This document shows positions 1 to 64,000 of a stretch of 64,000 nt of DNA, piece after piece; within the stretch, counting starts at the first letter, position 1, and every line of letters starts with the position of its first letter. The position numbers and the translations under genes are program-made. The notes under the pieces are model-generated. The model saw only the letters and a list, made by a program, of their open reading frames with translations, was not told the origin of the DNA and did no database searches. Source of the stretch: Dissulfurispira thermophila (GTDB taxonomy: Bacteria > Nitrospirota > Thermodesulfovibrionia > Thermodesulfovibrionales > Dissulfurispiraceae); assembly GCF_014701235.1 (NCBI RefSeq), contig NZ_AP022873.1, forward strand, positions 1,364,001-1,428,000. The letters run 5' to 3'.

Positions 1-818
1 ACAGTCTTATTTGCCACATCGCGCATGACATATCGCATCTTTTTTATTATGTTAGTTACATCATTAGCTACCTTCCCAAATTCATCACCTGTTTTTGATT
101 CAACCCTGACAGTCAGGTCTCCACTGGCGACCTTTTCTGCTGAATAGCTTATGTTATGCAGTACACCTACTACATATTTGTTTATAAACCAGAATGACAC
201 TACAAAGGCTATAGAAAATACCACTGTAATAATAGCTATAACAGTGGTCATTGTTGTCTTTATCTCTTTACTTATGGTCTCTGCATCCTGAACAAACTGT
301 TTTCTCGAAGAATCTATAATCTCATTGGCAATACCCATAAATGCCCTTGACCTCTCTGCCTGAACAGTTCCAAGAATATTCATCGCCTCATTGACCCTTC
401 CTGATTTTACAAGAGGTATGAGTTCTTTAAACATGGTATCTCTAAAGGGAATCCATGTTTTTTCTATTTCTGTTATCTTATCCTTATATGCACCTTGTTT
501 AAGTTTTGATAGGTTTTCATCACTCTTTTCAGAATAAAATGAAATAACGCCTTCCTGATTTTCCCAGATATCAGGGTCTTTTGCTATTGCCATTCTCAAA
601 AACGCCGCCCTGATTCCATTAATATCTGCCTTGAGTTGTGTGATCAACTGAATATCATTGCTCATGGCATTCATGGCATCGTATCGTGCCTTGACCTTGA
701 AAAAATTAATGCCTATGAGGCCTATTATGCCTAATATCAATAGGCTCATAAAGACATATCCCATCAATACCTTTTTCTTCAGGCCGATGGAAAGCAAACG
801 GTTAATCAATTCTCTCAT
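1..818 (-). CDS. Methyl-accepting chemotaxis protein, 3' end beyond the window
   Basis: The minus-strand frame opens at the ATG at 818 and reaches the left edge without a stop, so only the first ~272 codons are visible. A GGAGGAGAT Shine-Dalgarno sits just upstream. The protein starts MRELINRLL. A first membrane helix spans about residues 14-35 (VLMGYVFMSLLILGIIGLIG). A mostly helical ~150-residue periplasmic sensor resembles the four-helix-bundle type of chemoreceptors. A second helix lies at about 187-211, followed by a HAMP domain (ASGDLTVRVESKTGDEFGKV). The cytoplasmic signalling hairpin lies beyond the edge. It follows the soluble receptor gene by 16 nt and is probably co-transcribed with it. 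Family assignment is secure; the ligand is unknown. Confidence 0.9.
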   Translation of the reverse strand, partial: MRELINRLLSIGLKKKVLMGYVFMSLLILGIIGLIGINFFKVKARYDAMNAMSNDIQLITQLKADINGIRAAFLRMAIAKDPDIWENQEGVISFYSEKSDENLSKLKQGAYKDKITEIEKTWIPFRDTMFKELIPLVKSGRVNEAMNILGTVQAERSRAFMGIANEIIDSSRKQFVQDAETISKEIKTTMTTVIAIITVVFSIAFVVSFWFINKYVVGVLHNISYSAEKVASGDLTVRVESKTGDEFGKVANDVTNIIKKMRYVMRDVANKT

Positions 819-834
819 GCAATCTCCTCCATTT

Positions 835-1710
835 TTAGAATCTAACCATCTTGTTTATTTCTACATTAACCTTTGCAACAGTAGAAAACACCTTGTGTGC
901 TTCTTCAAGAGTTGATACAACAAGAGAAACCCTCTTTGTCACATCTGTAAGCACCTGACTCTGTTCTTCAATAGCTGAAGACAGGTTGTTTACAGAATCT
1001 CCAACCCTGTCAGAAAGCACCTTTGTATTTTCAAATGTTGATCTTATAGATTTTATATCATGCTCAAATGCAGTGATAATCTCAGAAATCTTATCAACCT
1101 CACTAACTGCAGCGATAACTTTATCTTTCAAATCCTCCAATATATCTGCAATATCCTTTGTAAGCTTCTCTGTTTTCTGTGCTAACTTTCTCACCTCATC
1201 TGCAACAACAGCAAATCCCCTGCCCTTGTCACCAACCCTTGCTGCCTCTATTGCCGCATTAAGGGCAAGCAGATTTGTCTGATCTGCTATATCAGAAATA
1301 GATACAACGATATTGCCAATGTTTTCCGTTGCTGCACCTAAATTCTGGATATTATTGACAACTTCTGTAACCTTCTCCTGCTGTTTTGATATGTCCTCAA
1401 CCCTTTTGCCAAGCTCTTCATCAAGCGTATCATTTTGTTTTACCATGTCCTGAACCTGTGTATTTATAGATGACACATTTGCGGACATATCCCTTATTGT
1501 TGCATCAATTTCTTCTATTGCTGTAGCAACAGATGTAGTCTCATCTTTTATCCTACCAAAATTACTATCTATCAAACTCATGGTATTAGTAATAGTAGAG
1601 CCTAAAAGAGTGGATTTAATGAGCCCTGTGGAAATATTTTGTATTACAGGCAAAAGATTATCCTGTGCTACAACTTGCTGTTCTTTCCTTGCAAAAATCT
1701 TGAATGCCAT
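835..1710 (-). CDS. Soluble chemoreceptor-type signalling protein (no membrane segment)
   Basis: This 291-residue protein has no signal peptide or membrane helix and starts [12 protein letters not shown]. Nearly all of it is a coiled-coil receptor signalling domain. The conserved hairpin tip is clear ([19 protein letters not shown], then [20 protein letters not shown]) near the middle. There is no PAS, GAF or other sensor domain, so input must come from a partner protein. The gene lies downstream of the ODP-like diiron protein, an arrangement that recalls the ODP/receptor pair of Treponema denticola. The likely role is a cytoplasmic receptor feeding CheA; the partner is inferred. No CheR-tethering pentapeptide is seen at the C terminus (KMVRF). 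Confidence 0.88.
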
Positions 1711-1865
1711 TATTCCTCCTCACTCAAAGTTCATCGCTAATAGCTAATCATTCATTGTTGATTATTCATCGTTACTATAAACAATGACCGATGAACTGAA
1801 TTAAATCTTATCGCATTCATAAGGCTTTGAGGCATACCTGCCATCATAGCCTTGCATAATTCGGG
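1711..1865. repeat. Spacer with dispersed-repeat-like words
   Basis: There is no gene between the soluble receptor and the ODP-like gene. Around 1728-1790 the spacer contains reiterated words such as TCATCGCTAATAGCTAATC and GTTGATTATTCATCG. These resemble the AGCTCATAGCTATTAGC-type words found in the spacers at 11455, 12330, 23308 and 23694. They look like degenerate copies of a short dispersed repeat family. No convincing promoter was identified. Confidence 0.4.
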
Positions 1866-2657
1866 TTAATATATCTCATTTATAATGTCAGAACCGCACC
1901 TGAGTCCTGAAAACCAATCCCAGAACCTCTTTACATGCTCTTTTTTAAATATTGCTCCGTGCTGTGGGGCAATCATTTCTATATCATACTTTAATACCTT
2001 ATCCATATATTTCCTGCACACTGAATTAGATGCCATGTATCTTTTGTGAAAGCCTTCCATAAGTCTTATATGAGAATCAAAATCTTTAACAAATGGATAT
2101 CTACCGCCTTTTGGAAATATGGCTGCACCAAGGTCTCCAGTAAAGAGTATCTTGGATTTTGGATCATACACATGAAAGTTAGCGACAGAATGAAGAAAAT
2201 GTGCAGGGATCAACTCAAGAGAATCTCCTGATGAAAGTTGAATCCTTCCACCATTGTCTTCTATAGGAACTATCCTGCTCATATCAAACATACCATAATG
2301 GGGAAGAAACCTCACCCACCATTTTGAAAGATGTATCTTTGCAGGAGTTACACTGAGCCAGAGGGCTATTCCTGAAGATACATCAGGGTCTTGATGGGAA
2401 AAGAATATATGCTGAATCCTGCCTAAATCAATATATCTCGATGTATTTGCAACAACACGAGGGAAAACATGAATTCCACCTGGATCAAGCAGGATGCCTG
2501 TTCCCTTATTTTCTATCAGATATTGGTTTACTTGAACAAGACCCTCCTCTTCATGCTCTTCCCAGCCAAGCCATATAAACCTGTGTGTTCCGTCATCATA
2601 AAGCACTTCACCTTTTACAATATCTACATCATCTGCAGCACTTACTCCCTTTGCCAT
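1866..2657 (-). CDS. ODP-like diiron metallo-beta-lactamase-fold protein (putative oxygen sensor for chemotaxis)
   Basis: The protein has 263 residues when started at the ATG at 2657, which has a perfect AAGGAGGT five bases upstream; the longer reading from 2684 lacks this. It has the metallo-beta-lactamase fold of flavodiiron proteins. The metal ligands appear as SHQDPDVSSG (H and both D), LHSVANFHVYD (H), LFTGDLG (D) and APQHGAIF (H). There is no C-terminal flavodoxin domain, so it is not a complete flavodiiron reductase. In Treponema denticola the ODP protein, with this fold and an HQDPD-like motif, binds diiron, reacts with O2 and modulates CheA. Its place between cheB and a soluble receptor gene supports the same role here. 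That role is inferred; a generic MBL hydrolase is the alternative. Confidence 0.8.
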   Translation of the reverse strand: MAKGVSAADDVDIVKGEVLYDDGTHRFIWLGWEEHEEEGLVQVNQYLIENKGTGILLDPGGIHVFPRVVANTSRYIDLGRIQHIFFSHQDPDVSSGIALWLSVTPAKIHLSKWWVRFLPHYGMFDMSRIVPIEDNGGRIQLSSGDSLELIPAHFLHSVANFHVYDPKSKILFTGDLGAAIFPKGGRYPFVKDFDSHIRLMEGFHKRYMASNSVCRKYMDKVLKYDIEMIAPQHGAIFKKEHVKRFWDWFSGLRCGSDIINEIY

Positions 2658-2716
2658 AAAAACCTCCTTAAGCAGGGTTTTCAAAATATGAATGACAAGT
2701 ATTCAAAAATTACCAA

Positions 2717-3769
2717 TCATACAGCATTTACAATCTCTCCTGCCATTTCCTCTATAGATAATACCTTATCTGCAATGCCAGCATCTACAACCGCCTTTGG
2801 CATACCATAGACAACACATGTCTCCTCATTTTGTGCAAATATCCTTCCGCCTGTCTTTTTTAAGGCAGTAAGCCCTTTAACCCCATCATTTCCCATTCCT
2901 GTAAGTATCACTCCCAATGCCCTGCCGGGGAAAAATTCTGCAACAGAAAACATAAGGGCATCAACAGATGGACGATAAATAAACTCCTCTTTATTCTCAG
3001 AAATAGTAATGACAGTCTCTATCCCTCTTGGCCTTTTCACTCTCATATGTCCTCTGCCTGGCGCTACATATGCAACGCCATTCTTCAAAGGCTCTCCTTC
3101 TTCTGCCTCTTTTACAGTAATCTGGCTGAGCTGATTAAGCCTTTCAGCAAATGGCCCTGTAAAGTTTGGAGGCATATGCTGTGCTATAACAATCGGTGTA
3201 GGAAAATCCTTTGGGAGCTTTGGAATTATCTCCTGAAGTGCCTTTGGTCCACCCGTAGATGTCCCTATTGCAACCAGATTTACCCGCCTCTCTCCTGTTG
3301 TCCTAACAGGCATTGATTTTGGAATCTCTATTGTCTTTGGCGTGACAGCAGGTCTTATATGCCTTTTGACTATACCTTTGCGGGCTATCTGCTTTATTTT
3401 ATCTATCAATATCTCTCTTATCTTTACAATATTTATGGAGAGGTCTGAAAGGTTTTTTGGTATAAAATCAACAGCGCCAATGTCAAGGGCATCGAGTGTA
3501 ACCTTTGCACCCTCAACAGTTAGAGAACTGACCATGATAACAGGCACTGGATTTTTTTCCATAATATGCTTTAGCGCTGTAATGCCGTCCATCCTCGGCA
3601 TCTCGACATCCATTGTCACAATATCAGGATTAAGGCTTGCAACCTTTTCAATTGCCTCAAGACCATCCCTTGCTGTGCCTACAATTTTAATTTCAGGATC
3701 AGAGGACAGCATATTTGATAATGCGTTCCTCATAAATGCTGAGTCATCAACAATTAAGACTTTTACCAT
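2717..3769 (-). CDS. cheB: Protein-glutamate methylesterase/glutamine deamidase CheB
   Basis: CheB removes methyl groups from chemoreceptors for adaptation. The 350-residue protein has an N-terminal receiver domain (VDDS, phospho-acceptor D54 in TMDVEMPRMDG). A linker leads to the methylesterase domain with catalytic Ser171 (AIGTSTGGPKAL), His198 (AQHMPPNFTG) and Asp295 (LTGMGNDGVKG). All catalytic residues are present and the length is typical. It lies between a large receptor gene and the ODP-like gene, about 9 kb from its partner cheR in the same direction. Confidence 0.97.
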   Translation of the reverse strand: MVKVLIVDDSAFMRNALSNMLSSDPEIKIVGTARDGLEAIEKVASLNPDIVTMDVEMPRMDGITALKHIMEKNPVPVIMVSSLTVEGAKVTLDALDIGAVDFIPKNLSDLSINIVKIREILIDKIKQIARKGIVKRHIRPAVTPKTIEIPKSMPVRTTGERRVNLVAIGTSTGGPKALQEIIPKLPKDFPTPIVIAQHMPPNFTGPFAERLNQLSQITVKEAEEGEPLKNGVAYVAPGRGHMRVKRPRGIETVITISENKEEFIYRPSVDALMFSVAEFFPGRALGVILTGMGNDGVKGLTALKKTGGRIFAQNEETCVVYGMPKAVVDAGIADKVLSIEEMAGEIVNAV

Positions 3770-3834
3770 AACCTCTCCAGAATCTTTTTATATATTTTAT
3801 ATATTGCCTTATGCCCATTGCCTATTGCCTAAAC

Positions 3835-6288
3835 TTATACCTTAAACCACCCTGCCATTGAATTCAATTCTGTAGCAAGTCTTGAAAGGTCCCCTGCTGC
3901 TCGTTTTATTTCTACAATAGAGTTGTTCAACTCCCTCGTTATTGCTGCAATACTCTCCATGTTGTGAGAAACCTCTTCAGAGGCAGAAGACTGCTCCTCT
4001 GTTGCCACAGCAATCCTCTGAACCATATCAGCAACATCTTCTACATAAGAGACGATCTCATCCATAGACTTCAATGTGTTATTTACATGCTCGAGCACCT
4101 TCCCAATAGACTCTCTCTCTTCTTTCATAAAGCTTACGGATTCTGTAACCTCTGTCTGCATTGCACTGACAGTATTTGCTATATCCTCTGTAGCAGCGCT
4201 TGTCCTTTCTGCCAATTGCCTGACATTGTCTGCAACAACAGCAAAGCCTCTTCCCTGCTCTCCTGCACGGGCCGCTTCAATAGCAGCATTCAGTGCAAGC
4301 AGGTTCGTCTGATCTGCTATTTCCTTAATCAAGGTTATTATTTTGTTTATTTCTTCTGATTTCTGACCAAGGGACTCTACTTTTTCAGCAGATTCCTTGA
4401 CTGTATCTGCAAATTTTTGTAATTCCTGAGAGGTAACGTACATTACATCCTTACCCTTTAATGCTACACCCTTCATCTTCTGTGCAGCCTCTGCAGTGTG
4501 AGATGCATTCTTTGCAACATCAAGAGTTGTCTGCGACATTTCTGTCATAGCTGTAGCTGATTGTTCTATTTGAGCATTCTGCTCATGCGAGCCCTTTTCA
4601 AGGGATATAGCCGTGGCTGATAGCTCTTCAGAACTGCTTGCGAGTGTTTCTGTGGATGTTTTCATTTTCCCGACTATTTCCCTTAGATTTTCTATCATTT
4701 TGCACATTGATTTATGGACCATTCCAATTTCGTCTTTTGTGTATTCTGTCCTCGCACAGGCAAGATTTCCCTGCGCTATCTGGTCAGCTCCCCATATAAG
4801 TTCGTTTAAAGGTTTTGCAACAGACCTATAGATCCATGTGCCAAAGGCAATGCCGAATATAACTGCACCCATACTTATTACCGCTATTAGTATAGTAGTA
4901 AATCTGACCATCTTATTAACCGTTCCTATAGCCTTTTCTTGTTCGCCCTGTGCTGCTGTAACAGTCTGCTTACTTTTGTCAGCTTGCTTGAGAACAATTT
5001 CTCTCAATTTCTCCGTAGCCTGCAATGCCTTTTCTCTCATGTTAATCTGGTGGCGGATCTTTGCTATGATTCCATCCCTTGCCAACAATACCCCTTTAAT
5101 CGAGGATAGGGCACCCTCTGCATTACGGAGTATTTTCAGTTCCTCTTTTGCGTCAAGTTTTGTCAGGGCCTTTTCTATGCCCTTTTGCACAGAATCTATC
5201 TTTTCATATATTTTTCTGATCTCGCTCTCTATACTGTCAACATCTTTCATAGTCATAATAGTAAAAAGTCTCGTTGATAAACCCTCTATGGATAGTCCAA
5301 GGGATACAAGTTCGGAATTAGCGGCCAAGACATTGATTGCTATATTAGACTGTGTGAAAACCTTGCCTTGTTTTTCTGTCTCTACTCCGTATCGCTCGCT
5401 TGCCGAGACTACCTCCTGCTCTATAGTTAATATTACAGATGAGAGTTTCTCTCCTATGTCTCTATTTATTGCTTCAAACCGTTTTTTCAGTTCGCCGTTT
5501 TCCTGACCAAGAAGGGATGTCTGGAGTCTTACAAGTTCTTCTGTTTTCTCTCCTATAGCCCTAACATCTGCCATAAGGTTCTTTGATTCCTTAAGATAGT
5601 CATTCTGGATTGCTTTGTTTATGGATGAGTTGATTTTGCCCTTTGCTATTATCAATGTCCTTTTATCCTGCGCCTTTTGTATCTCAAAGACAGCAAGTTG
5701 GAGGTCTTTAAGGGTTGCTTTCAGTAATTCTATATTTCTGAGTTTTAATGATATGCCTTTTGTGTCCTCAAGCGAGGTCACAAAGTTTGCAGAACGGTTG
5801 AGCTGGAGGGATCTTATCTTTTCATCAAGTTCTTTTAATCTATTTGAAGCATCTTTTAGTTTTTGCGTAATTGCTTTATTTGCAGTGCCAGCCTCTTCTT
5901 CTGCATGAAGCCTGCCCTCTGTAATTTCAAAGATCTCTTTTGCTATGTGGCTTAATTCATTGTAGGTCTCCATCTTCATCCCACCTGACAAAGACTCAAG
6001 CGCATCCTGTGTGCCTTTAACATCTGATAAGGACTTTTCTGCTTCAGCGCGATATGTCTTATATTCGTCTATACCCCTTGAGGCACTTACTTTTACAAGG
6101 TCAGCAGTAGCCCCCTGTATCGCTCTTTGAAATTCACCTGTTCTCATCTGAAATGGGGTGCTTCGCTCTGTAAGATAAAAAAGTTTGCTCTTCACAAACC
6201 CCATACCTATAATACTCGTGGCAGCAATAGCGCCAACTATAATAATCACGATGATAACATTCCATGTCAGTTTAGTCTTTATAGTCAT
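3835..6288 (-). CDS. Large transmembrane methyl-accepting chemotaxis protein
   Basis: This 817-residue receptor has a first membrane helix near residues 9-30 and an unusually long periplasmic region of ~430 residues, predicted helical and rich in K/E/L. The second membrane helix is near 462-487 ([20 protein letters not shown]). It is followed by HAMP ([18 protein letters not shown]) and the signalling hairpin with tip [19 protein letters not shown] near residue 650. The C terminus is AGWFKV, without the NWETF-type tether. The sensor is long enough for two stacked helical bundles, but I cannot name a ligand. It lies directly upstream of cheB. Confidence 0.93.
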
Positions 6289-6384
6289 AATATTTTCCCT
6301 CGTAAAATGTAGTTAAAGGTAAAGGCAAAGTCGCTTAAGCAGGATTAATTTTCCCCTCGCCTCTGCCTTTACCTTCTAACCTAT

Positions 6385-6861
6385 TCAGTCGGATAGCCTC
6401 TCTTTTTTCCAATCAGGAAGTCCTTCCCTGTACCAGTGAACCTTAAACCCTAAAGAATGGAGCATTACAGCTACAGATGGTGATCGCCAGCACTTTATAC
6501 CGTTACAATAAAGGACATATTCCTTATTCTTATCCAGTCTGTCAGCCATTGAAGGACCCTGTTTTATCAGGTCATCGCAAAAAAACCACTCAGCACCAGG
6601 AATCTTTTCTGTATCATACTGTGTCTTTATGCGGTTGTCTAAAAAGATGGCTTTTTTTGACTTCCACAATTCATATGCCTTATCGCCACTGATATTTGGT
6701 ATTCCTTCCAGCGAAGGCGGCATCTCCTTCTTTGCCTTTTCAAGCTCATGGAATTCATTCACCTTATTCATCACTGTATCAGGCCATGATGCGGCAAAGG
6801 CAATGCCTACCAAAAACATTAATACTGACAAAAACATCCCCACAATCTTTGCTGATTTCAT
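6385..6861 (-). CDS. Exported rhodanese-domain protein
   Basis: The protein has 158 residues when started at the ATG at 6861 (MKSAKIVG), preceded by GAGGGGG; the 17 extra N-terminal residues of the longer frame look untranslated. A signal peptide or anchor (MFLSVLMFLVGIAFAASW) is followed by one rhodanese domain with YCNGIKCWRSPS, where the first Cys is the expected persulfide-carrying residue and a second Cys lies in the same loop. Rhodanese domains carry sulfane sulfur, or act as binding or redox modules. The export signal puts it in the periplasm. It sits between a receptor gene and a periplasmic binding protein within the chemotaxis cluster, so a sensory role is possible but unproven. Confidence 0.82.
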   Translation of the reverse strand: MKSAKIVGMFLSVLMFLVGIAFAASWPDTVMNKVNEFHELEKAKKEMPPSLEGIPNISGDKAYELWKSKKAIFLDNRIKTQYDTEKIPGAEWFFCDDLIKQGPSMADRLDKNKEYVLYCNGIKCWRSPSVAVMLHSLGFKVHWYREGLPDWKKERLSD

Positions 6862-6957
6862 ACATTCCCCCTCAATGTAGAAAAAATAGACCGCAAAATG
6901 CGGATTTGTCATTCTTTATGTCTTACCTTGCTTTACATAATATTACATTAAATCATG

Positions 6958-7722
6958 TTATTGCCTTATATACTTCTGTCCCTCTCCTTTTATGAAGTCT
7001 ATTAATTTCTGCACATTGGCAGATGGCTTGCCTTTTGTAACAAGGATTATAGGTCTGGATACTCCAGGGGTTTCAGGAGACTTTACTGTTGCATTAACAA
7101 CTGCTACAGGCCCAATTCCTATTGCCTCTGGATTAGAAGCAACATTTTGCCTTACATCTTCTGCTGTTGTTGCCTCAAGGACATCCTTTGTCTGTGATTC
7201 ACCATCAAGTATATTCTTTACGAATAATTTGTTTGTTCCTGGAATAAGTTTACCCCATACGACTATTATTGGCATGTCTTTGCCCCCAACGTCTTTCCAG
7301 TTGGTTATCTTTCCGGTAAATATGCCCTTTAACTGTTCCTTTGAAAGCTTGGAGACAGGGTTATCTTTATGAATGAGGACAATAATCTTATCTTTACCTA
7401 TGGTAAATTGCTGTAAAGATGCTGGGTCCTTAACCTCTGCACCTTCTTTTTTCATAAGATTCATCCAGTCATCAAAGGTAAGACCTGCTGCTGCTGCATC
7501 AACAGCACCTTTTTCAAGATCCTGCAAGGCAATCTTTGGTCCTGAGGCAATAATCTGAAGTTTTATTCCTGTTGTCTTTTCAAAATGTTCTTTTATAGGC
7601 TTTAGAACATTCTCTGTGGGCGCAGCACCTGCCCCAATTTTAATTTCCTCTGCAAAGGCACCTATACTTAATGACAAAAGAAAAACCACAACAGTTGCCA
7701 AAACTAATCCATACCTTTTCAT
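6958..7722 (-). CDS. PstS-like periplasmic phosphate/anion-binding protein
   Basis: This 254-residue protein has a clear signal peptide (LVLATVVVFLLSLSIGAFA) and a type-II periplasmic binding fold of the PBP-like/PstS family. The motifs are GAGAAPTENVL near the start, ASGPKIALQDLEKG, GIFTGKITNWKDVGG (typical of PstS-like proteins) and a later SNPEAIGIGPV. RBS GGAGGAAGAT precedes the ATG. No pstC, pstA or pstB gene is nearby, so it is an orphan binding protein in a chemotaxis locus. It may deliver an anion signal to a receptor or work with a transporter elsewhere. The ligand (phosphate, molybdate, tungstate or other) cannot be read from the sequence. Confidence 0.85.
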   Translation of the reverse strand: MKRYGLVLATVVVFLLSLSIGAFAEEIKIGAGAAPTENVLKPIKEHFEKTTGIKLQIIASGPKIALQDLEKGAVDAAAAGLTFDDWMNLMKKEGAEVKDPASLQQFTIGKDKIIVLIHKDNPVSKLSKEQLKGIFTGKITNWKDVGGKDMPIIVVWGKLIPGTNKLFVKNILDGESQTKDVLEATTAEDVRQNVASNPEAIGIGPVAVVNATVKSPETPGVSRPIILVTKGKPSANVQKLIDFIKGEGQKYIRQ

Positions 7723-7764
7723 ATCTTCCTCCCAAAAATGAAATTATTCTGTCCATAAAATGGA

Positions 7765-8091
7765 CTACTGCCTGCGTCTTTTCTTAACTTGCTGAACATG
7801 CACCTCTGTATTGTCTCTATGGGCAACAAGTTCAACATGAATCATATCTACCTTCTGCTCTAATCCATCCATCCTCTGCTCTAATCTATCCATCCTCTGC
7901 TCTAATCCATCCATCCTCTGCTCTAATCTATCTACATTGACTTTCAATCCCTCTACTTCACGTTTTATATCCATCTGGTTGTCAATTACAAAACCAAGCT
8001 TGTGCTGAAAGTCCTCAGCCAAAATTCCCAAATACCTCTTTATATCTTCCTTGAATTCCTCTGCATCTTTTTTAGTAAAATACTCACTCAT
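7765..8091 (-). CDS. Small coiled-coil protein, copy 1 (function unknown)
   Basis: This 108-residue protein starts MSEYFTKKDAEEFKEDIKRY. The N-terminal ~37 residues closely match the second copy at 9311-9619 (both contain EDFQxKLGFVID). The middle is an ideal heptad coiled coil of LEQRMDG/LEQRMDR units, and the tail has VELVAHRDNTEVH and ends basic (KKRRRQ). At the DNA level the heptads are four 21-bp tandem units (7854-7937). RBS GGGGGGCG precedes the ATG. Proteins with this HRDNTExH tail are usually annotated as hypothetical. Flanking of the CheW-CheZ gene by two such genes suggests an interaction with the chemosensory array, which is inference. Confidence 0.75.
   Translation of the reverse strand: MSEYFTKKDAEEFKEDIKRYLGILAEDFQHKLGFVIDNQMDIKREVEGLKVNVDRLEQRMDGLEQRMDRLEQRMDGLEQKVDMIHVELVAHRDNTEVHVQQVKKRRRQ
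7854..7937 (-). repeat. Four 21-bp tandem coding repeats (heptads)
   Basis: Four adjacent 21-bp units occur at 7854-7874, 7875-7895, 7896-7916 and 7917-7937. Units one and three are identical, and the others differ at a few positions. Each encodes one coiled-coil heptad (LEQRMDG, LEQRMDR or similar), so gain or loss of a unit would lengthen or shorten the coil by 7 residues without a frameshift. Confidence 0.85.
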
Positions 8092-8108
8092 AAATTCGCC
8101 CCCCTTTT

Positions 8109-9296
8109 TCAGAAACCAAATTCTTTCAAAAGGTCATCCACATCTTCCTGTGATACCTTTTCAGGCACAACAGTCTCTATCTTCTTACCTTCCTCTATCT
8201 TTACACCAAAGGTAGCTATCAGCTTAACAAGCTCCTCTTCGATGTCGCCCACAAGTTTGATCACCTTCTTTATTGTCTGGCCTGTAATATCCTGAAAAGA
8301 CTGGGCAGTTAGTATCTCTGTAAGATCATCCTCGAGCTTATTTTTAAAATCCTTCAAATATGCGACTGATTCCTCTGGCTCTTTAAGATTTCTTATATGT
8401 GAGGCAAGGTCATCCATTGAAAGTATATATTTTTCGATTATGCCCATTGTCTTATTTGCAGCCTCTTCTGTCTTGTCTATAACAAACTGGAGCTTATCTA
8501 TTGCGCTCGGCATTTCTGTTACTGCCATATCTTTAAGTCTTGGATCTATTGCCTCTTTAAAACTCCTTATAGAATCATGCAGCTTTCTTGTAACCTTTCC
8601 AACCTCCTTAAAAAGATCACCCTGTCCTTTTTTCATTATCTTCTGTATTGCCTCATCAGCCTTCTCATAATCCTGTGTTGCTATAGCATTCATAAAGCTG
8701 ACCATGTCATCGAGGAGGGCATATCTTGGATCATTTGAATTTATTCCCCTTTTTTCTAAGAAGTCTTTTGCATCCATAACTTCTTTGACAACCATCTCTC
8801 CACCCATCCCCTCTATTTTTTTAATAACCTCGACCTTATCGCCTGCCTCTTTTACCTCAAACACCTCTTCTTCAAAGATACTCATATCCTCAACAGGTAT
8901 GAGTTTCTTTGTATCTAAAATAGTAATAAGCCTGTCATCTACCTTTGCAACACCAGAAACCTGCTCTATATGCGATTTCATTATGTTCTCTGTAGGTTCT
9001 ATTTCTGACTCTTCGATATTAACAACCCCTGTTATACCATCAACTAAAACACCAAAGGTAATCCTTCCACTTGTGACAACTATTACCTTTTCTCCTATGG
9101 AATCGCTGCCGTTCAATCCCACCAATTTCTTCAGGTTGACTACTGGTATTACACGCCCCCGCAAATTTGTAATTCCTTCTATATAGTAAGGTGCCTGCGG
9201 CATTTTCGTAAGCTGTGGCATATTAATAATCTCTTGCACCTTTAATATAGGGATTGTGTATTCGTTGTTATTCATTATAAAACCTATATATTGCAT
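8109..9296 (-). CDS. CheW-CheZ fusion: coupling adaptor joined to CheY-P phosphatase
   Basis: The protein has 395 residues. Residues ~1-155 form a CheW domain (YTIPILKVQEIINMPQ, ITNLRGRVIPVVNL, FGVLVDGITGVVNI, LITILDTKKLIPVEDM). After a ~50-residue linker, the rest matches CheZ. It has FKEVGKVTRKLHDSIRSF, the active-site helix AQSFQDITGQTIKKV (D336 and Q340 correspond to E. coli CheZ D143 and Q147), and a C-terminal CheY-binding tail SQEDVDDLLKEFGF (residues 382-395), nearly the E. coli SQDQVDDLLDSLGF. The phosphatase would thus be built into the receptor-kinase array. It is the only CheW-like or CheZ-like gene visible apart from the CheA P5 domain. No frameshift or internal stop is needed to read the fusion. 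Confidence 0.93.
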   Translation of the reverse strand: MQYIGFIMNNNEYTIPILKVQEIINMPQLTKMPQAPYYIEGITNLRGRVIPVVNLKKLVGLNGSDSIGEKVIVVTSGRITFGVLVDGITGVVNIEESEIEPTENIMKSHIEQVSGVAKVDDRLITILDTKKLIPVEDMSIFEEEVFEVKEAGDKVEVIKKIEGMGGEMVVKEVMDAKDFLEKRGINSNDPRYALLDDMVSFMNAIATQDYEKADEAIQKIMKKGQGDLFKEVGKVTRKLHDSIRSFKEAIDPRLKDMAVTEMPSAIDKLQFVIDKTEEAANKTMGIIEKYILSMDDLASHIRNLKEPEESVAYLKDFKNKLEDDLTEILTAQSFQDITGQTIKKVIKLVGDIEEELVKLIATFGVKIEEGKKIETVVPEKVSQEDVDDLLKEFGF

Positions 9297-9310
9297 AAGC
9301 CCCTCCTCTT

Positions 9311-9619
9311 CTATTTTAATTTTCTTTTTCTTTTTATCTGAGTGTCATGAATTTCTGTGTTGTCCCTATGAGCAATTAACTCTTCCCTGATTTCCTTCAC
9401 ATCTTGCTTTAATACAGTTACATCTTGTTTTAATGCAGATACATCTTGTTTTAATGCAGATACATCTTGCTTTAGAAATTTTACATCTTTTTTAATCTCA
9501 TCCTGAACATCTATAACAAATCCAAGTTTATATTGGAAGTCCTCGCTAAGGATACCCATATATCTCTTAATATCATTTCTGAATTCTTCTAAATCTTTTT
9601 TTGTAATATATTCATCCAT
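9311..9619 (-). CDS. Small coiled-coil protein, copy 2 (function unknown)
   Basis: The protein has 103 residues when started at the ATG at 9619 (MDEYITKKDLEEFRNDIKRY), which matches the start of the paralog at 7765-8091 and has AGAGG upstream. The first ~37 residues are nearly the same as the paralog's, then a heptad coil of LKQDVSA/LKQDVTV units, then EELIAHRDNTEIH and a basic tail (KRKRKLK). The heptad sequence differs from that of copy 1 (LKQDVxx against LEQRMDx), so the ends are conserved while the coils evolved separately. It sits between cheA and the CheW-CheZ gene, 14 nt from the latter. Confidence 0.75.
   Translation of the reverse strand: MDEYITKKDLEEFRNDIKRYMGILSEDFQYKLGFVIDVQDEIKKDVKFLKQDVSALKQDVSALKQDVTVLKQDVKEIREELIAHRDNTEIHDTQIKRKRKLK
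9401..9484 (-). repeat. Four 21-bp tandem coding repeats (heptads)
   Basis: Four 21-bp units lie at 9401-9421, 9422-9442, 9443-9463 and 9464-9484. The middle two are identical. They encode LKQDVxx heptads of the second coiled-coil paralog. The unit sequence is unrelated to that at 7854-7937 although the unit length and protein context are the same. Confidence 0.85.
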
Positions 9620-9644
9620 AGCAATCCTCTTTAACAAAAATTAT

Positions 9645-11438
9645 TTATTTGCTTGTTCTAAATATTCCCCTTGAAATCACAGCAAGGTCAAGGATTAAAA
9701 CAACCTTTCCATCACCTGTAATTGTTGCACCAAGAATCCCACACTCCTCTGATTCTATGCCATTGATAGTCTTTATGACAATCTCTTCTTGACCTAACAA
9801 CTCATCAACTGATATACAGAATCTCCTATCTCCAACTGTGGCAACAAGTACATAACTATTATCATGATCTATCTCTGACTTCCTTCTCACACCTAATACA
9901 TCAGACATTTCAAACATTGGCAGGACCTTGCCTCGTATGGTCAATACCCGTTGCCCTGTTACATCCTTTATATCGCTCTTTTTTACCCTGAGAGTCTCTT
10001 CTATCATTGACTGTGGTATTGCATAATATTCATCGCCTATCCTAACCATCATTGCCTGAAGTATTGCAAGTGTAAGCGGTAAGCTTATTTTAAATGTACT
10101 ACCAACATCCTTTTTTGTAATCACCTCAACATATCCGTTCAGTTTTGCAACATTTGTCTTTACAACATCCATTCCAACGCCGCGGCCACTCAGTTCTGTG
10201 GAAACCTCCTTTGTAGAAAATCCAGGCAAAAATATAAGGTTTATTGCAGCATCATCAGACATCCTCTGCGACTCTTCCTCTGTTATCAGACCCTTTGACA
10301 ATGCCTTTTTCTTGACAGATTCTACATCTATGCCCTTTCCATCATCAGATACCTCTATAACAATCATTGTGCCCTTCTGATAAGCACTTATAATTATTCT
10401 GCCTTTTGGTGGTTTTCCTTTGGCCTGTCTTTTTTCAGGAGACTCTATGCCATGGTCTATTGAATTCCTTATGATATGCACAAGGGGATCGCCGATATTT
10501 TCTATGACTGTCTTGTCAACCTCTGTATCTTCACCAAATATCTCTAAATCAATATCCTTGCCCAAATTCCTTGATAAATCCCTAACCATTCTCGGAAACT
10601 TGCCAAAGACCTTCTGAATTGGCTGCATTCTCATCTTCATTACAGCAAGCTGTAAATCTGATGTAACCCTATCAAGAAATCCTGTTGTCTCCAGAAGACC
10701 ATCCACATGGGGGTCGCCTGAATAACTCATGTCAAGTTTAGAAGCAAGATTAAGCAACCTATTTCTTGCAAGCACAATTTCTCCTGCAAGGTCCATTACC
10801 TTATCTATTCTTGATACATCAACTCTTAGAGTAGAAACAACCTCCCTTTCTTTTGTTATCTGCTCGACCACAGGCTCATGTTGAGATTTCGGTTTAGGTT
10901 TAGGTTGAGGTTTAGGTTCGGATTTCTCCTCAACCTTAACTTCAACTTTTTCTTCTATCTCTTTCCCTTTATCTTCTACCTTTTCTACCTTAACCTCAAT
11001 TTGTCTTTCTTCCTCAACCTCTGCCTTTTCCTGAATCACTCCTCCTGCAGCCGCTGTTTCTAATGCAGAATCAAGAGCCTTTAAAAGTTCTGATGTATCT
11101 TCTTCTATGCCATCTTTAAGTTTTATATGAAATATAAGGAGCCTCAAGGTATCCACACTTTTGAGAATCACATCCATCATTTCTCTTGAAAGTGCTACTT
11201 CACCATCGCGAAGCCTTTTCATGATACTCTCTGCCCTGTGAGCAACATCCACAATCTGCTGGAACCCAAGAAATCCTGCAGCACCTTTAAGGGTATGCAT
11301 CCCGCGAAATATCTCATTGAGGATATCTTTATCATATCCCTTTGTCTCCAACTCCACAAACATCGGGTCAATCTTTTCTAAAGTCTCTTCTGCCTCTGTA
11401 ACAAATTCATTTATTATTTCATCCATCTCATCAGCCAT
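9645..11438 (-). CDS. cheA: Chemotaxis histidine kinase CheA
   Basis: CheA autophosphorylates and passes phosphate to CheY and CheB. The 597-residue protein has an Hpt/P1 domain with phospho-acceptor H48 (GMHTLKGAAGFLGF). A ~65-residue charged, Pro/Lys-rich linker (KPQPKPKPKSQ) stands where the P2 CheY-binding domain usually is. Then come P3 (MDLAGEIVLARNRLL), the P4 ATPase (HIIRNSIDHGIE, SDDGKGID, GFSTKEV, GRGVGMDVV) and a CheW-like P5. The absence of a recognisable P2 is a visible difference from the E. coli enzyme. It lies downstream of the two CheY-like genes and upstream of the coiled-coil/CheW-CheZ group. Confidence 0.97.
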   Translation of the reverse strand: MADEMDEIINEFVTEAEETLEKIDPMFVELETKGYDKDILNEIFRGMHTLKGAAGFLGFQQIVDVAHRAESIMKRLRDGEVALSREMMDVILKSVDTLRLLIFHIKLKDGIEEDTSELLKALDSALETAAAGGVIQEKAEVEEERQIEVKVEKVEDKGKEIEEKVEVKVEEKSEPKPQPKPKPKSQHEPVVEQITKEREVVSTLRVDVSRIDKVMDLAGEIVLARNRLLNLASKLDMSYSGDPHVDGLLETTGFLDRVTSDLQLAVMKMRMQPIQKVFGKFPRMVRDLSRNLGKDIDLEIFGEDTEVDKTVIENIGDPLVHIIRNSIDHGIESPEKRQAKGKPPKGRIIISAYQKGTMIVIEVSDDGKGIDVESVKKKALSKGLITEEESQRMSDDAAINLIFLPGFSTKEVSTELSGRGVGMDVVKTNVAKLNGYVEVITKKDVGSTFKISLPLTLAILQAMMVRIGDEYYAIPQSMIEETLRVKKSDIKDVTGQRVLTIRGKVLPMFEMSDVLGVRRKSEIDHDNSYVLVATVGDRRFCISVDELLGQEEIVIKTINGIESEECGILGATITGDGKVVLILDLAVISRGIFRTSK

Positions 11439-11524
11439 GTCTGCCCCCTTTTTAGCTCATAATTAATTGCTGATAACTTAAGATTTTTGTGATAAGCTAT
11501 CAGTTAAAAGCTAATACTCTATAA

Positions 11525-11929
11525 TCATCCCGCTTTAAGAGATGTTTTCTTTTCTGCTATTTTTTCGAGTTTTTCTTTCAACACTTCGGCTGTAAATGGT
11601 TTAACAATGTAATTATCAACCCCTGCCTTTATTGCCTCGATAACCTTTTCTTTTTCTGCTTCAGCAGTTACCATGAGGAATGGTATATTTTTAAGTGGTT
11701 CAGCCTCCTGCCTTACATTCCTCAGGAGGTCTATTCCTTCCATATTCGGCATATTCCAGTCTGATACCACAAGTCCATAATTCCCGCTTCTCAGCTTATT
11801 AAGTGCCTGTGCTCCATCTTCTGCCTCATCTATATTTTCAAAACCTATCTGTTTTAAAAGATTTTTAACTATCCTCCTCATAGTTGGAAAGTCGTCTACC
11901 ACAAGAACCTTAATGCCAAAATTAAACAT
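11525..11929 (-). CDS. cheY: Chemotaxis response regulator CheY
   Basis: This 134-residue single receiver domain starts at the ATG at 11929 ([13 protein letters not shown]), with GGAGG eight bases upstream; the longer frame would need a GTG overlapping that Shine-Dalgarno. It has the acidic pair DD, phospho-acceptor D57 ([12 protein letters not shown]), T88 (MVTAE) and K110 (YIVKPF), all typical of true CheY. It would bind the FliM switch when phosphorylated. The start overlaps the stop of the upstream receiver gene by 8 nt, and its Shine-Dalgarno lies inside that gene, so the two are probably translationally coupled. Confidence 0.95.
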
Positions 11930-12314
11930 TACCCTCACCTCCTGTACTAAACATCTTTTTAAGTATTCTCTTTATGCTTTCATTTATCTGGTCAGCATTG
12001 GTTGGTTTGACAAGATAATCATCTACACCAGCTTCAAATGCCCTTTTTTTCTCATCCTCGTCAGCTTCTGTGGTAATCATAACAATAGGAATACTATTCA
12101 GGGTTGGGTCAGATTTCAGATTTCTTGTAAACTCTATTCCATCCATATAAGGCATGTTCATGTCAGTTAGAATAAAATTAATATCCTCTGTTCCAATCTT
12201 TTCCATAGCATCTAACCCATTTTCTGCAGTTATTACATCATATCCCTTTCCCTTAAGATATAGACTTAATAACTTCCTTGTAGTCTTGTCATCATCAACA
12301 ATCAGTATCTTCAT
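11922..12314 (-). CDS. CheY-like single-domain response regulator
   Basis: This 130-residue stand-alone receiver ([20 protein letters not shown]) has acceptor D51 ([12 protein letters not shown]), T81 region [11 protein letters not shown] and K109 region YLVKP. The active site is complete and there is no output domain. It is clearly diverged from the adjacent canonical CheY. It could be a second CheY, a phosphate sink or an adaptor; the sequence does not decide. The last codons (GGEGNV) overlap the RBS and start of cheY. Confidence 0.9.
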
Positions 12315-12382
12315 AAAAGCCCCCTTTTTAGCTCATAGCTCCAGATTTTTGAATTAGCATCTATGAGCCAATATAAACCATG

Positions 12383-13213
12383 TTACACCTTCTGATAAAT
12401 TATTACTTTATTAATAACAACTGGTCTGAATGCCCTTGTTACATTGTGAAGGCTTTCAGATGTACCAACAAATAAATAACCATTCGGTCTCAATGAATCA
12501 TATAGGTTAGCAACTGCCTTTTGCTTTGCCTTATCATCAAAATATATGAGCACATTTCTACAGAATATAACATCAACACCTCTCACTGCCCTAACATCCC
12601 TGTCATCTATAAGATTAATTTTCATGAATTTAGTAAGTGATTTTACAGCAGATGATATAGAATATTGTTGATTGGTATTTATAAAATACTTCTTTAAGTA
12701 TGTGTCAGGAACATTTCTTATAGCATAAGAACCATAAATACCTGCTTTTGCTGAATTTAAAACCGAATCACTAATATCAGATGCATATATCTCTTTTCTA
12801 ATAGCAGCAGCCTCTGGTTTTTCCATTAGGATCATTGCAATAGTATATGGCTCTTCACCTGTTGAACATGCTGCAGACCATATCTTTATATCCCTCCGTC
12901 CTGTTTTTGCATTTTCAGCAACAACTCGATTAAAAAGTTCTCCTGCAAAGACATTAAACTGCTGCGGCTCTCTGAAAAAAAATGTCTCATTTGTTGTCAC
13001 CAGATTGAACATGGTATTGAGTTCATTTTTATCAGAACCGTATTTTAAAATATAAAGATAGTCTTCGTATCCTTTGAGATTTTTTTCCTGCAGCCTTTTA
13101 CCAAGCCTATTTTCTAAAAAATATTTTTTATTGTCAGGAATAAATATACCACTTTTTTCGTATATAAAATCCCTTAGTTGTTTAAAAACATCATCAGTCA
13201 TTAATAAACTCAT
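12383..13213 (-). CDS. cheR: Chemotaxis protein methyltransferase CheR
   Basis: CheR methylates chemoreceptor glutamates using S-adenosylmethionine. The 276-residue protein has the N-terminal helical domain (GIFIPDNKKYFLENRLGKRL) and the methyltransferase core. Its motifs are TTNETFFFREPQQF, WSAACSTGEEPYTIAMIL (SAM-binding loop), YASDIS and DVIFCRNVLIYFD. The length is normal. The start ATGA overlaps the stop of the HEAT-repeat gene, indicating translational coupling. Confidence 0.97.
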   Translation of the reverse strand: MSLLMTDDVFKQLRDFIYEKSGIFIPDNKKYFLENRLGKRLQEKNLKGYEDYLYILKYGSDKNELNTMFNLVTTNETFFFREPQQFNVFAGELFNRVVAENAKTGRRDIKIWSAACSTGEEPYTIAMILMEKPEAAAIRKEIYASDISDSVLNSAKAGIYGSYAIRNVPDTYLKKYFINTNQQYSISSAVKSLTKFMKINLIDDRDVRAVRGVDVIFCRNVLIYFDDKAKQKAVANLYDSLRPNGYLFVGTSESLHNVTRAFRPVVINKVIIYQKV

Positions 13214-15075
13214 AGAGAGCTTAATGCCTCCTTTATCTTGTCTCTCACATCAGGATTACTATGTTCTTTGTGCTGTGCTAATACTTCATATGCCTCTCTG
13301 CCTCCAATTTCTTTAATCGTATCTATAGCAGACATGACAACCGGGATAAATTCATCACTTAGCATAGTGCTTATCATGTTTATAGCCTCTTCCTTATCAC
13401 ATGAAAATGCTATTGCCTTAATAGTATAAAATCTCACCCATGGGTCATCATCATGCAAGGCATCGAATAATTCATGAGAGCAATAACGGGCTTCGCCAAG
13501 ACCAACCACTGCAGCCTTTCTTATATCCGGATCACTGTCTCCTAAAAACCAAATCAGCCTTGATACCGCCTTATCAGTGCCTATGCGTCCAAGACCATAT
13601 ATAGCTGCCATCTTTACTTTCTTATTTGGATCATCTGCAAGCACCAATAGAATATCTACATCAGATACTGTCTTTGCAATTATTTCACGAACATTGTCTC
13701 TGTAGCCTAAAACATTTGACAGAAAAACATCTGCATCTATTTTTATAAGTGCCTCTACAATCTTCTCTATAACATCGTAATACCTTTCCACCTCTAACAA
13801 ATCCATCAACGATTTAAATGCATCCTTTGCTCGAATATTTCCTATGGCTTCTATTGCAGAGCGTCTAACATGAGCATCCACATCCTTAATAGATACCTCA
13901 ATGAGATGTTCTGTGGAATTAGGTTCCCCTATCTCACCAAGTGCCTCTGCAGATGCCCTCCTTAAATCCCTTCTCACATCATCAAGGTAATCAACTAATT
14001 TGGAGATAGCCTTTTTGCTTCTTATATTTCCAAGTATTTCTATGGCAAAGGACTTGCCCCTGTATTTAATATCAGGAGAGTCAAGCAGATTTAACAACTC
14101 GTCTTCAGAATCTATAGAACTGATAGTGTCTTTTAGCAATCTGATCCTTTCCTCATTTTCAGGCACTGATGGATCTAAAGAGCCTGCAATATCCACTATC
14201 ACTGGCACCGCTTCTTTACAATTCAAAGAAACAATACCCTTCATGGCTATCTCCTTTTCTTCCCAATCACCATCCTTGAGCATTTTTATAAGATGCTCAG
14301 ACAGATCAGTCATTTCAGGAGTAATACCTATCTGGATAAGGCTCTTTATAATCGCATTGCCTTCATCTTGAGAAGCCTTTGGCAGATATGATATCAAGGC
14401 ATCCACTGCCTTTTCAGAGCCTATCTTCCCAAGCGTTTCAATTGCAGCAAAACATACAGCTTCAGATGAACTATTCAGAAGAGACCCTATATCTTTTACA
14501 GCCTCCACAGCCTTGAGATCTCCAAGTGCATCAAGTACAGAAAAACAGACCCACTCTTCATCTTTAATCGCCTTTATCAATTCAGGAATGGCATCCCTGT
14601 ATCCGAGTAGACCCAGACTTTTTGCTGCAGCAGCCCTCACATTTGCATTATGGTCATTAAGGAGCGGCATTATCATCGATGGTTCGACTCCCTTCTTTAT
14701 ATCTCCCATGAGGTCAATAACAAACTTCCTGACATCGTCATCTTTATCTTTCAAAAGTGGATAGAGAAGCGGTACAACTACACCATCAAGTGATGTAAGA
14801 ATAATCAAGGCAGTATTTCTGAGATATGAATTCTCCCGTAACAATGGTAATACCATGTATCCAACAATCTCACCGAAATATTCATTACTCTGTCCTATAG
14901 AGATAAGTGAACGCATTGCTGCATCCTGAACACCTGCATTTTCATCGCTCAATGATTTGATAAGTGGATATATTGCCCTCTCATCGCCTTCAGACAACTC
15001 CTCTGCAACCCTTCTCCTAATAACAGGGTCATTATCACCAAGTCTCTGAATCAGTTTTTTAATGTTTCTGGTCAT
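13210..15075 (-). CDS. HEAT-repeat protein coupled to CheR
   Basis: The 621-residue protein is built almost entirely of ~30-residue HEAT/PBS-lyase-like repeats, with recurrent units such as DNDPVIRRRVAEELSE, DHNANVRAAAAKSLGLLG, DVDAHVRRSAIEAIGNI and DSDPDIRKAAVVGLGEA. There is no signal peptide or membrane helix. HEAT solenoids are protein-binding scaffolds, and HEAT-repeat proteins of unknown role occur in some other chemosensory operons such as those of myxobacteria. The gene overlaps cheR by 4 nt (ATGA), so it should be made in step with CheR. A scaffold for CheR or the receptor array is plausible but inferred. Confidence 0.85.
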   Translation of the reverse strand: MTRNIKKLIQRLGDNDPVIRRRVAEELSEGDERAIYPLIKSLSDENAGVQDAAMRSLISIGQSNEYFGEIVGYMVLPLLRENSYLRNTALIILTSLDGVVVPLLYPLLKDKDDDVRKFVIDLMGDIKKGVEPSMIMPLLNDHNANVRAAAAKSLGLLGYRDAIPELIKAIKDEEWVCFSVLDALGDLKAVEAVKDIGSLLNSSSEAVCFAAIETLGKIGSEKAVDALISYLPKASQDEGNAIIKSLIQIGITPEMTDLSEHLIKMLKDGDWEEKEIAMKGIVSLNCKEAVPVIVDIAGSLDPSVPENEERIRLLKDTISSIDSEDELLNLLDSPDIKYRGKSFAIEILGNIRSKKAISKLVDYLDDVRRDLRRASAEALGEIGEPNSTEHLIEVSIKDVDAHVRRSAIEAIGNIRAKDAFKSLMDLLEVERYYDVIEKIVEALIKIDADVFLSNVLGYRDNVREIIAKTVSDVDILLVLADDPNKKVKMAAIYGLGRIGTDKAVSRLIWFLGDSDPDIRKAAVVGLGEARYCSHELFDALHDDDPWVRFYTIKAIAFSCDKEEAINMISTMLSDEFIPVVMSAIDTIKEIGGREAYEVLAQHKEHSNPDVRDKIKEALSSL

Positions 15076-15158
15076 TAAATACCCCCTATCCCATCACTGT
15101 GCTTAATCCCTTAACTACTTTAGCCTATAGCTTATAAGATTTTAGGAATATAATTCAA

Positions 15159-15905
15159 CTAACATGCGTTCCTGAAATCTTCCATTATGCTTTTCAATTT
15201 AACCAAAACCTTCCCGTGAAGTTGACAAACCCTTGACTCACTAATATTCAAAATCTTCCCTATCTCTTTCATAGTAAGTTCCTCAAAATAATAAAGTGTT
15301 ACTACGAGCCTCTCATTGTCCGGAAGTCCATCTATTGCCTTACCAAGAACAGACTTTAACTCCTTTAAATTCAAAACATCTACTATATCTCTTTCATCTT
15401 CCTTTGATATACATTCCAGAATATCAAGTGATTTGCCATCTTTATTTATACCCAGATCCTCGAGGCTCATCATATTCATAGTATTGGCTATAGAGAGTGT
15501 CTTATAAAGTTCATCAAGGGTTATATCTAATTTTTCTGCAACTTCCTCATCTGTAGCAAGACGATTATAACTCTTTTCAATTTCCATATAGGCATTTCTG
15601 ACCTCTTCAAGTTTTTTACGCGCATCTTTCGATGCCCATTGCATCGAGCGTATCTCATCGATTATAGCTCCTCTTATTCTAAAGTCTGCAAAAGTGCTAA
15701 GAGTTGCATTCATAGATGGGTCATACCTTTCTATAGCCTCTAAAAGTCCTACTACCCCTGCTGATACTAAGTCTTCAACACTCAATTCTGAAGGAAGTCC
15801 AAATGCATATTTATTAGCATAGTATTTTACTCTCGGCAGGAATTGCTCTATTATTCTCTCTTTTTCTTTTTCAGATAGTTTATGCTTTTTAGGTCTTTTT
15901 GGCAT
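15159..15905 (-). CDS. fliA: RNA polymerase sigma factor for flagellar genes, sigma-28
   Basis: This 248-residue sigma-70-family protein has the FliA/WhiG layout. Region 2 is VEDLVSAGVVGLLEAIERYD with STFADFRIRGAIIDEIR, region 3 is KSYNRLATDEEVAEKLDIT, and region 4 is LPDNERLVVTLYYFEELTMKEIGKILNISESRV. It would direct late flagellar and chemotaxis genes. Lying between flhG and the chemotaxis genes fits the class. I could not find a strong TAAA-N15-GCCGATAA promoter in the window. Confidence 0.96.
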   Translation of the reverse strand: MPKRPKKHKLSEKEKERIIEQFLPRVKYYANKYAFGLPSELSVEDLVSAGVVGLLEAIERYDPSMNATLSTFADFRIRGAIIDEIRSMQWASKDARKKLEEVRNAYMEIEKSYNRLATDEEVAEKLDITLDELYKTLSIANTMNMMSLEDLGINKDGKSLDILECISKEDERDIVDVLNLKELKSVLGKAIDGLPDNERLVVTLYYFEELTMKEIGKILNISESRVCQLHGKVLVKLKSIMEDFRNAC

Positions 15906-15974
15906 ATTTTCATTATATCTGAATTGATCTTTTTAATACACTCGTTATTGTCATACGCTCTATGCTCTTTGCCA

Positions 15975-16826
15975 TTAGCCAACTCTCAGTGCCTTTTTCA
16001 AGAAAAACTGTATATTGCCCTTTACCTCACTGAGTGGATTATCAAGCACCTTCTTGCCTATACCTGCCAGCCTTTTTGCAAAGTTGCTGTTTGGATACAT
16101 TGCAATAAAACCCTTCTGAGCAATTATTGCATCCTTCACATGTGGATCAAAAGGCAGGTAACCAAGATAATCTATAGATAGACCAAGAAACTTATCTGCA
16201 ACTATTGCCAATTTTCTAAATGTATCAAATGCCTCTTTCTCTGAACGTGCTGTATTGACAAGGATTCTGAAATGTCTTTCTTGAAAATCCCTTGAAAGCA
16301 CCTTTATCAAAGCATATGCATCAGCTATAGATGTTGGTTCTGAGGTTACAACTACTATTGTCTCTTGTGCAGCACTACAGAAAAACAGCACATTGTCCGA
16401 TATGCCTGCACCTGTATCAATAAGAAATATATCAAACGGTATATCAAATTCATCAAGTTCAGAAACAAGCTTTAGTCTGTGTTTATCTGTGAGCTTTGTA
16501 AGCTCTCTAATACCGGAACTCGCCGGCAGTATCATTATTCCAAGAGGTCCTGTCACTATAATATCTTTTATCTTCTTCTCTCCTAATAGTACATGTTTGA
16601 GATTATATTTTGGGGCTATGCCAAACAGAACATCTATATTGCTCAATCCTAAATCAGCATCAAGCACAAGCACTCTCTTGTTAAGACTTGCATAAAATAA
16701 GGCAAGATTGGCTACAAAGTTTGTTTTTCCAACACCGCCTTTTCCGCTTGAGACAGCAATTATCCGCTGCAAATCTGTAGTATATCTAATCCTGTCTTCT
16801 GCCTTCTGTTTTTTGTCTTCTATCAT
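15975..16826 (-). CDS. flhG: MinD-like ATPase FlhG (FleN/YlxH), flagellar number control
   Basis: This 283-residue ParA/MinD ATPase has a deviant Walker A (SSGKGGVGKTNFVANLA), DADLGLSNIDVLFG and IDTGAGIS motifs. It works with FlhF to set flagellar number and position. The N terminus (MIEDKKQKAEDRIRYTTDLQ) is encoded by a stretch of CTTCTG-type repeats (16791-16822) belonging to a repeat family found elsewhere in the window, and does not look like the usual FlhG start. The ATG overlaps the flhF stop by one base (TAATG). Confidence 0.94.
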   Translation of the reverse strand: MIEDKKQKAEDRIRYTTDLQRIIAVSSGKGGVGKTNFVANLALFYASLNKRVLVLDADLGLSNIDVLFGIAPKYNLKHVLLGEKKIKDIIVTGPLGIMILPASSGIRELTKLTDKHRLKLVSELDEFDIPFDIFLIDTGAGISDNVLFFCSAAQETIVVVTSEPTSIADAYALIKVLSRDFQERHFRILVNTARSEKEAFDTFRKLAIVADKFLGLSIDYLGYLPFDPHVKDAIIAQKGFIAMYPNSNFAKRLAGIGKKVLDNPLSEVKGNIQFFLKKALRVG

Positions 16827-17869
16827 TAAACACCTCCAACAATCAGACCTGCAAGAAATTCAGGAGTAGGAATCCTTATATCATCAGGAATGTCCGGACC
16901 TGTTGCAACAAAAGATAATGGCCGACTTGTGAGCAGCGAAAGATTATAAAGATTTCCATATTGTGTCGCCATATCTAGCTTTGTAAAACCGATAGAATCA
17001 ATCATTTCGGTATTGCATCTTTGCCATGCCTTGAGGGCTGCCTGTGTATCCATAGATGCATCAATGAGAAAGCATTTTTTCATAGGAAATCCTGAAGGGA
17101 ATATATCCTTTATGTCCTCAAGTATTTCTTTATATTCATAGCCAGGTGTATCAATAAGAATAGGACCTCTTCCCATCTCGCGATAAACAATCTTTGGCAG
17201 ATCACTCACATTTCTTATGACCTTCAATGGACACTTTATCTGTTTAGAAAGTTCCTTCATATATGCTATAGAACCAATCCGGTTATCATCGAGTGAAATA
17301 AGATTTACCTGCTTCTTTTTTAATGCAAGCAAATGAGCAACCTTTGACATGGTAGTAGTCTTGCCGACACCGGGTGGACCAAGAAATATAAGTCCGCTCT
17401 CTTCTGCAGAAGACATACCCTGTATCTTCAAGTCTTTTTTTATCGCCCCCTTGAGACTATCAAGGGAATCATGTGACCTTTCAAGTAAAATTATAGCAAA
17501 CTGTGTATCAACGCCTTGCTTTACAAGGAGATTGAATAGTCCCTTTTTATCCTTTCCAATCCTCAATGTAGGCACTATCGGGCGCAATGTCTCCTTTAAA
17601 AAACCCATTTCATCCCTAAGTCCTCTTATCTCTTTTAAAATCTCTTCGACACCAGAAAACACCTCGCCAGTTGGCTTAGATATATCAACAGATACACTTT
17701 CTGAATCATCAATAGCAGCAGTAACTTCTACAGCATCCTTGTTAACAATCCCGAAAGGCCCTGTCTTTACTGACTTACTTGAAAGTATTATCGCATCTGG
17801 TCCGAGTTCTTTTTTCACGATTTCAAGGGCTTCTTTAAAACTACGACCAACAAATTTCTTGATTTTCAT
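16826..17869 (-). CDS. flhF: Flagellar SRP-family GTPase FlhF
   Basis: FlhF marks the site of flagellar assembly. The 347-residue protein has the FlhF N-terminal region (KFVGRSFKEALEIVKKELGP) and an NG GTPase domain with P-loop LGPPGVGKTTTMSKVAHL, SLDDNRIGSIAYMKELS and LIDTPGYEY. The C terminus carries TKLDMATQYGNLYNL. It lies downstream of flhA with a 16-nt gap and is followed at once by flhG, the common order. Confidence 0.96.
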   Translation of the reverse strand: MKIKKFVGRSFKEALEIVKKELGPDAIILSSKSVKTGPFGIVNKDAVEVTAAIDDSESVSVDISKPTGEVFSGVEEILKEIRGLRDEMGFLKETLRPIVPTLRIGKDKKGLFNLLVKQGVDTQFAIILLERSHDSLDSLKGAIKKDLKIQGMSSAEESGLIFLGPPGVGKTTTMSKVAHLLALKKKQVNLISLDDNRIGSIAYMKELSKQIKCPLKVIRNVSDLPKIVYREMGRGPILIDTPGYEYKEILEDIKDIFPSGFPMKKCFLIDASMDTQAALKAWQRCNTEMIDSIGFTKLDMATQYGNLYNLSLLTSRPLSFVATGPDIPDDIRIPTPEFLAGLIVGGV

Positions 17870-17885
17870 CTATTATCCCTCCAAT

Positions 17886-19928
17886 CTACTCTATCTTTAT
17901 TGTTCCTATCGAGTAAACCTTTGTACCCTGCGCTATTTCACCATGCGATACAACCATTATGCTTGAGGAAACACGTTCTGAGAGTTTCTTCACAAACCTC
18001 CTTATTGCAGGAGAACATAAAAGCACAGGCTGGTATCCCTTCTGTATACCTTCTTCAAAACTCCTTCGTATGCCTTCAATAACCTTATCAGTTATAACAG
18101 GGTCAAGTGCAAGATATGACCCCTGTGGTGTTGTCTGCACTGCCTCGATAATCAGACGCTCGACTCTTGGATCTATCAATATTACTGATACAGAACCATC
18201 AGGATTTTGCAACTGTTTTGTTATGCTACGTGCCAGTGCCTGTCTCACATATTCTGTAAGAACATCTGTATCTTTAGTGACATTTGCATAATCAGACAAT
18301 GTCTCGAGTATTGTTTGCAGGTCCCTTATGCAGACCCTTTCTCTGAGAAGATTCTGTAATACCTTCTGGACAGCACCAAGATTCAAAAGATTAGGAACGA
18401 GATCTTCAACAACCTTTGGCTGTGTCTTAGAAAGATTATCCAACAATTTCTGTACATCCTGCTTGCCAAGTAATTCGTGGGCATAGTTCCTTATAACCTC
18501 TGTAAGATGTGTTGTAATAGCAGACGGCACATCCACAACTGTGTAACCTGATAACTGTGCCCTTTCTACATCTCTTTCATCTATCCAGAGAGCAGGCAAT
18601 CCGAATGTAGGGTCTTTTGTTGGAATACCCTCTACCTTTGTCCTTTCTGCTCCAGATGCTATAGCAAGATATTTATTGACCATTACCTCAGCAGATGCAA
18701 CCTCGACACCCTTTATGAGAATAGAATACTGATTTGGTTTTAATGATAAGTTATCCTTTATATGAACAGGCGGGACAATAAAACCCATGTCCGTTACCAT
18801 CTGCTTTCTGATCGCCTTGATTCTCGTCAGAAGCGGGCCGCCTTCTTCCACGAGAGGGATAAGACCATAACCTATCTCAAGTGCAAGGGGATCAAGCGGC
18901 AGCAATGATTCAAGTGTCTCTGGGGGCATTGCCTCTTCAGGTGCAGGTGTAGCAACCTCTTCTCCTTTAACTGCCTTGCTCAAAAAATATGCTCCTGTCC
19001 CTGTAATAGTTGCAAGCATCAGAAATGGTACATGAGGCAGACCGGGAATAAGACCAAAAAACGCCAGTATGCCGGCAGCGGTTCCCAGTGCCTTTGGATT
19101 TACCAGTAACTGTTTTACGACCTCTGCACCTAAGTTAGCCTCTGTAGCAGCACGGCTCACAATAATACCTGCTGCTGTGGATGTAATCAGGGCAGGTATT
19201 TGTGCAACAAGTCCGTCACCTATAGTCAGGATTGTATAAGTCTTTGCAGCATCAGCAAGTGGCATTCCTTTCTGCAAAACACCGATAAGAAAACCGCCTA
19301 TTATGTTAATAACCATTATAATTATGGCTGCAATGGCATCTCCCCTAACAAATTTACTTGCACCATCCATTGCCCCATAAAAATCAGCCTCCCTGCTTAT
19401 TTCTTGTCTGCGCCTCCTTGCCTCTGTTTCATCAATGAGACCTGCATTCAAATCTGCATCGATGCTCATCTGCTTACCAGGCATCGCATCGAGTGTAAAT
19501 CTTGCTGAGACTTCTGCAATTCTTCCTGCACCTTTTGTTATGACAACAAAATTTATAATAATAAGAATGAAAAATATGACAAAGCCAACAATAAAGTTGC
19601 CGCCGACAACAAACTCGCCAAATGATTTGATAACCTTTCCTGCTGCCTCTGTGCCCATGTCGCCCCTCATCAATATCAGTCTTGTTGCAGCTATGTTTAA
19701 AGAAAGCCTGAATAGTGTTGATATAAGGAGAATAGAAGGGAATACTGAAAAATCAAGAGGCTTAAAGATATATGCAGAAACTAAAAGTACTACAACAGAA
19801 AGTGTGATACTGAAAGAAAGCGATATATCAAGCAATATTGGAGGCATGGGTATTATCATCAGACCAAGTATCATGACAATACCAATTGCCAGCACAAAAT
19901 CGCTTTGTCTTAAAAGTCTATCAAGCAT
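17886..19928 (-). CDS. flhA: Flagellar type III export gate protein FlhA
   Basis: FlhA forms the export gate of the flagellar secretion system. The 680-residue protein has about eight membrane helices in the first ~320 residues. The conserved FHIPEP-type segment appears as RFTLDAMPGKQMSIDADLNAGLID. A large cytoplasmic domain (about 335-680) docks export chaperones and substrates. The length is normal. A 84-bp spacer with repeat words separates it from flhB. Confidence 0.97.
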   Translation of the reverse strand: MLDRLLRQSDFVLAIGIVMILGLMIIPMPPILLDISLSFSITLSVVVLLVSAYIFKPLDFSVFPSILLISTLFRLSLNIAATRLILMRGDMGTEAAGKVIKSFGEFVVGGNFIVGFVIFFILIIINFVVITKGAGRIAEVSARFTLDAMPGKQMSIDADLNAGLIDETEARRRRQEISREADFYGAMDGASKFVRGDAIAAIIIMVINIIGGFLIGVLQKGMPLADAAKTYTILTIGDGLVAQIPALITSTAAGIIVSRAATEANLGAEVVKQLLVNPKALGTAAGILAFFGLIPGLPHVPFLMLATITGTGAYFLSKAVKGEEVATPAPEEAMPPETLESLLPLDPLALEIGYGLIPLVEEGGPLLTRIKAIRKQMVTDMGFIVPPVHIKDNLSLKPNQYSILIKGVEVASAEVMVNKYLAIASGAERTKVEGIPTKDPTFGLPALWIDERDVERAQLSGYTVVDVPSAITTHLTEVIRNYAHELLGKQDVQKLLDNLSKTQPKVVEDLVPNLLNLGAVQKVLQNLLRERVCIRDLQTILETLSDYANVTKDTDVLTEYVRQALARSITKQLQNPDGSVSVILIDPRVERLIIEAVQTTPQGSYLALDPVITDKVIEGIRRSFEEGIQKGYQPVLLCSPAIRRFVKKLSERVSSSIMVVSHGEIAQGTKVYSIGTIKIE

Positions 19929-19934
19929 AATTGC

Positions 19935-20042
19935 TCCAGAAGACAGAAGTCAGAAACCAGACTTTTATAAAGAAAATTTTTATTCCTTTTAAAATCCGTC
20001 CTCTAACTTCTGTCATCTGTTTTCTGTCTTTTGTTTTTTCAG
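19935..20042. repeat. CAGAAGTC/CTTCTGTC-type repeats at the flhB-flhA junction
   Basis: Two facing stretches of the same degenerate word family lie here. AGAAGACAGAAGTCAGAAACC (in part) occurs at 19935-19961, and its inverse (CTTCTGTCATCTGTTTTCTGTC) at about 19997-20042. The second runs into the flhB 3' end and supplies its last codons (KKQKTENR and the stop at 20013). Opposed orientations would let the two form a hairpin in the flhB-flhA transcript. Confidence 0.6.
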
Positions 20043-21080
20043 TTTATACACATTCGCAAGTATTGTTGCTACTGCCCTATAGAGTGTTTCTGGAATCTCC
20101 TGTCCGATATTCAACTTGAATAAAGTCCTTGCAAGCGGCTTATCCTCAAAAACAGGCACATTATTTTTTACAGCAATTTCCTTTATCTTCTCTGCTATGA
20201 TATTTGCTCCTTTTGCAACAACCGTTGGAGCACCCATTTTCGAAGAGTCATATTTCAATGCTACAGCAAAATGTGTAGGGTTTGTTATGACCACATCTGC
20301 CTTGGGAACCTCCTGCATCATCCTCTTCCGTGCCATTTCTCTCTGGAGGCTCCTTATACGCGCCTTAACACGAGGATCACCCTCTACCTCTTTGTACTCT
20401 TCCTTTATTTCTTGTTTAGTCATTCTAAGATTTCGTTCAAATTGCCATCTCTGATATGCAAAATCAGCAACAGCAAAAATAGTCAGGACAATAGCAGCAA
20501 TAAGTAAAAGCCTTCTTATTTGATTGAATGAAAAAAACATAATAGACTGCACATCCATATCTACAAGTAGAGGGAGATTCATAAGTTCCTTTTTTATGAG
20601 AAAATAGATAATAAGACCCAAAACAATAACCTTGAGAACACCCTTCACTGTCTCAAAGACAGTATTGAGATTAAAAAATTTTTTTATCCCTTCAAGAGGA
20701 TTAATTCTATTAATATCAGGGCTCAAAGGAGCAGGTGAAAGCAAAAAACCTGTTTGCAAGAAATGCACAATCACAATAACAAAAAGCATGGTGCCTAAAA
20801 ATGGAGCCATTATCAATGCTGCATTCATTATATCCGTCTTAAATATATCCATAAATGAAACTTCATTCAAAGAAATCTCAAATCCCCTTTTTAAAGATGT
20901 CCTCAGATATGTAAGTAAAGAAGTAAACATAAAGCCACCAAATGAGAGATATAGAAATACCACCCATAAAGGTATAATCCCAGTAAGTTCTCTACTTCGG
21001 GGTATTTCACCTTTTTCCCTGGCCTTTTGTCGCCTTCGGGGCGTTGCTTGTTCTGTTCGCTCTTCAAACTCTTCAGGCAT
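20013..21080 (-). CDS. flhB: Flagellar export switch protein FlhB
   Basis: FlhB switches export specificity from hook to filament substrates. The 355-residue protein has a basic N terminus (ERTEQATPRRRQKAREKGEI), four membrane helices and a cytoplasmic domain with the autocleavage motif NPTH (VVITNPTHFAVALKY). The C-terminal few residues (KKQKTENR) are encoded within a dispersed repeat, suggesting the natural end was altered or extended. The start is 3 nt after the fliR stop. Confidence 0.97.
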   Translation of the reverse strand: MPEEFEERTEQATPRRRQKAREKGEIPRSRELTGIIPLWVVFLYLSFGGFMFTSLLTYLRTSLKRGFEISLNEVSFMDIFKTDIMNAALIMAPFLGTMLFVIVIVHFLQTGFLLSPAPLSPDINRINPLEGIKKFFNLNTVFETVKGVLKVIVLGLIIYFLIKKELMNLPLLVDMDVQSIMFFSFNQIRRLLLIAAIVLTIFAVADFAYQRWQFERNLRMTKQEIKEEYKEVEGDPRVKARIRSLQREMARKRMMQEVPKADVVITNPTHFAVALKYDSSKMGAPTVVAKGANIIAEKIKEIAVKNNVPVFEDKPLARTLFKLNIGQEIPETLYRAVATILANVYKLKKQKTENR

Positions 21081-21083
21081 CTA

Positions 21084-21821
21084 TTACCTCGTAAAGACCA
21101 TTATTGCATCTTTTACATTTACAAAGGCCTTTGAAACAACCATCAATACAAACGGCAATGACAGAGCCATAAAAATAATCCCGCTAGTGATAAGAAGAGG
21201 AAAACTTATAAAAAATATATTTGCCTGCGGCAGTGCCCTTGAAAGAAAACCCATGGCAAGATTAATCAATACCTGAACAAGAATAATAGGAGCTGCTATT
21301 TTAAGTGCCAGCGGAAACAAAATAGAATTAAGTTTTATAATGGAGTCAAATATCCCTTTATACTGGATACTGCTCATATCAAAGCTGCGCACAATAGCCT
21401 CGATAAAATAGTGATGCATATCGAGCATAAAAAAAAGCCCCATTGAAACAAATGTATAAAAAAGGCTCAAAGGGCCGATCTGCTCACCAAACATAGGATT
21501 AAAAACAGCCGCCACGCCGATTCCCATTTCTATGCTCATCCACTGGGCTGCTGTTTCAACAGCACCGAGAATTATTCTTGCTGTGAGACCTATTGCAGAA
21601 CCAACAAAAAATGCCTCGAAAATTGACCTTACAGGATTCTCTATATTCACATTCACAACAGGCAAAAGCAGTAATGTCAGTGCAACAGCAATTCCTACCC
21701 TTACCATCATTGGTGTCATTCTCGCCCCGATAAATGGGATAAAAGAAAGCATAACAGCAATCCTTATAAATACAGGGATAAATTTTTCAGCATATGTGTT
21801 TATCAAGTTATAAAGTTCCAT
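21084..21821 (-). CDS. fliR: Flagellar export gate protein FliR
   Basis: This 245-residue integral membrane protein with about six helices is typical of FliR (IGARMTPMMVRVGIAVAL, EMGIGVAAVFNPMFGEQIGPLS). The chosen start is MELYNLINTY at 21821, with GGGAGAG upstream. A longer frame from 21848 would add residues read from the adjacent palindromic repeat, so it is probably not used. It forms the export gate core with FliP and FliQ. Confidence 0.93.
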   Translation of the reverse strand: MELYNLINTYAEKFIPVFIRIAVMLSFIPFIGARMTPMMVRVGIAVALTLLLLPVVNVNIENPVRSIFEAFFVGSAIGLTARIILGAVETAAQWMSIEMGIGVAAVFNPMFGEQIGPLSLFYTFVSMGLFFMLDMHHYFIEAIVRSFDMSSIQYKGIFDSIIKLNSILFPLALKIAAPIILVQVLINLAMGFLSRALPQANIFFISFPLLITSGIIFMALSLPFVLMVVSKAFVNVKDAIMVFTR

Positions 21822-21833
21822 CTCTACTCTCCC

Positions 21834-21905
21834 TGTCATTGCGAGCAAAGAGAAGCAATCCCATCATTTTGAGATTGCTTCGGCACCCCGTGCCTCGCAA
21901 TGACA
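21834..21905. repeat. Palindromic intergenic repeat of the TGTCATTGCGAG family
   Basis: The spacer between fliQ and fliR begins TGTCATTGCGAG (21834-21845) and ends CTCGCAATGACA (21894-21905), a perfect 12-bp inverted repeat. Inside it, AAGCAATC and GATTGCTT form an inner pair. This is a known kind of dispersed palindromic repeat seen in many genomes. Related degenerate copies lie at 29382-29455 and 58476-58620. Confidence 0.85.
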
Positions 21906-21937
21906 CCATCAGGACTCTTTCGCCATTCATAATTGTC

Positions 21938-22207
21938 TCACCTCACATACATCGGTATGTTTTCGAAAATACTCCTTGTGAACCCGACCAGCACCTTAAC
22001 CATCCACGGCAGTGCAATAAGCAATGTAAGAAACACAGCTATTATCTTTGGCACAAAGGTCATTGTCATTTCTTGCAGTTGTGTAATTGCCTGAAATATA
22101 CTTATCAACACACCAATAACGAGGCTAACAAGCAGCACAGGCCCCCCCACAAGCAGAATGGTCTCAAATGTCTGCCTTGATACCTGATTTAATAACTCTG
22201 TAGTCAT
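21938..22207 (-). CDS. fliQ: Flagellar export gate protein FliQ
   Basis: This 89-residue protein has two membrane helices and the FliQ signature (TFETILLVGGPVLLVSLVIG, FQAITQLQEMTMTFVPKI). The length is standard. It lies between fliP and fliR as in most flagellar operons. Confidence 0.96.
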   Translation of the reverse strand: MTTELLNQVSRQTFETILLVGGPVLLVSLVIGVLISIFQAITQLQEMTMTFVPKIIAVFLTLLIALPWMVKVLVGFTRSIFENIPMYVR

Positions 22208-22256
22208 TCCTCCACTCCTCTAATTCTATCTATTGCCAACCGGCTACTATCTACCA

Positions 22257-23294
22257 TCATCTATATCCTCCAACAAGTGAACCTATTAATAGATCCCAGC
22301 CATCAACAAGGACAAATAAAAGCAATTTAAAAGGCATGGAAACCATAATAGGAGGGAGCATCATCATACCCATACTTAGCAACACACTTGCTACAACCAT
22401 GTCAATAACTAAGAATGGCAAAAATATGAGAAAACCTATCTCAAATGCCTTTTTAAGCTCCCCAATTGCAAAGGCAGGAATAACAACCCTCATTGGTAGA
22501 TCCATAGGTGTTGCAGGTCTTTCAGATTTAGACATTTTAAAGAAAAGTGCGAGGTCTTTTTCTCTCGTCTGTTTTAGCATAAATTCCTTCAATGGAACTC
22601 CTGCCCTGTTAAGTGCTTCTTCTGCATTTATCTCTTTTTTTGTATAAGGCTGGTAAGCATCAGCATAAATCCTGTCAATAACAGGTGACATGACAAAAAG
22701 AGTAATAAAAAGGGACAGACCAATTATTACCTGTGTGGGAGGAACCTGCGGAGTTCCAAGTGCCTGCCTCAAAAAAGAAAGAACAACAACAATTCTTGTA
22801 AAGCATGTGGTCATAACAAGGATCGCAGGTAGTATAGAAAGCAGTGTGAGAAATAAAAGCAATTCAAGGGGGGTAGTTAAGCCAAGGAATCCCCCACCAG
22901 CAGGCGGAGGAGGTGCAGGTGCAGCAAAGGAAAACAGAGGACAGAAGACAGAAAACAGAAGAAAGAAAAAAAACAATTTACTTTTTATTAAATCTTTGAT
23001 TTTAGCTTCTGACTTCTGACTTCTATCTTCTGTCTTCTGAAGTGCTTCTTCCACATCCGATGGGTTAGGCTTGCTCAGAAGGGATATGCCTTCATCGGCA
23101 ATTCCCAAAATAAGATATTCCTTTAAAACCTTAACAACTGCAATACCCTTTTTAGGACCAAAAGGCTGATACTGTATAATCTCAATGAATCCTTTATTCG
23201 GCAAAACCCTCTGCTTCAAAAATCTGATAAACAGGTACAGACCTCCAAGGATAATCAGCAGTGCAATCGTAACTTTAATCAACTCAAAACCCAA
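22257..23294 (-). CDS. fliP: FliO-FliP fusion, flagellar export gate protein
   Basis: The protein has 345 residues. Residues ~1-85 look like FliO: a membrane helix (IKVTIALLIILGGLYLFIRF) and a small basic cytoplasmic domain (KGFIEIIQYQPFGPKKGIAV). Residues ~84-96 (QKTEDRSQKSEAK) are encoded by CAGAAGTC-type repeats. The FliP part follows, with its own signal-peptide-like stretch (LFSVFCPLFSFAAPA) and conserved core (TTCFTRIVVVLSFLRQALG, PPTQVIIGLSLFITLFVMSP, MGMMMLPPIMVSMPFKL). FliO and FliP are normally separate. The repeat at the junction suggests how the two frames were joined. A single-base error that removed a stop is the alternative. Confidence 0.9.
   Translation of the reverse strand: MGFELIKVTIALLIILGGLYLFIRFLKQRVLPNKGFIEIIQYQPFGPKKGIAVVKVLKEYLILGIADEGISLLSKPNPSDVEEALQKTEDRSQKSEAKIKDLIKSKLFFFFLLFSVFCPLFSFAAPAPPPPAGGGFLGLTTPLELLLFLTLLSILPAILVMTTCFTRIVVVLSFLRQALGTPQVPPTQVIIGLSLFITLFVMSPVIDRIYADAYQPYTKKEINAEEALNRAGVPLKEFMLKQTREKDLALFFKMSKSERPATPMDLPMRVVIPAFAIGELKKAFEIGFLIFLPFLVIDMVVASVLLSMGMMMLPPIMVSMPFKLLLFVLVDGWDLLIGSLVGGYR
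22931..23043. repeat. Two CAGAAGTC-family repeat tracts inside fliO-fliP
   Basis: At 22931-22967 the plus strand reads as repeats of ACAGAGGACAGAAGACAGA type. At 23005-23043 it reads as the inverse (CTTCTGACTTCTGACTTCT). The first encodes the signal-peptide-like FliP segment, the second the charged linker QKTEDRSQKSE. The inverted orientation of two nearby copies is the same as at 19935-20042. Confidence 0.65.
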
Positions 23295-23348
23295 AATAAT
23301 CCTCCATTTTAGCTCATAGATGATAGTTTAAAAACCATGAGCTATTAG

Positions 23349-23678
23349 CTATCTCAATTGTCTCACCCTTTCAGTCGGACTTATGATATCAGTGAGTCTG
23401 ATACCAAATTTTTCGTTCACAACAACTACCTCTCCCCTACCTATGAGCCTGTCATTTACATATACCTCCATTGGCTCTCCTGCTAATTTTTCAAGGGCAA
23501 TAACAGATCCCTGTCCTAATTGAAGCAGTTCCTGAACGAGTATCTTTGTCCTACCAATAACAACAGTCAACTCAAGTGGAACATCAAGGATAAAATTTAT
23601 ATCTCTGTGGGTTGTCTGCTGTGCTTGAGCCTCGGCCTGAAACTCCTGTACATCTAAATTTTTTACTTCATCTGTCAT
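23349..23678 (-). CDS. fliN: Flagellar motor switch protein FliN
   Basis: This 109-residue protein has one SpoA-type C-ring domain (DVPLELTVVIGRTKILVQEL, GSVIALEKLAGEPMEVYVND, RGEVVVVNEKFGIRLTDII). GGAGGTTGAG precedes the ATG. There is no CheC-like N-terminal part, so it is FliN, not FliY. Confidence 0.97.
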   Translation of the reverse strand: MTDEVKNLDVQEFQAEAQAQQTTHRDINFILDVPLELTVVIGRTKILVQELLQLGQGSVIALEKLAGEPMEVYVNDRLIGRGEVVVVNEKFGIRLTDIISPTERVRQLR

Positions 23679-23689
23679 CTCAACCTCCA

Positions 23690-23750
23690 GTTCAACTCAT
23701 GGCTTTAATTCTTGTGCTATGAGCTAATTATGAGCCATGAGCTATTACTT
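23690..23750. repeat. GAGCTATGAGC-type dispersed words between fliM and fliN
   Basis: The spacer repeats forms of CTCATGGC, GTGCTATGAGCTAATTATG and GAGCCATGAGCTATTAC, partly inverted. The spacer at 23308-23352 has the same vocabulary (AGCTCATAGATGATAG, CCATGAGCTATTAGC). Similar words lie at 11455-11520 and 12330-12372. They are not coding and appear to be degenerate dispersed repeats. Confidence 0.5.
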
Positions 23751-24702
23751 TCGTTATTTTTAGCGCATATGAGCCTTTATAAATACCAAATCGTCCCTTA
23801 AATTTCGGGGTTCCCTCAACAAGTATGTCAATATCCTCATCCACTCTTCGATTGAGTATTATTACATCAGATACTTTCATATCAAGCACGTTCTGGACAG
23901 TAACCCGTGTATCTCCAAGTCTGCCTGTTACTGTTACAGGAATCTCTTTGAGCCTTTCTTTCAGTCTTTCAAGCCATTTTATATCAAGTTCATCCCTGTC
24001 AGCAGAAAATGCACTGTAAAGCTTTTCTTTTATCGGTTCTACTGTTCCATACGGAATACAAAGAAATGCACGACACTGTTTGCCCTCGATCTCGAGGACA
24101 AATTCAACCTTTATCACCACATCCACAGGAGTTACAATAGTGACAAACTGGGGATTCATTTCAGAACGCACATATGTGGGCACTATTGGATAAATAGGCT
24201 TCCATGCCTCTTCCATATCATTGAAGAACATCATCACTACCTTATGTATTATCTTCTGCTCTATTGGGGTAAACTCTCTGCCTTCAGGCTTGTAATAGCC
24301 CTTGCCTGTGCCACCAAAAAAGAATTCAATAAGACTAAATATCATTGGTGCATCAAATACTAAAAGACCAAATCCTCTCAGAGGTTCCATCTTAAAAACA
24401 TTTATACTCGATGGAAAAGGAACACCACGCATAAAATCATAAAACTTGGTAATATTGACATTTACATTGGTCACATCAACCATGCGACGGATGGCAGCAG
24501 ACAGGGACAGACGAAAATTCCTCGCAAGCCTTTCGTTTGCAATATCAAGGGAAGGCATTCTCCCCCTGACTATCTTCTCCTGTCCTGTAAAGTCATAGGG
24601 CTTTATGCCCGAGACCTCTTCTACCTTCTCGGTCTCTACAGCGCCCTCTGCTATTCCTTTTAGCAGCGCATCAACTTCTTCTTGTGATAGAATGTCTTCC
24701 AT
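23728..24702 (-). CDS. fliM: Flagellar motor switch protein FliM
   Basis: The 324-residue protein starts with the CheY-P-binding motif (MEDILSQEEVDALLKGI), then the middle domain (YDFTGQEKIVRGRMPSLDIAN) and a C-terminal SpoA domain (VTVTGRLGDTRVTVQNVLDM). The length is typical. With FliG and FliN it makes the switch complex. Confidence 0.98.
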   Translation of the reverse strand: MEDILSQEEVDALLKGIAEGAVETEKVEEVSGIKPYDFTGQEKIVRGRMPSLDIANERLARNFRLSLSAAIRRMVDVTNVNVNITKFYDFMRGVPFPSSINVFKMEPLRGFGLLVFDAPMIFSLIEFFFGGTGKGYYKPEGREFTPIEQKIIHKVVMMFFNDMEEAWKPIYPIVPTYVRSEMNPQFVTIVTPVDVVIKVEFVLEIEGKQCRAFLCIPYGTVEPIKEKLYSAFSADRDELDIKWLERLKERLKEIPVTVTGRLGDTRVTVQNVLDMKVSDVIILNRRVDEDIDILVEGTPKFKGRFGIYKGSYALKITKVIAHGS

Positions 24703-24794
24703 AACACCTCAACTCTGTCATGCTATAATATCTCATTTGTTAGGAGTCTTACATCCTGTCATACTTCAACATCCTCAAACCTTGTTATCTTGCC

Positions 24795-24817
24795 CACGAC
24801 GCTCCACGCTTGACGCA
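24795..24817. repeat. Short ACGCTCCACGCTTGACGC repeat copy
   Basis: The spacer between fliL and fliM contains CGACGCTCCACGCTTGACGC. This resembles the CTCGACTCTCGACGCTTGATGC tract inside fliI (32879-32925) and the inverse tract ATCGAGCGTCGAGC at 43974-44006. The copies are degenerate. Confidence 0.45.
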
Positions 24818-24818
24818 T

Positions 24819-25316
24819 TTATTGCATTACAAAATCCGTAAGATATACATTTTTTACTGAATTTTCTCCAAGCACTTGGTTAATCCTTAGATTTATCTCA
24901 TCCTTGAGTTGAAGTTTTCCTTCGGGTGAGATAAGGGCATCAGATGTCTTGCTTGTAAGAAGCGTGATAATTGCATCCCTTATCTGTGGAGTCTTTGCCT
25001 TTGCCTTTTCCATAACAGCAGGCCCGGCAAGCTCAAGTTGCAAAGAGACCTTTAAAAATCTTGTTCCTGTCGGATCGCTGAGATTAACGACAAATGGTTC
25101 GAGAGCAAAAGTTACCCCTTCAGCTTGAGCTTTTGTCTCCTCTGTTTTATGTTCCTTACCACCACCTGATTTTGTAAAAAAGAAAAATGCACCTGCACCA
25201 CCAGCCAGAACAGCAACTGCAATAATAATAATCAAAACCAAATTCTTCCCTTTTTTCTTTTTTGGCTCCTGTCCTTCTTCTTCGCCCTCTAACTTTTCTT
25301 CTTTCTCATCAACCAT
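24819..25316 (-). CDS. fliL: Flagellar basal body-associated protein FliL
   Basis: This 165-residue protein has a charged cytoplasmic N terminus (EEKLEGEEEGQEPKKKKG), one membrane helix (NLVLIIIIAVAVLAGGAGAF) and a periplasmic domain (FALEPFVVNLSDPTGTRFLK; LQLKDEINLRINQVLGENSV). FliL associates with the stator and motor. It heads the fliL-M-N-OP-Q-R run downstream of a sigma-54 element at 25620-25636. Confidence 0.95.
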   Translation of the reverse strand: MVDEKEEKLEGEEEGQEPKKKKGKNLVLIIIIAVAVLAGGAGAFFFFTKSGGGKEHKTEETKAQAEGVTFALEPFVVNLSDPTGTRFLKVSLQLELAGPAVMEKAKAKTPQIRDAIITLLTSKTSDALISPEGKLQLKDEINLRINQVLGENSVKNVYLTDFVMQ

Positions 25317-25496
25317 AAAATACCTCCATGTTTAAATTTATCTTGTGGGTTTTACGAAATTCGTAACCCATTGATATTATTGATTTATTTGACCTATTGT
25401 TTTTAGACTTGCCCTCCTATCAAGATTTCATTTATTTTCAATTAATTTCCCTTTCACCCCATTTTTAGCAGTTTACCCCTCAGCCTATCCTACCCC

Positions 25497-25545
25497 TCAC
25501 CCTATCCCTCTCCCCTCTCCCCAAAAGGGAGAGAGAATTTTTTAA
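25497..25545. repeat. CCCTCACCCTATCCCTCTCCCC-type palindromic repeat
   Basis: The tract reads CCTCACCCTATCCCTCTCCC and then CTCTCCCC-AAAA-GGGAGAGAG, which can form a short hairpin. It resembles a pyrimidine-rich palindromic repeat seen in many bacterial genomes. It lies in the transcribed leader between the sigma-54 element and fliL. Confidence 0.6.
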
Positions 25546-25619
25546 TTTTGTAAAACCCTATAAATTTATCTTGAGATTTATTATCTAAATCGAGCAATTC
25601 TTAAAGATATGAGATAGTG

Positions 25620-25636
25620 AGCAATAGTTATGCCAA
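25620..25636 (-). promoter_or_regulatory. Sigma-54 promoter upstream of fliL
   Basis: Read on the minus strand, TTGGCATAACTATTGCT has the -24 GG and -12 GC exactly ten bases apart and matches TGGCAY-N5-TTGCW. It lies about 300 bp upstream of fliL, pointing toward fliLMNOPQR. Start of transcription would be near 25608. Confidence 0.7.
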
Positions 25637-25870
25637 TAATTAAGTAGTTGATTTACAAGGGATTTTAAATTAAAGAGTCAAAAAAATGACAATTAGGGCT
25701 ATATCACATAGCCCAACTGTCAAAACAATCTACATCAAATGTGGCAATATACTAAAGGCTATTTATAGCAACTTTGTCGATGATGCCGTTATAGCAGCCT
25801 GTGCAACCAACATTCCAGCAACATCGCATATGTTTCTTATCTTTTCCATAGTCAAGGGAAAAAGCTAATC

Positions 25871-27556
25871 TTACCTCTTAATCTGCATTAATTCTGTGAG
25901 CATATCGTCTGTAGTGGTAATAACCCTCGTATTTGCCTGAAAGCCACGCTGAAACGCAATCATCCTTACAAACTCCTCTGCAAGATCCACATTTGATGTC
26001 TCAAGGGAGCTTGCCATAACCCTACCCCTTCCAGATGTGTTAGGAGAGCCTATAATCGGGCTGCCTGATGCGGCTGATTCTGTAAAAAGATTTCTACCCT
26101 GTTTTGTAAGCATGGTAGGGGATATAAACCTTGCAAGATAAATCTCTGCAATCTTAAGCGTCTGCCCGTTGGTGAATGCCCCGACCATTGTACCTGTATT
26201 GTCAACAGTAAGGCTTTTAAGGCTACCTGATGCATAGCCGTCTTGCGTCTGAAATATAACAGAGTTTGCAGAACCATACTGGGTTGTTTTATCCCTTCCA
26301 CTGCCACCTGCTGCAGTACCTGTTCCAAAATCAAAACTTATAGCCTGTGCTTGTGTTACACCACCTGTGAAGTCAAAGGCACCGGGAGAAACTCCATACT
26401 GCTGAACATCCCTTACAAGTCTTCCGTCTGTATCAAATTCGATATATCCCTGACTGCCAACTTGAACCTGTCCTTGTGTACTATCTGCTGCCTGCACAAG
26501 GGCATACCAGTGCCATCTGTTTCCTGTGGTGGTCTCTGATCCTGTACCGTCAAGATCAACAGATTCTGCAGTTTTTCTAAAATAGACTGTAACTAAATGA
26601 CCATAACCAAGGGAATCATATATAGTAATGGATGTTGAAAAATCAGATGTAGTAGATGCCTTGTTTGGATCAAAACCAGTTGCAACATAATCTGCTGTGA
26701 ATGAAGCAGCCGCAGCCGCAGGTGTAACAGACCTAAAACCAAGAATCTGCTCAATTGTCGTATCTGTATTTCCCCACTCAGGCGTAAATGTACCAGCGGC
26801 TTTGGATATCACAAATTTTGGTGGTCTTCCATCAGCACCTGCAGTATAATCCACTGTAAAATCACGATCAGCAACTGGTATGGGCGCAGAATTCAAAGCA
26901 GTTTGAATTGCAGTTGCAAGTCCTGCTCCGTCATAAGTACCAGTTGCAACACTTATAGTATAAGGAGTTCCTCCTATGTCAACCACAAGGGTTTGATTTG
27001 ATGCATCAATAGTAAATGAATCTGCTGTACCACTAAGTGGGTCTTTTGCAGTGGTTGCTGAATTCAGGTTTGCAGCTATTTCAACACTGCTTGTCTGATT
27101 TGGAGGACTATTCAAAGATGCCACATTTATAGTGCTTACCTGCCCTGCTTGTGTTCCTGTAAGTAGCTTCCCCTGAAGTAGCAATCCTTCTGGATTGACT
27201 ATATTACCGTCTTTGTCAAGTGTAAACTGCCCTGCCCTCGTGTAGTACTGAGTACCTGAAGTATCCTTAAGAATAAAAAATCCATCTCCCTCGATTGCCA
27301 TGTCCAGTGGATTTGAAGATGTCTCCAGTGTGCCCTGACCAAACACAGCCTGGACATTCTGAATAAATGCACCCCTTCCAATCTGAAAGGCACTGCCTCC
27401 ACCGAGTGAAGAACTCAGGATATCTGCAAAGACCGTCCTGCTACCCTTAAATCCCACTGTATTGGAATTAGCAATATTATCACCAACAACAGACAATCCC
27501 TGTCCGTTTGCACTAAGACCACTTACACCTGTAAAAAGCGATGTCAACATTCCCAT
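25871..27556 (-). CDS. flgE: Flagellar hook protein FlgE, longer paralog
   Basis: The 561-residue protein has the rod/hook N-terminal motif (GVSGLSANGQGLSVVGDNIA, NSNTVGFKGSRTVFADIL), the FlgE core (YTRAGQFTLDKDGNIVNPEG) and the C-terminal coiled coil (SSLETSNVDLAEEFVRMIAF). An additional ~60-residue segment at about 175-240 (SFTIDASNQTLVVDIGG; GLATAIQTALN) resembles the hook-IN motif of flagellins. It is the downstream member of a tandem pair with the gene at 27579-28901, 22 nt away, but is 121 residues longer. It probably makes hook; whether both paralogs are used together is unknown. Confidence 0.93.
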   Translation of the reverse strand: MGMLTSLFTGVSGLSANGQGLSVVGDNIANSNTVGFKGSRTVFADILSSSLGGGSAFQIGRGAFIQNVQAVFGQGTLETSSNPLDMAIEGDGFFILKDTSGTQYYTRAGQFTLDKDGNIVNPEGLLLQGKLLTGTQAGQVSTINVASLNSPPNQTSSVEIAANLNSATTAKDPLSGTADSFTIDASNQTLVVDIGGTPYTISVATGTYDGAGLATAIQTALNSAPIPVADRDFTVDYTAGADGRPPKFVISKAAGTFTPEWGNTDTTIEQILGFRSVTPAAAAASFTADYVATGFDPNKASTTSDFSTSITIYDSLGYGHLVTVYFRKTAESVDLDGTGSETTTGNRWHWYALVQAADSTQGQVQVGSQGYIEFDTDGRLVRDVQQYGVSPGAFDFTGGVTQAQAISFDFGTGTAAGGSGRDKTTQYGSANSVIFQTQDGYASGSLKSLTVDNTGTMVGAFTNGQTLKIAEIYLARFISPTMLTKQGRNLFTESAASGSPIIGSPNTSGRGRVMASSLETSNVDLAEEFVRMIAFQRGFQANTRVITTTDDMLTELMQIKR

Positions 27557-27578
27557 AGTAAAAACCTCCTTTTGCTAC

Positions 27579-28901
27579 TTAAATAATATTATCCCAACTT
27601 TTTAACATCTCAATGGATGTAGATAAAGCTACACTGCTGGCATTATATGCCTTTTGCAGCATCATCATTGTCACAAACTCCTTTGCTAAGTCAATATTAC
27701 TCATCTCAAGGGAATTGGAAAGTATATTCCCTCCTCCACCAGTGCCTGCGGTTACAATTATTCTATTGCCTGACCCATAAGTCTCTTCAAATAAATTTTT
27801 ACCTATTCTATTGAGTTCTGTTGGTGCATTAAACCTTGCAAGTGCAAGTTGTGCTATTTTTTTATCCCACCCATTTGAGTAGAGACCATAAAGTATGCCA
27901 TCTTTATCCATCCTGAAACTCGTAAGACCACCCTCTGGATAACCATTTACTTTTTGAAATACAGTAGAATACGGAGAACCATATTGGGTCGATCCTGTGA
28001 AATCCATAGAAACTGTTTGCGCAGCAGGCGTTGTTGGAGGCGTTGAAATATCACCATCCCAATCATCTGCATCCCATGTCAGATTAACACTAAATGGTCC
28101 CCCACTACTTGTCATGTTTCCAGCAGTATCAAATGTGAGATTATTTATTATCTGCTCATGATAATTAGGAATTGTCTTACCTGAATTCCATATAACATGC
28201 GCATCCCATGTTGAACCAGTTCCTAACGTGAAACCTGTTTTCTTGAAATATATTTCTACAGCATGCGTTCTGCCTTCGCTATCATAAACTGTCATTGCAA
28301 TGCTGTAGTTATAAGTGCCTGCCTGAGGTCCTTTTGTGGAATCAAGTGGATTGAGAAGTGTTCCAGATGAATAAATAGTCTCATCAGGACTTCCGCTGAG
28401 ATTGAATACAATCTCTGCAGTGCTTGTTGACTGCCCCGGCATTATAGGTATGCCATCAGTATTTTTAGGCAATATTTCTATATCACTAAGAGTCTGGGAA
28501 ATATTACCTGCATCATCTGCAATATATCCCTGAAGCCTCAATCCATCTGGATTGATTATTATACTGTCTTTGTTAAGAGAAAATTCCCCTGCCCTCGTAT
28601 AATACTCTTTATTGGTATTACTGTCTTTCACAATAAAAAAACCCTCCCCTTGTATTGCAAAATCAAGTGGATTTCCTGTGCTAAAAATAGGTCCTTGAGA
28701 AAATTGCGTTGTAATAGACTGCGTTACCGTTCCTAATCCTACATTATCAATCGCTTTAGCATAAACATCGCCGAACATCGTGCGGCTGCCTTTGAAACCT
28801 GTTGTATTTAGATTTGCAATATTGTTTCCTATAACTGAAATTCCATCACTTGTTGCAGTCAGACCACTTATGCTTGTATACATTAATGATAGCAAACTCA
28901 T
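27579..28901 (-). CDS. flgE: Flagellar hook protein FlgE, shorter paralog
   Basis: The 440-residue protein has the same N- and C-terminal motifs as its neighbour (SGLTATSDGISVIGNNIANL, NTTGFKGSRTMFGDVY; NSLEMSNIDLAKEFVTMM), and a FlgE central domain (YTRAGEFSLNKDSIIINPDG; MTVYDSEGRTHAVEIYFK). The length is typical of FlgE. It follows flgD, the usual position for the authentic hook gene. The C terminus ends with a short extension (EMLKSWDNII). Confidence 0.93.
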   Translation of the reverse strand: MSLLSLMYTSISGLTATSDGISVIGNNIANLNTTGFKGSRTMFGDVYAKAIDNVGLGTVTQSITTQFSQGPIFSTGNPLDFAIQGEGFFIVKDSNTNKEYYTRAGEFSLNKDSIIINPDGLRLQGYIADDAGNISQTLSDIEILPKNTDGIPIMPGQSTSTAEIVFNLSGSPDETIYSSGTLLNPLDSTKGPQAGTYNYSIAMTVYDSEGRTHAVEIYFKKTGFTLGTGSTWDAHVIWNSGKTIPNYHEQIINNLTFDTAGNMTSSGGPFSVNLTWDADDWDGDISTPPTTPAAQTVSMDFTGSTQYGSPYSTVFQKVNGYPEGGLTSFRMDKDGILYGLYSNGWDKKIAQLALARFNAPTELNRIGKNLFEETYGSGNRIIVTAGTGGGGNILSNSLEMSNIDLAKEFVTMMMLQKAYNASSVALSTSIEMLKSWDNII

Positions 28902-28926
28902 TCAAGATCTCCTTTCACTCAAACCA

Positions 28927-29364
28927 TTAGCTACTTAAGCCTTTGCTTATCTCTCTAACATCACTGAATTTAACATCTTTTGTAGCAGCAGATAACTTGC
29001 CGCTATCATCGAGCAACTGTAATGTAAAAACTGTATCTCCTTGCATGTCTATATCAATTGCCTTAACCACTCCCACACTACCCCCCACATCGGTTATAGT
29101 GGCACCAAGCAGTCCCATGGAGAAAGTTTTTTCCATGTTCTTATTCATATTACCCATCTGTTCAAGACTGCTAAATGTTGCCAGTTGTGCAATAAATTCC
29201 TGATCCTTCATTGGATTGAGTGGATCTTGATTCTTTAACTGGGCTATCAGAAGATTTAAAAATGCATTCTTATCAAGATCTGTATTTTTCTTTACATTGC
29301 TTGAGCTATCAGCAATACCTACATATTTTGTGTCTGTCATAATTCCTGACATGTATGATGACAT
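28927..29364 (-). CDS. flgD: Hook capping protein FlgD
   Basis: FlgD caps the growing hook and allows FlgE assembly. The 145-residue protein has the conserved N-terminal export region (DKNAFLNLLIAQLKNQDPLN, PMKDQEFIAQLATFSSLEQM). It is short: the C-terminal Ig-like domain common in other FlgD proteins is reduced to a single small domain. GGAGG precedes the ATG. Confidence 0.94.
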   Translation of the reverse strand: MSSYMSGIMTDTKYVGIADSSSNVKKNTDLDKNAFLNLLIAQLKNQDPLNPMKDQEFIAQLATFSSLEQMGNMNKNMEKTFSMGLLGATITDVGGSVGVVKAIDIDMQGDTVFTLQLLDDSGKLSAATKDVKFSDVREISKGLSS

Positions 29365-29381
29365 AATTTACCTCCTCTCCT

Positions 29382-29455
29382 CATGTAATGTCATTGCAAG
29401 AGATACAATAACAAAGTAATCTCAAGATATTCCTTGCTTTGCTCGGAATGACCGT
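29382..29455. repeat. Degenerate TGTCATTGCAAG palindromic repeat
   Basis: The spacer between fliK and flgD opens TGTCATTGCAAGAGATAC and later has TTGCTTTGCTCGGAATGAC. The ends resemble the 12-bp inverted repeat of 21834-21905 but are more diverged. It is non-coding. Confidence 0.6.
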
Positions 29456-29464
29456 TTATATCTA

Positions 29465-30673
29465 TTACACAAAGTAATCAAAAAAATTCTCCTGTTTTTT
29501 ATGTTGTTTATTTTGCTGATTTGTATCATCCTGCTGCCTTCTACTATCAGAATAATGGTCGTCTTTTACATCCACAAAGAAATCACTCACCTTAATACCT
29601 GAATCCTCCAGAGATGTCTTTATCTGAGGGATTGCCATAGAAAACAAATCCTTAACAGCAGATGAGTCAACTTTAAGATCAGCCCTCAGCATACCATTAT
29701 CCATTCTCAGCTTTATCTGAATGCTTCCCAGGTCAGGCGGCTCTATCTTTATTACCAGGTGGTTATCGCCTGCCTTTACTGTCTTTCCCATCAACTCACC
29801 AAGCTCATGCAGCCTGGTTATATGTATTGGCTCTTTTACTAAAACTGTTGAATCTTTTTCATTATTAGAATTAGATGGTATGTTGTAAAAATGTGATACT
29901 GAAGCAATAGCATCATGCTTCAGGTGCCTATCATCATGCGATAATTTAACATCTAACATTTGACTCTCACCACTTATCATTTGACTTTCACTGCTTAACG
30001 CTTTCTGCATGTTTGTCTTAGTATCGAGAGTCGTGCTTTGAGAGTCATGCATTGATAGCTGGAAGTCATGCACTCCATGCTCTGCACCCCATGTTTTTTG
30101 AAATCCTTGTCCATTAACTGCATCTGCTATTGTCTTAATCTGCGAAAACTCGTTTTCACTATCATTTGTGCTAAAATTGGCATTTGTATGGACTTTAATC
30201 TTTTGCGATACATCCTCGGAGTTCATAATTAGATTTACCAATGCAGCATTGCCGTTAACTTGCACCTGCGAAATTAGACCATTGGATAATTCAGGTGTTT
30301 TTTGATTGTCTTGTATAGGAACTATAGACTGGGGAGTTCCAATCAACTGCATCTGTGCTATCATCTGATACAGAATATCAGAAAGGCCATCTCCTTTATC
30401 AGTAAGATTATCCTCGCCCACAAGCAATCCCTTTGGCACATCATCAACAGAACCTGACTGGGAATCCTTGCCCGCAAAAAGACTGCCTTCAGCATTCAGC
30501 ATAGTAGTATTGTTAAGACCTGACAATATGGCTGTAATAATTGCTATAAAACTGTTGGCATCAAAACCACTCTGCCCTGTCTGCTCTATTTGCATATTTG
30601 GGAAAGGACCTACAGCCGGATTGTCAACTGCATTACCCATGTCAATATTTGACTGTATAATATTAACAAACAT
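29465..30673 (-). CDS. fliK: Flagellar hook-length control protein FliK
   Basis: The 402-residue protein has a low-complexity N-terminal region and a conserved C-terminal Flg_hook domain (NHLVIKIEPPDLGSIQIKLR, ADLKVDSSAVKDLFSMAIPQ) that signals FlhB. Residues in the 200-245 range (HDFQLSMHDSQSTTLDTKTN, SSESQMISGESQML) are encoded by repeated DNA words such as CATTTGACTCTCACCACTTATC, similar to the dispersed families, so part of the ruler may be repeat-derived. GGAGGG precedes the ATG. It is the first gene behind the sigma-54 element at 30708. Confidence 0.9.
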   Translation of the reverse strand: MFVNIIQSNIDMGNAVDNPAVGPFPNMQIEQTGQSGFDANSFIAIITAILSGLNNTTMLNAEGSLFAGKDSQSGSVDDVPKGLLVGEDNLTDKGDGLSDILYQMIAQMQLIGTPQSIVPIQDNQKTPELSNGLISQVQVNGNAALVNLIMNSEDVSQKIKVHTNANFSTNDSENEFSQIKTIADAVNGQGFQKTWGAEHGVHDFQLSMHDSQSTTLDTKTNMQKALSSESQMISGESQMLDVKLSHDDRHLKHDAIASVSHFYNIPSNSNNEKDSTVLVKEPIHITRLHELGELMGKTVKAGDNHLVIKIEPPDLGSIQIKLRMDNGMLRADLKVDSSAVKDLFSMAIPQIKTSLEDSGIKVSDFFVDVKDDHYSDSRRQQDDTNQQNKQHKKQENFFDYFV

Positions 30674-30707
30674 CCGTTAACCCTCCATACGAATTTGAGA
30701 AAAGGAT

Positions 30708-30725
30708 AAGCAAGAGATATGCCAG
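30708..30725 (-). promoter_or_regulatory. Sigma-54 promoter upstream of fliK
   Basis: The minus-strand text CTGGCATATCTCTTGCTT has GG-N10-GC and a perfect TTGC -12 box. Transcription would start near 30696, giving a ~23-nt leader to the fliK ATG at 30673. It lies just downstream of the terminator that ends the previous operon. Confidence 0.82.
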
Positions 30726-30756
30726 GGCAAAAGGGGTTAAGATTAATGACGATGCT

Positions 30757-30786
30757 AATAAAAAGATAGGAAGTTTTTTCCTATTG
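30757..30786 (-). terminator. Rho-independent terminator after the motE-like gene
   Basis: In minus-strand reading, stem ATAGGAA/TTCCTAT (7 bp, A-rich loop) is followed by CTTTTTATT. The stem begins inside the stop codon of the MotE-like gene (30781-30783). It would end the flgB-to-motE transcript. Confidence 0.75.
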
Positions 30787-31290
30787 GGAAGATTTTTCCT
30801 GCAAAACTTTCCCTTTTATGAGTATTTTTTTTGAGATAGATGCTGCCTTGTCATTTTCCATTTGAGCAAGTATCTTACCTGCAGTTTTTGGCTTTAGTGA
30901 ATTCAATATTATCACTGCTATATCTTCATCAAGCTTTTCGAGTTTTCTTGCTGCTTCTTCAGGAGGCATTGATTCATACATTTTTGCAACCTTGAGCAGT
31001 CCTTCCTGAATCTTCATGTCAAGAGCCTTCTGAGCTTCTTCTATCTCCTTTTTGAGTTTTTCAAGCCGTTCAATCTCTTTCTTGATGTCAGCTTTAAGTA
31101 TAATAAGTCTTTCCTCTTCGAGAGATACTGAAGACCTCTGTTGTGCTGCAGGCTGCTGAGCATATGAACAAATAGCAAAGGACAGAAGACAGGAGACAGA
31201 AAACAGAAAACAAAAGATCCTGTCTTTCCTTTTTATCTGTTGAGTACTAATTACTTTTTTTCCTGTAGTGTCCCATACCTGCATGTTCAT
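30781..31290 (-). CDS. MotE-like flagellar chaperone
   Basis: The 169-residue protein has a signal peptide or anchor (FCFLFSVSCLLSFAICSYA), a coiled coil (LKADIKKEIERLEKLKKEIE) and a MgtE-N-like C-terminal domain (MYESMPPEEAARKLEKLDED, LNSLKPKTAGKILAQMENDK). This layout matches MotE, the periplasmic chaperone of MotC in Sinorhizobium, and similar proteins near fliJ elsewhere. The start at 31290 overlaps fliJ by 44 nt and has no strong RBS; the true start may lie later. The signal segment is encoded by a CAGAAGAC repeat tract (31180-31218). Confidence 0.78.
   Translation of the reverse strand: MNMQVWDTTGKKVISTQQIKRKDRIFCFLFSVSCLLSFAICSYAQQPAAQQRSSVSLEEERLIILKADIKKEIERLEKLKKEIEEAQKALDMKIQEGLLKVAKMYESMPPEEAARKLEKLDEDIAVIILNSLKPKTAGKILAQMENDKAASISKKILIKGKVLQEKSSQ
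31180..31218. repeat. CAGAAGAC-family tract encoding the MotE-like signal peptide
   Basis: The plus strand reads AAGGACAGAAGACAGGAGACAGAAAACAGAAAAC (within this interval), a tract of the ACAGAAGAC word. Read on the minus strand it encodes LFSVSCLLSFA, almost the same peptide as in the FliP signal region (LFSVFCPLFSFA). Confidence 0.7.
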
Positions 31291-31678
31291 CTGTTCTTAT
31301 CTGTTCTTTCCTTTTATGCTCTTTCTTCAAAGCAGTCTTATGTCTTTCATCGAGTTTCTCAAATATCCTCTTTTCTTTAGAGGCTTCAATAAGTGCCTTT
31401 CTCGCTTCTTCAACCTGCCTTTCCTTTTCAGCAATCACCCTTTTCTGATGATGTATTCCTATCAATAAATGTTCCAGATATTCATTCAGTCTTTTTATTT
31501 CATCTATATTCACCATCTCATCTGTGCACTCAAGTTTTCTACCAATAGTGCTATAGCGTCCTTCTAATTCAACAAGTTTTTTTTCCTCTGCTGCAAGCTC
31601 TTTAAGAAGAGCAGCAAATCTATTCTTTGCCTCGTCTTCTTTCCATATCTTAAGGTTCAAAAGACTTTCAAGCTTCAT
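31247..31678 (-). CDS. fliJ: Flagellar export protein FliJ
   Basis: The 143-residue protein is an all-helical coiled coil (RFAALLKELAAEEKKLVELE; HHQKRVIAEKERQVEEARKA) typical in length and position for FliJ, the export chaperone bridging FliI and FlhA. It follows fliI by 17 nt. FliJ sequences are poorly conserved, so position carries most of the weight. Confidence 0.88.
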   Translation of the reverse strand: MKLESLLNLKIWKEDEAKNRFAALLKELAAEEKKLVELEGRYSTIGRKLECTDEMVNIDEIKRLNEYLEHLLIGIHHQKRVIAEKERQVEEARKALIEASKEKRIFEKLDERHKTALKKEHKRKEQIRTDEHAGMGHYRKKSN

Positions 31679-31695
31679 AACCTATATGACCTATA

Positions 31696-33072
31696 CTACT
31701 CGAATAATTTATACAATTCATTCAACCCTTCCTCAAAGGAGACCTTCTCTGTTATGCCCTGTTTCAAGAATGCCCTTAATTTATCCATCATCTTTATTGC
31801 GTAATCGAGTTTTGGATTAGTTCCTTCTTTATAAGCACCTATTGTAATTACATCCTCATATCTCTTATAAATAGCCATTATATCCAGTGCTTTTTCTACA
31901 TACATCTTATGCTTGTCATCTGTTATATCCTTCATCAGTCTGCTTATGCTCTGCAGCACATCGATAGCTGGATACTGGTTGTGGTTTGCCAGTTCTCTTG
32001 AAAGTACTATATGTCCATCAAGAATTGAGCGAGCAGCATCTGCAATAGGCTCATTCATGTCATCTCCTTCCACAAGAACTGTATAAAGCCCTGTAATTGT
32101 CCCTGCACCATCACATGTACCTGCCCTTTCGAGAAGCTTAGGAAGGAGGTTAAATACAGACGGTGGATAACCTTTTGTCGTAGGAGGCTCTCCGGCTGCA
32201 AGTCCTATCTCTCTCTGCGCCATAGCAAATCTTGTCAGAGAATCCATCATCAAAAGAACATTTTTCCCTTGTGATCTAAAATATTCAGCAATAGCAGTGG
32301 CAACAAATGCTCCTCTTATTCTTATCAGCGGGGATGTATCAGATGTAGCAACAACAATTACTGATCTTTTAAGTCCTTCTTCTCCGAGGTCCTTTTCTAT
32401 AAACTCTCTTACTTCTCTACCTCTTTCACCAATCAGGCCTATAACATTGACATCTGCGGTTGTATTCCTTGCCATCATACCAAGTAAAACGCTCTTTCCA
32501 ACTCCACTTCCTGCCATTATACCAACCCTCTGCCCTTTGCCACAGGTGAGCATGATATTTATAGCCTTTATGCCTAAGTCAAGTGGTTCTGAAATCCTGC
32601 GTCTAAATAATGGATTGATGGGATCACTATAAATAGGATAAAGCTGTCCTGCAATATGTCCTTTGCCGTCAATTGGATTTCCAAGTCCATCGAGGACTCT
32701 ACCAAGAAGTTCTTTGCTTACTCTAACATATCTCTGTCTTCCCTTCGCTATTATTTTTGAACCCGGACCAATACCTCTTATATCACCAAGGGGCATCAGG
32801 AGTATCTTGTCCTCTTTAAATCCAATAACCTCAGCCTCGACAAATGTGTTGTGTCTGGAGCGTTGTGCATCATGCACCATACTCTCCTCGCTTGACTCTC
32901 GACTCTCGACGCTTGATGCTATAAGACATACATCACCGATATTTGCGCGCGGCCCTATACCCTCGATAACAAGTCCTACCCCTTTATTTACTCTGCCATA
33001 AACCTTAACAGGGTCTGTTTCTCTTATTATTTCCTTACACTTCGATATCAGTTGCTGTGCTGATGGCATCAT
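31696..33072 (-). CDS. fliI: Flagellar export ATPase FliI
   Basis: FliI energises the flagellar type III exporter. The 458-residue protein has Walker A (IMAGSGVGKSVLLG), IGLIGERGREVREFIEKDLG, and LLMMDSLTRFAMAQREIGL with the AGEPPTTKGYPPSVF loop. Residues ~53-76 (SSVESRESSEESMVHDAQRS and a few more) are an insertion in the N-terminal beta-barrel not expected in FliI. They are encoded by CTCGACTCTCGACGC and GCATCATGC words of dispersed repeats (32860-32925). The reading frame is intact. The ATG overlaps fliH by 38 nt, with AAAGGA upstream. Confidence 0.96.
   Translation of the reverse strand: MMPSAQQLISKCKEIIRETDPVKVYGRVNKGVGLVIEGIGPRANIGDVCLIASSVESRESSEESMVHDAQRSRHNTFVEAEVIGFKEDKILLMPLGDIRGIGPGSKIIAKGRQRYVRVSKELLGRVLDGLGNPIDGKGHIAGQLYPIYSDPINPLFRRRISEPLDLGIKAINIMLTCGKGQRVGIMAGSGVGKSVLLGMMARNTTADVNVIGLIGERGREVREFIEKDLGEEGLKRSVIVVATSDTSPLIRIRGAFVATAIAEYFRSQGKNVLLMMDSLTRFAMAQREIGLAAGEPPTTKGYPPSVFNLLPKLLERAGTCDGAGTITGLYTVLVEGDDMNEPIADAARSILDGHIVLSRELANHNQYPAIDVLQSISRLMKDITDDKHKMYVEKALDIMAIYKRYEDVITIGAYKEGTNPKLDYAIKMMDKLRAFLKQGITEKVSFEEGLNELYKLFE
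32860..32925. repeat. Dispersed repeat inserted in frame in fliI
   Basis: The tract reads GAGCGTTGTGCATCATGC followed by CTCGCTTGACTCTCGACTC and TCGACGCTTGATGC. The tandem CTCGACTCTCGACGCTTG word has relatives at 24795-24817 and 43974-44006. It encodes an insert in the FliI N-terminal domain. Confidence 0.65.
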
Positions 33073-33682
33073 GGATTTCCTTTATCTGCTCTTCAATCCT
33101 TGAATCCACTTCTGCGGTCTGCGTTTCAATATAACAACCGCCTGGCGATATTGTTGATAGAGGTTCAATAGAAATATTCTTTAAGCCTGATTGTTCTTTT
33201 AATAGATTTATATTTGCAGCTATAACTTCATAATCAAGAGGATTTACTTTTATCACAACATTATCTTCGTTTTCTTCTATCTTCTTTATAGCATCACGGG
33301 CAATATACATCACAATGTTTCTGTCTAACTCCACTTCTTTATGTATAACCTTACTGGCAATCTCCATAGAAAGCTCTATAATCAAGGGCATCAATTCATT
33401 TGTTTTTTTCAATTTGTAAGCCTCAAGTTCTGTGATAATTCCCTCAAATCGTTTAAGTCTTTGGGCTACATCTTTTTCACTGTCTTTTAAGCCTTTCTCA
33501 TAACCAATAGCATATCCCTTTTGATAACCTTCATCCTCGAGTGCCTTTATACGAGCCTGAATATCCTCTTCTTTGATTTCCTGATTTCTGTATTTGGGTG
33601 GTGTAATATCTTCTCCAAACTGCACCGGCTTATAAATCTGAATAGAATCAATGTCATTATTAGACGATGATTTCTTCTCCAC
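33035..33682 (-). CDS. fliH: Flagellar assembly protein FliH
   Basis: The 215-residue FliI regulator has a coiled coil with GYQKGYAIGYEKGLKDSEKD (the glycine-repeat region of FliH) and a C-terminal V-ATPase-E-like domain (IIELSMEIASKVIHKEVELD; PGGCYIETQTAEVDSRIEEQ). It overlaps the fliG 3' end by 23 nt and the fliI start by 38 nt, so the three are tightly coupled. Confidence 0.95.
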   Translation of the reverse strand: MEKKSSSNNDIDSIQIYKPVQFGEDITPPKYRNQEIKEEDIQARIKALEDEGYQKGYAIGYEKGLKDSEKDVAQRLKRFEGIITELEAYKLKKTNELMPLIIELSMEIASKVIHKEVELDRNIVMYIARDAIKKIEENEDNVVIKVNPLDYEVIAANINLLKEQSGLKNISIEPLSTISPGGCYIETQTAEVDSRIEEQIKEIHDAISTATDIEV

Positions 33683-34640
33683 CCTTGCCCCCTATAATTA
33701 TCTTTCCTTCCTCTTCAAGTCTCCTTGCAACTCTCACAATATTCATTTGCGCCTTTTCAACATCAGAAACCCTGACCGCACCCTTTGCCTCCATTTCCTC
33801 TTTTAGTATCTGTACTGCCCTCTGTGACATATTCTTGAATATCTTTGCCTTCAACTCCTCTGATGCCATTTTTAAGGCAAGTGCAAGGTCATCAGTAGTT
33901 ATCTCTTTTAATACCATCTGAATACCCCTATCATCAATATGAATAAGGTCATCAAAGGTAAACATAAGCTTTCTTATTTCATCAGCAAGTATCTGATCTT
34001 TTTCTTCTATGTTCTTTAAAATCAGGTCTTCTGATGCCCTGTCCATCTGGTTCATTATTTCTGCCACTGTCCTGATACCACCTATCTTCCTGCCCCTTGT
34101 ATAACTCTGGAGTTGCGATTGAAGAACATCCTCAAGCTCTCCAAGTATAGAGGGAGATATCTGATCAAGACTCGCAATCCTCAAAGAGACATCTATTTTT
34201 AGATGTTCAGGGAGTTTAGCAAGCACCTCAGCAGCCTGGGTTGGCTCAAGGTGCGCAAGGACAATAGCAATAGTTTGAGGATGTTCTCTCGTAAGCATGT
34301 TTGCTACAGCACTCGAATCGAGCCATCTCAATATATCAAATGCACTGGCACCGCTTTCAATTTTTTCCATCAATTTTGTTGCCTGCTCCTCTCCAAATGC
34401 CTTTGTAAGTATCTTTTTGATATATTCTTCATCCACTGCAAGCATCGCTGTTTCGGCTTTGTCATAGAAATCCTTTATAACAGCCTTTGCCTCTTCAGGA
34501 GAGAGTTTTACCTTCGCCATCATTGGAACAATCCTTGCAAGTTCGAGGGGATCGAGATGTTTAAAAATCTGCGTGGCTGCTTCTTCTCCAACTATAGAAA
34601 GAAGTGCAGCAACCTTCTCCACACCGCTAAGTTTTCTCAT
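33660..34640 (-). CDS. fliG: Flagellar motor switch protein FliG
   Basis: The 326-residue protein has the N domain binding FliF (LSGVEKVAALLSIVGEEAAT), the middle EHPQ motif (LTREHPQTIAIVLAHLEPTQ) and the C-terminal torque helix domain (FDDLIHIDDRGIQMVLKEIT; DDLALALKMASEELKAKIFK). All domains are complete and normal in size. Confidence 0.98.
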   Translation of the reverse strand: MRKLSGVEKVAALLSIVGEEAATQIFKHLDPLELARIVPMMAKVKLSPEEAKAVIKDFYDKAETAMLAVDEEYIKKILTKAFGEEQATKLMEKIESGASAFDILRWLDSSAVANMLTREHPQTIAIVLAHLEPTQAAEVLAKLPEHLKIDVSLRIASLDQISPSILGELEDVLQSQLQSYTRGRKIGGIRTVAEIMNQMDRASEDLILKNIEEKDQILADEIRKLMFTFDDLIHIDDRGIQMVLKEITTDDLALALKMASEELKAKIFKNMSQRAVQILKEEMEAKGAVRVSDVEKAQMNIVRVARRLEEEGKIIIGGKGGEEIIV

Positions 34641-34643
34641 TGT

Positions 34644-36164
34644 TTATTCTGACAGCCACTCCTTTAATATCATAGCAGCTCTTCTTGGCTCTTTTTTAAT
34701 AATCTCTGCAACCTCCTCCTTCATAACCTCCTCTGGAGCTGCCTCAGGAACTGCCTCTACTGGTGGCGTAGTAGGCATGATCTCTTCAGGGACCTTTTTA
34801 ATTACAGGCACCTTCAGTGTCTCTATAACAGGCTTGATAACAAAGAAAATAAGAAGCACAATTACAATAAGAGGAATAATATACTTCAATAAAGATAGTG
34901 CAAGTCTCACAAAATCTATCTTTTCAGGAGGAAGTTCTTCTATTGCTACTTCAAAAGGCACATTCTCAACAATCACCTGATCACCTCTATCTTTATTATA
35001 GCCTATCGCTGCCATGACTATCTCTCTATACTTTTTCATATCTTCCTCAGTCCTTGGCACATAAACTTTTTTGTCCTTTTCTTTCTTATATGTTCCATCA
35101 ATAAGCACTGCAACAGACACGCTCTTTACCTCACCCCTCGGCTGTATTATCTTACTGACACTCCTACTGACCTCATAATTTAGATTTTCTGACTGCTTCT
35201 GTGCTGTTGATGGAGAACCAGTTGCTGTTGTAGGCTGTTGTCCTGGCTGATTGGACAAAACCCCCGGAATCCCGCCTTGTGTTGCACCTACTGATTTTTC
35301 TTGAGTACGTTGTTCGTTTCTGACAGCAATGGTGTCAGGGTCAAACTTTTCCTCTGTCCTTTCAACTTGTGTAAAATCTATCTTTGTAGATACCCTTACA
35401 ATTGCCTTCCCTCTACCTATAATCCCCTCCAGCATGCTCTGGAGCTTACTCTCATAATCCTTATCAACTGCCTTTTGGTATTCTATTTTCTTTGAATCTA
35501 CGATCTCATCAGTTGTATCAACAGGTTTTGAAAGGAGATTGCCCATATTATCTATAATAGTGACATTCTGAGGTTGCATTCCTTCCACACTGCTCGAAAC
35601 AAGATGAACTATGCCACCTATCTGTCCCTGACTTAGCACACGGCCTGGCTTCAGCTTTAATACAACAGATGCTGTGGGTTTATCTTCCTTTTCAGTGAAT
35701 ATTGTTTTTTCAGGAATTGCAATGTGAACCCTTGCCTGATCTACCTCTGCAAGTTGTCTTATAGTCCTTGTGAGTTCTCCTTGAATTGCCCTGATATAAT
35801 TCAATCTCTGAACAAACTCTGTAACGCCTATCTGTGTCTTATCGAATATCTCAAAACCAACACCACCACCCGACGGGATTCCCTGCGCTGCAAGCTCAAG
35901 CCTTAACTCATAAACCCTGTTACTCGGCACATAAATGACATTACCCTCAACTTTATATGGGATCTTCATCTCCTTTAGTTTGGCAATCACCTGACCAGCG
36001 TCTTCTTGCGAAAGATTACTGTAAAGAACTTGATAATCAACCCTTTCTGTCCAGAGGACAATTCCTACCATAAGGGCAAAACTCAGAAATATTGCAGATA
36101 CAAGTGCAATTTTTCTCTTTAAAGGCCACGATTTTATTAGCTCAATAGTATCTTTTAATGCCAT
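34644..36164 (-). CDS. fliF: Flagellar MS-ring protein FliF
   Basis: The 506-residue protein has an N-terminal membrane helix (IALVSAIFLSFALMVGIVLW), ring-building domains with YQVLYSNLSQEDAGQVIAKL and EIFDKTQIGVTEFVQRLNYI, a Gln/Pro/Ser-rich loop, a second helix (YIIPLIVIVLLIFFVIKPVI) and a FliG-binding tail (RRAAMILKEWLSE). It is complete. Confidence 0.98.
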   Translation of the reverse strand: MALKDTIELIKSWPLKRKIALVSAIFLSFALMVGIVLWTERVDYQVLYSNLSQEDAGQVIAKLKEMKIPYKVEGNVIYVPSNRVYELRLELAAQGIPSGGGVGFEIFDKTQIGVTEFVQRLNYIRAIQGELTRTIRQLAEVDQARVHIAIPEKTIFTEKEDKPTASVVLKLKPGRVLSQGQIGGIVHLVSSSVEGMQPQNVTIIDNMGNLLSKPVDTTDEIVDSKKIEYQKAVDKDYESKLQSMLEGIIGRGKAIVRVSTKIDFTQVERTEEKFDPDTIAVRNEQRTQEKSVGATQGGIPGVLSNQPGQQPTTATGSPSTAQKQSENLNYEVSRSVSKIIQPRGEVKSVSVAVLIDGTYKKEKDKKVYVPRTEEDMKKYREIVMAAIGYNKDRGDQVIVENVPFEVAIEELPPEKIDFVRLALSLLKYIIPLIVIVLLIFFVIKPVIETLKVPVIKKVPEEIMPTTPPVEAVPEAAPEEVMKEEVAEIIKKEPRRAAMILKEWLSE

Positions 36165-36256
36165 TTTACCTCTTCTTTAAGACAGTTAATACATCTTGGC
36201 TACTGGTGACATGCTACTATTAGCCTTTGCTGCAATCATTACTTGTTACTGCGCTT

Positions 36257-36550
36257 TTATACCTGCATCCTCATTATTTCTTCATATGCAGTAAGTAATT
36301 TATTTCTTACCTGAAGCAGTGTCTGTAAAGATATATCAGCCTTTTCCATCGCAATTACCACGGTATGAATATCCTTTATCTCTCCCTTTGAAAAATCCTC
36401 AATTGCCTTTTCAGCCTCATTTTGAATGGTAGAGACCTCGTTAAGGGCATCTTTTATAGCATCCTCAAAAGACGCACTGCTTTTACCGGCTGTTTTTGAA
36501 GGCTGTGCGATGCCCTGAGTTATCTCTCCTATTTTTTTTATATCATCCAT
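36257..36550 (-). CDS. fliE: Flagellar hook-basal body protein FliE
   Basis: The 97-residue protein has the FliE signature (SFEDAIKDALNEVSTIQNEA; DIHTVVIAMEKADISLQTLL; VRNKLLTAYEEIMRMQV). It joins the MS ring to the rod. GGAGG precedes the ATG. Confidence 0.97.
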   Translation of the reverse strand: MDDIKKIGEITQGIAQPSKTAGKSSASFEDAIKDALNEVSTIQNEAEKAIEDFSKGEIKDIHTVVIAMEKADISLQTLLQVRNKLLTAYEEIMRMQV

Positions 36551-36573
36551 AAAATACCTCCGGTTTTAGCTAA

Positions 36574-36981
36574 TTATGCCTTAGTTATGTCAAGGGTCTT
36601 CATAAACATCTCCTTATATGAATTAATAAGTGTCAAATTTGCCTCATATGCCCTTGTAGCAGATATAAGATTGACAGTCTCCTCTATGGTATTAATATTT
36701 GGGTAGCTTACATATCCATCCTTATTTGCATCAGGATGAGATGGGTCATAGACCATTTTAAAAGGTCTTTGATCTTCCACAATCTTTGGAATATTCACTC
36801 CTACAGAGCTCTCATCGAACATATATGATTCAAAGAGCACATCTCTCCTCTTGTACGGTCCTCCCTCGGGAGTTCTTGTGGAGTTGACATTAGCAATATT
36901 GGAAGCTATAACATTCATTCTTATTTTCTGCGCCTCAAGTGCTGTTGCACTAACCTTCAGTGGCATGAACATCTCTTTCAT
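36574..36981 (-). CDS. flgC: Flagellar rod protein FlgC
   Basis: The 135-residue proximal rod protein has SATALEAQKIRMNVIASNIA, NVNSTRTPEGGPYKRRDVLF, and the C-terminal ATRAYEANLTLINSYKEMF. Its ATG overlaps the flgB stop by one base (TAATG), preceded by GGAGG. Confidence 0.97.
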   Translation of the reverse strand: MKEMFMPLKVSATALEAQKIRMNVIASNIANVNSTRTPEGGPYKRRDVLFESYMFDESSVGVNIPKIVEDQRPFKMVYDPSHPDANKDGYVSYPNINTIEETVNLISATRAYEANLTLINSYKEMFMKTLDITKA

Positions 36982-37346
36982 TATCTACCTCCTTTTATTA
37001 CATCTTTTAACATTCTGACTTTCATAGTCATTAACTGGGTTGCTGCATTGTATATTAATGTATTTTCTGCAACCTTTGCCATCTCTATATCAAGATTTAC
37101 AGTATTGCCATCCCTGTTAGGCATTGTTGTATTTGTTTCATAAACCTCATAGCCCTGTCTGAAGTTTGACACTCTATTGCCATTGTTTGACGCTTTTATT
37201 GCTTTATCCAATTCCTGCTGAAAAGATATATCCTTTGCCTTATAGCCTGGGGTATCTGCATTAGCTATATTTGATGATAGAACCCTTTGTCTGAATGCTG
37301 CAATATCCAACATCTTTTCAAGGATATTCATAGTATCATCAGCCAT
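36981..37346 (-). CDS. flgB: Flagellar rod protein FlgB
   Basis: The 121-residue proximal rod protein starts at the ATG at 37346 (MADDTMNILEKMLDIAAFRQ), with GGAGGAGGG upstream; the longer frame adds 28 residues read through the promoter. It has VLSSNIANADTPGYKAKDIS and the C-terminal AENTLIYNAATQLMTMKVRM. It is the first gene of the flgBC-fliEFGHIJ operon. Confidence 0.96.
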   Translation of the reverse strand: MADDTMNILEKMLDIAAFRQRVLSSNIANADTPGYKAKDISFQQELDKAIKASNNGNRVSNFRQGYEVYETNTTMPNRDGNTVNLDIEMAKVAENTLIYNAATQLMTMKVRMLKDVIKGGR

Positions 37347-37404
37347 AAATCCCTCCTCCTGATAATTACTAAATTTTAAAGGGATAAAAATCCATAGTTT
37401 ATAT

Positions 37405-37420
37405 TGCAAATTCCATTCCA
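37405..37420 (-). promoter_or_regulatory. Sigma-54 promoter upstream of flgB
   Basis: The minus strand reads TGGAATGGAATTTGCA: GG and GC are exactly ten bases apart and the -12 box TTTGCA is good, while the -24 has A for C. Transcription would start near 37393, about 47 nt before flgB. It is immediately downstream of the stop codon of the sigma-54 regulator gene. Confidence 0.6.
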
Positions 37421-37426
37421 CCACAA

Positions 37427-38770
37427 TCACTTGTCCCCTTGACTGCTTGTTTCCTTAACTAATTGATCTGTTATTCCATACTCCTTTATTTTATTTCTAA
37501 TAGTCCTGACACTTATACCAAGTAATTGCGCTGCCTTTGTTCTATTTCCACCTGTTTCTTTTAATGTCTTTATTATTAAATCTCGTTCCATGTCTTTCAT
37601 TTTGCCTGTAACTAATGCCCCAGACTGTCCACTATCTGTTAAATTATCAGAAACAGACAAAGGCTTGACTCCTGATTCATACACAGGTGGCAGTAAAATA
37701 TCTGATTTGGATATAACCGCTATACGATATATAAGATTCTCAAGCTCTCTGACATTACCCTCCCAGTTTCTCTGCATTAAATAAGATTTAAACTCTTCTG
37801 AAATCTCAAATACCCTGCCCATCTTTTTCGATAGTTTTTTTATAAAAAACTCTGTCAGAGGGAGTATATCCTCTCTTCTATCCCTGAGTGGAGGCAGTTT
37901 TATGGGAAATACATTTAATCGATAATAGAGGTCTTCTCGAAAGTTCCCTTTTTTCACCTCAGACATGAGGTCTTTGTTTGTTGTAGCAATAATCCTGACA
38001 TCCACAGGCACAGGGGTGCGTCCACCTATTCTGTCTATCTCCCTTTCCTGAATAGCCCTCAGAAGTTTTGCCTGCAGAGGAAATGCCATTTCACTAACTT
38101 CATCAAGCAACAATGTCCCTTTATCCGCGAGCTCAAACTTCCCCAATCTCTTTTCAGTCGCCCCTGTAAATGCACCTTTTTCATGACCAAATAATTCTGC
38201 CTCAAGCAGACTCTCTGAAATAGCAGCACAATTTATAGCAACAAATGGCATATTTGACCGCAGACTATTTTTATGTATAATTCGAGCAATAACTTCCTTA
38301 CCAGTGCCGCTTTCTCCTGAAAGAAGAACAGTTATGTCACTCTTTGCAACCTCTCTTACTATGGACATAATATGCTTCATGGACGGAGACTCTGCTACTA
38401 TATCAGGTTCTTCCGATGGGAGTATCCTATCAATAACTCTTTTGAGAGAATCAAAAGAAAAAGGTTTCATAATATAGTCTGTCGCACCCAGTTTCATTGC
38501 ATCAACTGCATTTTCCACAGTGCCAAAACCTGTTATAACAACCACAGGAACAAATATGCCCCTTTTTCTAATCTCCTTTAAAAACTCTATACCATTCATC
38601 TTTGGCATCTTCATATCGGTTATTATGAGAGAAAAGTCTGCAAGATTAAACCCTGATAGGGCATCCTCAGGGTTATGACACACTGATGGCTTAAAGCCAC
38701 ATCTCTTTAAAGATTCTTTTATCGCAATGGTCATGTCTATTTCATCATCAACTATCAAGACCTGTTTCAT
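37427..38770 (-). CDS. Sigma-54-dependent flagellar response regulator (FlrC/FlgR-like)
   Basis: The 447-residue protein begins at the ATG at 38770 (MKQVLIVDDEIDM) behind GGAGAGG. It has a receiver domain with acceptor D52 (IITDMKMPKMNG), a sigma-54 AAA+ domain ([39 protein letters not shown], with the GAFTGA loop intact; [20 protein letters not shown]) and a Fis-type helix-turn-helix (GGNRTKAAQLLGISVRTIRN). With the adjacent PAS histidine kinase it forms a two-component pair like FlrBC or FlgRS. Its likely targets are the sigma-54 elements before flgB, fliK and fliL. Confidence 0.93.
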   Translation of the reverse strand: MKQVLIVDDEIDMTIAIKESLKRCGFKPSVCHNPEDALSGFNLADFSLIITDMKMPKMNGIEFLKEIRKRGIFVPVVVITGFGTVENAVDAMKLGATDYIMKPFSFDSLKRVIDRILPSEEPDIVAESPSMKHIMSIVREVAKSDITVLLSGESGTGKEVIARIIHKNSLRSNMPFVAINCAAISESLLEAELFGHEKGAFTGATEKRLGKFELADKGTLLLDEVSEMAFPLQAKLLRAIQEREIDRIGGRTPVPVDVRIIATTNKDLMSEVKKGNFREDLYYRLNVFPIKLPPLRDRREDILPLTEFFIKKLSKKMGRVFEISEEFKSYLMQRNWEGNVRELENLIYRIAVISKSDILLPPVYESGVKPLSVSDNLTDSGQSGALVTGKMKDMERDLIIKTLKETGGNRTKAAQLLGISVRTIRNKIKEYGITDQLVKETSSQGDK

Positions 38771-38814
38771 AAGCCTCTCCACAATAACAAATCATTAAAT
38801 CTACAAATGAATAC

Positions 38815-39975
38815 TCATTTGTTCATTGACTTTACTGGTAATGTTATAACAAACTCCGTTCCTTTTTTATATTCGCTTCTTACATCTATTATCCCTTTGT
38901 GCGCCTTTATTATTCCTGCTGTTATAGACATTCCAAGCCCGGTTCCTCTGTCTTTTGTAGAAAAAAATGGCTCAAACATCCTTGACCTCGTCTCTTCATC
39001 CATACCAATACCAGTATCTTTAATGGTAATGCAGATTGCAGAATGTGGATTGTGCAACTCGCCTTCTCTGCCTTCACCTTCCACATCCCGCAATTCGCAT
39101 TCTTCAATTTTGATCTCTATTTTCCCTCCATCAGGCATCGCATGCACTGAGTTGAGCAGTATATTAATTAATGCCTGTCTTATAAGCCCCTTGTCTATAT
39201 ATAACCAGTGCTGGCCTTTCTCTGAAAAATCAACATGTATATCACTATTTGAAAATAATTCCCTGAATTCATCACATGTTTCTTCGACTACTTCATTCAA
39301 ACAACAATATTCTAATTTTGGTCTAACCTCTCTCGTAAAGCTAAGCATATTGTCAAGGGTATTTACAAGAGACCTCACAGAATTAGATATCCTATTGGCA
39401 TAATCACCGTGTTCTGTTCCTTTTAAATCATTTGAAAGAAGACTTGCAAATAATTCTATACTGCCAAGCGGATTTCTTATCTCATGGGCTATTTTCATCA
39501 CAAGTTCCCCCATGGCTGTAAGTCTCCTGTTTCTCTCATTTTCAGACTCCAGTTGTTTAAGTCTTGTAATATCTTTGAATATAAGGACATTGCCAATAAG
39601 ATTGCCATCTCTATCTGTAACCCCTGATTGTGATATGAGTGCATAAAAGGGTCTTCCGTTAGATGGCACTATCACATCTTTATGAATTTCTGCATATATC
39701 GACTTGCCACCAATCACATTACTGACATTAATACCAAGCAATGTCTCAGCAGCCTTATTCATTATCCTGACAACTCCATCTCTGTCAAAAAAAATAACAC
39801 CCACATCAATGCTGTCAAGAATGCTGTCTAACAACTGCTTTTTATGGTCAACCTCTTCGGTCAGCAATCGCACCTTATCTTCGAGAGTGCTGTAATACTG
39901 GATCAACTTAGCAGAAGCAGAATTAAATGTCTCTATGGCTTTATTCAATAGATCAACATTATGTCCTGAATTCAC
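38815..39975 (-). CDS. PAS-domain histidine kinase (FlrB/FleS-like)
   Basis: The 386-residue soluble kinase has a coiled N terminus, a PAS domain (LDSIDVGVIFFDRDGVVRIM) and a HisKA domain with H164 (IAHEIRNPLGSIELF). The HATPase has QALINILLNSVHAMPDGG, KDTGIGMDEE, MFEPFFSTKDRGTGLGMSI. Between GGKIEIKIE and ICITIKDTGIG there is an insert at ~292-313 (CELRDVEGEGREGELHNPHS) encoded by GCAATTCGCATTC/GATTGCAGAATGTGG words typical of a dispersed repeat. Its partner is the downstream response regulator. Confidence 0.92.
   Translation of the reverse strand: MNSGHNVDLLNKAIETFNSASAKLIQYYSTLEDKVRLLTEEVDHKKQLLDSILDSIDVGVIFFDRDGVVRIMNKAAETLLGINVSNVIGGKSIYAEIHKDVIVPSNGRPFYALISQSGVTDRDGNLIGNVLIFKDITRLKQLESENERNRRLTAMGELVMKIAHEIRNPLGSIELFASLLSNDLKGTEHGDYANRISNSVRSLVNTLDNMLSFTREVRPKLEYCCLNEVVEETCDEFRELFSNSDIHVDFSEKGQHWLYIDKGLIRQALINILLNSVHAMPDGGKIEIKIEECELRDVEGEGREGELHNPHSAICITIKDTGIGMDEETRSRMFEPFFSTKDRGTGLGMSITAGIIKAHKGIIDVRSEYKKGTEFVITLPVKSMNK
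39030..39103. repeat. Repeat-like insert in the histidine kinase ATPase domain
   Basis: The plus strand reads GCAGATTGCAGAATGTGGATTG, a cluster of GCCTTCTCTGCCTTC and CCCGCAATTCGCATTC. Words of this style recur as degenerate dispersed repeats in some genomes. The interval encodes the ~22-residue insertion described for the kinase. Confidence 0.5.
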
Positions 39976-40022
39976 TTCTTTAAAATCCTCCTCACTTCTT
40001 AATCACCTGAGCACTTGATATT

Positions 40023-41756
40023 TTACTTGTTTTTAACAAACTCTCTTTCTCTTGAGATTATAGCTGCAGCATCTGCAATCTCTCCGCCTCCGGCAATTGC
40101 CTTCTTCAGATAATCACTATTTCTGGCAAGTTTGCCATATTGATATTGAGCCCACTGGAGACTTTTAGGGTCTTTCACATTATAATCTAATGCCCTTTTA
40201 TAGTAGGCCTTTGCCTTTGTATAATCACCTGAAATATACAAGCAATCTGCAGCCTTCAATGATGACAATCCATCACCTTTATTAGAAGCCATAATATAAT
40301 ATTTCAATGCATTTCGTTTGTCATTAATTCTGTAATACAGATCACCCAGTTTTGCTGCTATTCTGTAGTCAGTAACAGCCTTGACTATCTTTAAAAGATA
40401 TTCTATTGCTGCATCGTATTTGCCCTGTCTTTCCATTATGTCTGCAATTATATAAGATGCCTTATATATGTAACGAGCATCGAGAGATAAAGATTTGAGC
40501 ATCGTCTCAGCCTCACTATATTTGCCTTCCTGAACTAATAGCTCTGCCATATACATAGATGCATCACCTCTTGCCCCCCCCTTTAATGCCTTCATAAGAA
40601 GCTGTTTACCCTCGGTTTTCTTGCCATTTGCTATTAGGTATCTTGAGGCATCGATGATAAAAGGGTTATCAGGGTCAAGAGAAAAAGAGAAATTTTTCAC
40701 ATACTCCAATGCCTTTGGATCTTTTGCAGCAATTACCGCCTTAAGTCTTTTTTCTATTTCTGCTGACCTTAATTTTTTGTTACTCAAATAAGAAAGATAT
40801 TTCATTGCATTGTTTAAATCATTTTTTTTATCGTATAGCGATACTATCTTAAGTTTAAAATTGTCATTTGATTCATAGGGTAATAGTTCAAGCCTGAGTT
40901 TTAAGGCATCATCCAGTTTCCCATCAACTTCATAAATTTGGAGCAGAACCCTTTTTGCATTAATCAGTTCAATATTCGAAGATGGTTTATCAATGATAGA
41001 CCTACATAACCTTTCTGCCTCTTTTAATCTTCTTGCATTGAAAAAAATACGAGCCTTTTCGACCCTTATATCATATTCTCTGAGGGCAGAATCAAGTATT
41101 TTATTAATCATATTAACAGCCTCTTTATGCATGCCTTTACTGCTATATACCATTGCGCGTAGATAGAGAATACGAGGATCTATCTCTGCAATTCTTTTAC
41201 TCACCATTGAGAGAAAATATTCAGCCCTGGCTATATCACCTGTCTTAAGAGCTACTTCTGCCCTGCCGATATTTGCCTTTTCCTTTAAAGACTCCCCAAC
41301 TGCTTCAAAATATTGTTCTGCTTCTTTAAATTTCTGGAAATGTAGTGATATGTAACCAAGTATAAGATAAGCCTCATCTTGATATTCAGGTATTTGAGAA
41401 GTTGATATAAATCGCTTGATATTCTGCCTTGCCTCATAATAATTTTTCAGATAATAGTCTGCCTTTCCCATTCCAAATAGTGCCTTTTTCCCTGATATGC
41501 TCGTTGGCTCAGCAAGAAAGACCTCTCTGTAAATCTCCTTTGCCTTTACATAATGCTTTGTCTTGAGGTATTCATCTGCAATCTTTAGCCTGTCTTCAGA
41601 TGCAAAGACAGCAGAATCAGTTAGCAGTAAACAACCTGTAGCAAGCAAAACAGAGACTAATAAATAACAAGCAACAAATTTAATTATTTTTTTTTGTCTT
41701 TTGTCTCTTGAATACATAAATATCCTTTTTATAATGAAAGAAATATGCCAACCCAT
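40023..41756 (-). CDS. Exported TPR-repeat protein
   Basis: The 577-residue protein has a signal or anchor (LLVSVLLATGCLLLTDSAVF) followed by TPR units along its whole length (AKEIYREVFLAEPTSISGKK; AEQYFEAVGESLKEKANIGR; ALKYYIMASNKGDGLSSLKA; AKAYYKRALDYNVKDPKSLQ). The GC in ATGC could be a lipobox. TPR solenoids bind proteins. Located between the two flagellar regulators, it may help assemble or regulate the flagellum, but no specific role can be read. The start codon is uncertain: MYSRDKRQ 13 residues in is an alternative. Confidence 0.75.
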   Translation of the reverse strand: MGWHISFIIKRIFMYSRDKRQKKIIKFVACYLLVSVLLATGCLLLTDSAVFASEDRLKIADEYLKTKHYVKAKEIYREVFLAEPTSISGKKALFGMGKADYYLKNYYEARQNIKRFISTSQIPEYQDEAYLILGYISLHFQKFKEAEQYFEAVGESLKEKANIGRAEVALKTGDIARAEYFLSMVSKRIAEIDPRILYLRAMVYSSKGMHKEAVNMINKILDSALREYDIRVEKARIFFNARRLKEAERLCRSIIDKPSSNIELINAKRVLLQIYEVDGKLDDALKLRLELLPYESNDNFKLKIVSLYDKKNDLNNAMKYLSYLSNKKLRSAEIEKRLKAVIAAKDPKALEYVKNFSFSLDPDNPFIIDASRYLIANGKKTEGKQLLMKALKGGARGDASMYMAELLVQEGKYSEAETMLKSLSLDARYIYKASYIIADIMERQGKYDAAIEYLLKIVKAVTDYRIAAKLGDLYYRINDKRNALKYYIMASNKGDGLSSLKAADCLYISGDYTKAKAYYKRALDYNVKDPKSLQWAQYQYGKLARNSDYLKKAIAGGGEIADAAAIISREREFVKNK

Positions 41757-41842
41757 CCAGCTATCAGCTATAAGGTAATTAAAGTCAATTATCTGACTAA
41801 ATTAATTCCCTCTCTTGCAAAAGTGTTAATTTAGTGTTAATT

Positions 41843-42829
41843 TTATGACAGCCTTAACCTCTTCATCTTTTCAATAAGTGTAGTACGGTTGATATTAAGA
41901 TATTTTGCAGCCTGACTCTTGACACCATTATGAAGTTCGATTGCATGAAGTATAAGCCTTTTTTCATACTCCTCAAGGGCAGCATTTAGATCTATGCCAC
42001 CAACAAAAGGGTTTATATCATCATCCTCAACTTCGGGTAAATTAGGAATTTTTCTCCCTGTCATCTTTTCAGGCAAATCATATGGCATAACAACATCGTC
42101 ATGCTTAAGAACAAGAAGCCTCTCTATCATGTTCTCGAGTTCTCTCACATTGCCCGGCCAATGATAATCAATAAATATCTTTATCACATCATCGGTTAGT
42201 CTTATGGGATTTCTTCCCAATCTCTTGGAATGTTTTTCTATAAAGTAATCGCACAAGGGAAGTATATCCTCAGTTCTCTCTCTCAGGGGTGGGATATTTA
42301 TAGGTATTACATTAAGTCTGTAAAAAAGATCCTCTCTAAATCTGCCTGCAGCTACAGCATCTTCAAGATTCTGGTTTGTAGCCGCTATTATCCTTACATC
42401 TACATTAACTGTCCTGATCCCCCCAATTCTTTCAAATGACCTCTCCTGAAGCACCCTCAATAGCTTCACCTGAAGTATAGGCTGCATTTCACCTATTTCA
42501 TCAAGAAATATAGTTCCTCCATCAGCAAGTTCAAATCTTCCAACCCTCGATACCACAGCACCTGTAAATGCACCTTTTTCATGACCAAATAATTCTGATT
42601 CAAGAAGTTCTGTAGGTATAGCACCGCAGTTTACCGGAATAAAAGGCTTTTCTGCCCTCGCACTTCTAAAATGAATATTCTTAGCCACAAGCTCCTTACC
42701 TGTGCCACTTTCACCCAATATCAAGACAGTACTGTCAGAATTTGAAACCTTCTCAATAAGTTCATAGACATGTTTGATAGCCTTCGAAGTGCCAATAAAT
42801 TGAGGGAAATTATTATTATCAATGCCCAT
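41843..42829 (-). CDS. Sigma-54 activator lacking a receiver domain (FleQ/FlrA-like core)
   Basis: The 328-residue protein starts right at the AAA+ domain ([20 protein letters not shown]). It has Walker [20 protein letters not shown], an intact GAFTGA ([20 protein letters not shown]), [20 protein letters not shown] and a C-terminal Fis-type HTH ([20 protein letters not shown]). With no N-terminal sensory domain it could be constitutively active and controlled by its level or by FlhG (FleN-like). There is no Shine-Dalgarno before the ATG, and a 16-bp palindrome overlaps the start. It heads the flagellar run. Confidence 0.9.
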
Positions 42830-42864
42830 GTCATAAATATGACATATAGGATAATAAAAGTCAA
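42829..42864 (-). promoter_or_regulatory. Promoter and 16-bp palindromic operator at the sigma-54 activator start
   Basis: On the minus strand TTGACT (42864-42859), 17 bp, CATATT (42841-42836) can act as a sigma-70 promoter. Seven bases past the -10 is the A of the ATG, so the mRNA may be leaderless. TGTCATAAATATGACA (42829-42844) is a perfect 7-2-7 inverted repeat covering the -10 and the ATG, a natural place for a repressor to bind. Confidence 0.45.
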
Positions 42865-42888
42865 TAACAAAATATCCTTATCAATTTG

Positions 42889-43914
42889 CTATTTTTTTAG
42901 ATTTCCTACCCTTATACCTATAAGCCTGACCTTCTTTTTGAGTTCTATCCTACCAAGACATTCAAAGGCTGCTTTCCTTATCTCTTCAAGAGAAACAGTG
43001 TAATTATCGAGTGTCTTTGCCCTTGTAACTACCCTAAAATCATGAAATTTTATCTTGACCGTCACTGTTTTACCCATATAGCCTGTCTGTCGCATATCAT
43101 CAACAACCTCTCTTGAAAGACCAGCAAGTGTCTTTGCTATAAACTGCCAGTGATCTGTATCCTTTTGAAATGTTACTTCCCTGCTTGTGGATTTCGGTTC
43201 CCAATGAGTAATCAATGAACTTTCATCTATGCCCCTTGAAGCCTCATAAAGATAATGCCCAAATGACTTACCAAAATGTTCAATGAGTTCATCAACAGAC
43301 ATTGATGCAAGTTCTCCTATAGTTGTGATGCCAATACCTTTAAGATGGGCTTCTGTCTTAGGTCCCACACCCTGCAGTTTTCTCACAGGTAATGGCCATA
43401 TCCGCTCAACTACATCTTTTTCTGTAAGTATAGTTAGACCATCAGGTTTTTGCATGTCAGATGCTATTTTTGCAAGGAGCTTATTAGGCGCGATGCCAAT
43501 AGAGCATGTCAGTCCTGTCTCATCCTTTATTGTCTTTTTAATTTCATTTGCAATTTCTTCTGATGGTCTTTCTATTTGTGATATATCTAAAAATGCCTCA
43601 TCAATACCCACATCCTCCATTACAGGAGATATTCCCTTAAGGATATTTTTAACTATTTTAGAGACCCTCATATACTCATCATAATCTACAGGCAGAAAAA
43701 CAGCATATGGACAGAGTTTATAGGCAGTCCTCAATGGCATTGCAGAGTGTATCCCGAACTTCCGTGCCTCATATGATGCAGTTGATACTACACCTCTTTT
43801 GGTTGGATCTCCGTCACCGCCAATCACAACAGGTTTTCCAATTAACTCCGGATGTCTCTTTTGTTCAACAGATGCAAAAAAGGCGTCCATGTCTATGTGC
43901 AAAATTCGCCTCAT
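42889..43914 (-). CDS. dinB: DNA polymerase IV
   Basis: This Y-family translesion polymerase has 341 residues. It has the catalytic motifs ILHIDMDAFFASVEQKRHPE and VGIDEAFLDISQ, the steric residues in VVSTASYEARKFGIHSAMPL, helix-hairpin-helix LQGVGPKTEAHLKGIGITTI and a little-finger domain. The C terminus (VRLIGIRVGNLKK) lacks a clear beta-clamp motif, but that motif is short and variable. Divergent in function from its flagellar neighbours. Confidence 0.97.
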   Translation of the reverse strand: MRRILHIDMDAFFASVEQKRHPELIGKPVVIGGDGDPTKRGVVSTASYEARKFGIHSAMPLRTAYKLCPYAVFLPVDYDEYMRVSKIVKNILKGISPVMEDVGIDEAFLDISQIERPSEEIANEIKKTIKDETGLTCSIGIAPNKLLAKIASDMQKPDGLTILTEKDVVERIWPLPVRKLQGVGPKTEAHLKGIGITTIGELASMSVDELIEHFGKSFGHYLYEASRGIDESSLITHWEPKSTSREVTFQKDTDHWQFIAKTLAGLSREVVDDMRQTGYMGKTVTVKIKFHDFRVVTRAKTLDNYTVSLEEIRKAAFECLGRIELKKKVRLIGIRVGNLKK

Positions 43915-43973
43915 GAGTAATTTTTACAGGATATGAGCAATTTTATGCAAGCAGGCACAGATCAAAGACTTTA

Positions 43974-44006
43974 TGCATCGAGCGTCGAGCACATGACGCT
44001 TTGACC
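43974..44006. repeat. ATCGAGCGTCGAGC repeat copy
   Basis: GCATCGAGCGTCGAGCACATGACGC (within this interval) carries the inverse of the CTCGACGCT word seen in fliI (32860-32925). It lies in the spacer between tRNA-Gly and dinB. Confidence 0.5.
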
Positions 44007-44057
44007 TAAAAAACTTTCAAAAACATAAAAGATTCGGATTATAAGATAGATAATGAA

Positions 44058-44132
<75 letters not shown>

Positions 44133-44284
44133 AAAACAATAAGTTATGAGTTTTAAAAGTGTTAGTGTGCTAAAATCGTTATAATTTACCCTGAAAGAGA
44201 CATATTTTGCAAGGTTTTTTGTGACCGCAAACATTATCCCCTCAATCTCTTATACTACAATAAAAAAGCAGGCAATTCACTTCC

Positions 44285-44313
44285 TTGACTTTTCTACATT
44301 TTCTCTTTATATA
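44285..44313 (+). promoter_or_regulatory. Sigma-70 promoter of the lipoprotein gene
   Basis: TTGACT at 44285-44290, a 17-bp spacer, then TATATA at 44308-44313, about 28 bp before the ATG at 44342. Confidence 0.65.
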
Positions 44314-44341
44314 TAAACAAGAAACATTTTTAGGAGGTTAT

Positions 44342-44947
44342 ATGAATGCTTTTTTGAGGGTTTTAGTGTTAGGATTTGTAGTAATGGTATTAACAGGTTG
44401 CGGCACACTACATATTAATCACAAAATCACAGGCACAGAATGCATGACAAGGGAAGACTGCATTAAAGACCTTGGGCTTGATAAACAGCCACAAAACCCT
44501 GATATCGAGTTTATTGTTACATCACTTCTGATGGATGAGAAGGGGAAAGCTCCACTTGGGAATACAGTGCTTATAGGTCAAGTGTATCACGGCGATGTAG
44601 AGTTATGTGTTGCAAATGCATTAAGAAAGGAATTTAAGAATGCAAAGACTGTATTTGATGATAAAGATGCTGGTAATAAGTCCATAAAAATAAAGTTAAA
44701 TAAAATAGTAGCACATGGTGTTTTCCCCGCAAAACTGTATATGCGCATTGACTATGACCTTATCGCTCCAGGTGGCAGGGTATACACTTTATATGCAAAA
44801 ACCAACACTGAAATGTTTTGGAGCGAAAATACTTCAGCCACAAAACAATATCCCCTTGTTTGTGCAATCCTTGCAAGACAGGTTAAAGAGATATTGTCAG
44901 GAGTGCCTGTAGATAAGATAACAAATGAAGTAGAAAAGGTTGAATAG
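44342..44947 (+). CDS. DUF799-family (GNA1162-like) lipoprotein
   Basis: The 201-residue protein starts at 44342 (MNAFLRVLVLGF), with AGGAGG nine bases upstream. A lipoprotein signal ends at LTGC. The rest has a small alpha/beta domain (PDIEFIVTSLLMDEKGKAPL; ALRKEFKNAKTVFDDKDAGN). It resembles the GNA1162/DUF799 outer-membrane-associated lipoproteins, but the match is by pattern only. It stands alone between its own promoter and a strong terminator. Confidence 0.6.
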   Translation: MNAFLRVLVLGFVVMVLTGCGTLHINHKITGTECMTREDCIKDLGLDKQPQNPDIEFIVTSLLMDEKGKAPLGNTVLIGQVYHGDVELCVANALRKEFKNAKTVFDDKDAGNKSIKIKLNKIVAHGVFPAKLYMRIDYDLIAPGGRVYTLYAKTNTEMFWSENTSATKQYPLVCAILARQVKEILSGVPVDKITNEVEKVE

Positions 44948-44963
44948 AGTTATATAGCAATAG

Positions 44964-45005
44964 ACAGGCTGGTGGAGTTGATTATCCACCAGCCTGTTTT
45001 TTTTA
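44964..45005 (+). terminator. Rho-independent terminator of the lipoprotein gene
   Basis: Stem CAGGCTGGTGGA and TCCACCAGCCTG (loop GTTGATTA) is followed by eight T. It is 17 nt after the stop codon. Confidence 0.93.
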
Positions 45006-45074
45006 TTAGTTTACAGGTGTAGGGACAGGAACGGTATTATAGAAAATATTTTATGCAACTGAGTATAATTCTTT

Positions 45075-45863
45075 ATGATGTGGAATGTGCGGATGAGGGC
45101 ATCCAAAAACAGAAGTCAAAAATCAGAAGTCAGAAGTCAGAATCCAAAAACTTATGAAATACATATATCAGGGGCAGAAGGTGTATATGAAGATGCAGAG
45201 ATTTTAAAAATAGTCAAAGAATATACCAACAGGGCATTAAATCATCCAAAAGGCAAACCTGATAATATTGTAATAACACTCGAACAGATAAAACAAATTC
45301 CACAAAAAGTTCCAATGCTACCTGTGATCACATTAAAATGCAATTCTCCAGATAAGGCTAAAGAAATGATATTTCAAATATTATCAGATATTGGTGTTCC
45401 AGCAAGAACTATAAAAAACTCATTTAAAATTTTAACCTCTCCAAGAACTATGCGTGGCGCTGCTATAATCCTTAAAGAATCAGGTGTACGCGTTGAACCT
45501 GACAGGGAACGAGGAGTAAGGGTATCAAGGCTTGGTATAGAAAAAAACACTGAGAAGATATTGGTTAGAAAACTTTCGAAAATGAAGGTCAGTATTACAA
45601 CTGTCAAAGAGGCTTTGATACTTGCTTCTAAGGTAGCAGCATATACAGATGTAATAGCAGAAATTTGTATATCTGATGACCCTGATTATACAACAGGGTA
45701 TATTGCATCAAAAAGGTTAGGTTATATAAGGATACCAAATATTAAAAGTCATGGGCAGAACTATGGAGGCAGGGTATTCATTGTCAGGGAAAATACAAAT
45801 ATTAACAGACTCATTAAATATCTTGAAAAAACTCCTATAATCATATCAGGGGACATAAATTGA
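45075..45863 (+). CDS. bioW: 6-carboxyhexanoate-CoA ligase (pimeloyl-CoA synthetase) BioW
   Basis: BioW activates pimelate to pimeloyl-CoA for biotin synthesis. The 262-residue protein has the BioW start WNVRMRAS and YEIHISGAEGVYEDAEILKI, then SPRTMRGAAIILKESGVRVE and PDRERGVRVSRLGIEK, the family's nucleotide-binding core. Residues ~11-27 (KNRSQKSEVRSQNPKTY) form an extra loop between RMRAS and the HISGAE strand, encoded by CAGAAGTC repeats (45107-45150). The frame is intact. Initiation may use either of the two adjacent ATGs (45075 or 45078). The bioF/A/D/B genes are not in the window. Confidence 0.88.
   Translation: MMWNVRMRASKNRSQKSEVRSQNPKTYEIHISGAEGVYEDAEILKIVKEYTNRALNHPKGKPDNIVITLEQIKQIPQKVPMLPVITLKCNSPDKAKEMIFQILSDIGVPARTIKNSFKILTSPRTMRGAAIILKESGVRVEPDRERGVRVSRLGIEKNTEKILVRKLSKMKVSITTVKEALILASKVAAYTDVIAEICISDDPDYTTGYIASKRLGYIRIPNIKSHGQNYGGRVFIVRENTNINRLIKYLEKTPIIISGDIN
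45107..45150. repeat. CAGAAGTC repeat inserted in bioW
   Basis: AACAGAAGTC, ATCAGAAGTCAGAAGTCAG and AATCC lie in tandem, the clearest copy of the CAGAAGTC family in the window. It encodes NRSQKSEVRSQ near the BioW N terminus. Confidence 0.8.
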
Positions 45864-46792
45864 TCAAAGACATAATCATCATAGGCAATCCTATTGCAGG
45901 AGGAGGGGCTTTAAAAAAAATTAGGCAGGCAGTAAGTATTCTTGAAAACAAAGGATTTAATGTCAACTTAATGCTCACCACACAGAAAGGAGATGCTGAA
46001 TTATTTGCAAGACAGGCAAGTCAGCAGTCAGCAGAATGCTCACGGCTATTAGTAATAGCAGCAGGCGGTGACGGCACATATAATGAGGTAGCAAATGGAC
46101 TAATCCACTCAAATATTCCAATGGCGATATTGCCGTTAGGTACAACATCTGTGCTTGCAAAGGAATTGAATATATCCAATGACATCAAAATATCTCTTGA
46201 TATTGCACTTAATGGAAAGATACAAACAATCCATCTCGGAAAAATAACATGCAAAGGCAGTAATGAAAAGTCTAATAGTAGTCAGAACAACTTGCCACTC
46301 GTTACTCGTCATTTTTTGTTGATGGCAGGGATTGGATTTGATGGAGAAACTGTCTATAGCGTGAATCCATATATCAAAAAAATTGCAGGCAAAACTGCTT
46401 ATGTATTAAGTGGAATTAAAAATATCTTCAAATATAATCCATCCATTATCACCTTAAGATACGACTCTGAAGAAAAATCAGGATATAATGTCATTATAGG
46501 AAAGGCATCGTGTTATGGCGGGGACTTTAAGGTAACACCTGATGCAAGGCTTACAGACCCTTATTTTTATGTATTTGTAATGCATCAGAAAGGTAAACTT
46601 AATCTTATTCGTTACATATTAGGGATAGTAAGGACGAAGCACCTCAAGTTAAACGATATAAGCTATTTCAGAACTTCAGAGATAGAAATAGAGGGAAATG
46701 CGCATATACAAATCGACGGAGATTATTTGGGCACCACACCTGCAAAGATAGATTTAGTAACAGATGCGATAAAAATAATAACACCAAAATAA
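45860..46792 (+). CDS. Diacylglycerol kinase / YegS-LCB5 family lipid kinase
   Basis: The 310-residue protein has IIIGNPIAGGGALKKI at the start and the kinase motif IAAGGDGTYNEVANGL, then AILPLGTTSVLAKEL and ASCYGGDFKVTPDARLTDPY. It starts at TTG (45860), which overlaps the bioW stop in ATTGA, with AGGGGA upstream. It contains two extra loops at ~50-60 (ASQQSAEC, from TCAGCAGTCAGCAG) and ~134-152 (EKSNSSQNNLPLVTRH, from CACTCGTTACTCGTC), both of repeat-like DNA. Phospholipid or other lipid phosphorylation is expected; substrate unknown. Confidence 0.88.
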   Translation: MIKDIIIIGNPIAGGGALKKIRQAVSILENKGFNVNLMLTTQKGDAELFARQASQQSAECSRLLVIAAGGDGTYNEVANGLIHSNIPMAILPLGTTSVLAKELNISNDIKISLDIALNGKIQTIHLGKITCKGSNEKSNSSQNNLPLVTRHFLLMAGIGFDGETVYSVNPYIKKIAGKTAYVLSGIKNIFKYNPSIITLRYDSEEKSGYNVIIGKASCYGGDFKVTPDARLTDPYFYVFVMHQKGKLNLIRYILGIVRTKHLKLNDISYFRTSEIEIEGNAHIQIDGDYLGTTPAKIDLVTDAIKIITPK

Positions 46793-46794
46793 TT

Positions 46795-46826
46795 AAGGCT
46801 CGTGCAAATGCCTTTGCACGAGCCTT
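46795..46826. terminator. Bidirectional terminator between the lipid-kinase and por genes
   Basis: AAGGCTCGTGCAAA and its inverse TTTGCACGAGCCTT form a 14-bp perfect stem with a TGCC loop, flanked by AT-rich sequence. The converging genes at 46792 and 46855 both end here. A long T run is missing on each side. Confidence 0.75.
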
Positions 46827-46854
46827 ATAATGTTATTCAACACATCAATGATTC

Positions 46855-47811
46855 TTATTCTTTAGTTTCTTCCTGCAGTTTTGTGAATTCCTCTTCCTTT
46901 AAGAGTCTCTCCCAGTTTTTATCTACTTCAGCCTGCGCCTGTTTCAACATCCATTCATTTTCAGGTGAAAACATATGTTTGAATCTTCCCTGTGGTTTTA
47001 AGAAATCAATAAGAGGTTTCTTTTCTTTCGGTTTTACAGTAATTCTTGTTACACCATTTTCTATCTCATATAGTGGCCAATAGCATGTCTCAACAGCAAG
47101 TCTGCTCAATAAAATTGCATCATCCGTCCTCGACCTCCAACCACGATTACACGGTGCTATAATGTTCATAAACTTAGGACCTTTAATCTCCAAAGCCTTC
47201 CTTACTTTCTTCATCAGATCCGACCAGTGACTCGGCGATGCCTGTGCAACATATGGTATCCCATGAGCTGCCATTATCCTTGTAAGGTCTTTTCTCTGCT
47301 GAAGCTTACCGGGAACTGCACTGCCTGCAGGACATGTGGTTGTGTCAGCACCAAATGGTGTTGCACTTGAACGTTGAATGCCTGTATTCATATATGCACC
47401 ATTGTCATAACAAATGTAAAGCATATCATGTCCCCTTTCCATTGCACCAGAAAGGCTTTGGAATCCGATATCATATGTGCCTCCGTCGCCACCGAATGCG
47501 ATAAACTTTATCTCTTTATCTATCTTCCCTTGTTTCTTTAAAGATCTATACATTGTCTCAACCCCTGATAAAGTGGCTGCTGCATTTTCAAATGCATTGT
47601 GTATCCATGGAATCTTCCATGCAGTGTATTCAGATATGCATGTAGAGACCTCAAGGCATCCTGTGGCATTGGATGCAACAACAGGATAGTCTGATGCAAG
47701 AAGAACCATCTTTACTACAGGGGGTGCCCCACAACCTGAGCACATCCTGTGACCTGCTGTTAAAAGCACTTCTTTCTTTGAAAGCTCTTTTAAACTAAGT
47801 GGTGTCGCCAT
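46855..47811 (-). CDS. porB: 2-oxoacid:ferredoxin oxidoreductase, beta subunit (PorB-like)
   Basis: The 318-residue thiamine-pyrophosphate subunit has HRMCSGCGAPPVVK, CLEVSTCISEYTAWKIPWIH, and the TPP/Mg motif AFGGDGGTYDIGFQSLSGAM. The enzyme oxidises a 2-oxoacid, probably pyruvate, to acyl-CoA and reduced ferredoxin. It is the last gene of the gamma-delta-alpha-beta operon. The four-gene split form is common in anaerobic bacteria and archaea. Confidence 0.95.
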   Translation of the reverse strand: MATPLSLKELSKKEVLLTAGHRMCSGCGAPPVVKMVLLASDYPVVASNATGCLEVSTCISEYTAWKIPWIHNAFENAAATLSGVETMYRSLKKQGKIDKEIKFIAFGGDGGTYDIGFQSLSGAMERGHDMLYICYDNGAYMNTGIQRSSATPFGADTTTCPAGSAVPGKLQQRKDLTRIMAAHGIPYVAQASPSHWSDLMKKVRKALEIKGPKFMNIIAPCNRGWRSRTDDAILLSRLAVETCYWPLYEIENGVTRITVKPKEKKPLIDFLKPQGRFKHMFSPENEWMLKQAQAEVDKNWERLLKEEEFTKLQEETKE

Positions 47812-47813
47812 AT

Positions 47814-48995
47814 CTATTCCCTCACTCCAATATATTCTTTAAAGGTTTTTACTTTTCCTGTCTTTGCAATCTCTACAAGCTCATTAAGAACAAGCTCTGC
47901 ATGCTCGGGCAGATAGTCCCTTCCGCCAAGTCCATATATCTTATTTATTAGTATCGGCTTATCCTTGTAAGGATAAATGCTGGATGCAATATCCATAAAC
48001 AAAGGCCCGTAAGATGCCCCAAATGCATCAGCCCTATCAAGCACGCAAACTGCTTTCAAATGTTTTAATACCTCACCAATTTCTTTGTATGGAAATGGTC
48101 TGTAAAGCCTTGGTTTCAAAATGCCTGCCTTTATACCTTTGCTTCTGAACTCGTCAATCACATCCTTTGATGTTCCAGCAGCAGAGTTAAGTATAACAAG
48201 ACCTATTTCTGCATCATCAAGTCTGTATGTCTCAAAGAGTCCGTATTTCCTTCCAGATATCTTTTCGAAATCTTTAGCCACGTCAAGAACCACATCAGCA
48301 ACCTTTGTCATAACCTCTGCTTGTGCCCTTCTGAATTCCATGTAATAGTCTGGAAGAATTAACGGACCATAGCTTACAGGGTGTTCTACATCAAGAAGAG
48401 GATTAAGCTGTTTATACTCCCCAACAAAATTCTTTACAAGTTCGTCATCAAGATACTCTATCCTCTCTATAGAATGGCTTATTATAAAGCCGTCAAGACA
48501 AACCATCACTGGAAGCCTTATATCCATATGCTCAGCAATGCGGAATGCCTGTATTGCATTATCATATGCCTCCTGTGCATTCTCTGACCAGAGTTGTATC
48601 CATCCACAGTCCCTTGCACCCATTGCATCGGAGTGGTCGCCGTGAATGTTTAATGGTGCAGAAAGTGCTCTATTAACAACAGGCATTACAATAGGCAGTC
48701 TCGAGCCTGATGCTATAAAGAGTATTTCCCACATAAGTGCAAGCCCCTGAGATGATGTGGCAGTAACAACCCTACCTCCAGCGGCAGAAGCGCCGACACA
48801 TGCACTCATTGCACTATGCTCGCTTTCAACAAGAATCATCTCTGTCTTGACCTTGCCATTATTTGCAAAAACTGCAAACCTCTGCATCATATCTGTCTGT
48901 GGGGTAATAGGATATGCTGCACAGACATCAGGATTTACCTGCCTTAAAGCTTCAGCAACTGCCTCGTTTCCTGTCACTGCAACAACCTTTCCCAT
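47814..48995 (-). CDS. porA: 2-oxoacid:ferredoxin oxidoreductase, alpha subunit (PorA-like)
   Basis: The 393-residue protein has ALRQVNPDVCAAYPITPQTD, VESEHSAMSACVGASAAGGR, TATSSQGLALMWEILF and SAPLNIHGDHSDAMGARDCG, conserved in pyruvate-type alpha subunits. The TAATG overlap with the delta gene and the 2-bp gap to porB support coupled translation. Confidence 0.95.
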   Translation of the reverse strand: MGKVVAVTGNEAVAEALRQVNPDVCAAYPITPQTDMMQRFAVFANNGKVKTEMILVESEHSAMSACVGASAAGGRVVTATSSQGLALMWEILFIASGSRLPIVMPVVNRALSAPLNIHGDHSDAMGARDCGWIQLWSENAQEAYDNAIQAFRIAEHMDIRLPVMVCLDGFIISHSIERIEYLDDELVKNFVGEYKQLNPLLDVEHPVSYGPLILPDYYMEFRRAQAEVMTKVADVVLDVAKDFEKISGRKYGLFETYRLDDAEIGLVILNSAAGTSKDVIDEFRSKGIKAGILKPRLYRPFPYKEIGEVLKHLKAVCVLDRADAFGASYGPLFMDIASSIYPYKDKPILINKIYGLGGRDYLPEHAELVLNELVEIAKTGKVKTFKEYIGVRE

Positions 48996-49288
48996 TATTT
49001 GCCCTCCTCTTCCATAACAATTGCCTTATTGCCTTTCTTTCCAGGACATTCGAGGGCACATATACCACAGCCTTTGCAGTAGTCATAATCAAACTCAGCC
49101 CTCTTTCCATCCTTCACTTTTATTGCCATATCAGGACAATAAATCCAGCAGAATAGACACTGTATGCAGTTTTCCTCTATCCATTTAGGTCTGAATGCCC
49201 TCCATGAACCTGTCTTAAACTTTAATGCGCTGCCAGCCTCTGTAATAACAGCACCGGGATTAACCTCTTTCCATCCTTTTAGTTTCAT
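48995..49288 (-). CDS. porD: 2-oxoacid:ferredoxin oxidoreductase, delta subunit (ferredoxin)
   Basis: The 97-residue protein has two [4Fe-4S] motifs: CIQCLFCWIYCPDMA and CKGCGICALECP. It overlaps the gamma gene by ATGA and the alpha gene by TAATG. Confidence 0.95.
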   Translation of the reverse strand: MKLKGWKEVNPGAVITEAGSALKFKTGSWRAFRPKWIEENCIQCLFCWIYCPDMAIKVKDGKRAEFDYDYCKGCGICALECPGKKGNKAIVMEEEGK

Positions 49289-49860
49289 CCTTCTCTAACC
49301 TCCTCATATCCCCTTTTTACTGCCTCAAGATTACCATCTATAATCTTTTGGGAAAACTTTTTGCCAAAACTTTTCTTTACATCCTCAAGTATTACATCAA
49401 GACTAACAGTCCCTGATACCTTTGCCAGCGCACCGACCATTGGAGAATTTGGCATTGGTCTTCCAAAACAGTCAATAGCAATCTTTGTTGCATCTACAGT
49501 GAAAACCTTTTGCGTTGGTTTTGCCTTAAGTTTTTCCCTCAATTCTCTGGGATCTTTAGAGGAATTAATAATAAATATAGCATCATCAAGTGCACCTTCT
49601 GTGACATCTATACCATCAAGAAGTGTAGCATCAACGACCACAACAATATTTGGTTTCAAAACAGGACAGTGCATCCTGAGTTCTTTAGAACTCACTCTAT
49701 TATATGCCCTTAAAGGAGCACCTGATCTTTCAGGACCATATTCAGGAAACGCCTGCACATATCTTCCGCCACTCAAGCATGCATCAGCAAATACCTTTGC
49801 AGCAGTGACTGTACCCTGCCCCCCCCTGCCATGCCATCTGATTTCTAAAGTTTCAGCCAT
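49285..49860 (-). CDS. porG: 2-oxoacid:ferredoxin oxidoreductase, gamma subunit (PorC/PorG-like)
   Basis: The 191-residue protein has IRWHGRGGQGTVTAAKVFAD, YVQAFPEYGPERSGAPLRAY, and GRPMPNSPMVGALAKVSG, standard gamma-subunit motifs. It is the first gene of the operon, with AGGAGGAAAGAG upstream of the ATG. Confidence 0.95.
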   Translation of the reverse strand: MAETLEIRWHGRGGQGTVTAAKVFADACLSGGRYVQAFPEYGPERSGAPLRAYNRVSSKELRMHCPVLKPNIVVVVDATLLDGIDVTEGALDDAIFIINSSKDPRELREKLKAKPTQKVFTVDATKIAIDCFGRPMPNSPMVGALAKVSGTVSLDVILEDVKKSFGKKFSQKIIDGNLEAVKRGYEEVREG

Positions 49861-49900
49861 CTCTTTCCTCCTGATATTCTCTTGACATCTAAGTTTAGTA

Positions 49901-49929
49901 ATTTAACGAATTTTTAGCAAGTTATTCAA
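49901..49929 (-). promoter_or_regulatory. Sigma-70 promoter of the por operon
   Basis: On the minus strand TTGAAT (49929-49924), 17 bp, TTAAAT (49906-49901). It lies about 40 bp before the porG start, between it and the Crp/Fnr gene. Confidence 0.5.
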
Positions 49930-49962
49930 TAAACTAAACTATCAATTAATAAAATTAATATT

Positions 49963-50652
49963 TCACGGATACACTATCAACTCCAATGCCCCTATATCCT
50001 TTATAAGAATTTTCCCATCCTTGTCATCAATAAATCCAGATTTCTTAAACTTGCTCATAATCCTAATAGCTGTTTCCACAGTCGTGCCAACCATCTCTGC
50101 AATATCCTGTTTTGTGAGTCTCATATTTATAAGTATTGAATTATCCTTTCTTTCGCCTGTCTTATCAGCAAGTTTTAGCAGCAGGGCAGCAATTCTTGAT
50201 TCCACTCTTTCGAGCGCAATGTTTTTAAGTGTATCGTGAAACTCCCGAATCCTGTCTCCTAAGTTAGCTGTCATTTCATACATAACATTTGGGAATCTGT
50301 CTATAATCTTAAGAAGATTGTGTCGTGAGATTTTAATAACATTTGAATCTTCCATTGCAACTGCATTAGCAGGATACGGAAATCCCTTTAGAACAGCAAA
50401 TCCACCAAAAAAGTCTGGGGGAGATATCAACTCTATTATTATCTCTCTACCATCAATAGACATTTTGGTTATCTTTACCTTTCCACTGATTAGTATATAA
50501 AACCAATCCGAAGGGTCTCCCTCTGAAAATATTTCTTGCTTCTTTTTAAAATTATCTCTGATTAAATATGGCTGGACTTCTTTTAGTTCTTCATCGTCAA
50601 GAGATGAAAAAATAGGTATTACCTTTAAATTTTTAAAAGTGTCATCTATCAC
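49963..50652 (-). CDS. Crp/Fnr-family transcription regulator
   Basis: The 229-residue protein has a cyclic-nucleotide-type barrel (LIRDNFKKKQEIFSEGDPSD, YILISGKVKITKMSIDGREI) and a winged helix (MRLTKQDIAEMVGTTVETAI). It has no cysteine at all, so it is not an FNR-type [4Fe-4S] sensor. The effector-pocket arginine pattern does not clearly match CRP, so the signal is unknown. It starts with GTG at 50652. Its position just upstream of the por promoter suggests possible control of that operon. Confidence 0.9.
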   Translation of the reverse strand: MIDDTFKNLKVIPIFSSLDDEELKEVQPYLIRDNFKKKQEIFSEGDPSDWFYILISGKVKITKMSIDGREIIIELISPPDFFGGFAVLKGFPYPANAVAMEDSNVIKISRHNLLKIIDRFPNVMYEMTANLGDRIREFHDTLKNIALERVESRIAALLLKLADKTGERKDNSILINMRLTKQDIAEMVGTTVETAIRIMSKFKKSGFIDDKDGKILIKDIGALELIVYP

Positions 50653-50676
50653 TTGTCACTCTTCATTGAAAAATAA

Positions 50677-50751
50677 TCGGGGCGAGCCGATTCGAACGGC
50701 CGACCTCTCGCACCCCAAGCGAGTGCGCTAACCAGACTGCGCTACGCCCCG
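50677..50751 (-). tRNA. tRNA-Pro (anticodon GGG)
   Basis: Acceptor CGGGGCG/CGCCCCG, D arm TAGCGCAGTCTGGTTAGCG, anticodon stem CTCGC/GCGAG with loop TTGGGGT (anticodon GGG), T arm CGGCCGTTCGAATCGGCT. The 3' CCA is not encoded (TTA follows the discriminator A), unlike tRNA-Gly in this window. Its first 10 bases overlap the 3' end of the merR-type gene. Confidence 0.95.
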
Positions 50752-51155
50752 AAATTATTACGAAGTATTTCCCTAAGCCTTGTTTTTACTAAAGAAATAA
50801 TAACTTTAGCATCAATACTCGATTCACGCATTTCTTCTTTTTCTATTTTATTTATATCTGCAAAAACTTCAGGGGCATGGTTTATATTGCCTCCAAGTTT
50901 ACGCCTTACACCATCAATTGTATATCTCTCATCATAAAGAAGCCTTTTAATCTGCAGTATCAAATCTATATCCTTTTTTGTATATATGCGCTGACCCGAT
51001 TTGCTCTTCTTTGGTGTAAGGAATGGAAATTCAGTTTCCCAGTATCTCAGGACATAAGACTCGATGCCAACAATCCTGCTGACTTCTCCTATTTTATAAA
51101 AAAGCTTTTCAGGAAAAAGTCTCAGAGGCTCAGGTGATTTAAGTGCATCTTGCAT
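50742..51155 (-). CDS. MerR-family transcription regulator
   Basis: The 137-residue protein has the MerR helix-turn-helix (FYKIGEVSRIVGIESYVLRY), WETEFPFLTPKKSKSGQRIY, and a helical tail. The gene order tRNA-Pro, merR, ihfA is conserved in several bacterial groups. Its last codons (NFGA) and stop fall inside the acceptor stem of tRNA-Pro, a 10-bp overlap. The effector is unknown; no Cys-based metal site is present. Confidence 0.92.
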   Translation of the reverse strand: MQDALKSPEPLRLFPEKLFYKIGEVSRIVGIESYVLRYWETEFPFLTPKKSKSGQRIYTKKDIDLILQIKRLLYDERYTIDGVRRKLGGNINHAPEVFADINKIEKEEMRESSIDAKVIISLVKTRLREILRNNFGA

Positions 51156-51171
51156 TTTTGTTTACTATATA

Positions 51172-51450
51172 CTACATCTTCTCTATGAGTTCCTTAATTT
51201 GGTCACTTGCCTTGAATGTAACAACCCTGCGAGGTGTGATCTCCACTTCTTGTTTTGTCTTTGGATTTCTCCCTATCCGTGAATTCTTTTTTCTTACATT
51301 AAAGGTTCCAAAGCCAGAAATCTTTATAGATTCACCTGCTATTAGTGTTTGCTTTATAGTGTCAAAAACAGTTTCCACCATTCCTTGCACCTCATTCTTA
51401 GGAAGTCCTACCTTCTCAAATACAAGATTTACAATATCAGCCTTTGTCAT
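51172..51450 (-). CDS. ihfA: Integration host factor, alpha subunit / HU-family protein
   Basis: The 92-residue DNA-bending protein has MTKADIVNLVFEKVGLPKNE, ISGFGTFNVRKKNSRIGRNP and TKQEVEITPRRVVTFKASDQ. The RNPKT arm tip is IHF/HU-like. IHF commonly bends DNA between activator and sigma-54 promoter, so it may serve the flagellar sigma-54 promoters. Confidence 0.93.
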   Translation of the reverse strand: MTKADIVNLVFEKVGLPKNEVQGMVETVFDTIKQTLIAGESIKISGFGTFNVRKKNSRIGRNPKTKQEVEITPRRVVTFKASDQIKELIEKM

Positions 51451-51580
51451 ATACTACCCCTTGCTATTAAGATATATTTATTTTCATTGCTAATTTTATA
51501 TTACTGTCTTGCCTAATTGTCAAGTATTTTTCATTCATGTTCACAATTCACAATGAAAAATTCTAACAATTAAACAATGC

Positions 51581-51604
51581 TTAAAGGGACAAAGTCCCTC
51601 AAAG
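51581..51604. repeat. AGGGACAAAGTCCCTCAAAG hairpin repeat, intergenic copy
   Basis: TTAAAGGGACAAAGTCCC and then TCAAAG. The copy in plsX (62210-62233) and that in the D-aminoacylase gene (59642-59668) share the core RAGGGRCAAAGYCCCT or its variant. Confidence 0.65.
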
Positions 51605-51607
51605 TTA

Positions 51608-51676
51608 AGTTAGCAGCTAGATGACAGACAGTCTGTATCCTAAAGGATCTGCGAGTTTTCGGGTGTACCTGCTATC
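51608..51676. ncRNA. Possible structured element upstream of the DksA-like gene
   Basis: TAGCAG near 51611 can pair with CTGCTA near 51670, enclosing ACAGA-CAG-TCTGT and ATCC-TAAA-GGAT hairpins and a GAGTTTTCGGGTGTACC loop. The layout could be a small structured RNA or DNA element of either strand. I do not recognise a known riboswitch. Confidence is low because only base pairing by eye supports it. Confidence 0.2.
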
Positions 51677-51703
51677 CATGATTTCGGATTATGGTCATAC
51701 TGT

Positions 51704-51732
51704 TTGACTGGGTCATGTATTTTCTGTTATCG
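51704..51732 (+). promoter_or_regulatory. Possible promoter of the DksA-like gene
   Basis: TTGACT (51704-51709), 17 bp, TTATCG (51727-51732). The -10 is weak. It is about 50 bp before the ATG at 51781. Confidence 0.4.
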
Positions 51733-51780
51733 TATTTTAACAATTTATCAAAAATCTTATATTTAAGAGGCACGAAGATT

Positions 51781-52182
51781 ATGAAAGGTAAAAATAAAAC
51801 AAAGTCAGAAAAAAAACGCTCTCTGAGAGAGGAAAAAATCCTTGAAATCAAGAAAAAGTTGATCAGACAAAAAGAAGCCCTTCTCTCAGAGGCAGGAGAT
51901 GCCTTGAATACACTACCTGATGAGACATTATTTCCTGAACTGGGAGATCAAGCATCAGCAGAGATAGACAGAAATTTTATGCTCAGGCTTAAAGGAAGGG
52001 AAAGACAACTCCTAAAGAAAATAGACGAGGCTATAGAGAAGATAGATAGCGGCACATACGGTATCTGCGAGGTGTGCGGCGAGGAGATAAATATAAAAAG
52101 ACTTGAGGCAAGACCTGTGACCACTATGTGCATTGAATGTAAAACAGAACAAGAAGAAGAAGAGAAACTCAGAGAAAGATAA
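51781..52182 (+). CDS. DksA/TraR-family zinc-finger protein
   Basis: The 133-residue protein is started at 51781 (MKGKNKTKSEKKRSLREEKI); upstream in-frame codons give a hydrophobic stretch unlike the family. It has a coiled coil (KKLIRQKEALLSEAGDALNT), the typical FPELGDQASAEIDRNF segment and the zinc finger CEVCGEEINIKRLEARPV ... CIEC. The acidic tip of E. coli DksA (DXXDXA) is here DQASAEID, so a DksA-like role at RNA polymerase is possible but not certain. Confidence 0.9.
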   Translation: MKGKNKTKSEKKRSLREEKILEIKKKLIRQKEALLSEAGDALNTLPDETLFPELGDQASAEIDRNFMLRLKGRERQLLKKIDEAIEKIDSGTYGICEVCGEEINIKRLEARPVTTMCIECKTEQEEEEKLRER

Positions 52183-52186
52183 GAAT

Positions 52187-53011
52187 TTACAATCTGTAAT
52201 CCATTACATCGAATCGTTCTTTTAAAGCCTCCCCTAATATATTGAAACAAAATGCTGTGATTGCTATTGCAAGTCCCGGGAATATTACCATCCAAGGTGC
52301 AGTAAGAATATAAGCCCTGTTAGTGCTTATCATAGAACCCCATGTTGGAGTAGGTGGCTGCGCTCCAAGTCCAAGAAAACTCAAAGTTGCCTCTGTAAGA
52401 ATAAATCCTCCGAGTTTTATTCCCATCATCACAAGACTCAGAGGGATACACAAAGGGGCAATATGCAGGACAAGTATTCTCAGATTACTGCATCCCATGG
52501 CCATGGCAGCGTCAACAAAAGGCATATTTTTAATTGTAAGCACATAACCTCTTATAAGTCTTGCAAATGATGCCCAGCCAACTGCTGATATGGCAATCAT
52601 TACAGTGTAAATACCCGGAGGCAGAATTACAGATATAGCAATAGCAAGAAGCAGTGAAGGAAAAGATAAGATAAAGTCAACCATAGACATTAGCACAGTA
52701 TCGAGCTTGCCTCCAAAATATCCTGCAAGAACACCGATACTAAAGCCAATTAAAGCAGATACAGACGCAGCAATAAATGCAACGCTTATAGACACCCTGC
52801 CTCCATAGATAACCCTCGAGAAAATATCTCTGCCTTTACTGTCAGTGCCAAATAAATGTTTTACTGATGGAGGTCTTTTTATGGCATCAAGGTCTATTTT
52901 ATTAGGGTCAGGAATGTCTAAAAAAGATGACAACATAGACATAGCAAACAATAAACCCACTATCAAAAGCGGTAACAGCAATTTCAGCGATGTCCTATTC
53001 ACTTTTTTCAT
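52187..53011 (-). CDS. Dipeptide/oligopeptide ABC transporter permease (DppC/OppC family)
   Basis: The 274-residue protein has six predicted helices, the leading NRTSLKLLLPLLIVGLLFAM, the HLFGTDSKGRDIFSRVIYGG motif and the EAA loop (DAAMAMGCSNLRILVLHIAP). It overlaps the upstream permease by 17 nt. No ATPase gene follows: the next gene is convergent. Confidence 0.95.
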   Translation of the reverse strand: MKKVNRTSLKLLLPLLIVGLLFAMSMLSSFLDIPDPNKIDLDAIKRPPSVKHLFGTDSKGRDIFSRVIYGGRVSISVAFIAASVSALIGFSIGVLAGYFGGKLDTVLMSMVDFILSFPSLLLAIAISVILPPGIYTVMIAISAVGWASFARLIRGYVLTIKNMPFVDAAMAMGCSNLRILVLHIAPLCIPLSLVMMGIKLGGFILTEATLSFLGLGAQPPTPTWGSMISTNRAYILTAPWMVIFPGLAIAITAFCFNILGEALKERFDVMDYRL

Positions 53012-53927
53012 GTAGCCTTATCCTCGGGTCAAGATAGTGATAAATTATATCTGTGATAAGATTTACAAACACAAAAACTACTGTGCCAAAAATTATGCAT
53101 CCCATTATCACTGGATAGTCCCTTTTTATTATTCCATCCATGGTGAATCTCCCTATACCATCCCAACCAAATATTGTCTCGGTGACAACAGCACCATTCA
53201 GATAACTACCAAAATCAAGACCTATTATGGTGATAATTGGAATAATGGCATTCTTTAAGACATGGACAAAGCTTATCTTAATCAATGGCAACCCTTTTGC
53301 CCTTGCTGTATTTATATAAGGCATTTTCAGAATATCTAAAACCGCTGTCCTCGTAACTCTCGATAAAGTTGCCATAGCTGGAATTGATAATACAAAGGCA
53401 GGCAAGGCCAAAAACCTTATATCTCCTGTGCCTGATGGAGGGAATAACTTCAACTTGAGACTCAAAAATAGCATTATGATTATCGCACTCCAGAATACAG
53501 GAATGCTCAGGCTGGCAATTGAGACCATATTGATAAACCTGTCTATAAATCGACCTCGTTTATAAGCAGATATAAAGCCGAGAACAATACCCGATGGAAC
53601 TGCAATAAACATAGAAGCAAATGCAAGTCTCATTGTATTGGGAAACTTCATGGCAATATCCGTGAGCACTTCCCTATTTGTGTAATAAGACCTTCCGAAA
53701 TCTCCATGTGATAAGAGCTTGAGATAACCTATATACTGCCTTATAAAACCTTTATCCATGCCTATTTCTTTTCTTATGCCTTCAATTACATCAGGATTTG
53801 CACGTTCTCCAACAAGACCTAATACAGGATCACCCGGAAGGGCATTGAGAAGAAAAAACGCAAAGAGTGTTATCCCGAACAAAAGAGGAATCAAAAGAAT
53901 AAGTCTTTTCAAGATATATTTAATCAT
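52995..53927 (-). CDS. Dipeptide/oligopeptide ABC transporter permease (DppB/OppB family)
   Basis: The 310-residue protein has LKRLILLIPLLFGITLFAFF at the N terminus, MRLAFASMFIAVPSGIVLGF, and the EAA loop (NTARAKGLPLIKISFVHVLK). Six membrane helices are predicted. It lies 26 nt after the binding-protein gene. Confidence 0.95.
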   Translation of the reverse strand: MIKYILKRLILLIPLLFGITLFAFFLLNALPGDPVLGLVGERANPDVIEGIRKEIGMDKGFIRQYIGYLKLLSHGDFGRSYYTNREVLTDIAMKFPNTMRLAFASMFIAVPSGIVLGFISAYKRGRFIDRFINMVSIASLSIPVFWSAIIIMLFLSLKLKLFPPSGTGDIRFLALPAFVLSIPAMATLSRVTRTAVLDILKMPYINTARAKGLPLIKISFVHVLKNAIIPIITIIGLDFGSYLNGAVVTETIFGWDGIGRFTMDGIIKRDYPVIMGCIIFGTVVFVFVNLITDIIYHYLDPRIRLHEKSE

Positions 53928-53952
53928 CAGCAGATTTTACACTATTTTTATG

Positions 53953-55521
53953 CTACCTTTCTATTGCTACCTCAATGCCTTTATCCATTGTGTAAATTGG
54001 ATAAACCTTATAGTCCTTTATCCATGGTTGTTTTATAAGAAAGTCTGTTCTGTGCCAGAAAGGCATCCATGGCATATCTTGGATAATAAGCTCTTCTGCC
54101 ATCTTATAAAAATTATTTCTATCATTTTCATTAATGGAATTTTGTCCTCTCTCTATTAAGGTATCCACCTCTTTGTTTATATATCTCGTCCGGTTGCCTG
54201 CAGGTCCAATATTAGATGAATGAAACAATGGAAAAAGAAAATTCTCAGGGTCAGGATAATCAGCCCACCAGCTAAGCCAGAACATGTCTGGTTCTCCTTT
54301 GTTCACTGCATCTTTGTACGCACTCCATTCCAGTTGTTTTATATTCACATTTATTCCAACTTCTGAAATATACGCCTGTATTATCTCTGCAAGGTCTATA
54401 ACATCCTGATCAGCAGTAACATACATGTTTACCTTTACCCCTGATAAGCCTTCCCTTCTAATTATTTCTTTAGATATCTCAGGATTATAATTGACACCTG
54501 CTTTTACATCCCATTTTCTCAACAAATCAGGGACAGGACCTGCTGCAAGTCTTCCCCTTCCCTCATAAAATGTTTCGAGAATTTTTTCCCTGTCTATTGC
54601 ATAAAAAACTGCCTTCCTGAGATTCAGATTGTTAAAAGGAGGTCTCGATAAATTCATGCCTAAATAATAGGTATTAAGTCCTTTGAGTGACATTATGTAT
54701 TTATTCCATTTTTTATTATTCTTAAATTTAGAATAAGCAGAGCCAGGAAGGGAAATTACATCAATATTTCCAAGCTCAAATTCAGTAATAGTGGTAAGGT
54801 CCTCAGGAATAATTTTATAAACTATGCCTCTAACCCTTGCTTTTTTATCAAAATAATCTTCATTTTTTTCAAGTACTAATTCTCTATTAGTAAGCCAGTT
54901 TTTTAAAGTAAATGGACCTGTGCCTGAGGGATGGCTCGCAAAATCATTTCCCCATTTTTCAGCTTCTTCTTTCGGGATAACATAGGCAGGTGTCATAGTG
55001 AGCATGCTTAAAAACGGTGAAAATGGCATTCTGAGTTTAATCTCAAATGTATAGTCATCAGCGACTTTAAAGCCTTTAACCTCTTTTGCCTGACCCTTCT
55101 GAAACTCCTTTGCCCCTTCAACCTTATCAAAGACCCAGGTATTTGGAGACTTTGTCTTTAACTCTAAAATCCTTTCAAACGAATATTTAAAGTCCTGTGC
55201 CTTGACTTCACGGCCATTTGAGAATCTTACTCCTTTTTTGAGAAAAAACTTATATCTCAAGCCATTCCTTGATATTTCCCATCTCTTCGCAATATCAGGA
55301 GATACCTCAAACCTATCATTTAATCTTACAAGTCCATTAAAAAGCTTTGCTGCAATTGATGCACTTGAGACATCAACAATCAAGGCAGGGTCAAGGGTTG
55401 TGGGATTTGTGTTGAGTCTGTAATAAATATAGCCTTCAAGGCGATCTGAGGATGTGCATGAAAAAAGAAATAAAATTACAGCCAATAAACAAAATAGGTG
55501 ATGAGCAAATAATCTATCCAT
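53953..55521 (-). CDS. Peptide/solute-binding lipoprotein (DppA/OppA family)
   Basis: The ~522-residue protein starts at MDRLFAHHLFCLLAVILFLF (ATG at 55521; 55530 is also possible). A lipoprotein signal ends at LFSC. The family motifs are NTNPTTLDPALIVDVSSASI, FFLKKGVRFSNGREVKAQDF and DMFWLSWWADYPDPENFLFP. It is the first gene of a binding protein-DppB-DppC operon. The substrate, peptide or other, cannot be told. Confidence 0.93.
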   Translation of the reverse strand: MDRLFAHHLFCLLAVILFLFSCTSSDRLEGYIYYRLNTNPTTLDPALIVDVSSASIAAKLFNGLVRLNDRFEVSPDIAKRWEISRNGLRYKFFLKKGVRFSNGREVKAQDFKYSFERILELKTKSPNTWVFDKVEGAKEFQKGQAKEVKGFKVADDYTFEIKLRMPFSPFLSMLTMTPAYVIPKEEAEKWGNDFASHPSGTGPFTLKNWLTNRELVLEKNEDYFDKKARVRGIVYKIIPEDLTTITEFELGNIDVISLPGSAYSKFKNNKKWNKYIMSLKGLNTYYLGMNLSRPPFNNLNLRKAVFYAIDREKILETFYEGRGRLAAGPVPDLLRKWDVKAGVNYNPEISKEIIRREGLSGVKVNMYVTADQDVIDLAEIIQAYISEVGINVNIKQLEWSAYKDAVNKGEPDMFWLSWWADYPDPENFLFPLFHSSNIGPAGNRTRYINKEVDTLIERGQNSINENDRNNFYKMAEELIIQDMPWMPFWHRTDFLIKQPWIKDYKVYPIYTMDKGIEVAIER

Positions 55522-55550
55522 TCTACCCATCACCTATAATAGCAAATACT

Positions 55551-56666
55551 TTAGAATCTCAGAAATGCTCCTATTCCTCCTGCATCCATCAGCTTCTTGC
55601 TCTCTGATACAACCTCAATCAGTGCACTCTGCTGGATTGCCTTTTCGCCTGCTAAATCAACCATATAATCAACAGCTTCCATCTTGCCTTTGCAGAATGG
55701 ACATGAATCAATCTTCTGCACGCTCATATAACCACATGCATTACAATTATATCCATTCGCCTTATAATCCTTAACAAAAACAAGTTTCATTACCCTCTGT
55801 TCCTGAAGTGCATTTATTACATTGTCCAATCCAAGCACAGCATTTTCACTCTTCATAGCTTTTGAAATAAGTCTCTCTACTGTCTCTTCTTCTTTCTTTT
55901 TTTCATATGCAGAAATAACAGGCTCGACTTTTCTTAACACCTCATCATTTTTTGCAAACATCTCAATCCTGACTGTGCCTATAACCTTATCCAGAACTGT
56001 TTTATGGAGCATCCCCTTCACCATAGAAACAGCCTCTTCAGAGCCGCCGATTACCAATCTTCCGATGTATTCACCGCTGATAAATGCATCTACTTTTTCT
56101 ACTACATCTTTAAGATGCATACCAATATGGTAATCTATATGCCTTTCATAATGATTCTGGGAAAGGGCAAACCATCCACCTTTTTTGTGTTTTCCTGGTA
56201 TATCAGGTGTATGGACCTCACCATATTCTACGATTTCTCCAAGATGGACAATGAATATCCTTGCAGATTCCTTATCAACAAGTAGAACTGCAAATCTCTG
56301 ATAGTTATCAAGAATATCCATCAAAGGCTTTGTATATGGTGTCTTATCAATAATGAGTTCATTCTTTACAGGGACATTCATATTATATTCCTTCCAGAAG
56401 GATGTGGCAGTTGAGCTGATAAGTGCCAGTCCCTTTTTGAAGATCCTCTTATTTGAGGTAACATACTTTTCTATCTTTTCAAGATCATCCTTTACTACTT
56501 TATACACTGCCTTGTCCAGAGAATCCATGGTATTCTTCATCATGTTTTTGAAATGCACCATATAATCGCCCTTTGGATTAAACATAGGGTCTACATTAAG
56601 ATAAAGACTTACAAAATATCCTCCTTCCATCGATGCAATTTCCTTTAGTTCTCTCCTGTCAAGCAT
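55551..56666 (-). CDS. Bacterial archaeo-eukaryotic release-factor-like protein (baeRF family)
   Basis: The 371-residue protein starts at the ATG at 56666 (MLDRRELKEIASMEGGYFVS) behind GGAGGATACT. It has three parts: an eRF1-like N-terminal domain (YFVSLYLNVDPMFNPKGDYM), a central domain with PGKHKKGGWFALSQNHYERH in the place of the GGQ loop, and a C-terminal domain (GRLVIGGSEEAVSMVKGMLH). It ends with a zinc ribbon CNACGYMSV...CPFCKGK. Proteins of this type are described as bacterial release-factor paralogs (baeRF) with possible roles in ribosome rescue. The function here is not known. Confidence 0.8.
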   Translation of the reverse strand: MLDRRELKEIASMEGGYFVSLYLNVDPMFNPKGDYMVHFKNMMKNTMDSLDKAVYKVVKDDLEKIEKYVTSNKRIFKKGLALISSTATSFWKEYNMNVPVKNELIIDKTPYTKPLMDILDNYQRFAVLLVDKESARIFIVHLGEIVEYGEVHTPDIPGKHKKGGWFALSQNHYERHIDYHIGMHLKDVVEKVDAFISGEYIGRLVIGGSEEAVSMVKGMLHKTVLDKVIGTVRIEMFAKNDEVLRKVEPVISAYEKKKEEETVERLISKAMKSENAVLGLDNVINALQEQRVMKLVFVKDYKANGYNCNACGYMSVQKIDSCPFCKGKMEAVDYMVDLAGEKAIQQSALIEVVSESKKLMDAGGIGAFLRF

Positions 56667-56703
56667 AGTATCCTCCTTGAGGCATAAGGGAACTGCGTCC
56701 TCC

Positions 56704-57762
56704 TTATGAAATCCCTCTGTTTTCATTAGTTTCAATATTCCGGAATATCTCCACAACCGATACAAAGATTGCCAGCACTAATGGTCCCATTACAAGCCCG
56801 ATTAACCCAAACAGCTTGATTCCTCCAAGCACACTAAAAAATATGGCAAGGATCGGCATCTTTGTCCTTCCGCCGATTATGATAGGCTTTAAAACATTAT
56901 CTATTAAGCTTATTCCAAAGACTCCAATAATTGCAAGGGCAATGCCCTTTAATACTGCACCATGGAGGAATAGATATACAGTGGCAGGTCCCCATATAGC
57001 AAATGCACCGATCAGTGGTATGAATGAAGCAATAGAGGTTGCCATTCCCCATACAACAGGGGAAGGAATTTCGAGTATATAAAAGGTAAGCCCTGCTATG
57101 AGTCCCTGCACGATAGCAACAACAACACCTCCATAAACAGTTGATATTATAATATCTCTGATTTGAGTAGCCAGTCTGTCTTTTTGCTCTTCTGAAAATG
57201 GCATGTAATCCCGAATCTTCTTCAAGAATTCAGTACCATCTTTAAGGAGAAAGAATATGGCAAATGCCATAAAAATAAAGTTTAATGCCACTGTAACCAC
57301 ATCCCCCATCCCCTTAGTAATCCTTCCGATGAGATCCTTTCCCAGGTTTGAGATGCCATCTATGATTGCCTTATCCATCTCTGCTTCTGTGATATTAAAC
57401 AAAGATGTAATCCTATCCACCATAGCCTTCATAACTGGATGCCCAAGTGCACTCTGAAGTGTCTCAAACCTTCCGCCTTCCATATAATCAGATATATGTT
57501 TCAATTCTTTTACAAGTAAAACGGATAAATAAGAAAATGGTCCGAGAATAATAATCAATATAATGCCGAGGGTGATAAAAGATGCAACTGCCGGCAATTT
57601 TATATACCTAAGCAAAAAGGCATAGACAGGATAAAAAACCAGTGAAAGGACAATAGCCCATGCTATTGGAGATAAAAATGGCTTGAGTATCAGATAACTC
57701 AAATAACCCAGCACTCCTACAAAAAATGTCAATGTTATAAAATAAAATCTATTAACTGCCAT
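56704..57762 (-). CDS. AI-2E family transporter (PerM/YdiK-like permease)
   Basis: The 352-residue integral membrane protein has about eight helices, with LILKPFLSPIAWAIVLSLVF at the N terminus, a central cytoplasmic loop and GRTKMPILAIFFSVLGGIKL with GLIGLVMGPLVLAIFVSVVE at the C terminus, typical of UPF0118/AI-2E exporters. The transported substrate is not known for most members. Confidence 0.93.
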   Translation of the reverse strand: MAVNRFYFITLTFFVGVLGYLSYLILKPFLSPIAWAIVLSLVFYPVYAFLLRYIKLPAVASFITLGIILIIILGPFSYLSVLLVKELKHISDYMEGGRFETLQSALGHPVMKAMVDRITSLFNITEAEMDKAIIDGISNLGKDLIGRITKGMGDVVTVALNFIFMAFAIFFLLKDGTEFLKKIRDYMPFSEEQKDRLATQIRDIIISTVYGGVVVAIVQGLIAGLTFYILEIPSPVVWGMATSIASFIPLIGAFAIWGPATVYLFLHGAVLKGIALAIIGVFGISLIDNVLKPIIIGGRTKMPILAIFFSVLGGIKLFGLIGLVMGPLVLAIFVSVVEIFRNIETNENRGIS

Positions 57763-57771
57763 AGCACTCCA

Positions 57772-58464
57772 TTAGCCCTTTGCCTGTTTTATAAATGCCT
57801 CAAATATGCCTAATGAAAGTTTATCATAAAACATCCGTTCTGGATGCCATTGGACACAAATAAAAAATGGATAAGCCGTTTTATAAAACCCCTCTATTAT
57901 CCCATCCTCTGATATTGCAAAGGTCTCAAAACCATCTGCAAGTCTTTTGACTGCCTGATGATGAAAAGAATTGATAAATTGGGGATTGGAGATTGCAAAT
58001 TGAGAAATATTTAAAATAGAAAAAAATGTCTCATCAATCTTTATTTTATGCTGTCCTGCCTTATGACTAATAGCCCCCTTCATCTGCATCTCTATATCCT
58101 GATAAAGACTACCTCCAAAAGCTATATTTACAAGCTGCATCCCATAACATATAGCTAAAATAGGCTTCTGCCGTTTCACTATCTCTCTTAAAAGAGCAAT
58201 CTCGAAATCACTTCTTTGTTTTTTTACAAATTTTAGTTTTTCGGGAGGCACCAAAATATCTTCGCCATAATATTCAGGCAAAATGTCATCTCCTCCTGAC
58301 AATAATAGCCCATCGATAACATCTGCAATCCAGCCAATATTATCAACTATAGGTGCCAAAATCAGAGGCATGCCGCCTGACTTATCAACAGATGAGATAT
58401 AATCATGCTTGAGTTTATAAGTATTTTCATCCATGTCAGCAGTTATGCCGATAATAGGCTTCAT
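57772..58464 (-). CDS. Gamma-glutamyl-gamma-aminobutyrate hydrolase-like (class-I GATase, PuuD family)
   Basis: The 230-residue protein starts KPIIGITADMDENTYKLKHD. It has DGLLLSGGDDILPEYYGED, the catalytic Cys106 (LAICYGMQLVN), and His207/Glu209 (VQWHPERM). Residues ~151-164 (LNISQFAISNPQFI), before the usual NSFHHQAVK, look like an insertion encoded by AATTGGGGATTGGAGATTGC repeat words (57971-58010). It probably cleaves a gamma-glutamyl amide. Confidence 0.9.
   Translation of the reverse strand: MKPIIGITADMDENTYKLKHDYISSVDKSGGMPLILAPIVDNIGWIADVIDGLLLSGGDDILPEYYGEDILVPPEKLKFVKKQRSDFEIALLREIVKRQKPILAICYGMQLVNIAFGGSLYQDIEMQMKGAISHKAGQHKIKIDETFFSILNISQFAISNPQFINSFHHQAVKRLADGFETFAISEDGIIEGFYKTAYPFFICVQWHPERMFYDKLSLGIFEAFIKQAKG
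57971..58010. repeat. GATTGGAGATTGCAAATTG-type repeat in the PuuD-like gene
   Basis: The DNA has the words AAATTGGGGATTGG, GGAGATTGC and AAATTGAG in succession. It encodes the insert LNISQFAISNPQF. Words of this kind are another degenerate dispersed repeat type. Confidence 0.5.
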
Positions 58465-58475
58465 AGTAAAACACC

Positions 58476-58620
58476 TTTAACTTGTCATTCTGATCGCAGC
58501 AAAGAATCCCGTCTTTTAAGATTGCAGACATAGTTCCAAATAGAGTGAGGGATTTGAATCTCTGAGTTCCCTTGCTTTGCTCGAGACCGCTTTGCTTCTC
58601 GCAACAGAGACTCAAAAAGT
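58476..58620. repeat. Spacer with TGTCATTCTGATCGCAGC-type repeat
   Basis: The spacer upstream of the PuuD-like gene has TTGTCATTCTGATCGCAGC, then GGATTTGAATCTCTGAGTTC and GCTCGAGACCGCTTTGCTTC, resembling degenerate and rearranged copies of the TGTCATTGCGAG repeat family. It is non-coding. Confidence 0.6.
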
Positions 58621-58668
58621 CGCAGACTTTCTGATGTGCAAATAACATCATCGGTATCATATTTTTAT

Positions 58669-60273
58669 CTATATAATCCTTCCAGAAAGGTCTCCTGTAA
58701 ATTCTCCTTCTCTCAGTGCCATTGTCCCATTAACAAAAACATATGCAATGCCTTCTGACATTTTAAATGGCTCCCTGTATGTTGACCTATCAATAATTCT
58801 TTCATAATCAAATACTGTAATATCAGCGTAAAAACCCTCTTTTATAAGTCCCCGTTTTTTAAGCCCAAAGGTTGTAGCAGATAGATATGTCATTTTTCTT
58901 ATAGCCTCTGAAAGAGACATTAAACCCTCATCCCTCACATATTTACTTATGAATTTGGGAAAACTACCAAATGCCCTTGGATGCGGCTTTCCTGTGAATG
59001 TAGGACCAGAAAAACTTCTGACAGAACTATCTGAACCTACCATTACATAAGGAAGAGATAAGAATTTTTTCAGATTATCCTCATTCATCGAAAAAAATAT
59101 TGCACCTACCCTTGCCCTCTCATCTATAAGTATGTCAATAAGGACATCCACAGGCAGTTTGCACAGTTTAACAGAAATATCAAAAATGCTCTCTCCTTCC
59201 ATCCATTTATTTTTAGACTTTGTAACAGACGAAATATAAATCCCTTTCCAGTAATCTTCACTCTTATATCCAATTTCAGCCTTGATTTTTTTTAAATCAT
59301 CTGAGTCTTTAAGTCTTCTCAACTCCTCCTCTACCCCGCCATCATATACCCACGAAGGCAGAATTGTATCAAGGTCAGTGCTGGCTGCAGTATAAGGGTA
59401 TCTGTCACATGTCAAACTTACACCTTCATCTCTTGCTTTTTCAATTAGTTTTATAACATTATCAATCTTCCACCAATTCCTTTCACCTGCTGTCTTTATA
59501 TGTGAGATATGGACATGCGCACTTGCTTCTTTTCCTATTCTTACAACCTCATCAATAGCCTCAATTAGTTCATCACTCTCACTCCTCATGTGCGAGGCAT
59601 AGATATACGAGGAGCGAGATGAAGATTTATCCACATGGGAGTTTAAGGGGCCTTGCCCCTCAAAAGTCTTGCATAATTCAATCAATTCTTCAGTAGTAGA
59701 ATAAACACCAGGGGGATAGATTAACCCCGTTGAGATACCCTTTGCACCATGCCCTAAAGCCTCTACCAAGAGTCTTTTCATCTCTTCCATCTCGTGCTTA
59801 TCAGGGGCTATATCTCTATATCCGATTATAGATGCTCGTATATTTCCATGCCCACATAATGTTGCAAAATTTATTGCAATGCCCTTATTTTTCAGAATGC
59901 TGAAATATTCTCCAAAAGTTGACCATCTCTCTTTTATCCCGAGTTCTTTGAGGTCAATTTCCCTGTGTTCAAATGCCTCTCCAAAGAGAGGTGCAGCAGA
60001 AAGTCCGCAATTGCCATTTACCTCTGTTGTAACTCCTTGAGAAAGTTTACCCTCTGCCCTTCCATCAGCAAGAAGAGTAAATTCAGAATGGGCATGTGTA
60101 TCAATAAATCCAGGAGATATAATGAGTCCCTTTGCATCAATAAATTCTCTTGCAGATATATCCTCATTGCCTATATAAACTATTCTGTCGCTACTTATTC
60201 CGACATTTGTCTCGACAGGTTCTGAACCACTGCCATCAAAAACCGTCCCATTTTTTATGAGATAATCAAGCAT
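58669..60273 (-). CDS. N-acyl-D-amino-acid deacylase (D-aminoacylase family amidohydrolase)
   Basis: The 534-residue protein has YLIKNGTVFDGSGSEPVETN, ISPGFIDTHAHSEFTLLADG (metal-binding HAH), QGVTTEVNGNCGLSAAP, GISTGLIYPPGVYSTTEELI and VGSDSSVRSF near the C terminus. Insertion ~202-222 (EGQGPLNSHVDKSSSRSSYI) before ASHMRSESDELIEAI has a segment from the GGGGCCTTGCCCC hairpin repeat (59642-59668) and repeated ACGAGGAGC words. It releases D-amino acids from N-acyl derivatives. Confidence 0.93.
   Translation of the reverse strand: MLDYLIKNGTVFDGSGSEPVETNVGISSDRIVYIGNEDISAREFIDAKGLIISPGFIDTHAHSEFTLLADGRAEGKLSQGVTTEVNGNCGLSAAPLFGEAFEHREIDLKELGIKERWSTFGEYFSILKNKGIAINFATLCGHGNIRASIIGYRDIAPDKHEMEEMKRLLVEALGHGAKGISTGLIYPPGVYSTTEELIELCKTFEGQGPLNSHVDKSSSRSSYIYASHMRSESDELIEAIDEVVRIGKEASAHVHISHIKTAGERNWWKIDNVIKLIEKARDEGVSLTCDRYPYTAASTDLDTILPSWVYDGGVEEELRRLKDSDDLKKIKAEIGYKSEDYWKGIYISSVTKSKNKWMEGESIFDISVKLCKLPVDVLIDILIDERARVGAIFFSMNEDNLKKFLSLPYVMVGSDSSVRSFSGPTFTGKPHPRAFGSFPKFISKYVRDEGLMSLSEAIRKMTYLSATTFGLKKRGLIKEGFYADITVFDYERIIDRSTYREPFKMSEGIAYVFVNGTMALREGEFTGDLSGRII
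59642..59668. repeat. GGGGCAAGGCCCCT hairpin repeat, copy in the D-aminoacylase gene
   Basis: TTTAAGGGGCCTTGCCCCTC followed by AAAAG. On the minus strand it reads TTTTGAGGGGCAAGGCCCCT and encodes FEGQGPL, very like FEGQSPS encoded by the plsX copy in the same frame. Confidence 0.6.
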
Positions 60274-60325
60274 TACAAAACCCCTTTCTACTACATTTTA
60301 ACACTTTACCACAGAGTTCATTTCC

Positions 60326-60355
60326 TTGACAAAATTTTGACTTAATCGTTATAGT
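60326..60355 (+). promoter_or_regulatory. Sigma-70 promoter of the yceD-rpmF-plsX-fabH operon
   Basis: TTGACA (60326-60331) with TATAGT (60350-60355) at 18-bp spacing, or TTATAG at 17. About 45 bp before the ATG at 60401. Confidence 0.6.
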
Positions 60356-60400
60356 AATTAACTTAAACACTATTTTTCGCAGTTTTTTCCTTTTTGACTT

Positions 60401-60919
60401 ATGAAGGTAATAATTTCAGAGATCCCTGATGAGGGATTGGAACTTGAATTAACAGAAAAGATTTCCTCTGATGAATCTATTAAGATAGTGACGCCTGTAA
60501 AGGCTTCCTTAAAGATTGATAAAAAGGGGTCAGAGGTTATCATAACAGGCAGAGCAAAAGGCACTGTTGAGCTTCAGTGCAGCAGATGCTTGAAAGCATT
60601 TGATATGGATATAGACTCTGCCATAAATGTTGTATATCATCCTGCTTCAGAAATTAACAAGGAAGAACACTATGAACTTAAAGGTGATGAACTTGACACA
60701 GGATTTTATAAAAATGATACTCTCGATACCGAGGATTTATTAAAAGAACAATTAGTTTTAAATATACCTATGAAGCCGCTTTGCTCAAATGATTGCAAAG
60801 GATTATGTCCAAAATGTGGTGCTAATTTGAATATAACTCAGTGCAACTGTCTAACATCAGAGGTAGATTCACGGCTGGCAGTGCTTAAGCAATTATTAAA
60901 TAAAAAAGAGGTAAATTAG
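60401..60919 (+). CDS. yceD: DUF177 (YceD/large ribosomal RNA accumulation) protein
   Basis: The 172-residue protein has the family start (MKVIISEIPDEGLELELTEK), VELQCSRCLKAF and a C-terminal ELVLNIPMKPLCSNDCKGLC with PKCGANLN. The four-Cys region may bind zinc. The gene before rpmF is conserved and linked to 23S rRNA accumulation in other bacteria. Confidence 0.92.
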   Translation: MKVIISEIPDEGLELELTEKISSDESIKIVTPVKASLKIDKKGSEVIITGRAKGTVELQCSRCLKAFDMDIDSAINVVYHPASEINKEEHYELKGDELDTGFYKNDTLDTEDLLKEQLVLNIPMKPLCSNDCKGLCPKCGANLNITQCNCLTSEVDSRLAVLKQLLNKKEVN

Positions 60920-60986
60920 AATAAGCTAAAAAATTAAAAATTTGGGTAAGGAACAAATTTCCTTTACACCATGAAAGGAGTAAACA

Positions 60987-61175
60987 ATGGCTAATCCAAC
61001 GCATCGCCATTCAAGATCAAGGAGAGACAAAAGAAGGGCAAACTGGAAGGGACAAATCCCAAATCTTGTGGAGTGTCCTGATTGTAAGGAATTAAAAATT
61101 CCACACAGGGTGTGCACTCATTGCGGCTCTTATAATGGCAAAAAGATCCTTGAGGTAGTATCAAAAGAATTATGA
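60987..61175 (+). CDS. rpmF: 50S ribosomal protein L32
   Basis: The 62-residue protein starts MANPTHRHSRSRRDKRRAN and has a four-cysteine zinc ribbon (CPDCKELKIPHRVCTHCG). AAAGGAG precedes the ATG. The Cys-containing form of L32 is present. Confidence 0.97.
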   Translation: MANPTHRHSRSRRDKRRANWKGQIPNLVECPDCKELKIPHRVCTHCGSYNGKKILEVVSKEL

Positions 61176-62257
61176 GGATCGCCCTCGATGCAATGGGTGG
61201 AGACTTTGCACCCGATGTAACAATAGCAGGGGCATTAGAGGCAGTAAGTGAGTATGATGATATTCATGTGATACTCACAGGAGACAGACAGAAAATAACC
61301 GCATCTCTTCAGAACTGGCGATACCCCACTGAAAAAATATCCATTTATCATGCATCAGAGGTTGTCGAGATGCATGAATCGCCTTCCTTTGCACTCAGAA
61401 GAAAAAAGGATTCATCTATACGAAAGGCAGTGGATCTGGTAAAAAATCATGATGCAGATGCTGCAGTAAGTGCCGGGCATTCAGGTGTTGCAATGGCAAC
61501 CGCCTTGTTTGTACTCGGAAAACTACCTAATGTTGACAGACCCGCAATAGCAACTATAATGCCATCATTAGCAGGACACTTTCTTCTCATAGATGCCGGG
61601 GCAAATGTTGACTGCAAACCTGAGAATCTTCTTGAATTTGCTTATATGGGAAATGCCTATTATAGAGCTATCTTTAACATAGAGTCTCCAAGAATTGCCT
61701 TGCTAAGTATCGGAGAAGAGGATACCAAAGGTAATGAGTTGACAAAAGAGACATTCAAGCTTTTAAAAAACTCCAACCTGAATTTTATAGGCAATATAGA
61801 AGGGAAAGACATATTTTCAGGAAATGCAGATGTAATAGTCTGCGATGGTTTTATAGGGAATATTGTATTAAAGGTAAGCGAAGGACTTGCTGAAACCATA
61901 ATGAAGATGCTAAAACACGAAATTGCAAATGTAACTACAGGCAAACTTGGCTATATGATGATAAAGCCTGCTATAAAGAATTTCAAAAAAAGAACAGACT
62001 ACTCCGAATACGGTGGGGCACCTCTTCTGGGCATAAATGGTACATGCATCATTAGCCATGGCCGTTCTTCTGCAAGGGCTATAAAGAATGCTATACGCGT
62101 TGCATCTGATATGGCAAGCAAAAAAGTGCACGAAATTATTGCAAATGAATTAAAAGGACAAAACCACTTTAATTCAGCAGTAAAAATTGAATTTAATTCT
62201 AACAAGGAGTTTGAGGGACAAAGCCCCTCAAAGGATGTATCGTATGTTAAGGGCTAA
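61172..62257 (+). CDS. plsX: Phosphate acyltransferase PlsX
   Basis: PlsX makes acyl-phosphate from acyl-ACP for phospholipid synthesis. The 361-residue protein has IALDAMGGDFAPDVTIAGAL, SAGHSGVAMATALFVLGKLP, DAGANVDCKPENLLEFAYMG and APLLGINGTCIISHGRSSAR. The last ~18 residues (NKEFEGQSPSKDVSYVKG) are encoded by the GAGGGACAAAGCCCCTC repeat and look like an extension. The start overlaps rpmF stop by ATGA. Confidence 0.96.
   Translation: MRIALDAMGGDFAPDVTIAGALEAVSEYDDIHVILTGDRQKITASLQNWRYPTEKISIYHASEVVEMHESPSFALRRKKDSSIRKAVDLVKNHDADAAVSAGHSGVAMATALFVLGKLPNVDRPAIATIMPSLAGHFLLIDAGANVDCKPENLLEFAYMGNAYYRAIFNIESPRIALLSIGEEDTKGNELTKETFKLLKNSNLNFIGNIEGKDIFSGNADVIVCDGFIGNIVLKVSEGLAETIMKMLKHEIANVTTGKLGYMMIKPAIKNFKKRTDYSEYGGAPLLGINGTCIISHGRSSARAIKNAIRVASDMASKKVHEIIANELKGQNHFNSAVKIEFNSNKEFEGQSPSKDVSYVKG
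62210..62233. repeat. GAGGGACAAAGCCCCTC hairpin repeat, plsX copy
   Basis: TTTGAGGGACAAAGCCCCTC followed by AAAG. It encodes FEGQSPSK at the PlsX C terminus. It ends 11 bases before the fabH ATG at 62244, so its AAAGGA end provides the fabH Shine-Dalgarno. Confidence 0.65.
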
Positions 62258-63224
62258 GATTATCGCTACAGGCTCTTATACCCCTGAAAGAAAACTTACG
62301 AATTTTGATTTAGAAAAAATAGTCGATACTTCAGATGAATGGATTACTGAGAGAACAGGCATCAAGGAAAGAAGAATAGCAAACGAAAAACAGTCAACAT
62401 CCGATCTGGCATATGAAGCATCAAAAGCAGCACTCAGACAAGCAGGTCTTAAGGCAAAGGATATCGACCTCATTATAGTTGCCACTGTAACAGGAGATAT
62501 GCCTGTTCCATCCACTGCATGCCTACTTCAAAACCTTTTGGATGCAAAAAAGGCTGCTGCCTTTGATATTAACGCTGCATGTTCTGGTTTTATATATGGA
62601 CTATCTATTGCTGACAGCTTTATAAGATCAGGCACATACAAAAAAATTTTACTTGTAGGAGCAGAAACACTCTCGAAATTTACAGACTGGGAAGATAGAA
62701 CAACATGCGTTCTTTTCGGAGATGGTGCAGGAGCAGTCATCATCGAAGCAGCGAATGGAGAAAATGGCATCATTTCTACAGAAATACATTCTGATGGCAG
62801 CCTCTGGGAACTCTTAAATCTTCCAGGGGGTGGCTCAAAGAATCCACCGTCAAAGGAAACCCTTAATAAAAGACTCCATTTTTTAAAAATGAAAGGGAAT
62901 GAAACATTCAAGGTTGCGGTCAGAACCCTTGAAAGCCTTGTAGTCGATACATTAAAAAAGAATAACCTGAAATCTTCACAACTCTCAGCACTTATACCAC
63001 ATCAGGCAAATCTCAGGATAATTCAGGCAACAGCAAACAGGCTTGGACTTTCAATGGATAAGGTCGTTGTTAATCTTGATAGATATGGCAATACATCTGC
63101 AGCTTCAATTCCTATTGCACTGGATGAAGCAGTTCGCATAGGAAGGATTCGACATGGTGATTATGTATTGCTTGAGGCATTTGGCGGTGGACTTACATGG
63201 GCATCAGCCCTTATAAAGTGGTGA
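62244..63224 (+). CDS. fabH: 3-oxoacyl-ACP synthase III FabH
   Basis: FabH starts fatty-acid chains from acetyl-CoA and malonyl-ACP. The protein has 326 residues from the ATG at 62244 (MLRAKIIATGSYTPERKL), with AAAGGA upstream; an ATG at 62235 is also possible. The catalytic triad is Cys113 (INAACSGFIYGL), His253 (IPHQANLRI) and Asn283 (YGNTSAASIP). It overlaps plsX by 14 nt. Confidence 0.97.
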   Translation: MLRAKIIATGSYTPERKLTNFDLEKIVDTSDEWITERTGIKERRIANEKQSTSDLAYEASKAALRQAGLKAKDIDLIIVATVTGDMPVPSTACLLQNLLDAKKAAAFDINAACSGFIYGLSIADSFIRSGTYKKILLVGAETLSKFTDWEDRTTCVLFGDGAGAVIIEAANGENGIISTEIHSDGSLWELLNLPGGGSKNPPSKETLNKRLHFLKMKGNETFKVAVRTLESLVVDTLKKNNLKSSQLSALIPHQANLRIIQATANRLGLSMDKVVVNLDRYGNTSAASIPIALDEAVRIGRIRHGDYVLLEAFGGGLTWASALIKW

Positions 63225-63230
63225 AAATTC

Positions 63231-64000
63231 TTACTTCTTTTCTATCCACCTCACTGGAAAAATCAATTTGAATCTTGTACCCTTGCCAACTTCGCTTTGT
63301 ACCTTTATCTCTCCGAGATGCTCTGAAACTATCTGCTTTACCAATGGAAGGCCAATACCAAATCTAAATATCTTTGTACTAAAAAATGGGTCAAATATTT
63401 TTTCTATATCTTCTGTTGGGATACCAGAACCTGTATCGGAAATAGAAAGTATAATCCTTTCGTTATCCCCATCAGTTGTAACTGTTATCATTCCACCTGC
63501 AGGAGTTGCTTCTATAGCGTTCCTTATAATGTGAAAAATAGCCGTCCTCAACAGATTTTTCTGAGTATTTATCTTGAGAGGATGATCTGAAAGATTTACA
63601 GAAAGCCTTATACCTTTTTCATCTGCCTCTTTTTCAACAACAGATATAACGCTTTTTACAATCTCGTTAATATCCTCATATCTGAACATTGACTGCTTGC
63701 TTTTTAAGAGGGCGTCAAAATCTTTGACTATAGATTCCAATTTTTCAGATTCATCAATAACATCTCTAAGATTCTCGCCAAGCCTTTCAGGAACATCTTC
63801 TTTTTCGAGTATTCTCTTACATGTCCAACCTATTACAGCAGCAGGGTTCCTCACCTTGTCAGCAACAGTCAGAGCCATCAAGCTCATCGTCCTTTCAGCC
63901 ACCATTGTCTCTAATTCCTGATTCAATTCAGTCAGATCTGCATTAATCGCCTCGATTCTCTTTTTATCACCTGATATTTTCAGATAAGTTGTATATGCCC
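63231..64000 (-). CDS. Histidine kinase-like protein with Asp at the phospho-acceptor position, 5' end beyond the window
   Basis: The frame is open to the right edge, beginning with the coiled linker AYTTYLKISGDKKRIEAINA, so the 5' part is missing. The HisKA-like helix reads LTVADKVRNPAAVIG: where the usual HEIRNP is expected there is DKVRNP, so the phospho-acceptor His is Asp. The ATPase domain looks intact (FHIIRNAIEATPAGGMITV, ISDTGSGIPTEDIEKIFDPF, FGIGLPLVKQIVSEHLG). It could be a kinase that phosphorylates a partner in trans or a signalling pseudokinase. It converges with fabH. Confidence 0.88.
   Translation of the reverse strand, partial: AYTTYLKISGDKKRIEAINADLTELNQELETMVAERTMSLMALTVADKVRNPAAVIGWTCKRILEKEDVPERLGENLRDVIDESEKLESIVKDFDALLKSKQSMFRYEDINEIVKSVISVVEKEADEKGIRLSVNLSDHPLKINTQKNLLRTAIFHIIRNAIEATPAGGMITVTTDGDNERIILSISDTGSGIPTEDIEKIFDPFFSTKIFRFGIGLPLVKQIVSEHLGEIKVQSEVGKGTRFKLIFPVRWIEKK

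What the first reader, a model, noticed from the sequence alone, without database searches (positions are those of the whole stretch)
55551..56666. baeRF-like protein with GGW loop and zinc ribbon
The KKGGWFALSQNHYERH segment lies where eRF1/Vms1-type proteins have their GGQ loop, and the C-terminal zinc ribbon is like that of archaeal release factors. It may act in ribosome rescue. The family is almost unstudied.
Basis: partly seen in the sequence, partly recalled or inferred. Interest (0 to 1): 0.5.

Follow-up and report, generated by a model that had tools for sequence, protein, structure and literature searches.

The report
Balon-like ribosome factor with GGW loop
This bacterial gene encodes a relative of archaeal release factors in which the glutamine that cuts the finished protein free is replaced by a conserved tryptophan, and it most likely plugs and parks idle ribosomes during stress rather than releasing proteins.

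Summary
In detail: a 371-aa minus-strand gene at exactly 55551-56666, clearly Pfam baeRF_family10 (E 1e-29), with an aeRF1-type three-domain predicted fold (best PDB match hibernation factor Balon MSMEG_1130, Z 23.3) and a four-Cys zinc ribbon. The GGW sits at the GGQ site of aRF1 (PGKHKMGGQ---SQRRYER against PGKHKKGGWFALSQNHYERH).

The rescue idea is only partly supported. In 59 profile-found Nitrospirota proteins Trp is kept in 57, the nearby Gln in 25; that argues against a Gln-dependent peptidyl-tRNA hydrolase, which a 2019 paper left open for family 10.

MSMEG_1130, a proven A-site hibernation factor, is itself family 10. Rv2629, another, has AGW at the same place. Of 11 non-Nitrospirota relatives, 8 have stress-type neighbours (dnaJ, MerR, clp, sigma, HPFcold). 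The window's own clade has a different partner: an AI-2E transporter gene directly upstream (56 of 67 loci).

Best reading: a zinc-ribbon GGW variant of the Balon group that occupies the A site without hydrolysis. Ribosome binding is inferred. Curated Balon models are hit only far under their cut-offs. New variant of a known kind, moderate interest.

The parts
55551..56666 (-). baeRF_family10 / Balon-like gene, 371 aa, ATG start
56346..56666 (-). N-terminal domain (res 1-107); aligns with the aRF1 decoding domain, NIKS motif absent
55920..56339 (-). middle (eRF1_2-like) domain, Pfam baeRF_family10 res 110-249
56139..56198 (-). loop PGKHKKGGWFALSQNHYERH (res 157-176) at the GGQ site of aRF1; low-confidence stretch of the model
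56172..56174 (-). codon of Trp165, at the position of the catalytic Gln of GGQ
55554..55898 (-). C-terminal Pelota/eRF1_3-like domain (res 257-371)
55677..55754 (-). zinc ribbon (res 305-330), Cys 308/311/322/325, aligned with a Cys-free stretch of the C-domain of MSMEG_1130
56704..57762 (-). AI-2E family transporter gene directly upstream; frequent partner in Nitrospirota
57772..58464 (-). Peptidase C26 / class I GATase, upstream in the same cluster
58669..60273 (-). Amidohydrolase (reads like an N-acyl-D-amino-acid deacylase; that name is recalled)
53953..55533 (-). Solute-binding protein (SBP_bac_5), directly downstream
52187..53927 (-). Two ABC permease genes that follow (52995-53927 and 52187-53011)

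Best explanation
A stress- or starvation-related factor of the Balon kind. Its three domains place it in the ribosomal A site as aRF1 and Balon do. The N-domain faces the decoding centre without a NIKS motif. The GGW loop points at the peptidyl-transferase centre, where Trp165 replaces the hydrolysing Gln, so it fills or anchors the loop instead of activating water. The zinc ribbon stands in the C-domain where Balon-type proteins have an insert, taken here to be the EF-Tu-contacting hairpin. The outcome would be reversible silencing of the ribosome, not peptide release. Shown here by computation: family, predicted fold, loop position, Trp kept and Gln not, zinc ribbon, gene context. Inferred: ribosome binding, silencing, EF-Tu contact.
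For: Structure: top matches are Balon MSMEG_1130 (Foldseek E 2.9e-25; VIA Z 23.3, rmsd 8.6, 359 aligned), ahead of archaeal aRF1 4af1 (Z 18.7). Profile search of the PDB: MSMEG_1130 9.7e-22, 4af1 2.9e-19. MSMEG_1130 is itself Pfam baeRF_family10 at 5e-36; it and Rv2629 bind the A site and cut in-vitro translation 15-fold (passages of PMC10901736). Trp 57 of 59, Gln 25 of 59 (window and L001 counted once). On a tree built without the loop columns, 37 Nitrospirota representatives (26 profile-found, 11 pattern-found) show 0 changes of Trp and at least 6 of Gln. Gly-Trp at the same place in Rv2629 (two alignments) and GGWSQKRYER in a Nonomuraea protein whose best NCBIfam match is the Rv2629 family. 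Stress-type neighbours in 8 of 11 non-Nitrospirota loci: DnaJ, MerR, Clp, sigma, Usp, HPFcold.
Against: MSMEG_1130 has neither GGW nor zinc-ribbon Cys. The curated NCBIfam hibernation models are hit far under their cut-offs (94.5 of 480, 57.2 of 330, 49.9 of 320 bits), and aRF1 is hit almost as well (91.7 of 234.7). Whole-chain rmsd to Balon is high (8.6 A), and the loop is the weakest part of the model. The window clade sits with a transporter and solute-uptake genes, not with RaiA or heat-shock genes. 25 of 59 keep a Gln five residues after the Trp, the window protein among them. In the Chloroflexota sample the signature is not general: GGW in 18 of 37, Trp in 20. The gene is patchy: 37 of 60 relatives and 56 of 198 genomes of the phylum have a family match.
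Confidence: 0.7

Rival explanations
1. Peptidyl-tRNA hydrolase for ribosome rescue: the SQ after GGW acts like the GGxSQ Gln of the VLRF1 families.
For: Burroughs and Aravind 2019 single out family 10 as having a well-conserved Gln and possibly being active (passages of PMC6514570). Several short-loop relatives read GGWSQ or GGWAQ. acVLRF1 is hit at 5e-8, over its Pfam cut-off.
Against: Gln kept in only 25 of 59 Nitrospirota proteins, Glu in 30. In 28 of 57 with the Trp there is no Gln in the 8 residues after it. At least 6 changes on the tree. The 3-residue insert moves the Gln further from the GG. The NCBIfam acVLRF1 model is hit at 22.6 of 125 bits. The genome has tmRNA and SmpB.
Confidence: 0.12
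2. Non-catalytic rescue or splitting factor, Pelota-like: binds stalled ribosomes with an empty A site and helps to take them apart.
For: Same superfamily and fold as Pelota/Dom34, with the catalytic Gln replaced as in Dom34.
Against: Z is higher to Balon and aRF1 (23.3 and 18.7) than to any Pelota in the list of 50 (13.7 and less). Bacteria have no known Hbs1/ABCE1 partner (recalled). The contexts outside Nitrospirota are mostly stress clusters, with HPFcold in one.
Confidence: 0.1
3. Ribosome-bound factor coupled to membrane transport: in Nitrospirota it works with the AI-2E transporter and the uptake genes, linking nutrient supply to translation.
For: AI-2E gene directly upstream on the same strand in 56 of 67 loci with at least 1.1 kb upstream; in 38 the AI-2E match ends within 4 bases of the start codon or past it; 41-89% AI-2E identity. 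Solute-binding and permease genes follow in the window.
Against: The loci share descent. In 7 of the other 11 loci the GATase is directly upstream with no AI-2E match between, and in 4 neither was found there. No AI-2E match in the 11 non-Nitrospirota loci. A shared operon does not show a shared mechanism.
Confidence: 0.05

Closest known systems
Balon MSMEG_1130 (PDB 8v9j/8v9l)
   Same: Same Pfam family (baeRF_family10), same three domains, best fold and profile match, no GGQ or NIKS
   Different: No GGW, no zinc-ribbon Cys, 17-18% identity in the structural alignment
Balon Rv2629 (PDB 8v9k)
   Same: Gly-Trp at the same loop position, same domain order
   Different: Best Pfam match baeRF_family2, loop AGWNGYGDFQH, no zinc-ribbon Cys in the stretch seen
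Balon of Psychrobacter urativorans (PDB 8rd8/8rdv/8rdw)
   Same: Same fold (Z about 18)
   Different: Weak sequence match (profile E 0.003); HP motif and bL27 trap not identified here
Archaeal aRF1 (PDB 4af1, 3agk)
   Same: PGK(H/Q)..GG loop context, C-terminal LR(F/Y); 4af1 has a Cys-bearing stretch (CPND ... CSDC) aligned with the zinc ribbon
   Different: GGQ replaced by GGW plus a 3-residue insert; NIKS absent
acVLRF1 / Vms1-like release factors
   Same: GGxSQ-like loop in short-loop relatives; Pfam acVLRF1 match at 5e-8
   Different: Stop-codon-type N-domain present here (absent in acVLRF1 by PMC6514570); Gln not conserved

Membership tests
Pfam baeRF_family10 (PF18854) | profile score over the curated cut-off | tested here: met
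   104.1 against 27.1 bits; all 66 members of A2 match at E <= 0.01
aeRF1 superfamily | N - RNase H-like middle - Pelota C domain order | tested here: met
   model matches eRF1, aRF1 and Balon from residue 1-6 to 371
classical aRF1/eRF1 | GGQ with catalytic Gln | tested here: not met
   Trp165 at the Gln position
classical aRF1/eRF1 | NIKS motif in the N-domain | tested here: not met
   NIKS of 4af1 aligns with a non-NIKS stretch of the profile; no NIKS in the sequence
classical aRF1/eRF1 | TIGR03676 curated cut-off | tested here: not met
   91.7 against 234.7 bits
Balon hibernation factors | aeRF1-like fold without GGQ and NIKS | tested here: met
   criterion from PMC10901736 passages
Balon hibernation factors | NCBIfam equivalog cut-offs (MSMEG_1130, Rv2629, AOC03_06830 families) | tested here: not met
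   94.5/480, 49.9/320, 57.2/330 bits; so it is not a member of these three curated subfamilies
Balon hibernation factors | beta-hairpin insert in the C-domain that contacts EF-Tu | tested here: inconclusive
   a four-Cys zinc ribbon aligns with a Cys-free stretch of MSMEG_1130; that this stretch is the hairpin was not checked on coordinates
Balon hibernation factors | HP motif at the decoding centre, bL27 trap | tested here: inconclusive
   no residue-level alignment to P. urativorans Balon in these regions was obtained
Balon hibernation factors | A-site binding and translation inhibition | not testable with these tools
   needs cryo-EM and in-vitro translation
VLRF1 peptidyl hydrolases | conserved Gln in a GGxSQ or GxuQ loop | tested here: not met
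   Gln in 25 of 59 Nitrospirota proteins; the window protein itself has one
VLRF1 peptidyl hydrolases | NCBIfam acVLRF1 cut-off | tested here: not met
   22.6 against 125 bits, though the Pfam acVLRF1 cut-off is passed, 33.6 against 27.1

The most novel reading that the evidence does not exclude
GGW is an 'anti-GGQ': a tryptophan plug that replaced the catalytic glutamine when a release factor was turned into a ribosome-parking factor. It was kept in zinc-ribbon forms (Nitrospirota, part of Chloroflexota, others) and in the Rv2629 lineage and lost in MSMEG_1130. The Trp enters the A-site cleft of the peptidyl-transferase centre, keeps water out and protects peptidyl-tRNA, while the zinc ribbon is the older form of Balon's EF-Tu/stalk hook. 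In Nitrospirota the factor is tied to a transporter operon, so nutrient uptake and ribosome parking are switched together.
Probability: 0.3. Interest if true: 0.65.

Novelty: new variant of a known kind. Interest (0 to 1): 0.42.

Why it matters
If right, one substitution site (GGQ to GGW) marks the change from release factor to hibernation factor, and the zinc-ribbon proteins are an intermediate form between archaeal aRF1 and Balon. It would also speak against catalysis for family 10 in Nitrospirota, where the 2019 survey thought a peptidyl hydrolase possible, and give a simple sequence sign for parked-ribosome factors.

Tried and rejected
Gln170 as a conserved catalytic residue: rejected on counts. 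A known structured RNA near the gene: no Rfam match at gathering score in 50000-62000. A dedicated promoter before the gene: the scan gave 32 sites in 51600-60600 against 30.2 expected, so it says nothing. Plasmid carriage: three Azospirillum records matched the window protein. The Azospirillum brasilense protein has the zinc ribbon but no GGW loop, in a cluster with sigma-factor, DnaJ/CbpM and universal stress protein genes. Neighbour test with the window genome's own HPF: the script took the wrong (longest) ORF from L199/L200; the L199 one reads like RpoN (recalled), so the 'HPFown' rows are void. That the genome has two S30AE-domain matches rests alone.

Limits of the counts. The 80 loci were found with the pattern PG[KR]H[KR][KQR][GA]GW, so Trp is fixed there by construction; the 57 of 59 comes from profile-found loci. 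Of 67 Nitrospirota loci, eight weak partial hits (L178-L185) did not match the A2 profile at 1e-5 and were dropped; 59 remain with the window counted once. Two of the 59 lack the Trp: L011 (EGD) and L166 (gap); one lacks the Cys (L172, a short ORF). The 28 of 57 without Gln comes from a script rule of 8 residues after the Trp. Tree rows: ORF matches of at least 300 aa, under 72% identity to each other. In the Chloroflexota sample (38 of 151 genomes with a family match) 37 fetched rows matched A2 (L157, L160, L192, L193, L195 did not; L125 was grouped with the scan loci): GGW 18, any Trp 20, Gln 17, four Cys 14. In the phylum sample around L112, 5 of 249 genomes had a match; of the four fetched besides L128, two have GGW and four Cys. 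On the tree MSMEG_1130 is a long branch whose place is unsure. The 11 non-Nitrospirota loci are pattern-found; L112 and L123 have other neighbours, L113's were not scanned.

Full report
What is there. A good ribosome-binding site lies before the ATG, and the near relatives L006 and L010 start at the same Met. The gene upstream (AI-2E transporter) ends at 56704 and the gene downstream (solute-binding protein) starts at 55533, so it sits inside a close-packed minus-strand cluster: amidohydrolase, peptidase C26/GATase, AI-2E transporter, this gene, binding protein, two permeases. The nearest loci in named records are an uncultured bacterium (90%) and a Thermodesulfovibrionales bacterium (89%), followed mostly by Nitrospirota records, so the window is from that group. 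The genome has one family-10 match. The gene is patchy: 37 of 60 relatives and 56 of 198 genomes sampled in the phylum have a match, the latter with eight weak partial ones.

Family and fold. Pfam baeRF_family10 matches with 104.1 bits against a cut-off of 27.1. NCBIfam's nearest models are the MSMEG_1130 ribosome hibernation factor family (6.4e-27) and aRF1 (4.3e-26), both far under their cut-offs. An AlphaFold2 model from a 66-row alignment has mean pLDDT 88.8 and pTM 0.77; residues 151-180 are much weaker (block means 53-68). Foldseek puts Balon MSMEG_1130 first (2.9e-25), then archaeal aRF1 4af1 (7.2e-21) and P. urativorans Balon (3.2e-20). VIA-align gives Z 23.3 (rmsd 8.6, 359 aligned), 18.7 (12.4, 354) and 18.1 (8.9, 332) for these. 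The high rmsd over whole chains means that the arrangement of the domains is not fixed by the model.

The loop. A profile of the 66 rows aligns A. pernix aRF1 PGKHKMGGQ---SQRRYER with the family's PGkHkkGGWfalsqkryeRh: Trp165 stands at the catalytic Gln, and a three-residue insert follows. Relatives in Chloroflexota, Cloacimonadota and Tectomicrobia mostly read GGW[SA][QA]xR[YF]QRH or similar without the insert. Burroughs and Aravind (PMC6514570; passages seen) wrote that family 10 keeps a well-conserved Gln and could be an active hydrolase. In Nitrospirota that does not hold: among 59 profile-found proteins Trp is kept in 57 and all four zinc-ribbon Cys in 58, but position 170 is Gln in 25, Glu in 30, Gly in 2, Lys in 1 and Asp in 1. 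In 28 of the 57 with the Trp there is no Gln in the eight residues after it. On a tree built without the loop columns, Trp changes 0 times and Gln at least 6 times among 37 representatives, of which 26 are profile-found and 11 came from a pattern that requires the Trp. Selection appears to act on the Trp, not on the Gln. In Chloroflexota the picture is mixed: GGW in 18 of 37 profile-matched rows, four Cys in 14.

Link to proven hibernation factors. MSMEG_1130 is itself a baeRF_family10 protein (124.5 bits); Rv2629 is baeRF_family2 with a second match to family 10 (40.3 bits). Both bind the A site of the M. smegmatis ribosome and lower in-vitro translation 15-fold (passages and section 6 of PMC10901736). 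Rv2629 reads HKPVTAGWNGYGDFQH; its GW aligns with the GGW of a Chloroflexota relative by phmmer and with that of the window family by hhalign (probability 97.1). MSMEG_1130 lacks it. A Nonomuraea protein, best NCBIfam match Rv2629 family with 210 bits (cut-off 320), reads GGWSQKRYER. The words GGW and tryptophan do not occur in the main text of these two papers, and none of the 8 papers that hold two of 'GGW motif', 'release factor' and 'Balon' holds the first (listing); supplements were not read.

Context. In Nitrospirota the AI-2E gene lies directly upstream on the same strand in 56 of 67 loci with at least 1.1 kb upstream; in 7 of the other 11 the GATase lies there instead. These loci share descent. 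Among 11 non-Nitrospirota loci 8 have stress-type neighbours: DnaJ and a MerR-type regulator (HspR-like is my reading) in L116, L117, L118 and L122, DnaJ in L119, a Clp ATPase directly downstream in L118 and L119 and 2.4 kb off in L122, sigma factor with Usp in L120, sigma factor in L121, and in L124 an S30AE+cold-shock protein 9 bases downstream. That last domain pair is HPFcold, solved on the Coxiella ribosome as a hibernation factor (passages of PMC13392368). L112 and L123 have other neighbours; L113's were not scanned. The Balon paper reports the same kinds of neighbours: RaiA, DnaJ, DnaK, sigma factors (section 6). One paper in the held library joins 'AI-2E family transporter' with ribosome hibernation, on P. 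aeruginosa biofilm, seen only as a listing. The one paper holding both Nitrospirota and hibernation factor is the HPFcold paper.

How it most likely works. Inferred from the above: an A-site occupant without stop-codon reading (no NIKS) and without Gln catalysis, its Trp loop at the peptidyl-transferase centre, its zinc ribbon at a C-domain site that may correspond to Balon's EF-Tu-contacting hairpin (sequence alignment only), used under starvation or stress. The genome also has tmRNA, SmpB and two S30AE-domain matches, so ordinary rescue and hibernation systems are present beside it.

Verdict. The rescue/hydrolase idea is less likely than ribosome parking. It is a new variant (zinc ribbon plus GGW plus insert) of a known kind, with a testable idea about how release factors became hibernation factors.

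Noticed in passing
L007, L020, L031, L032 and other Thermodesulfovibrio-type loci: Zinc ribbon with extra cysteines (CxxC ... CCxxCxxC), unlike the four-Cys form of the window.
   Followed up: no
L011, L174, L139: Inserts (up to about 22 residues) in or before the GGW loop in single relatives.
   Followed up: no
L165, L167: Loop reads DVW instead of GGW: glycines lost, tryptophan kept.
   Followed up: no
L178-L185: Weak partial baeRF10 hits in short ORFs of one genus group (g75) of the phylum; possibly another baeRF family.
   Followed up: no
L210 2872-4101: Azospirillum brasilense plasmid homologue keeps the zinc ribbon but lacks the GGW loop, in a cluster with sigma-factor, DnaJ/CbpM, Usp and DegQ genes.
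   Followed up: partly
window 51691-52182: DksA-like gene converges on the end of the cluster; 18 of the 80 scan loci have a tblastn match to it.
   Followed up: partly
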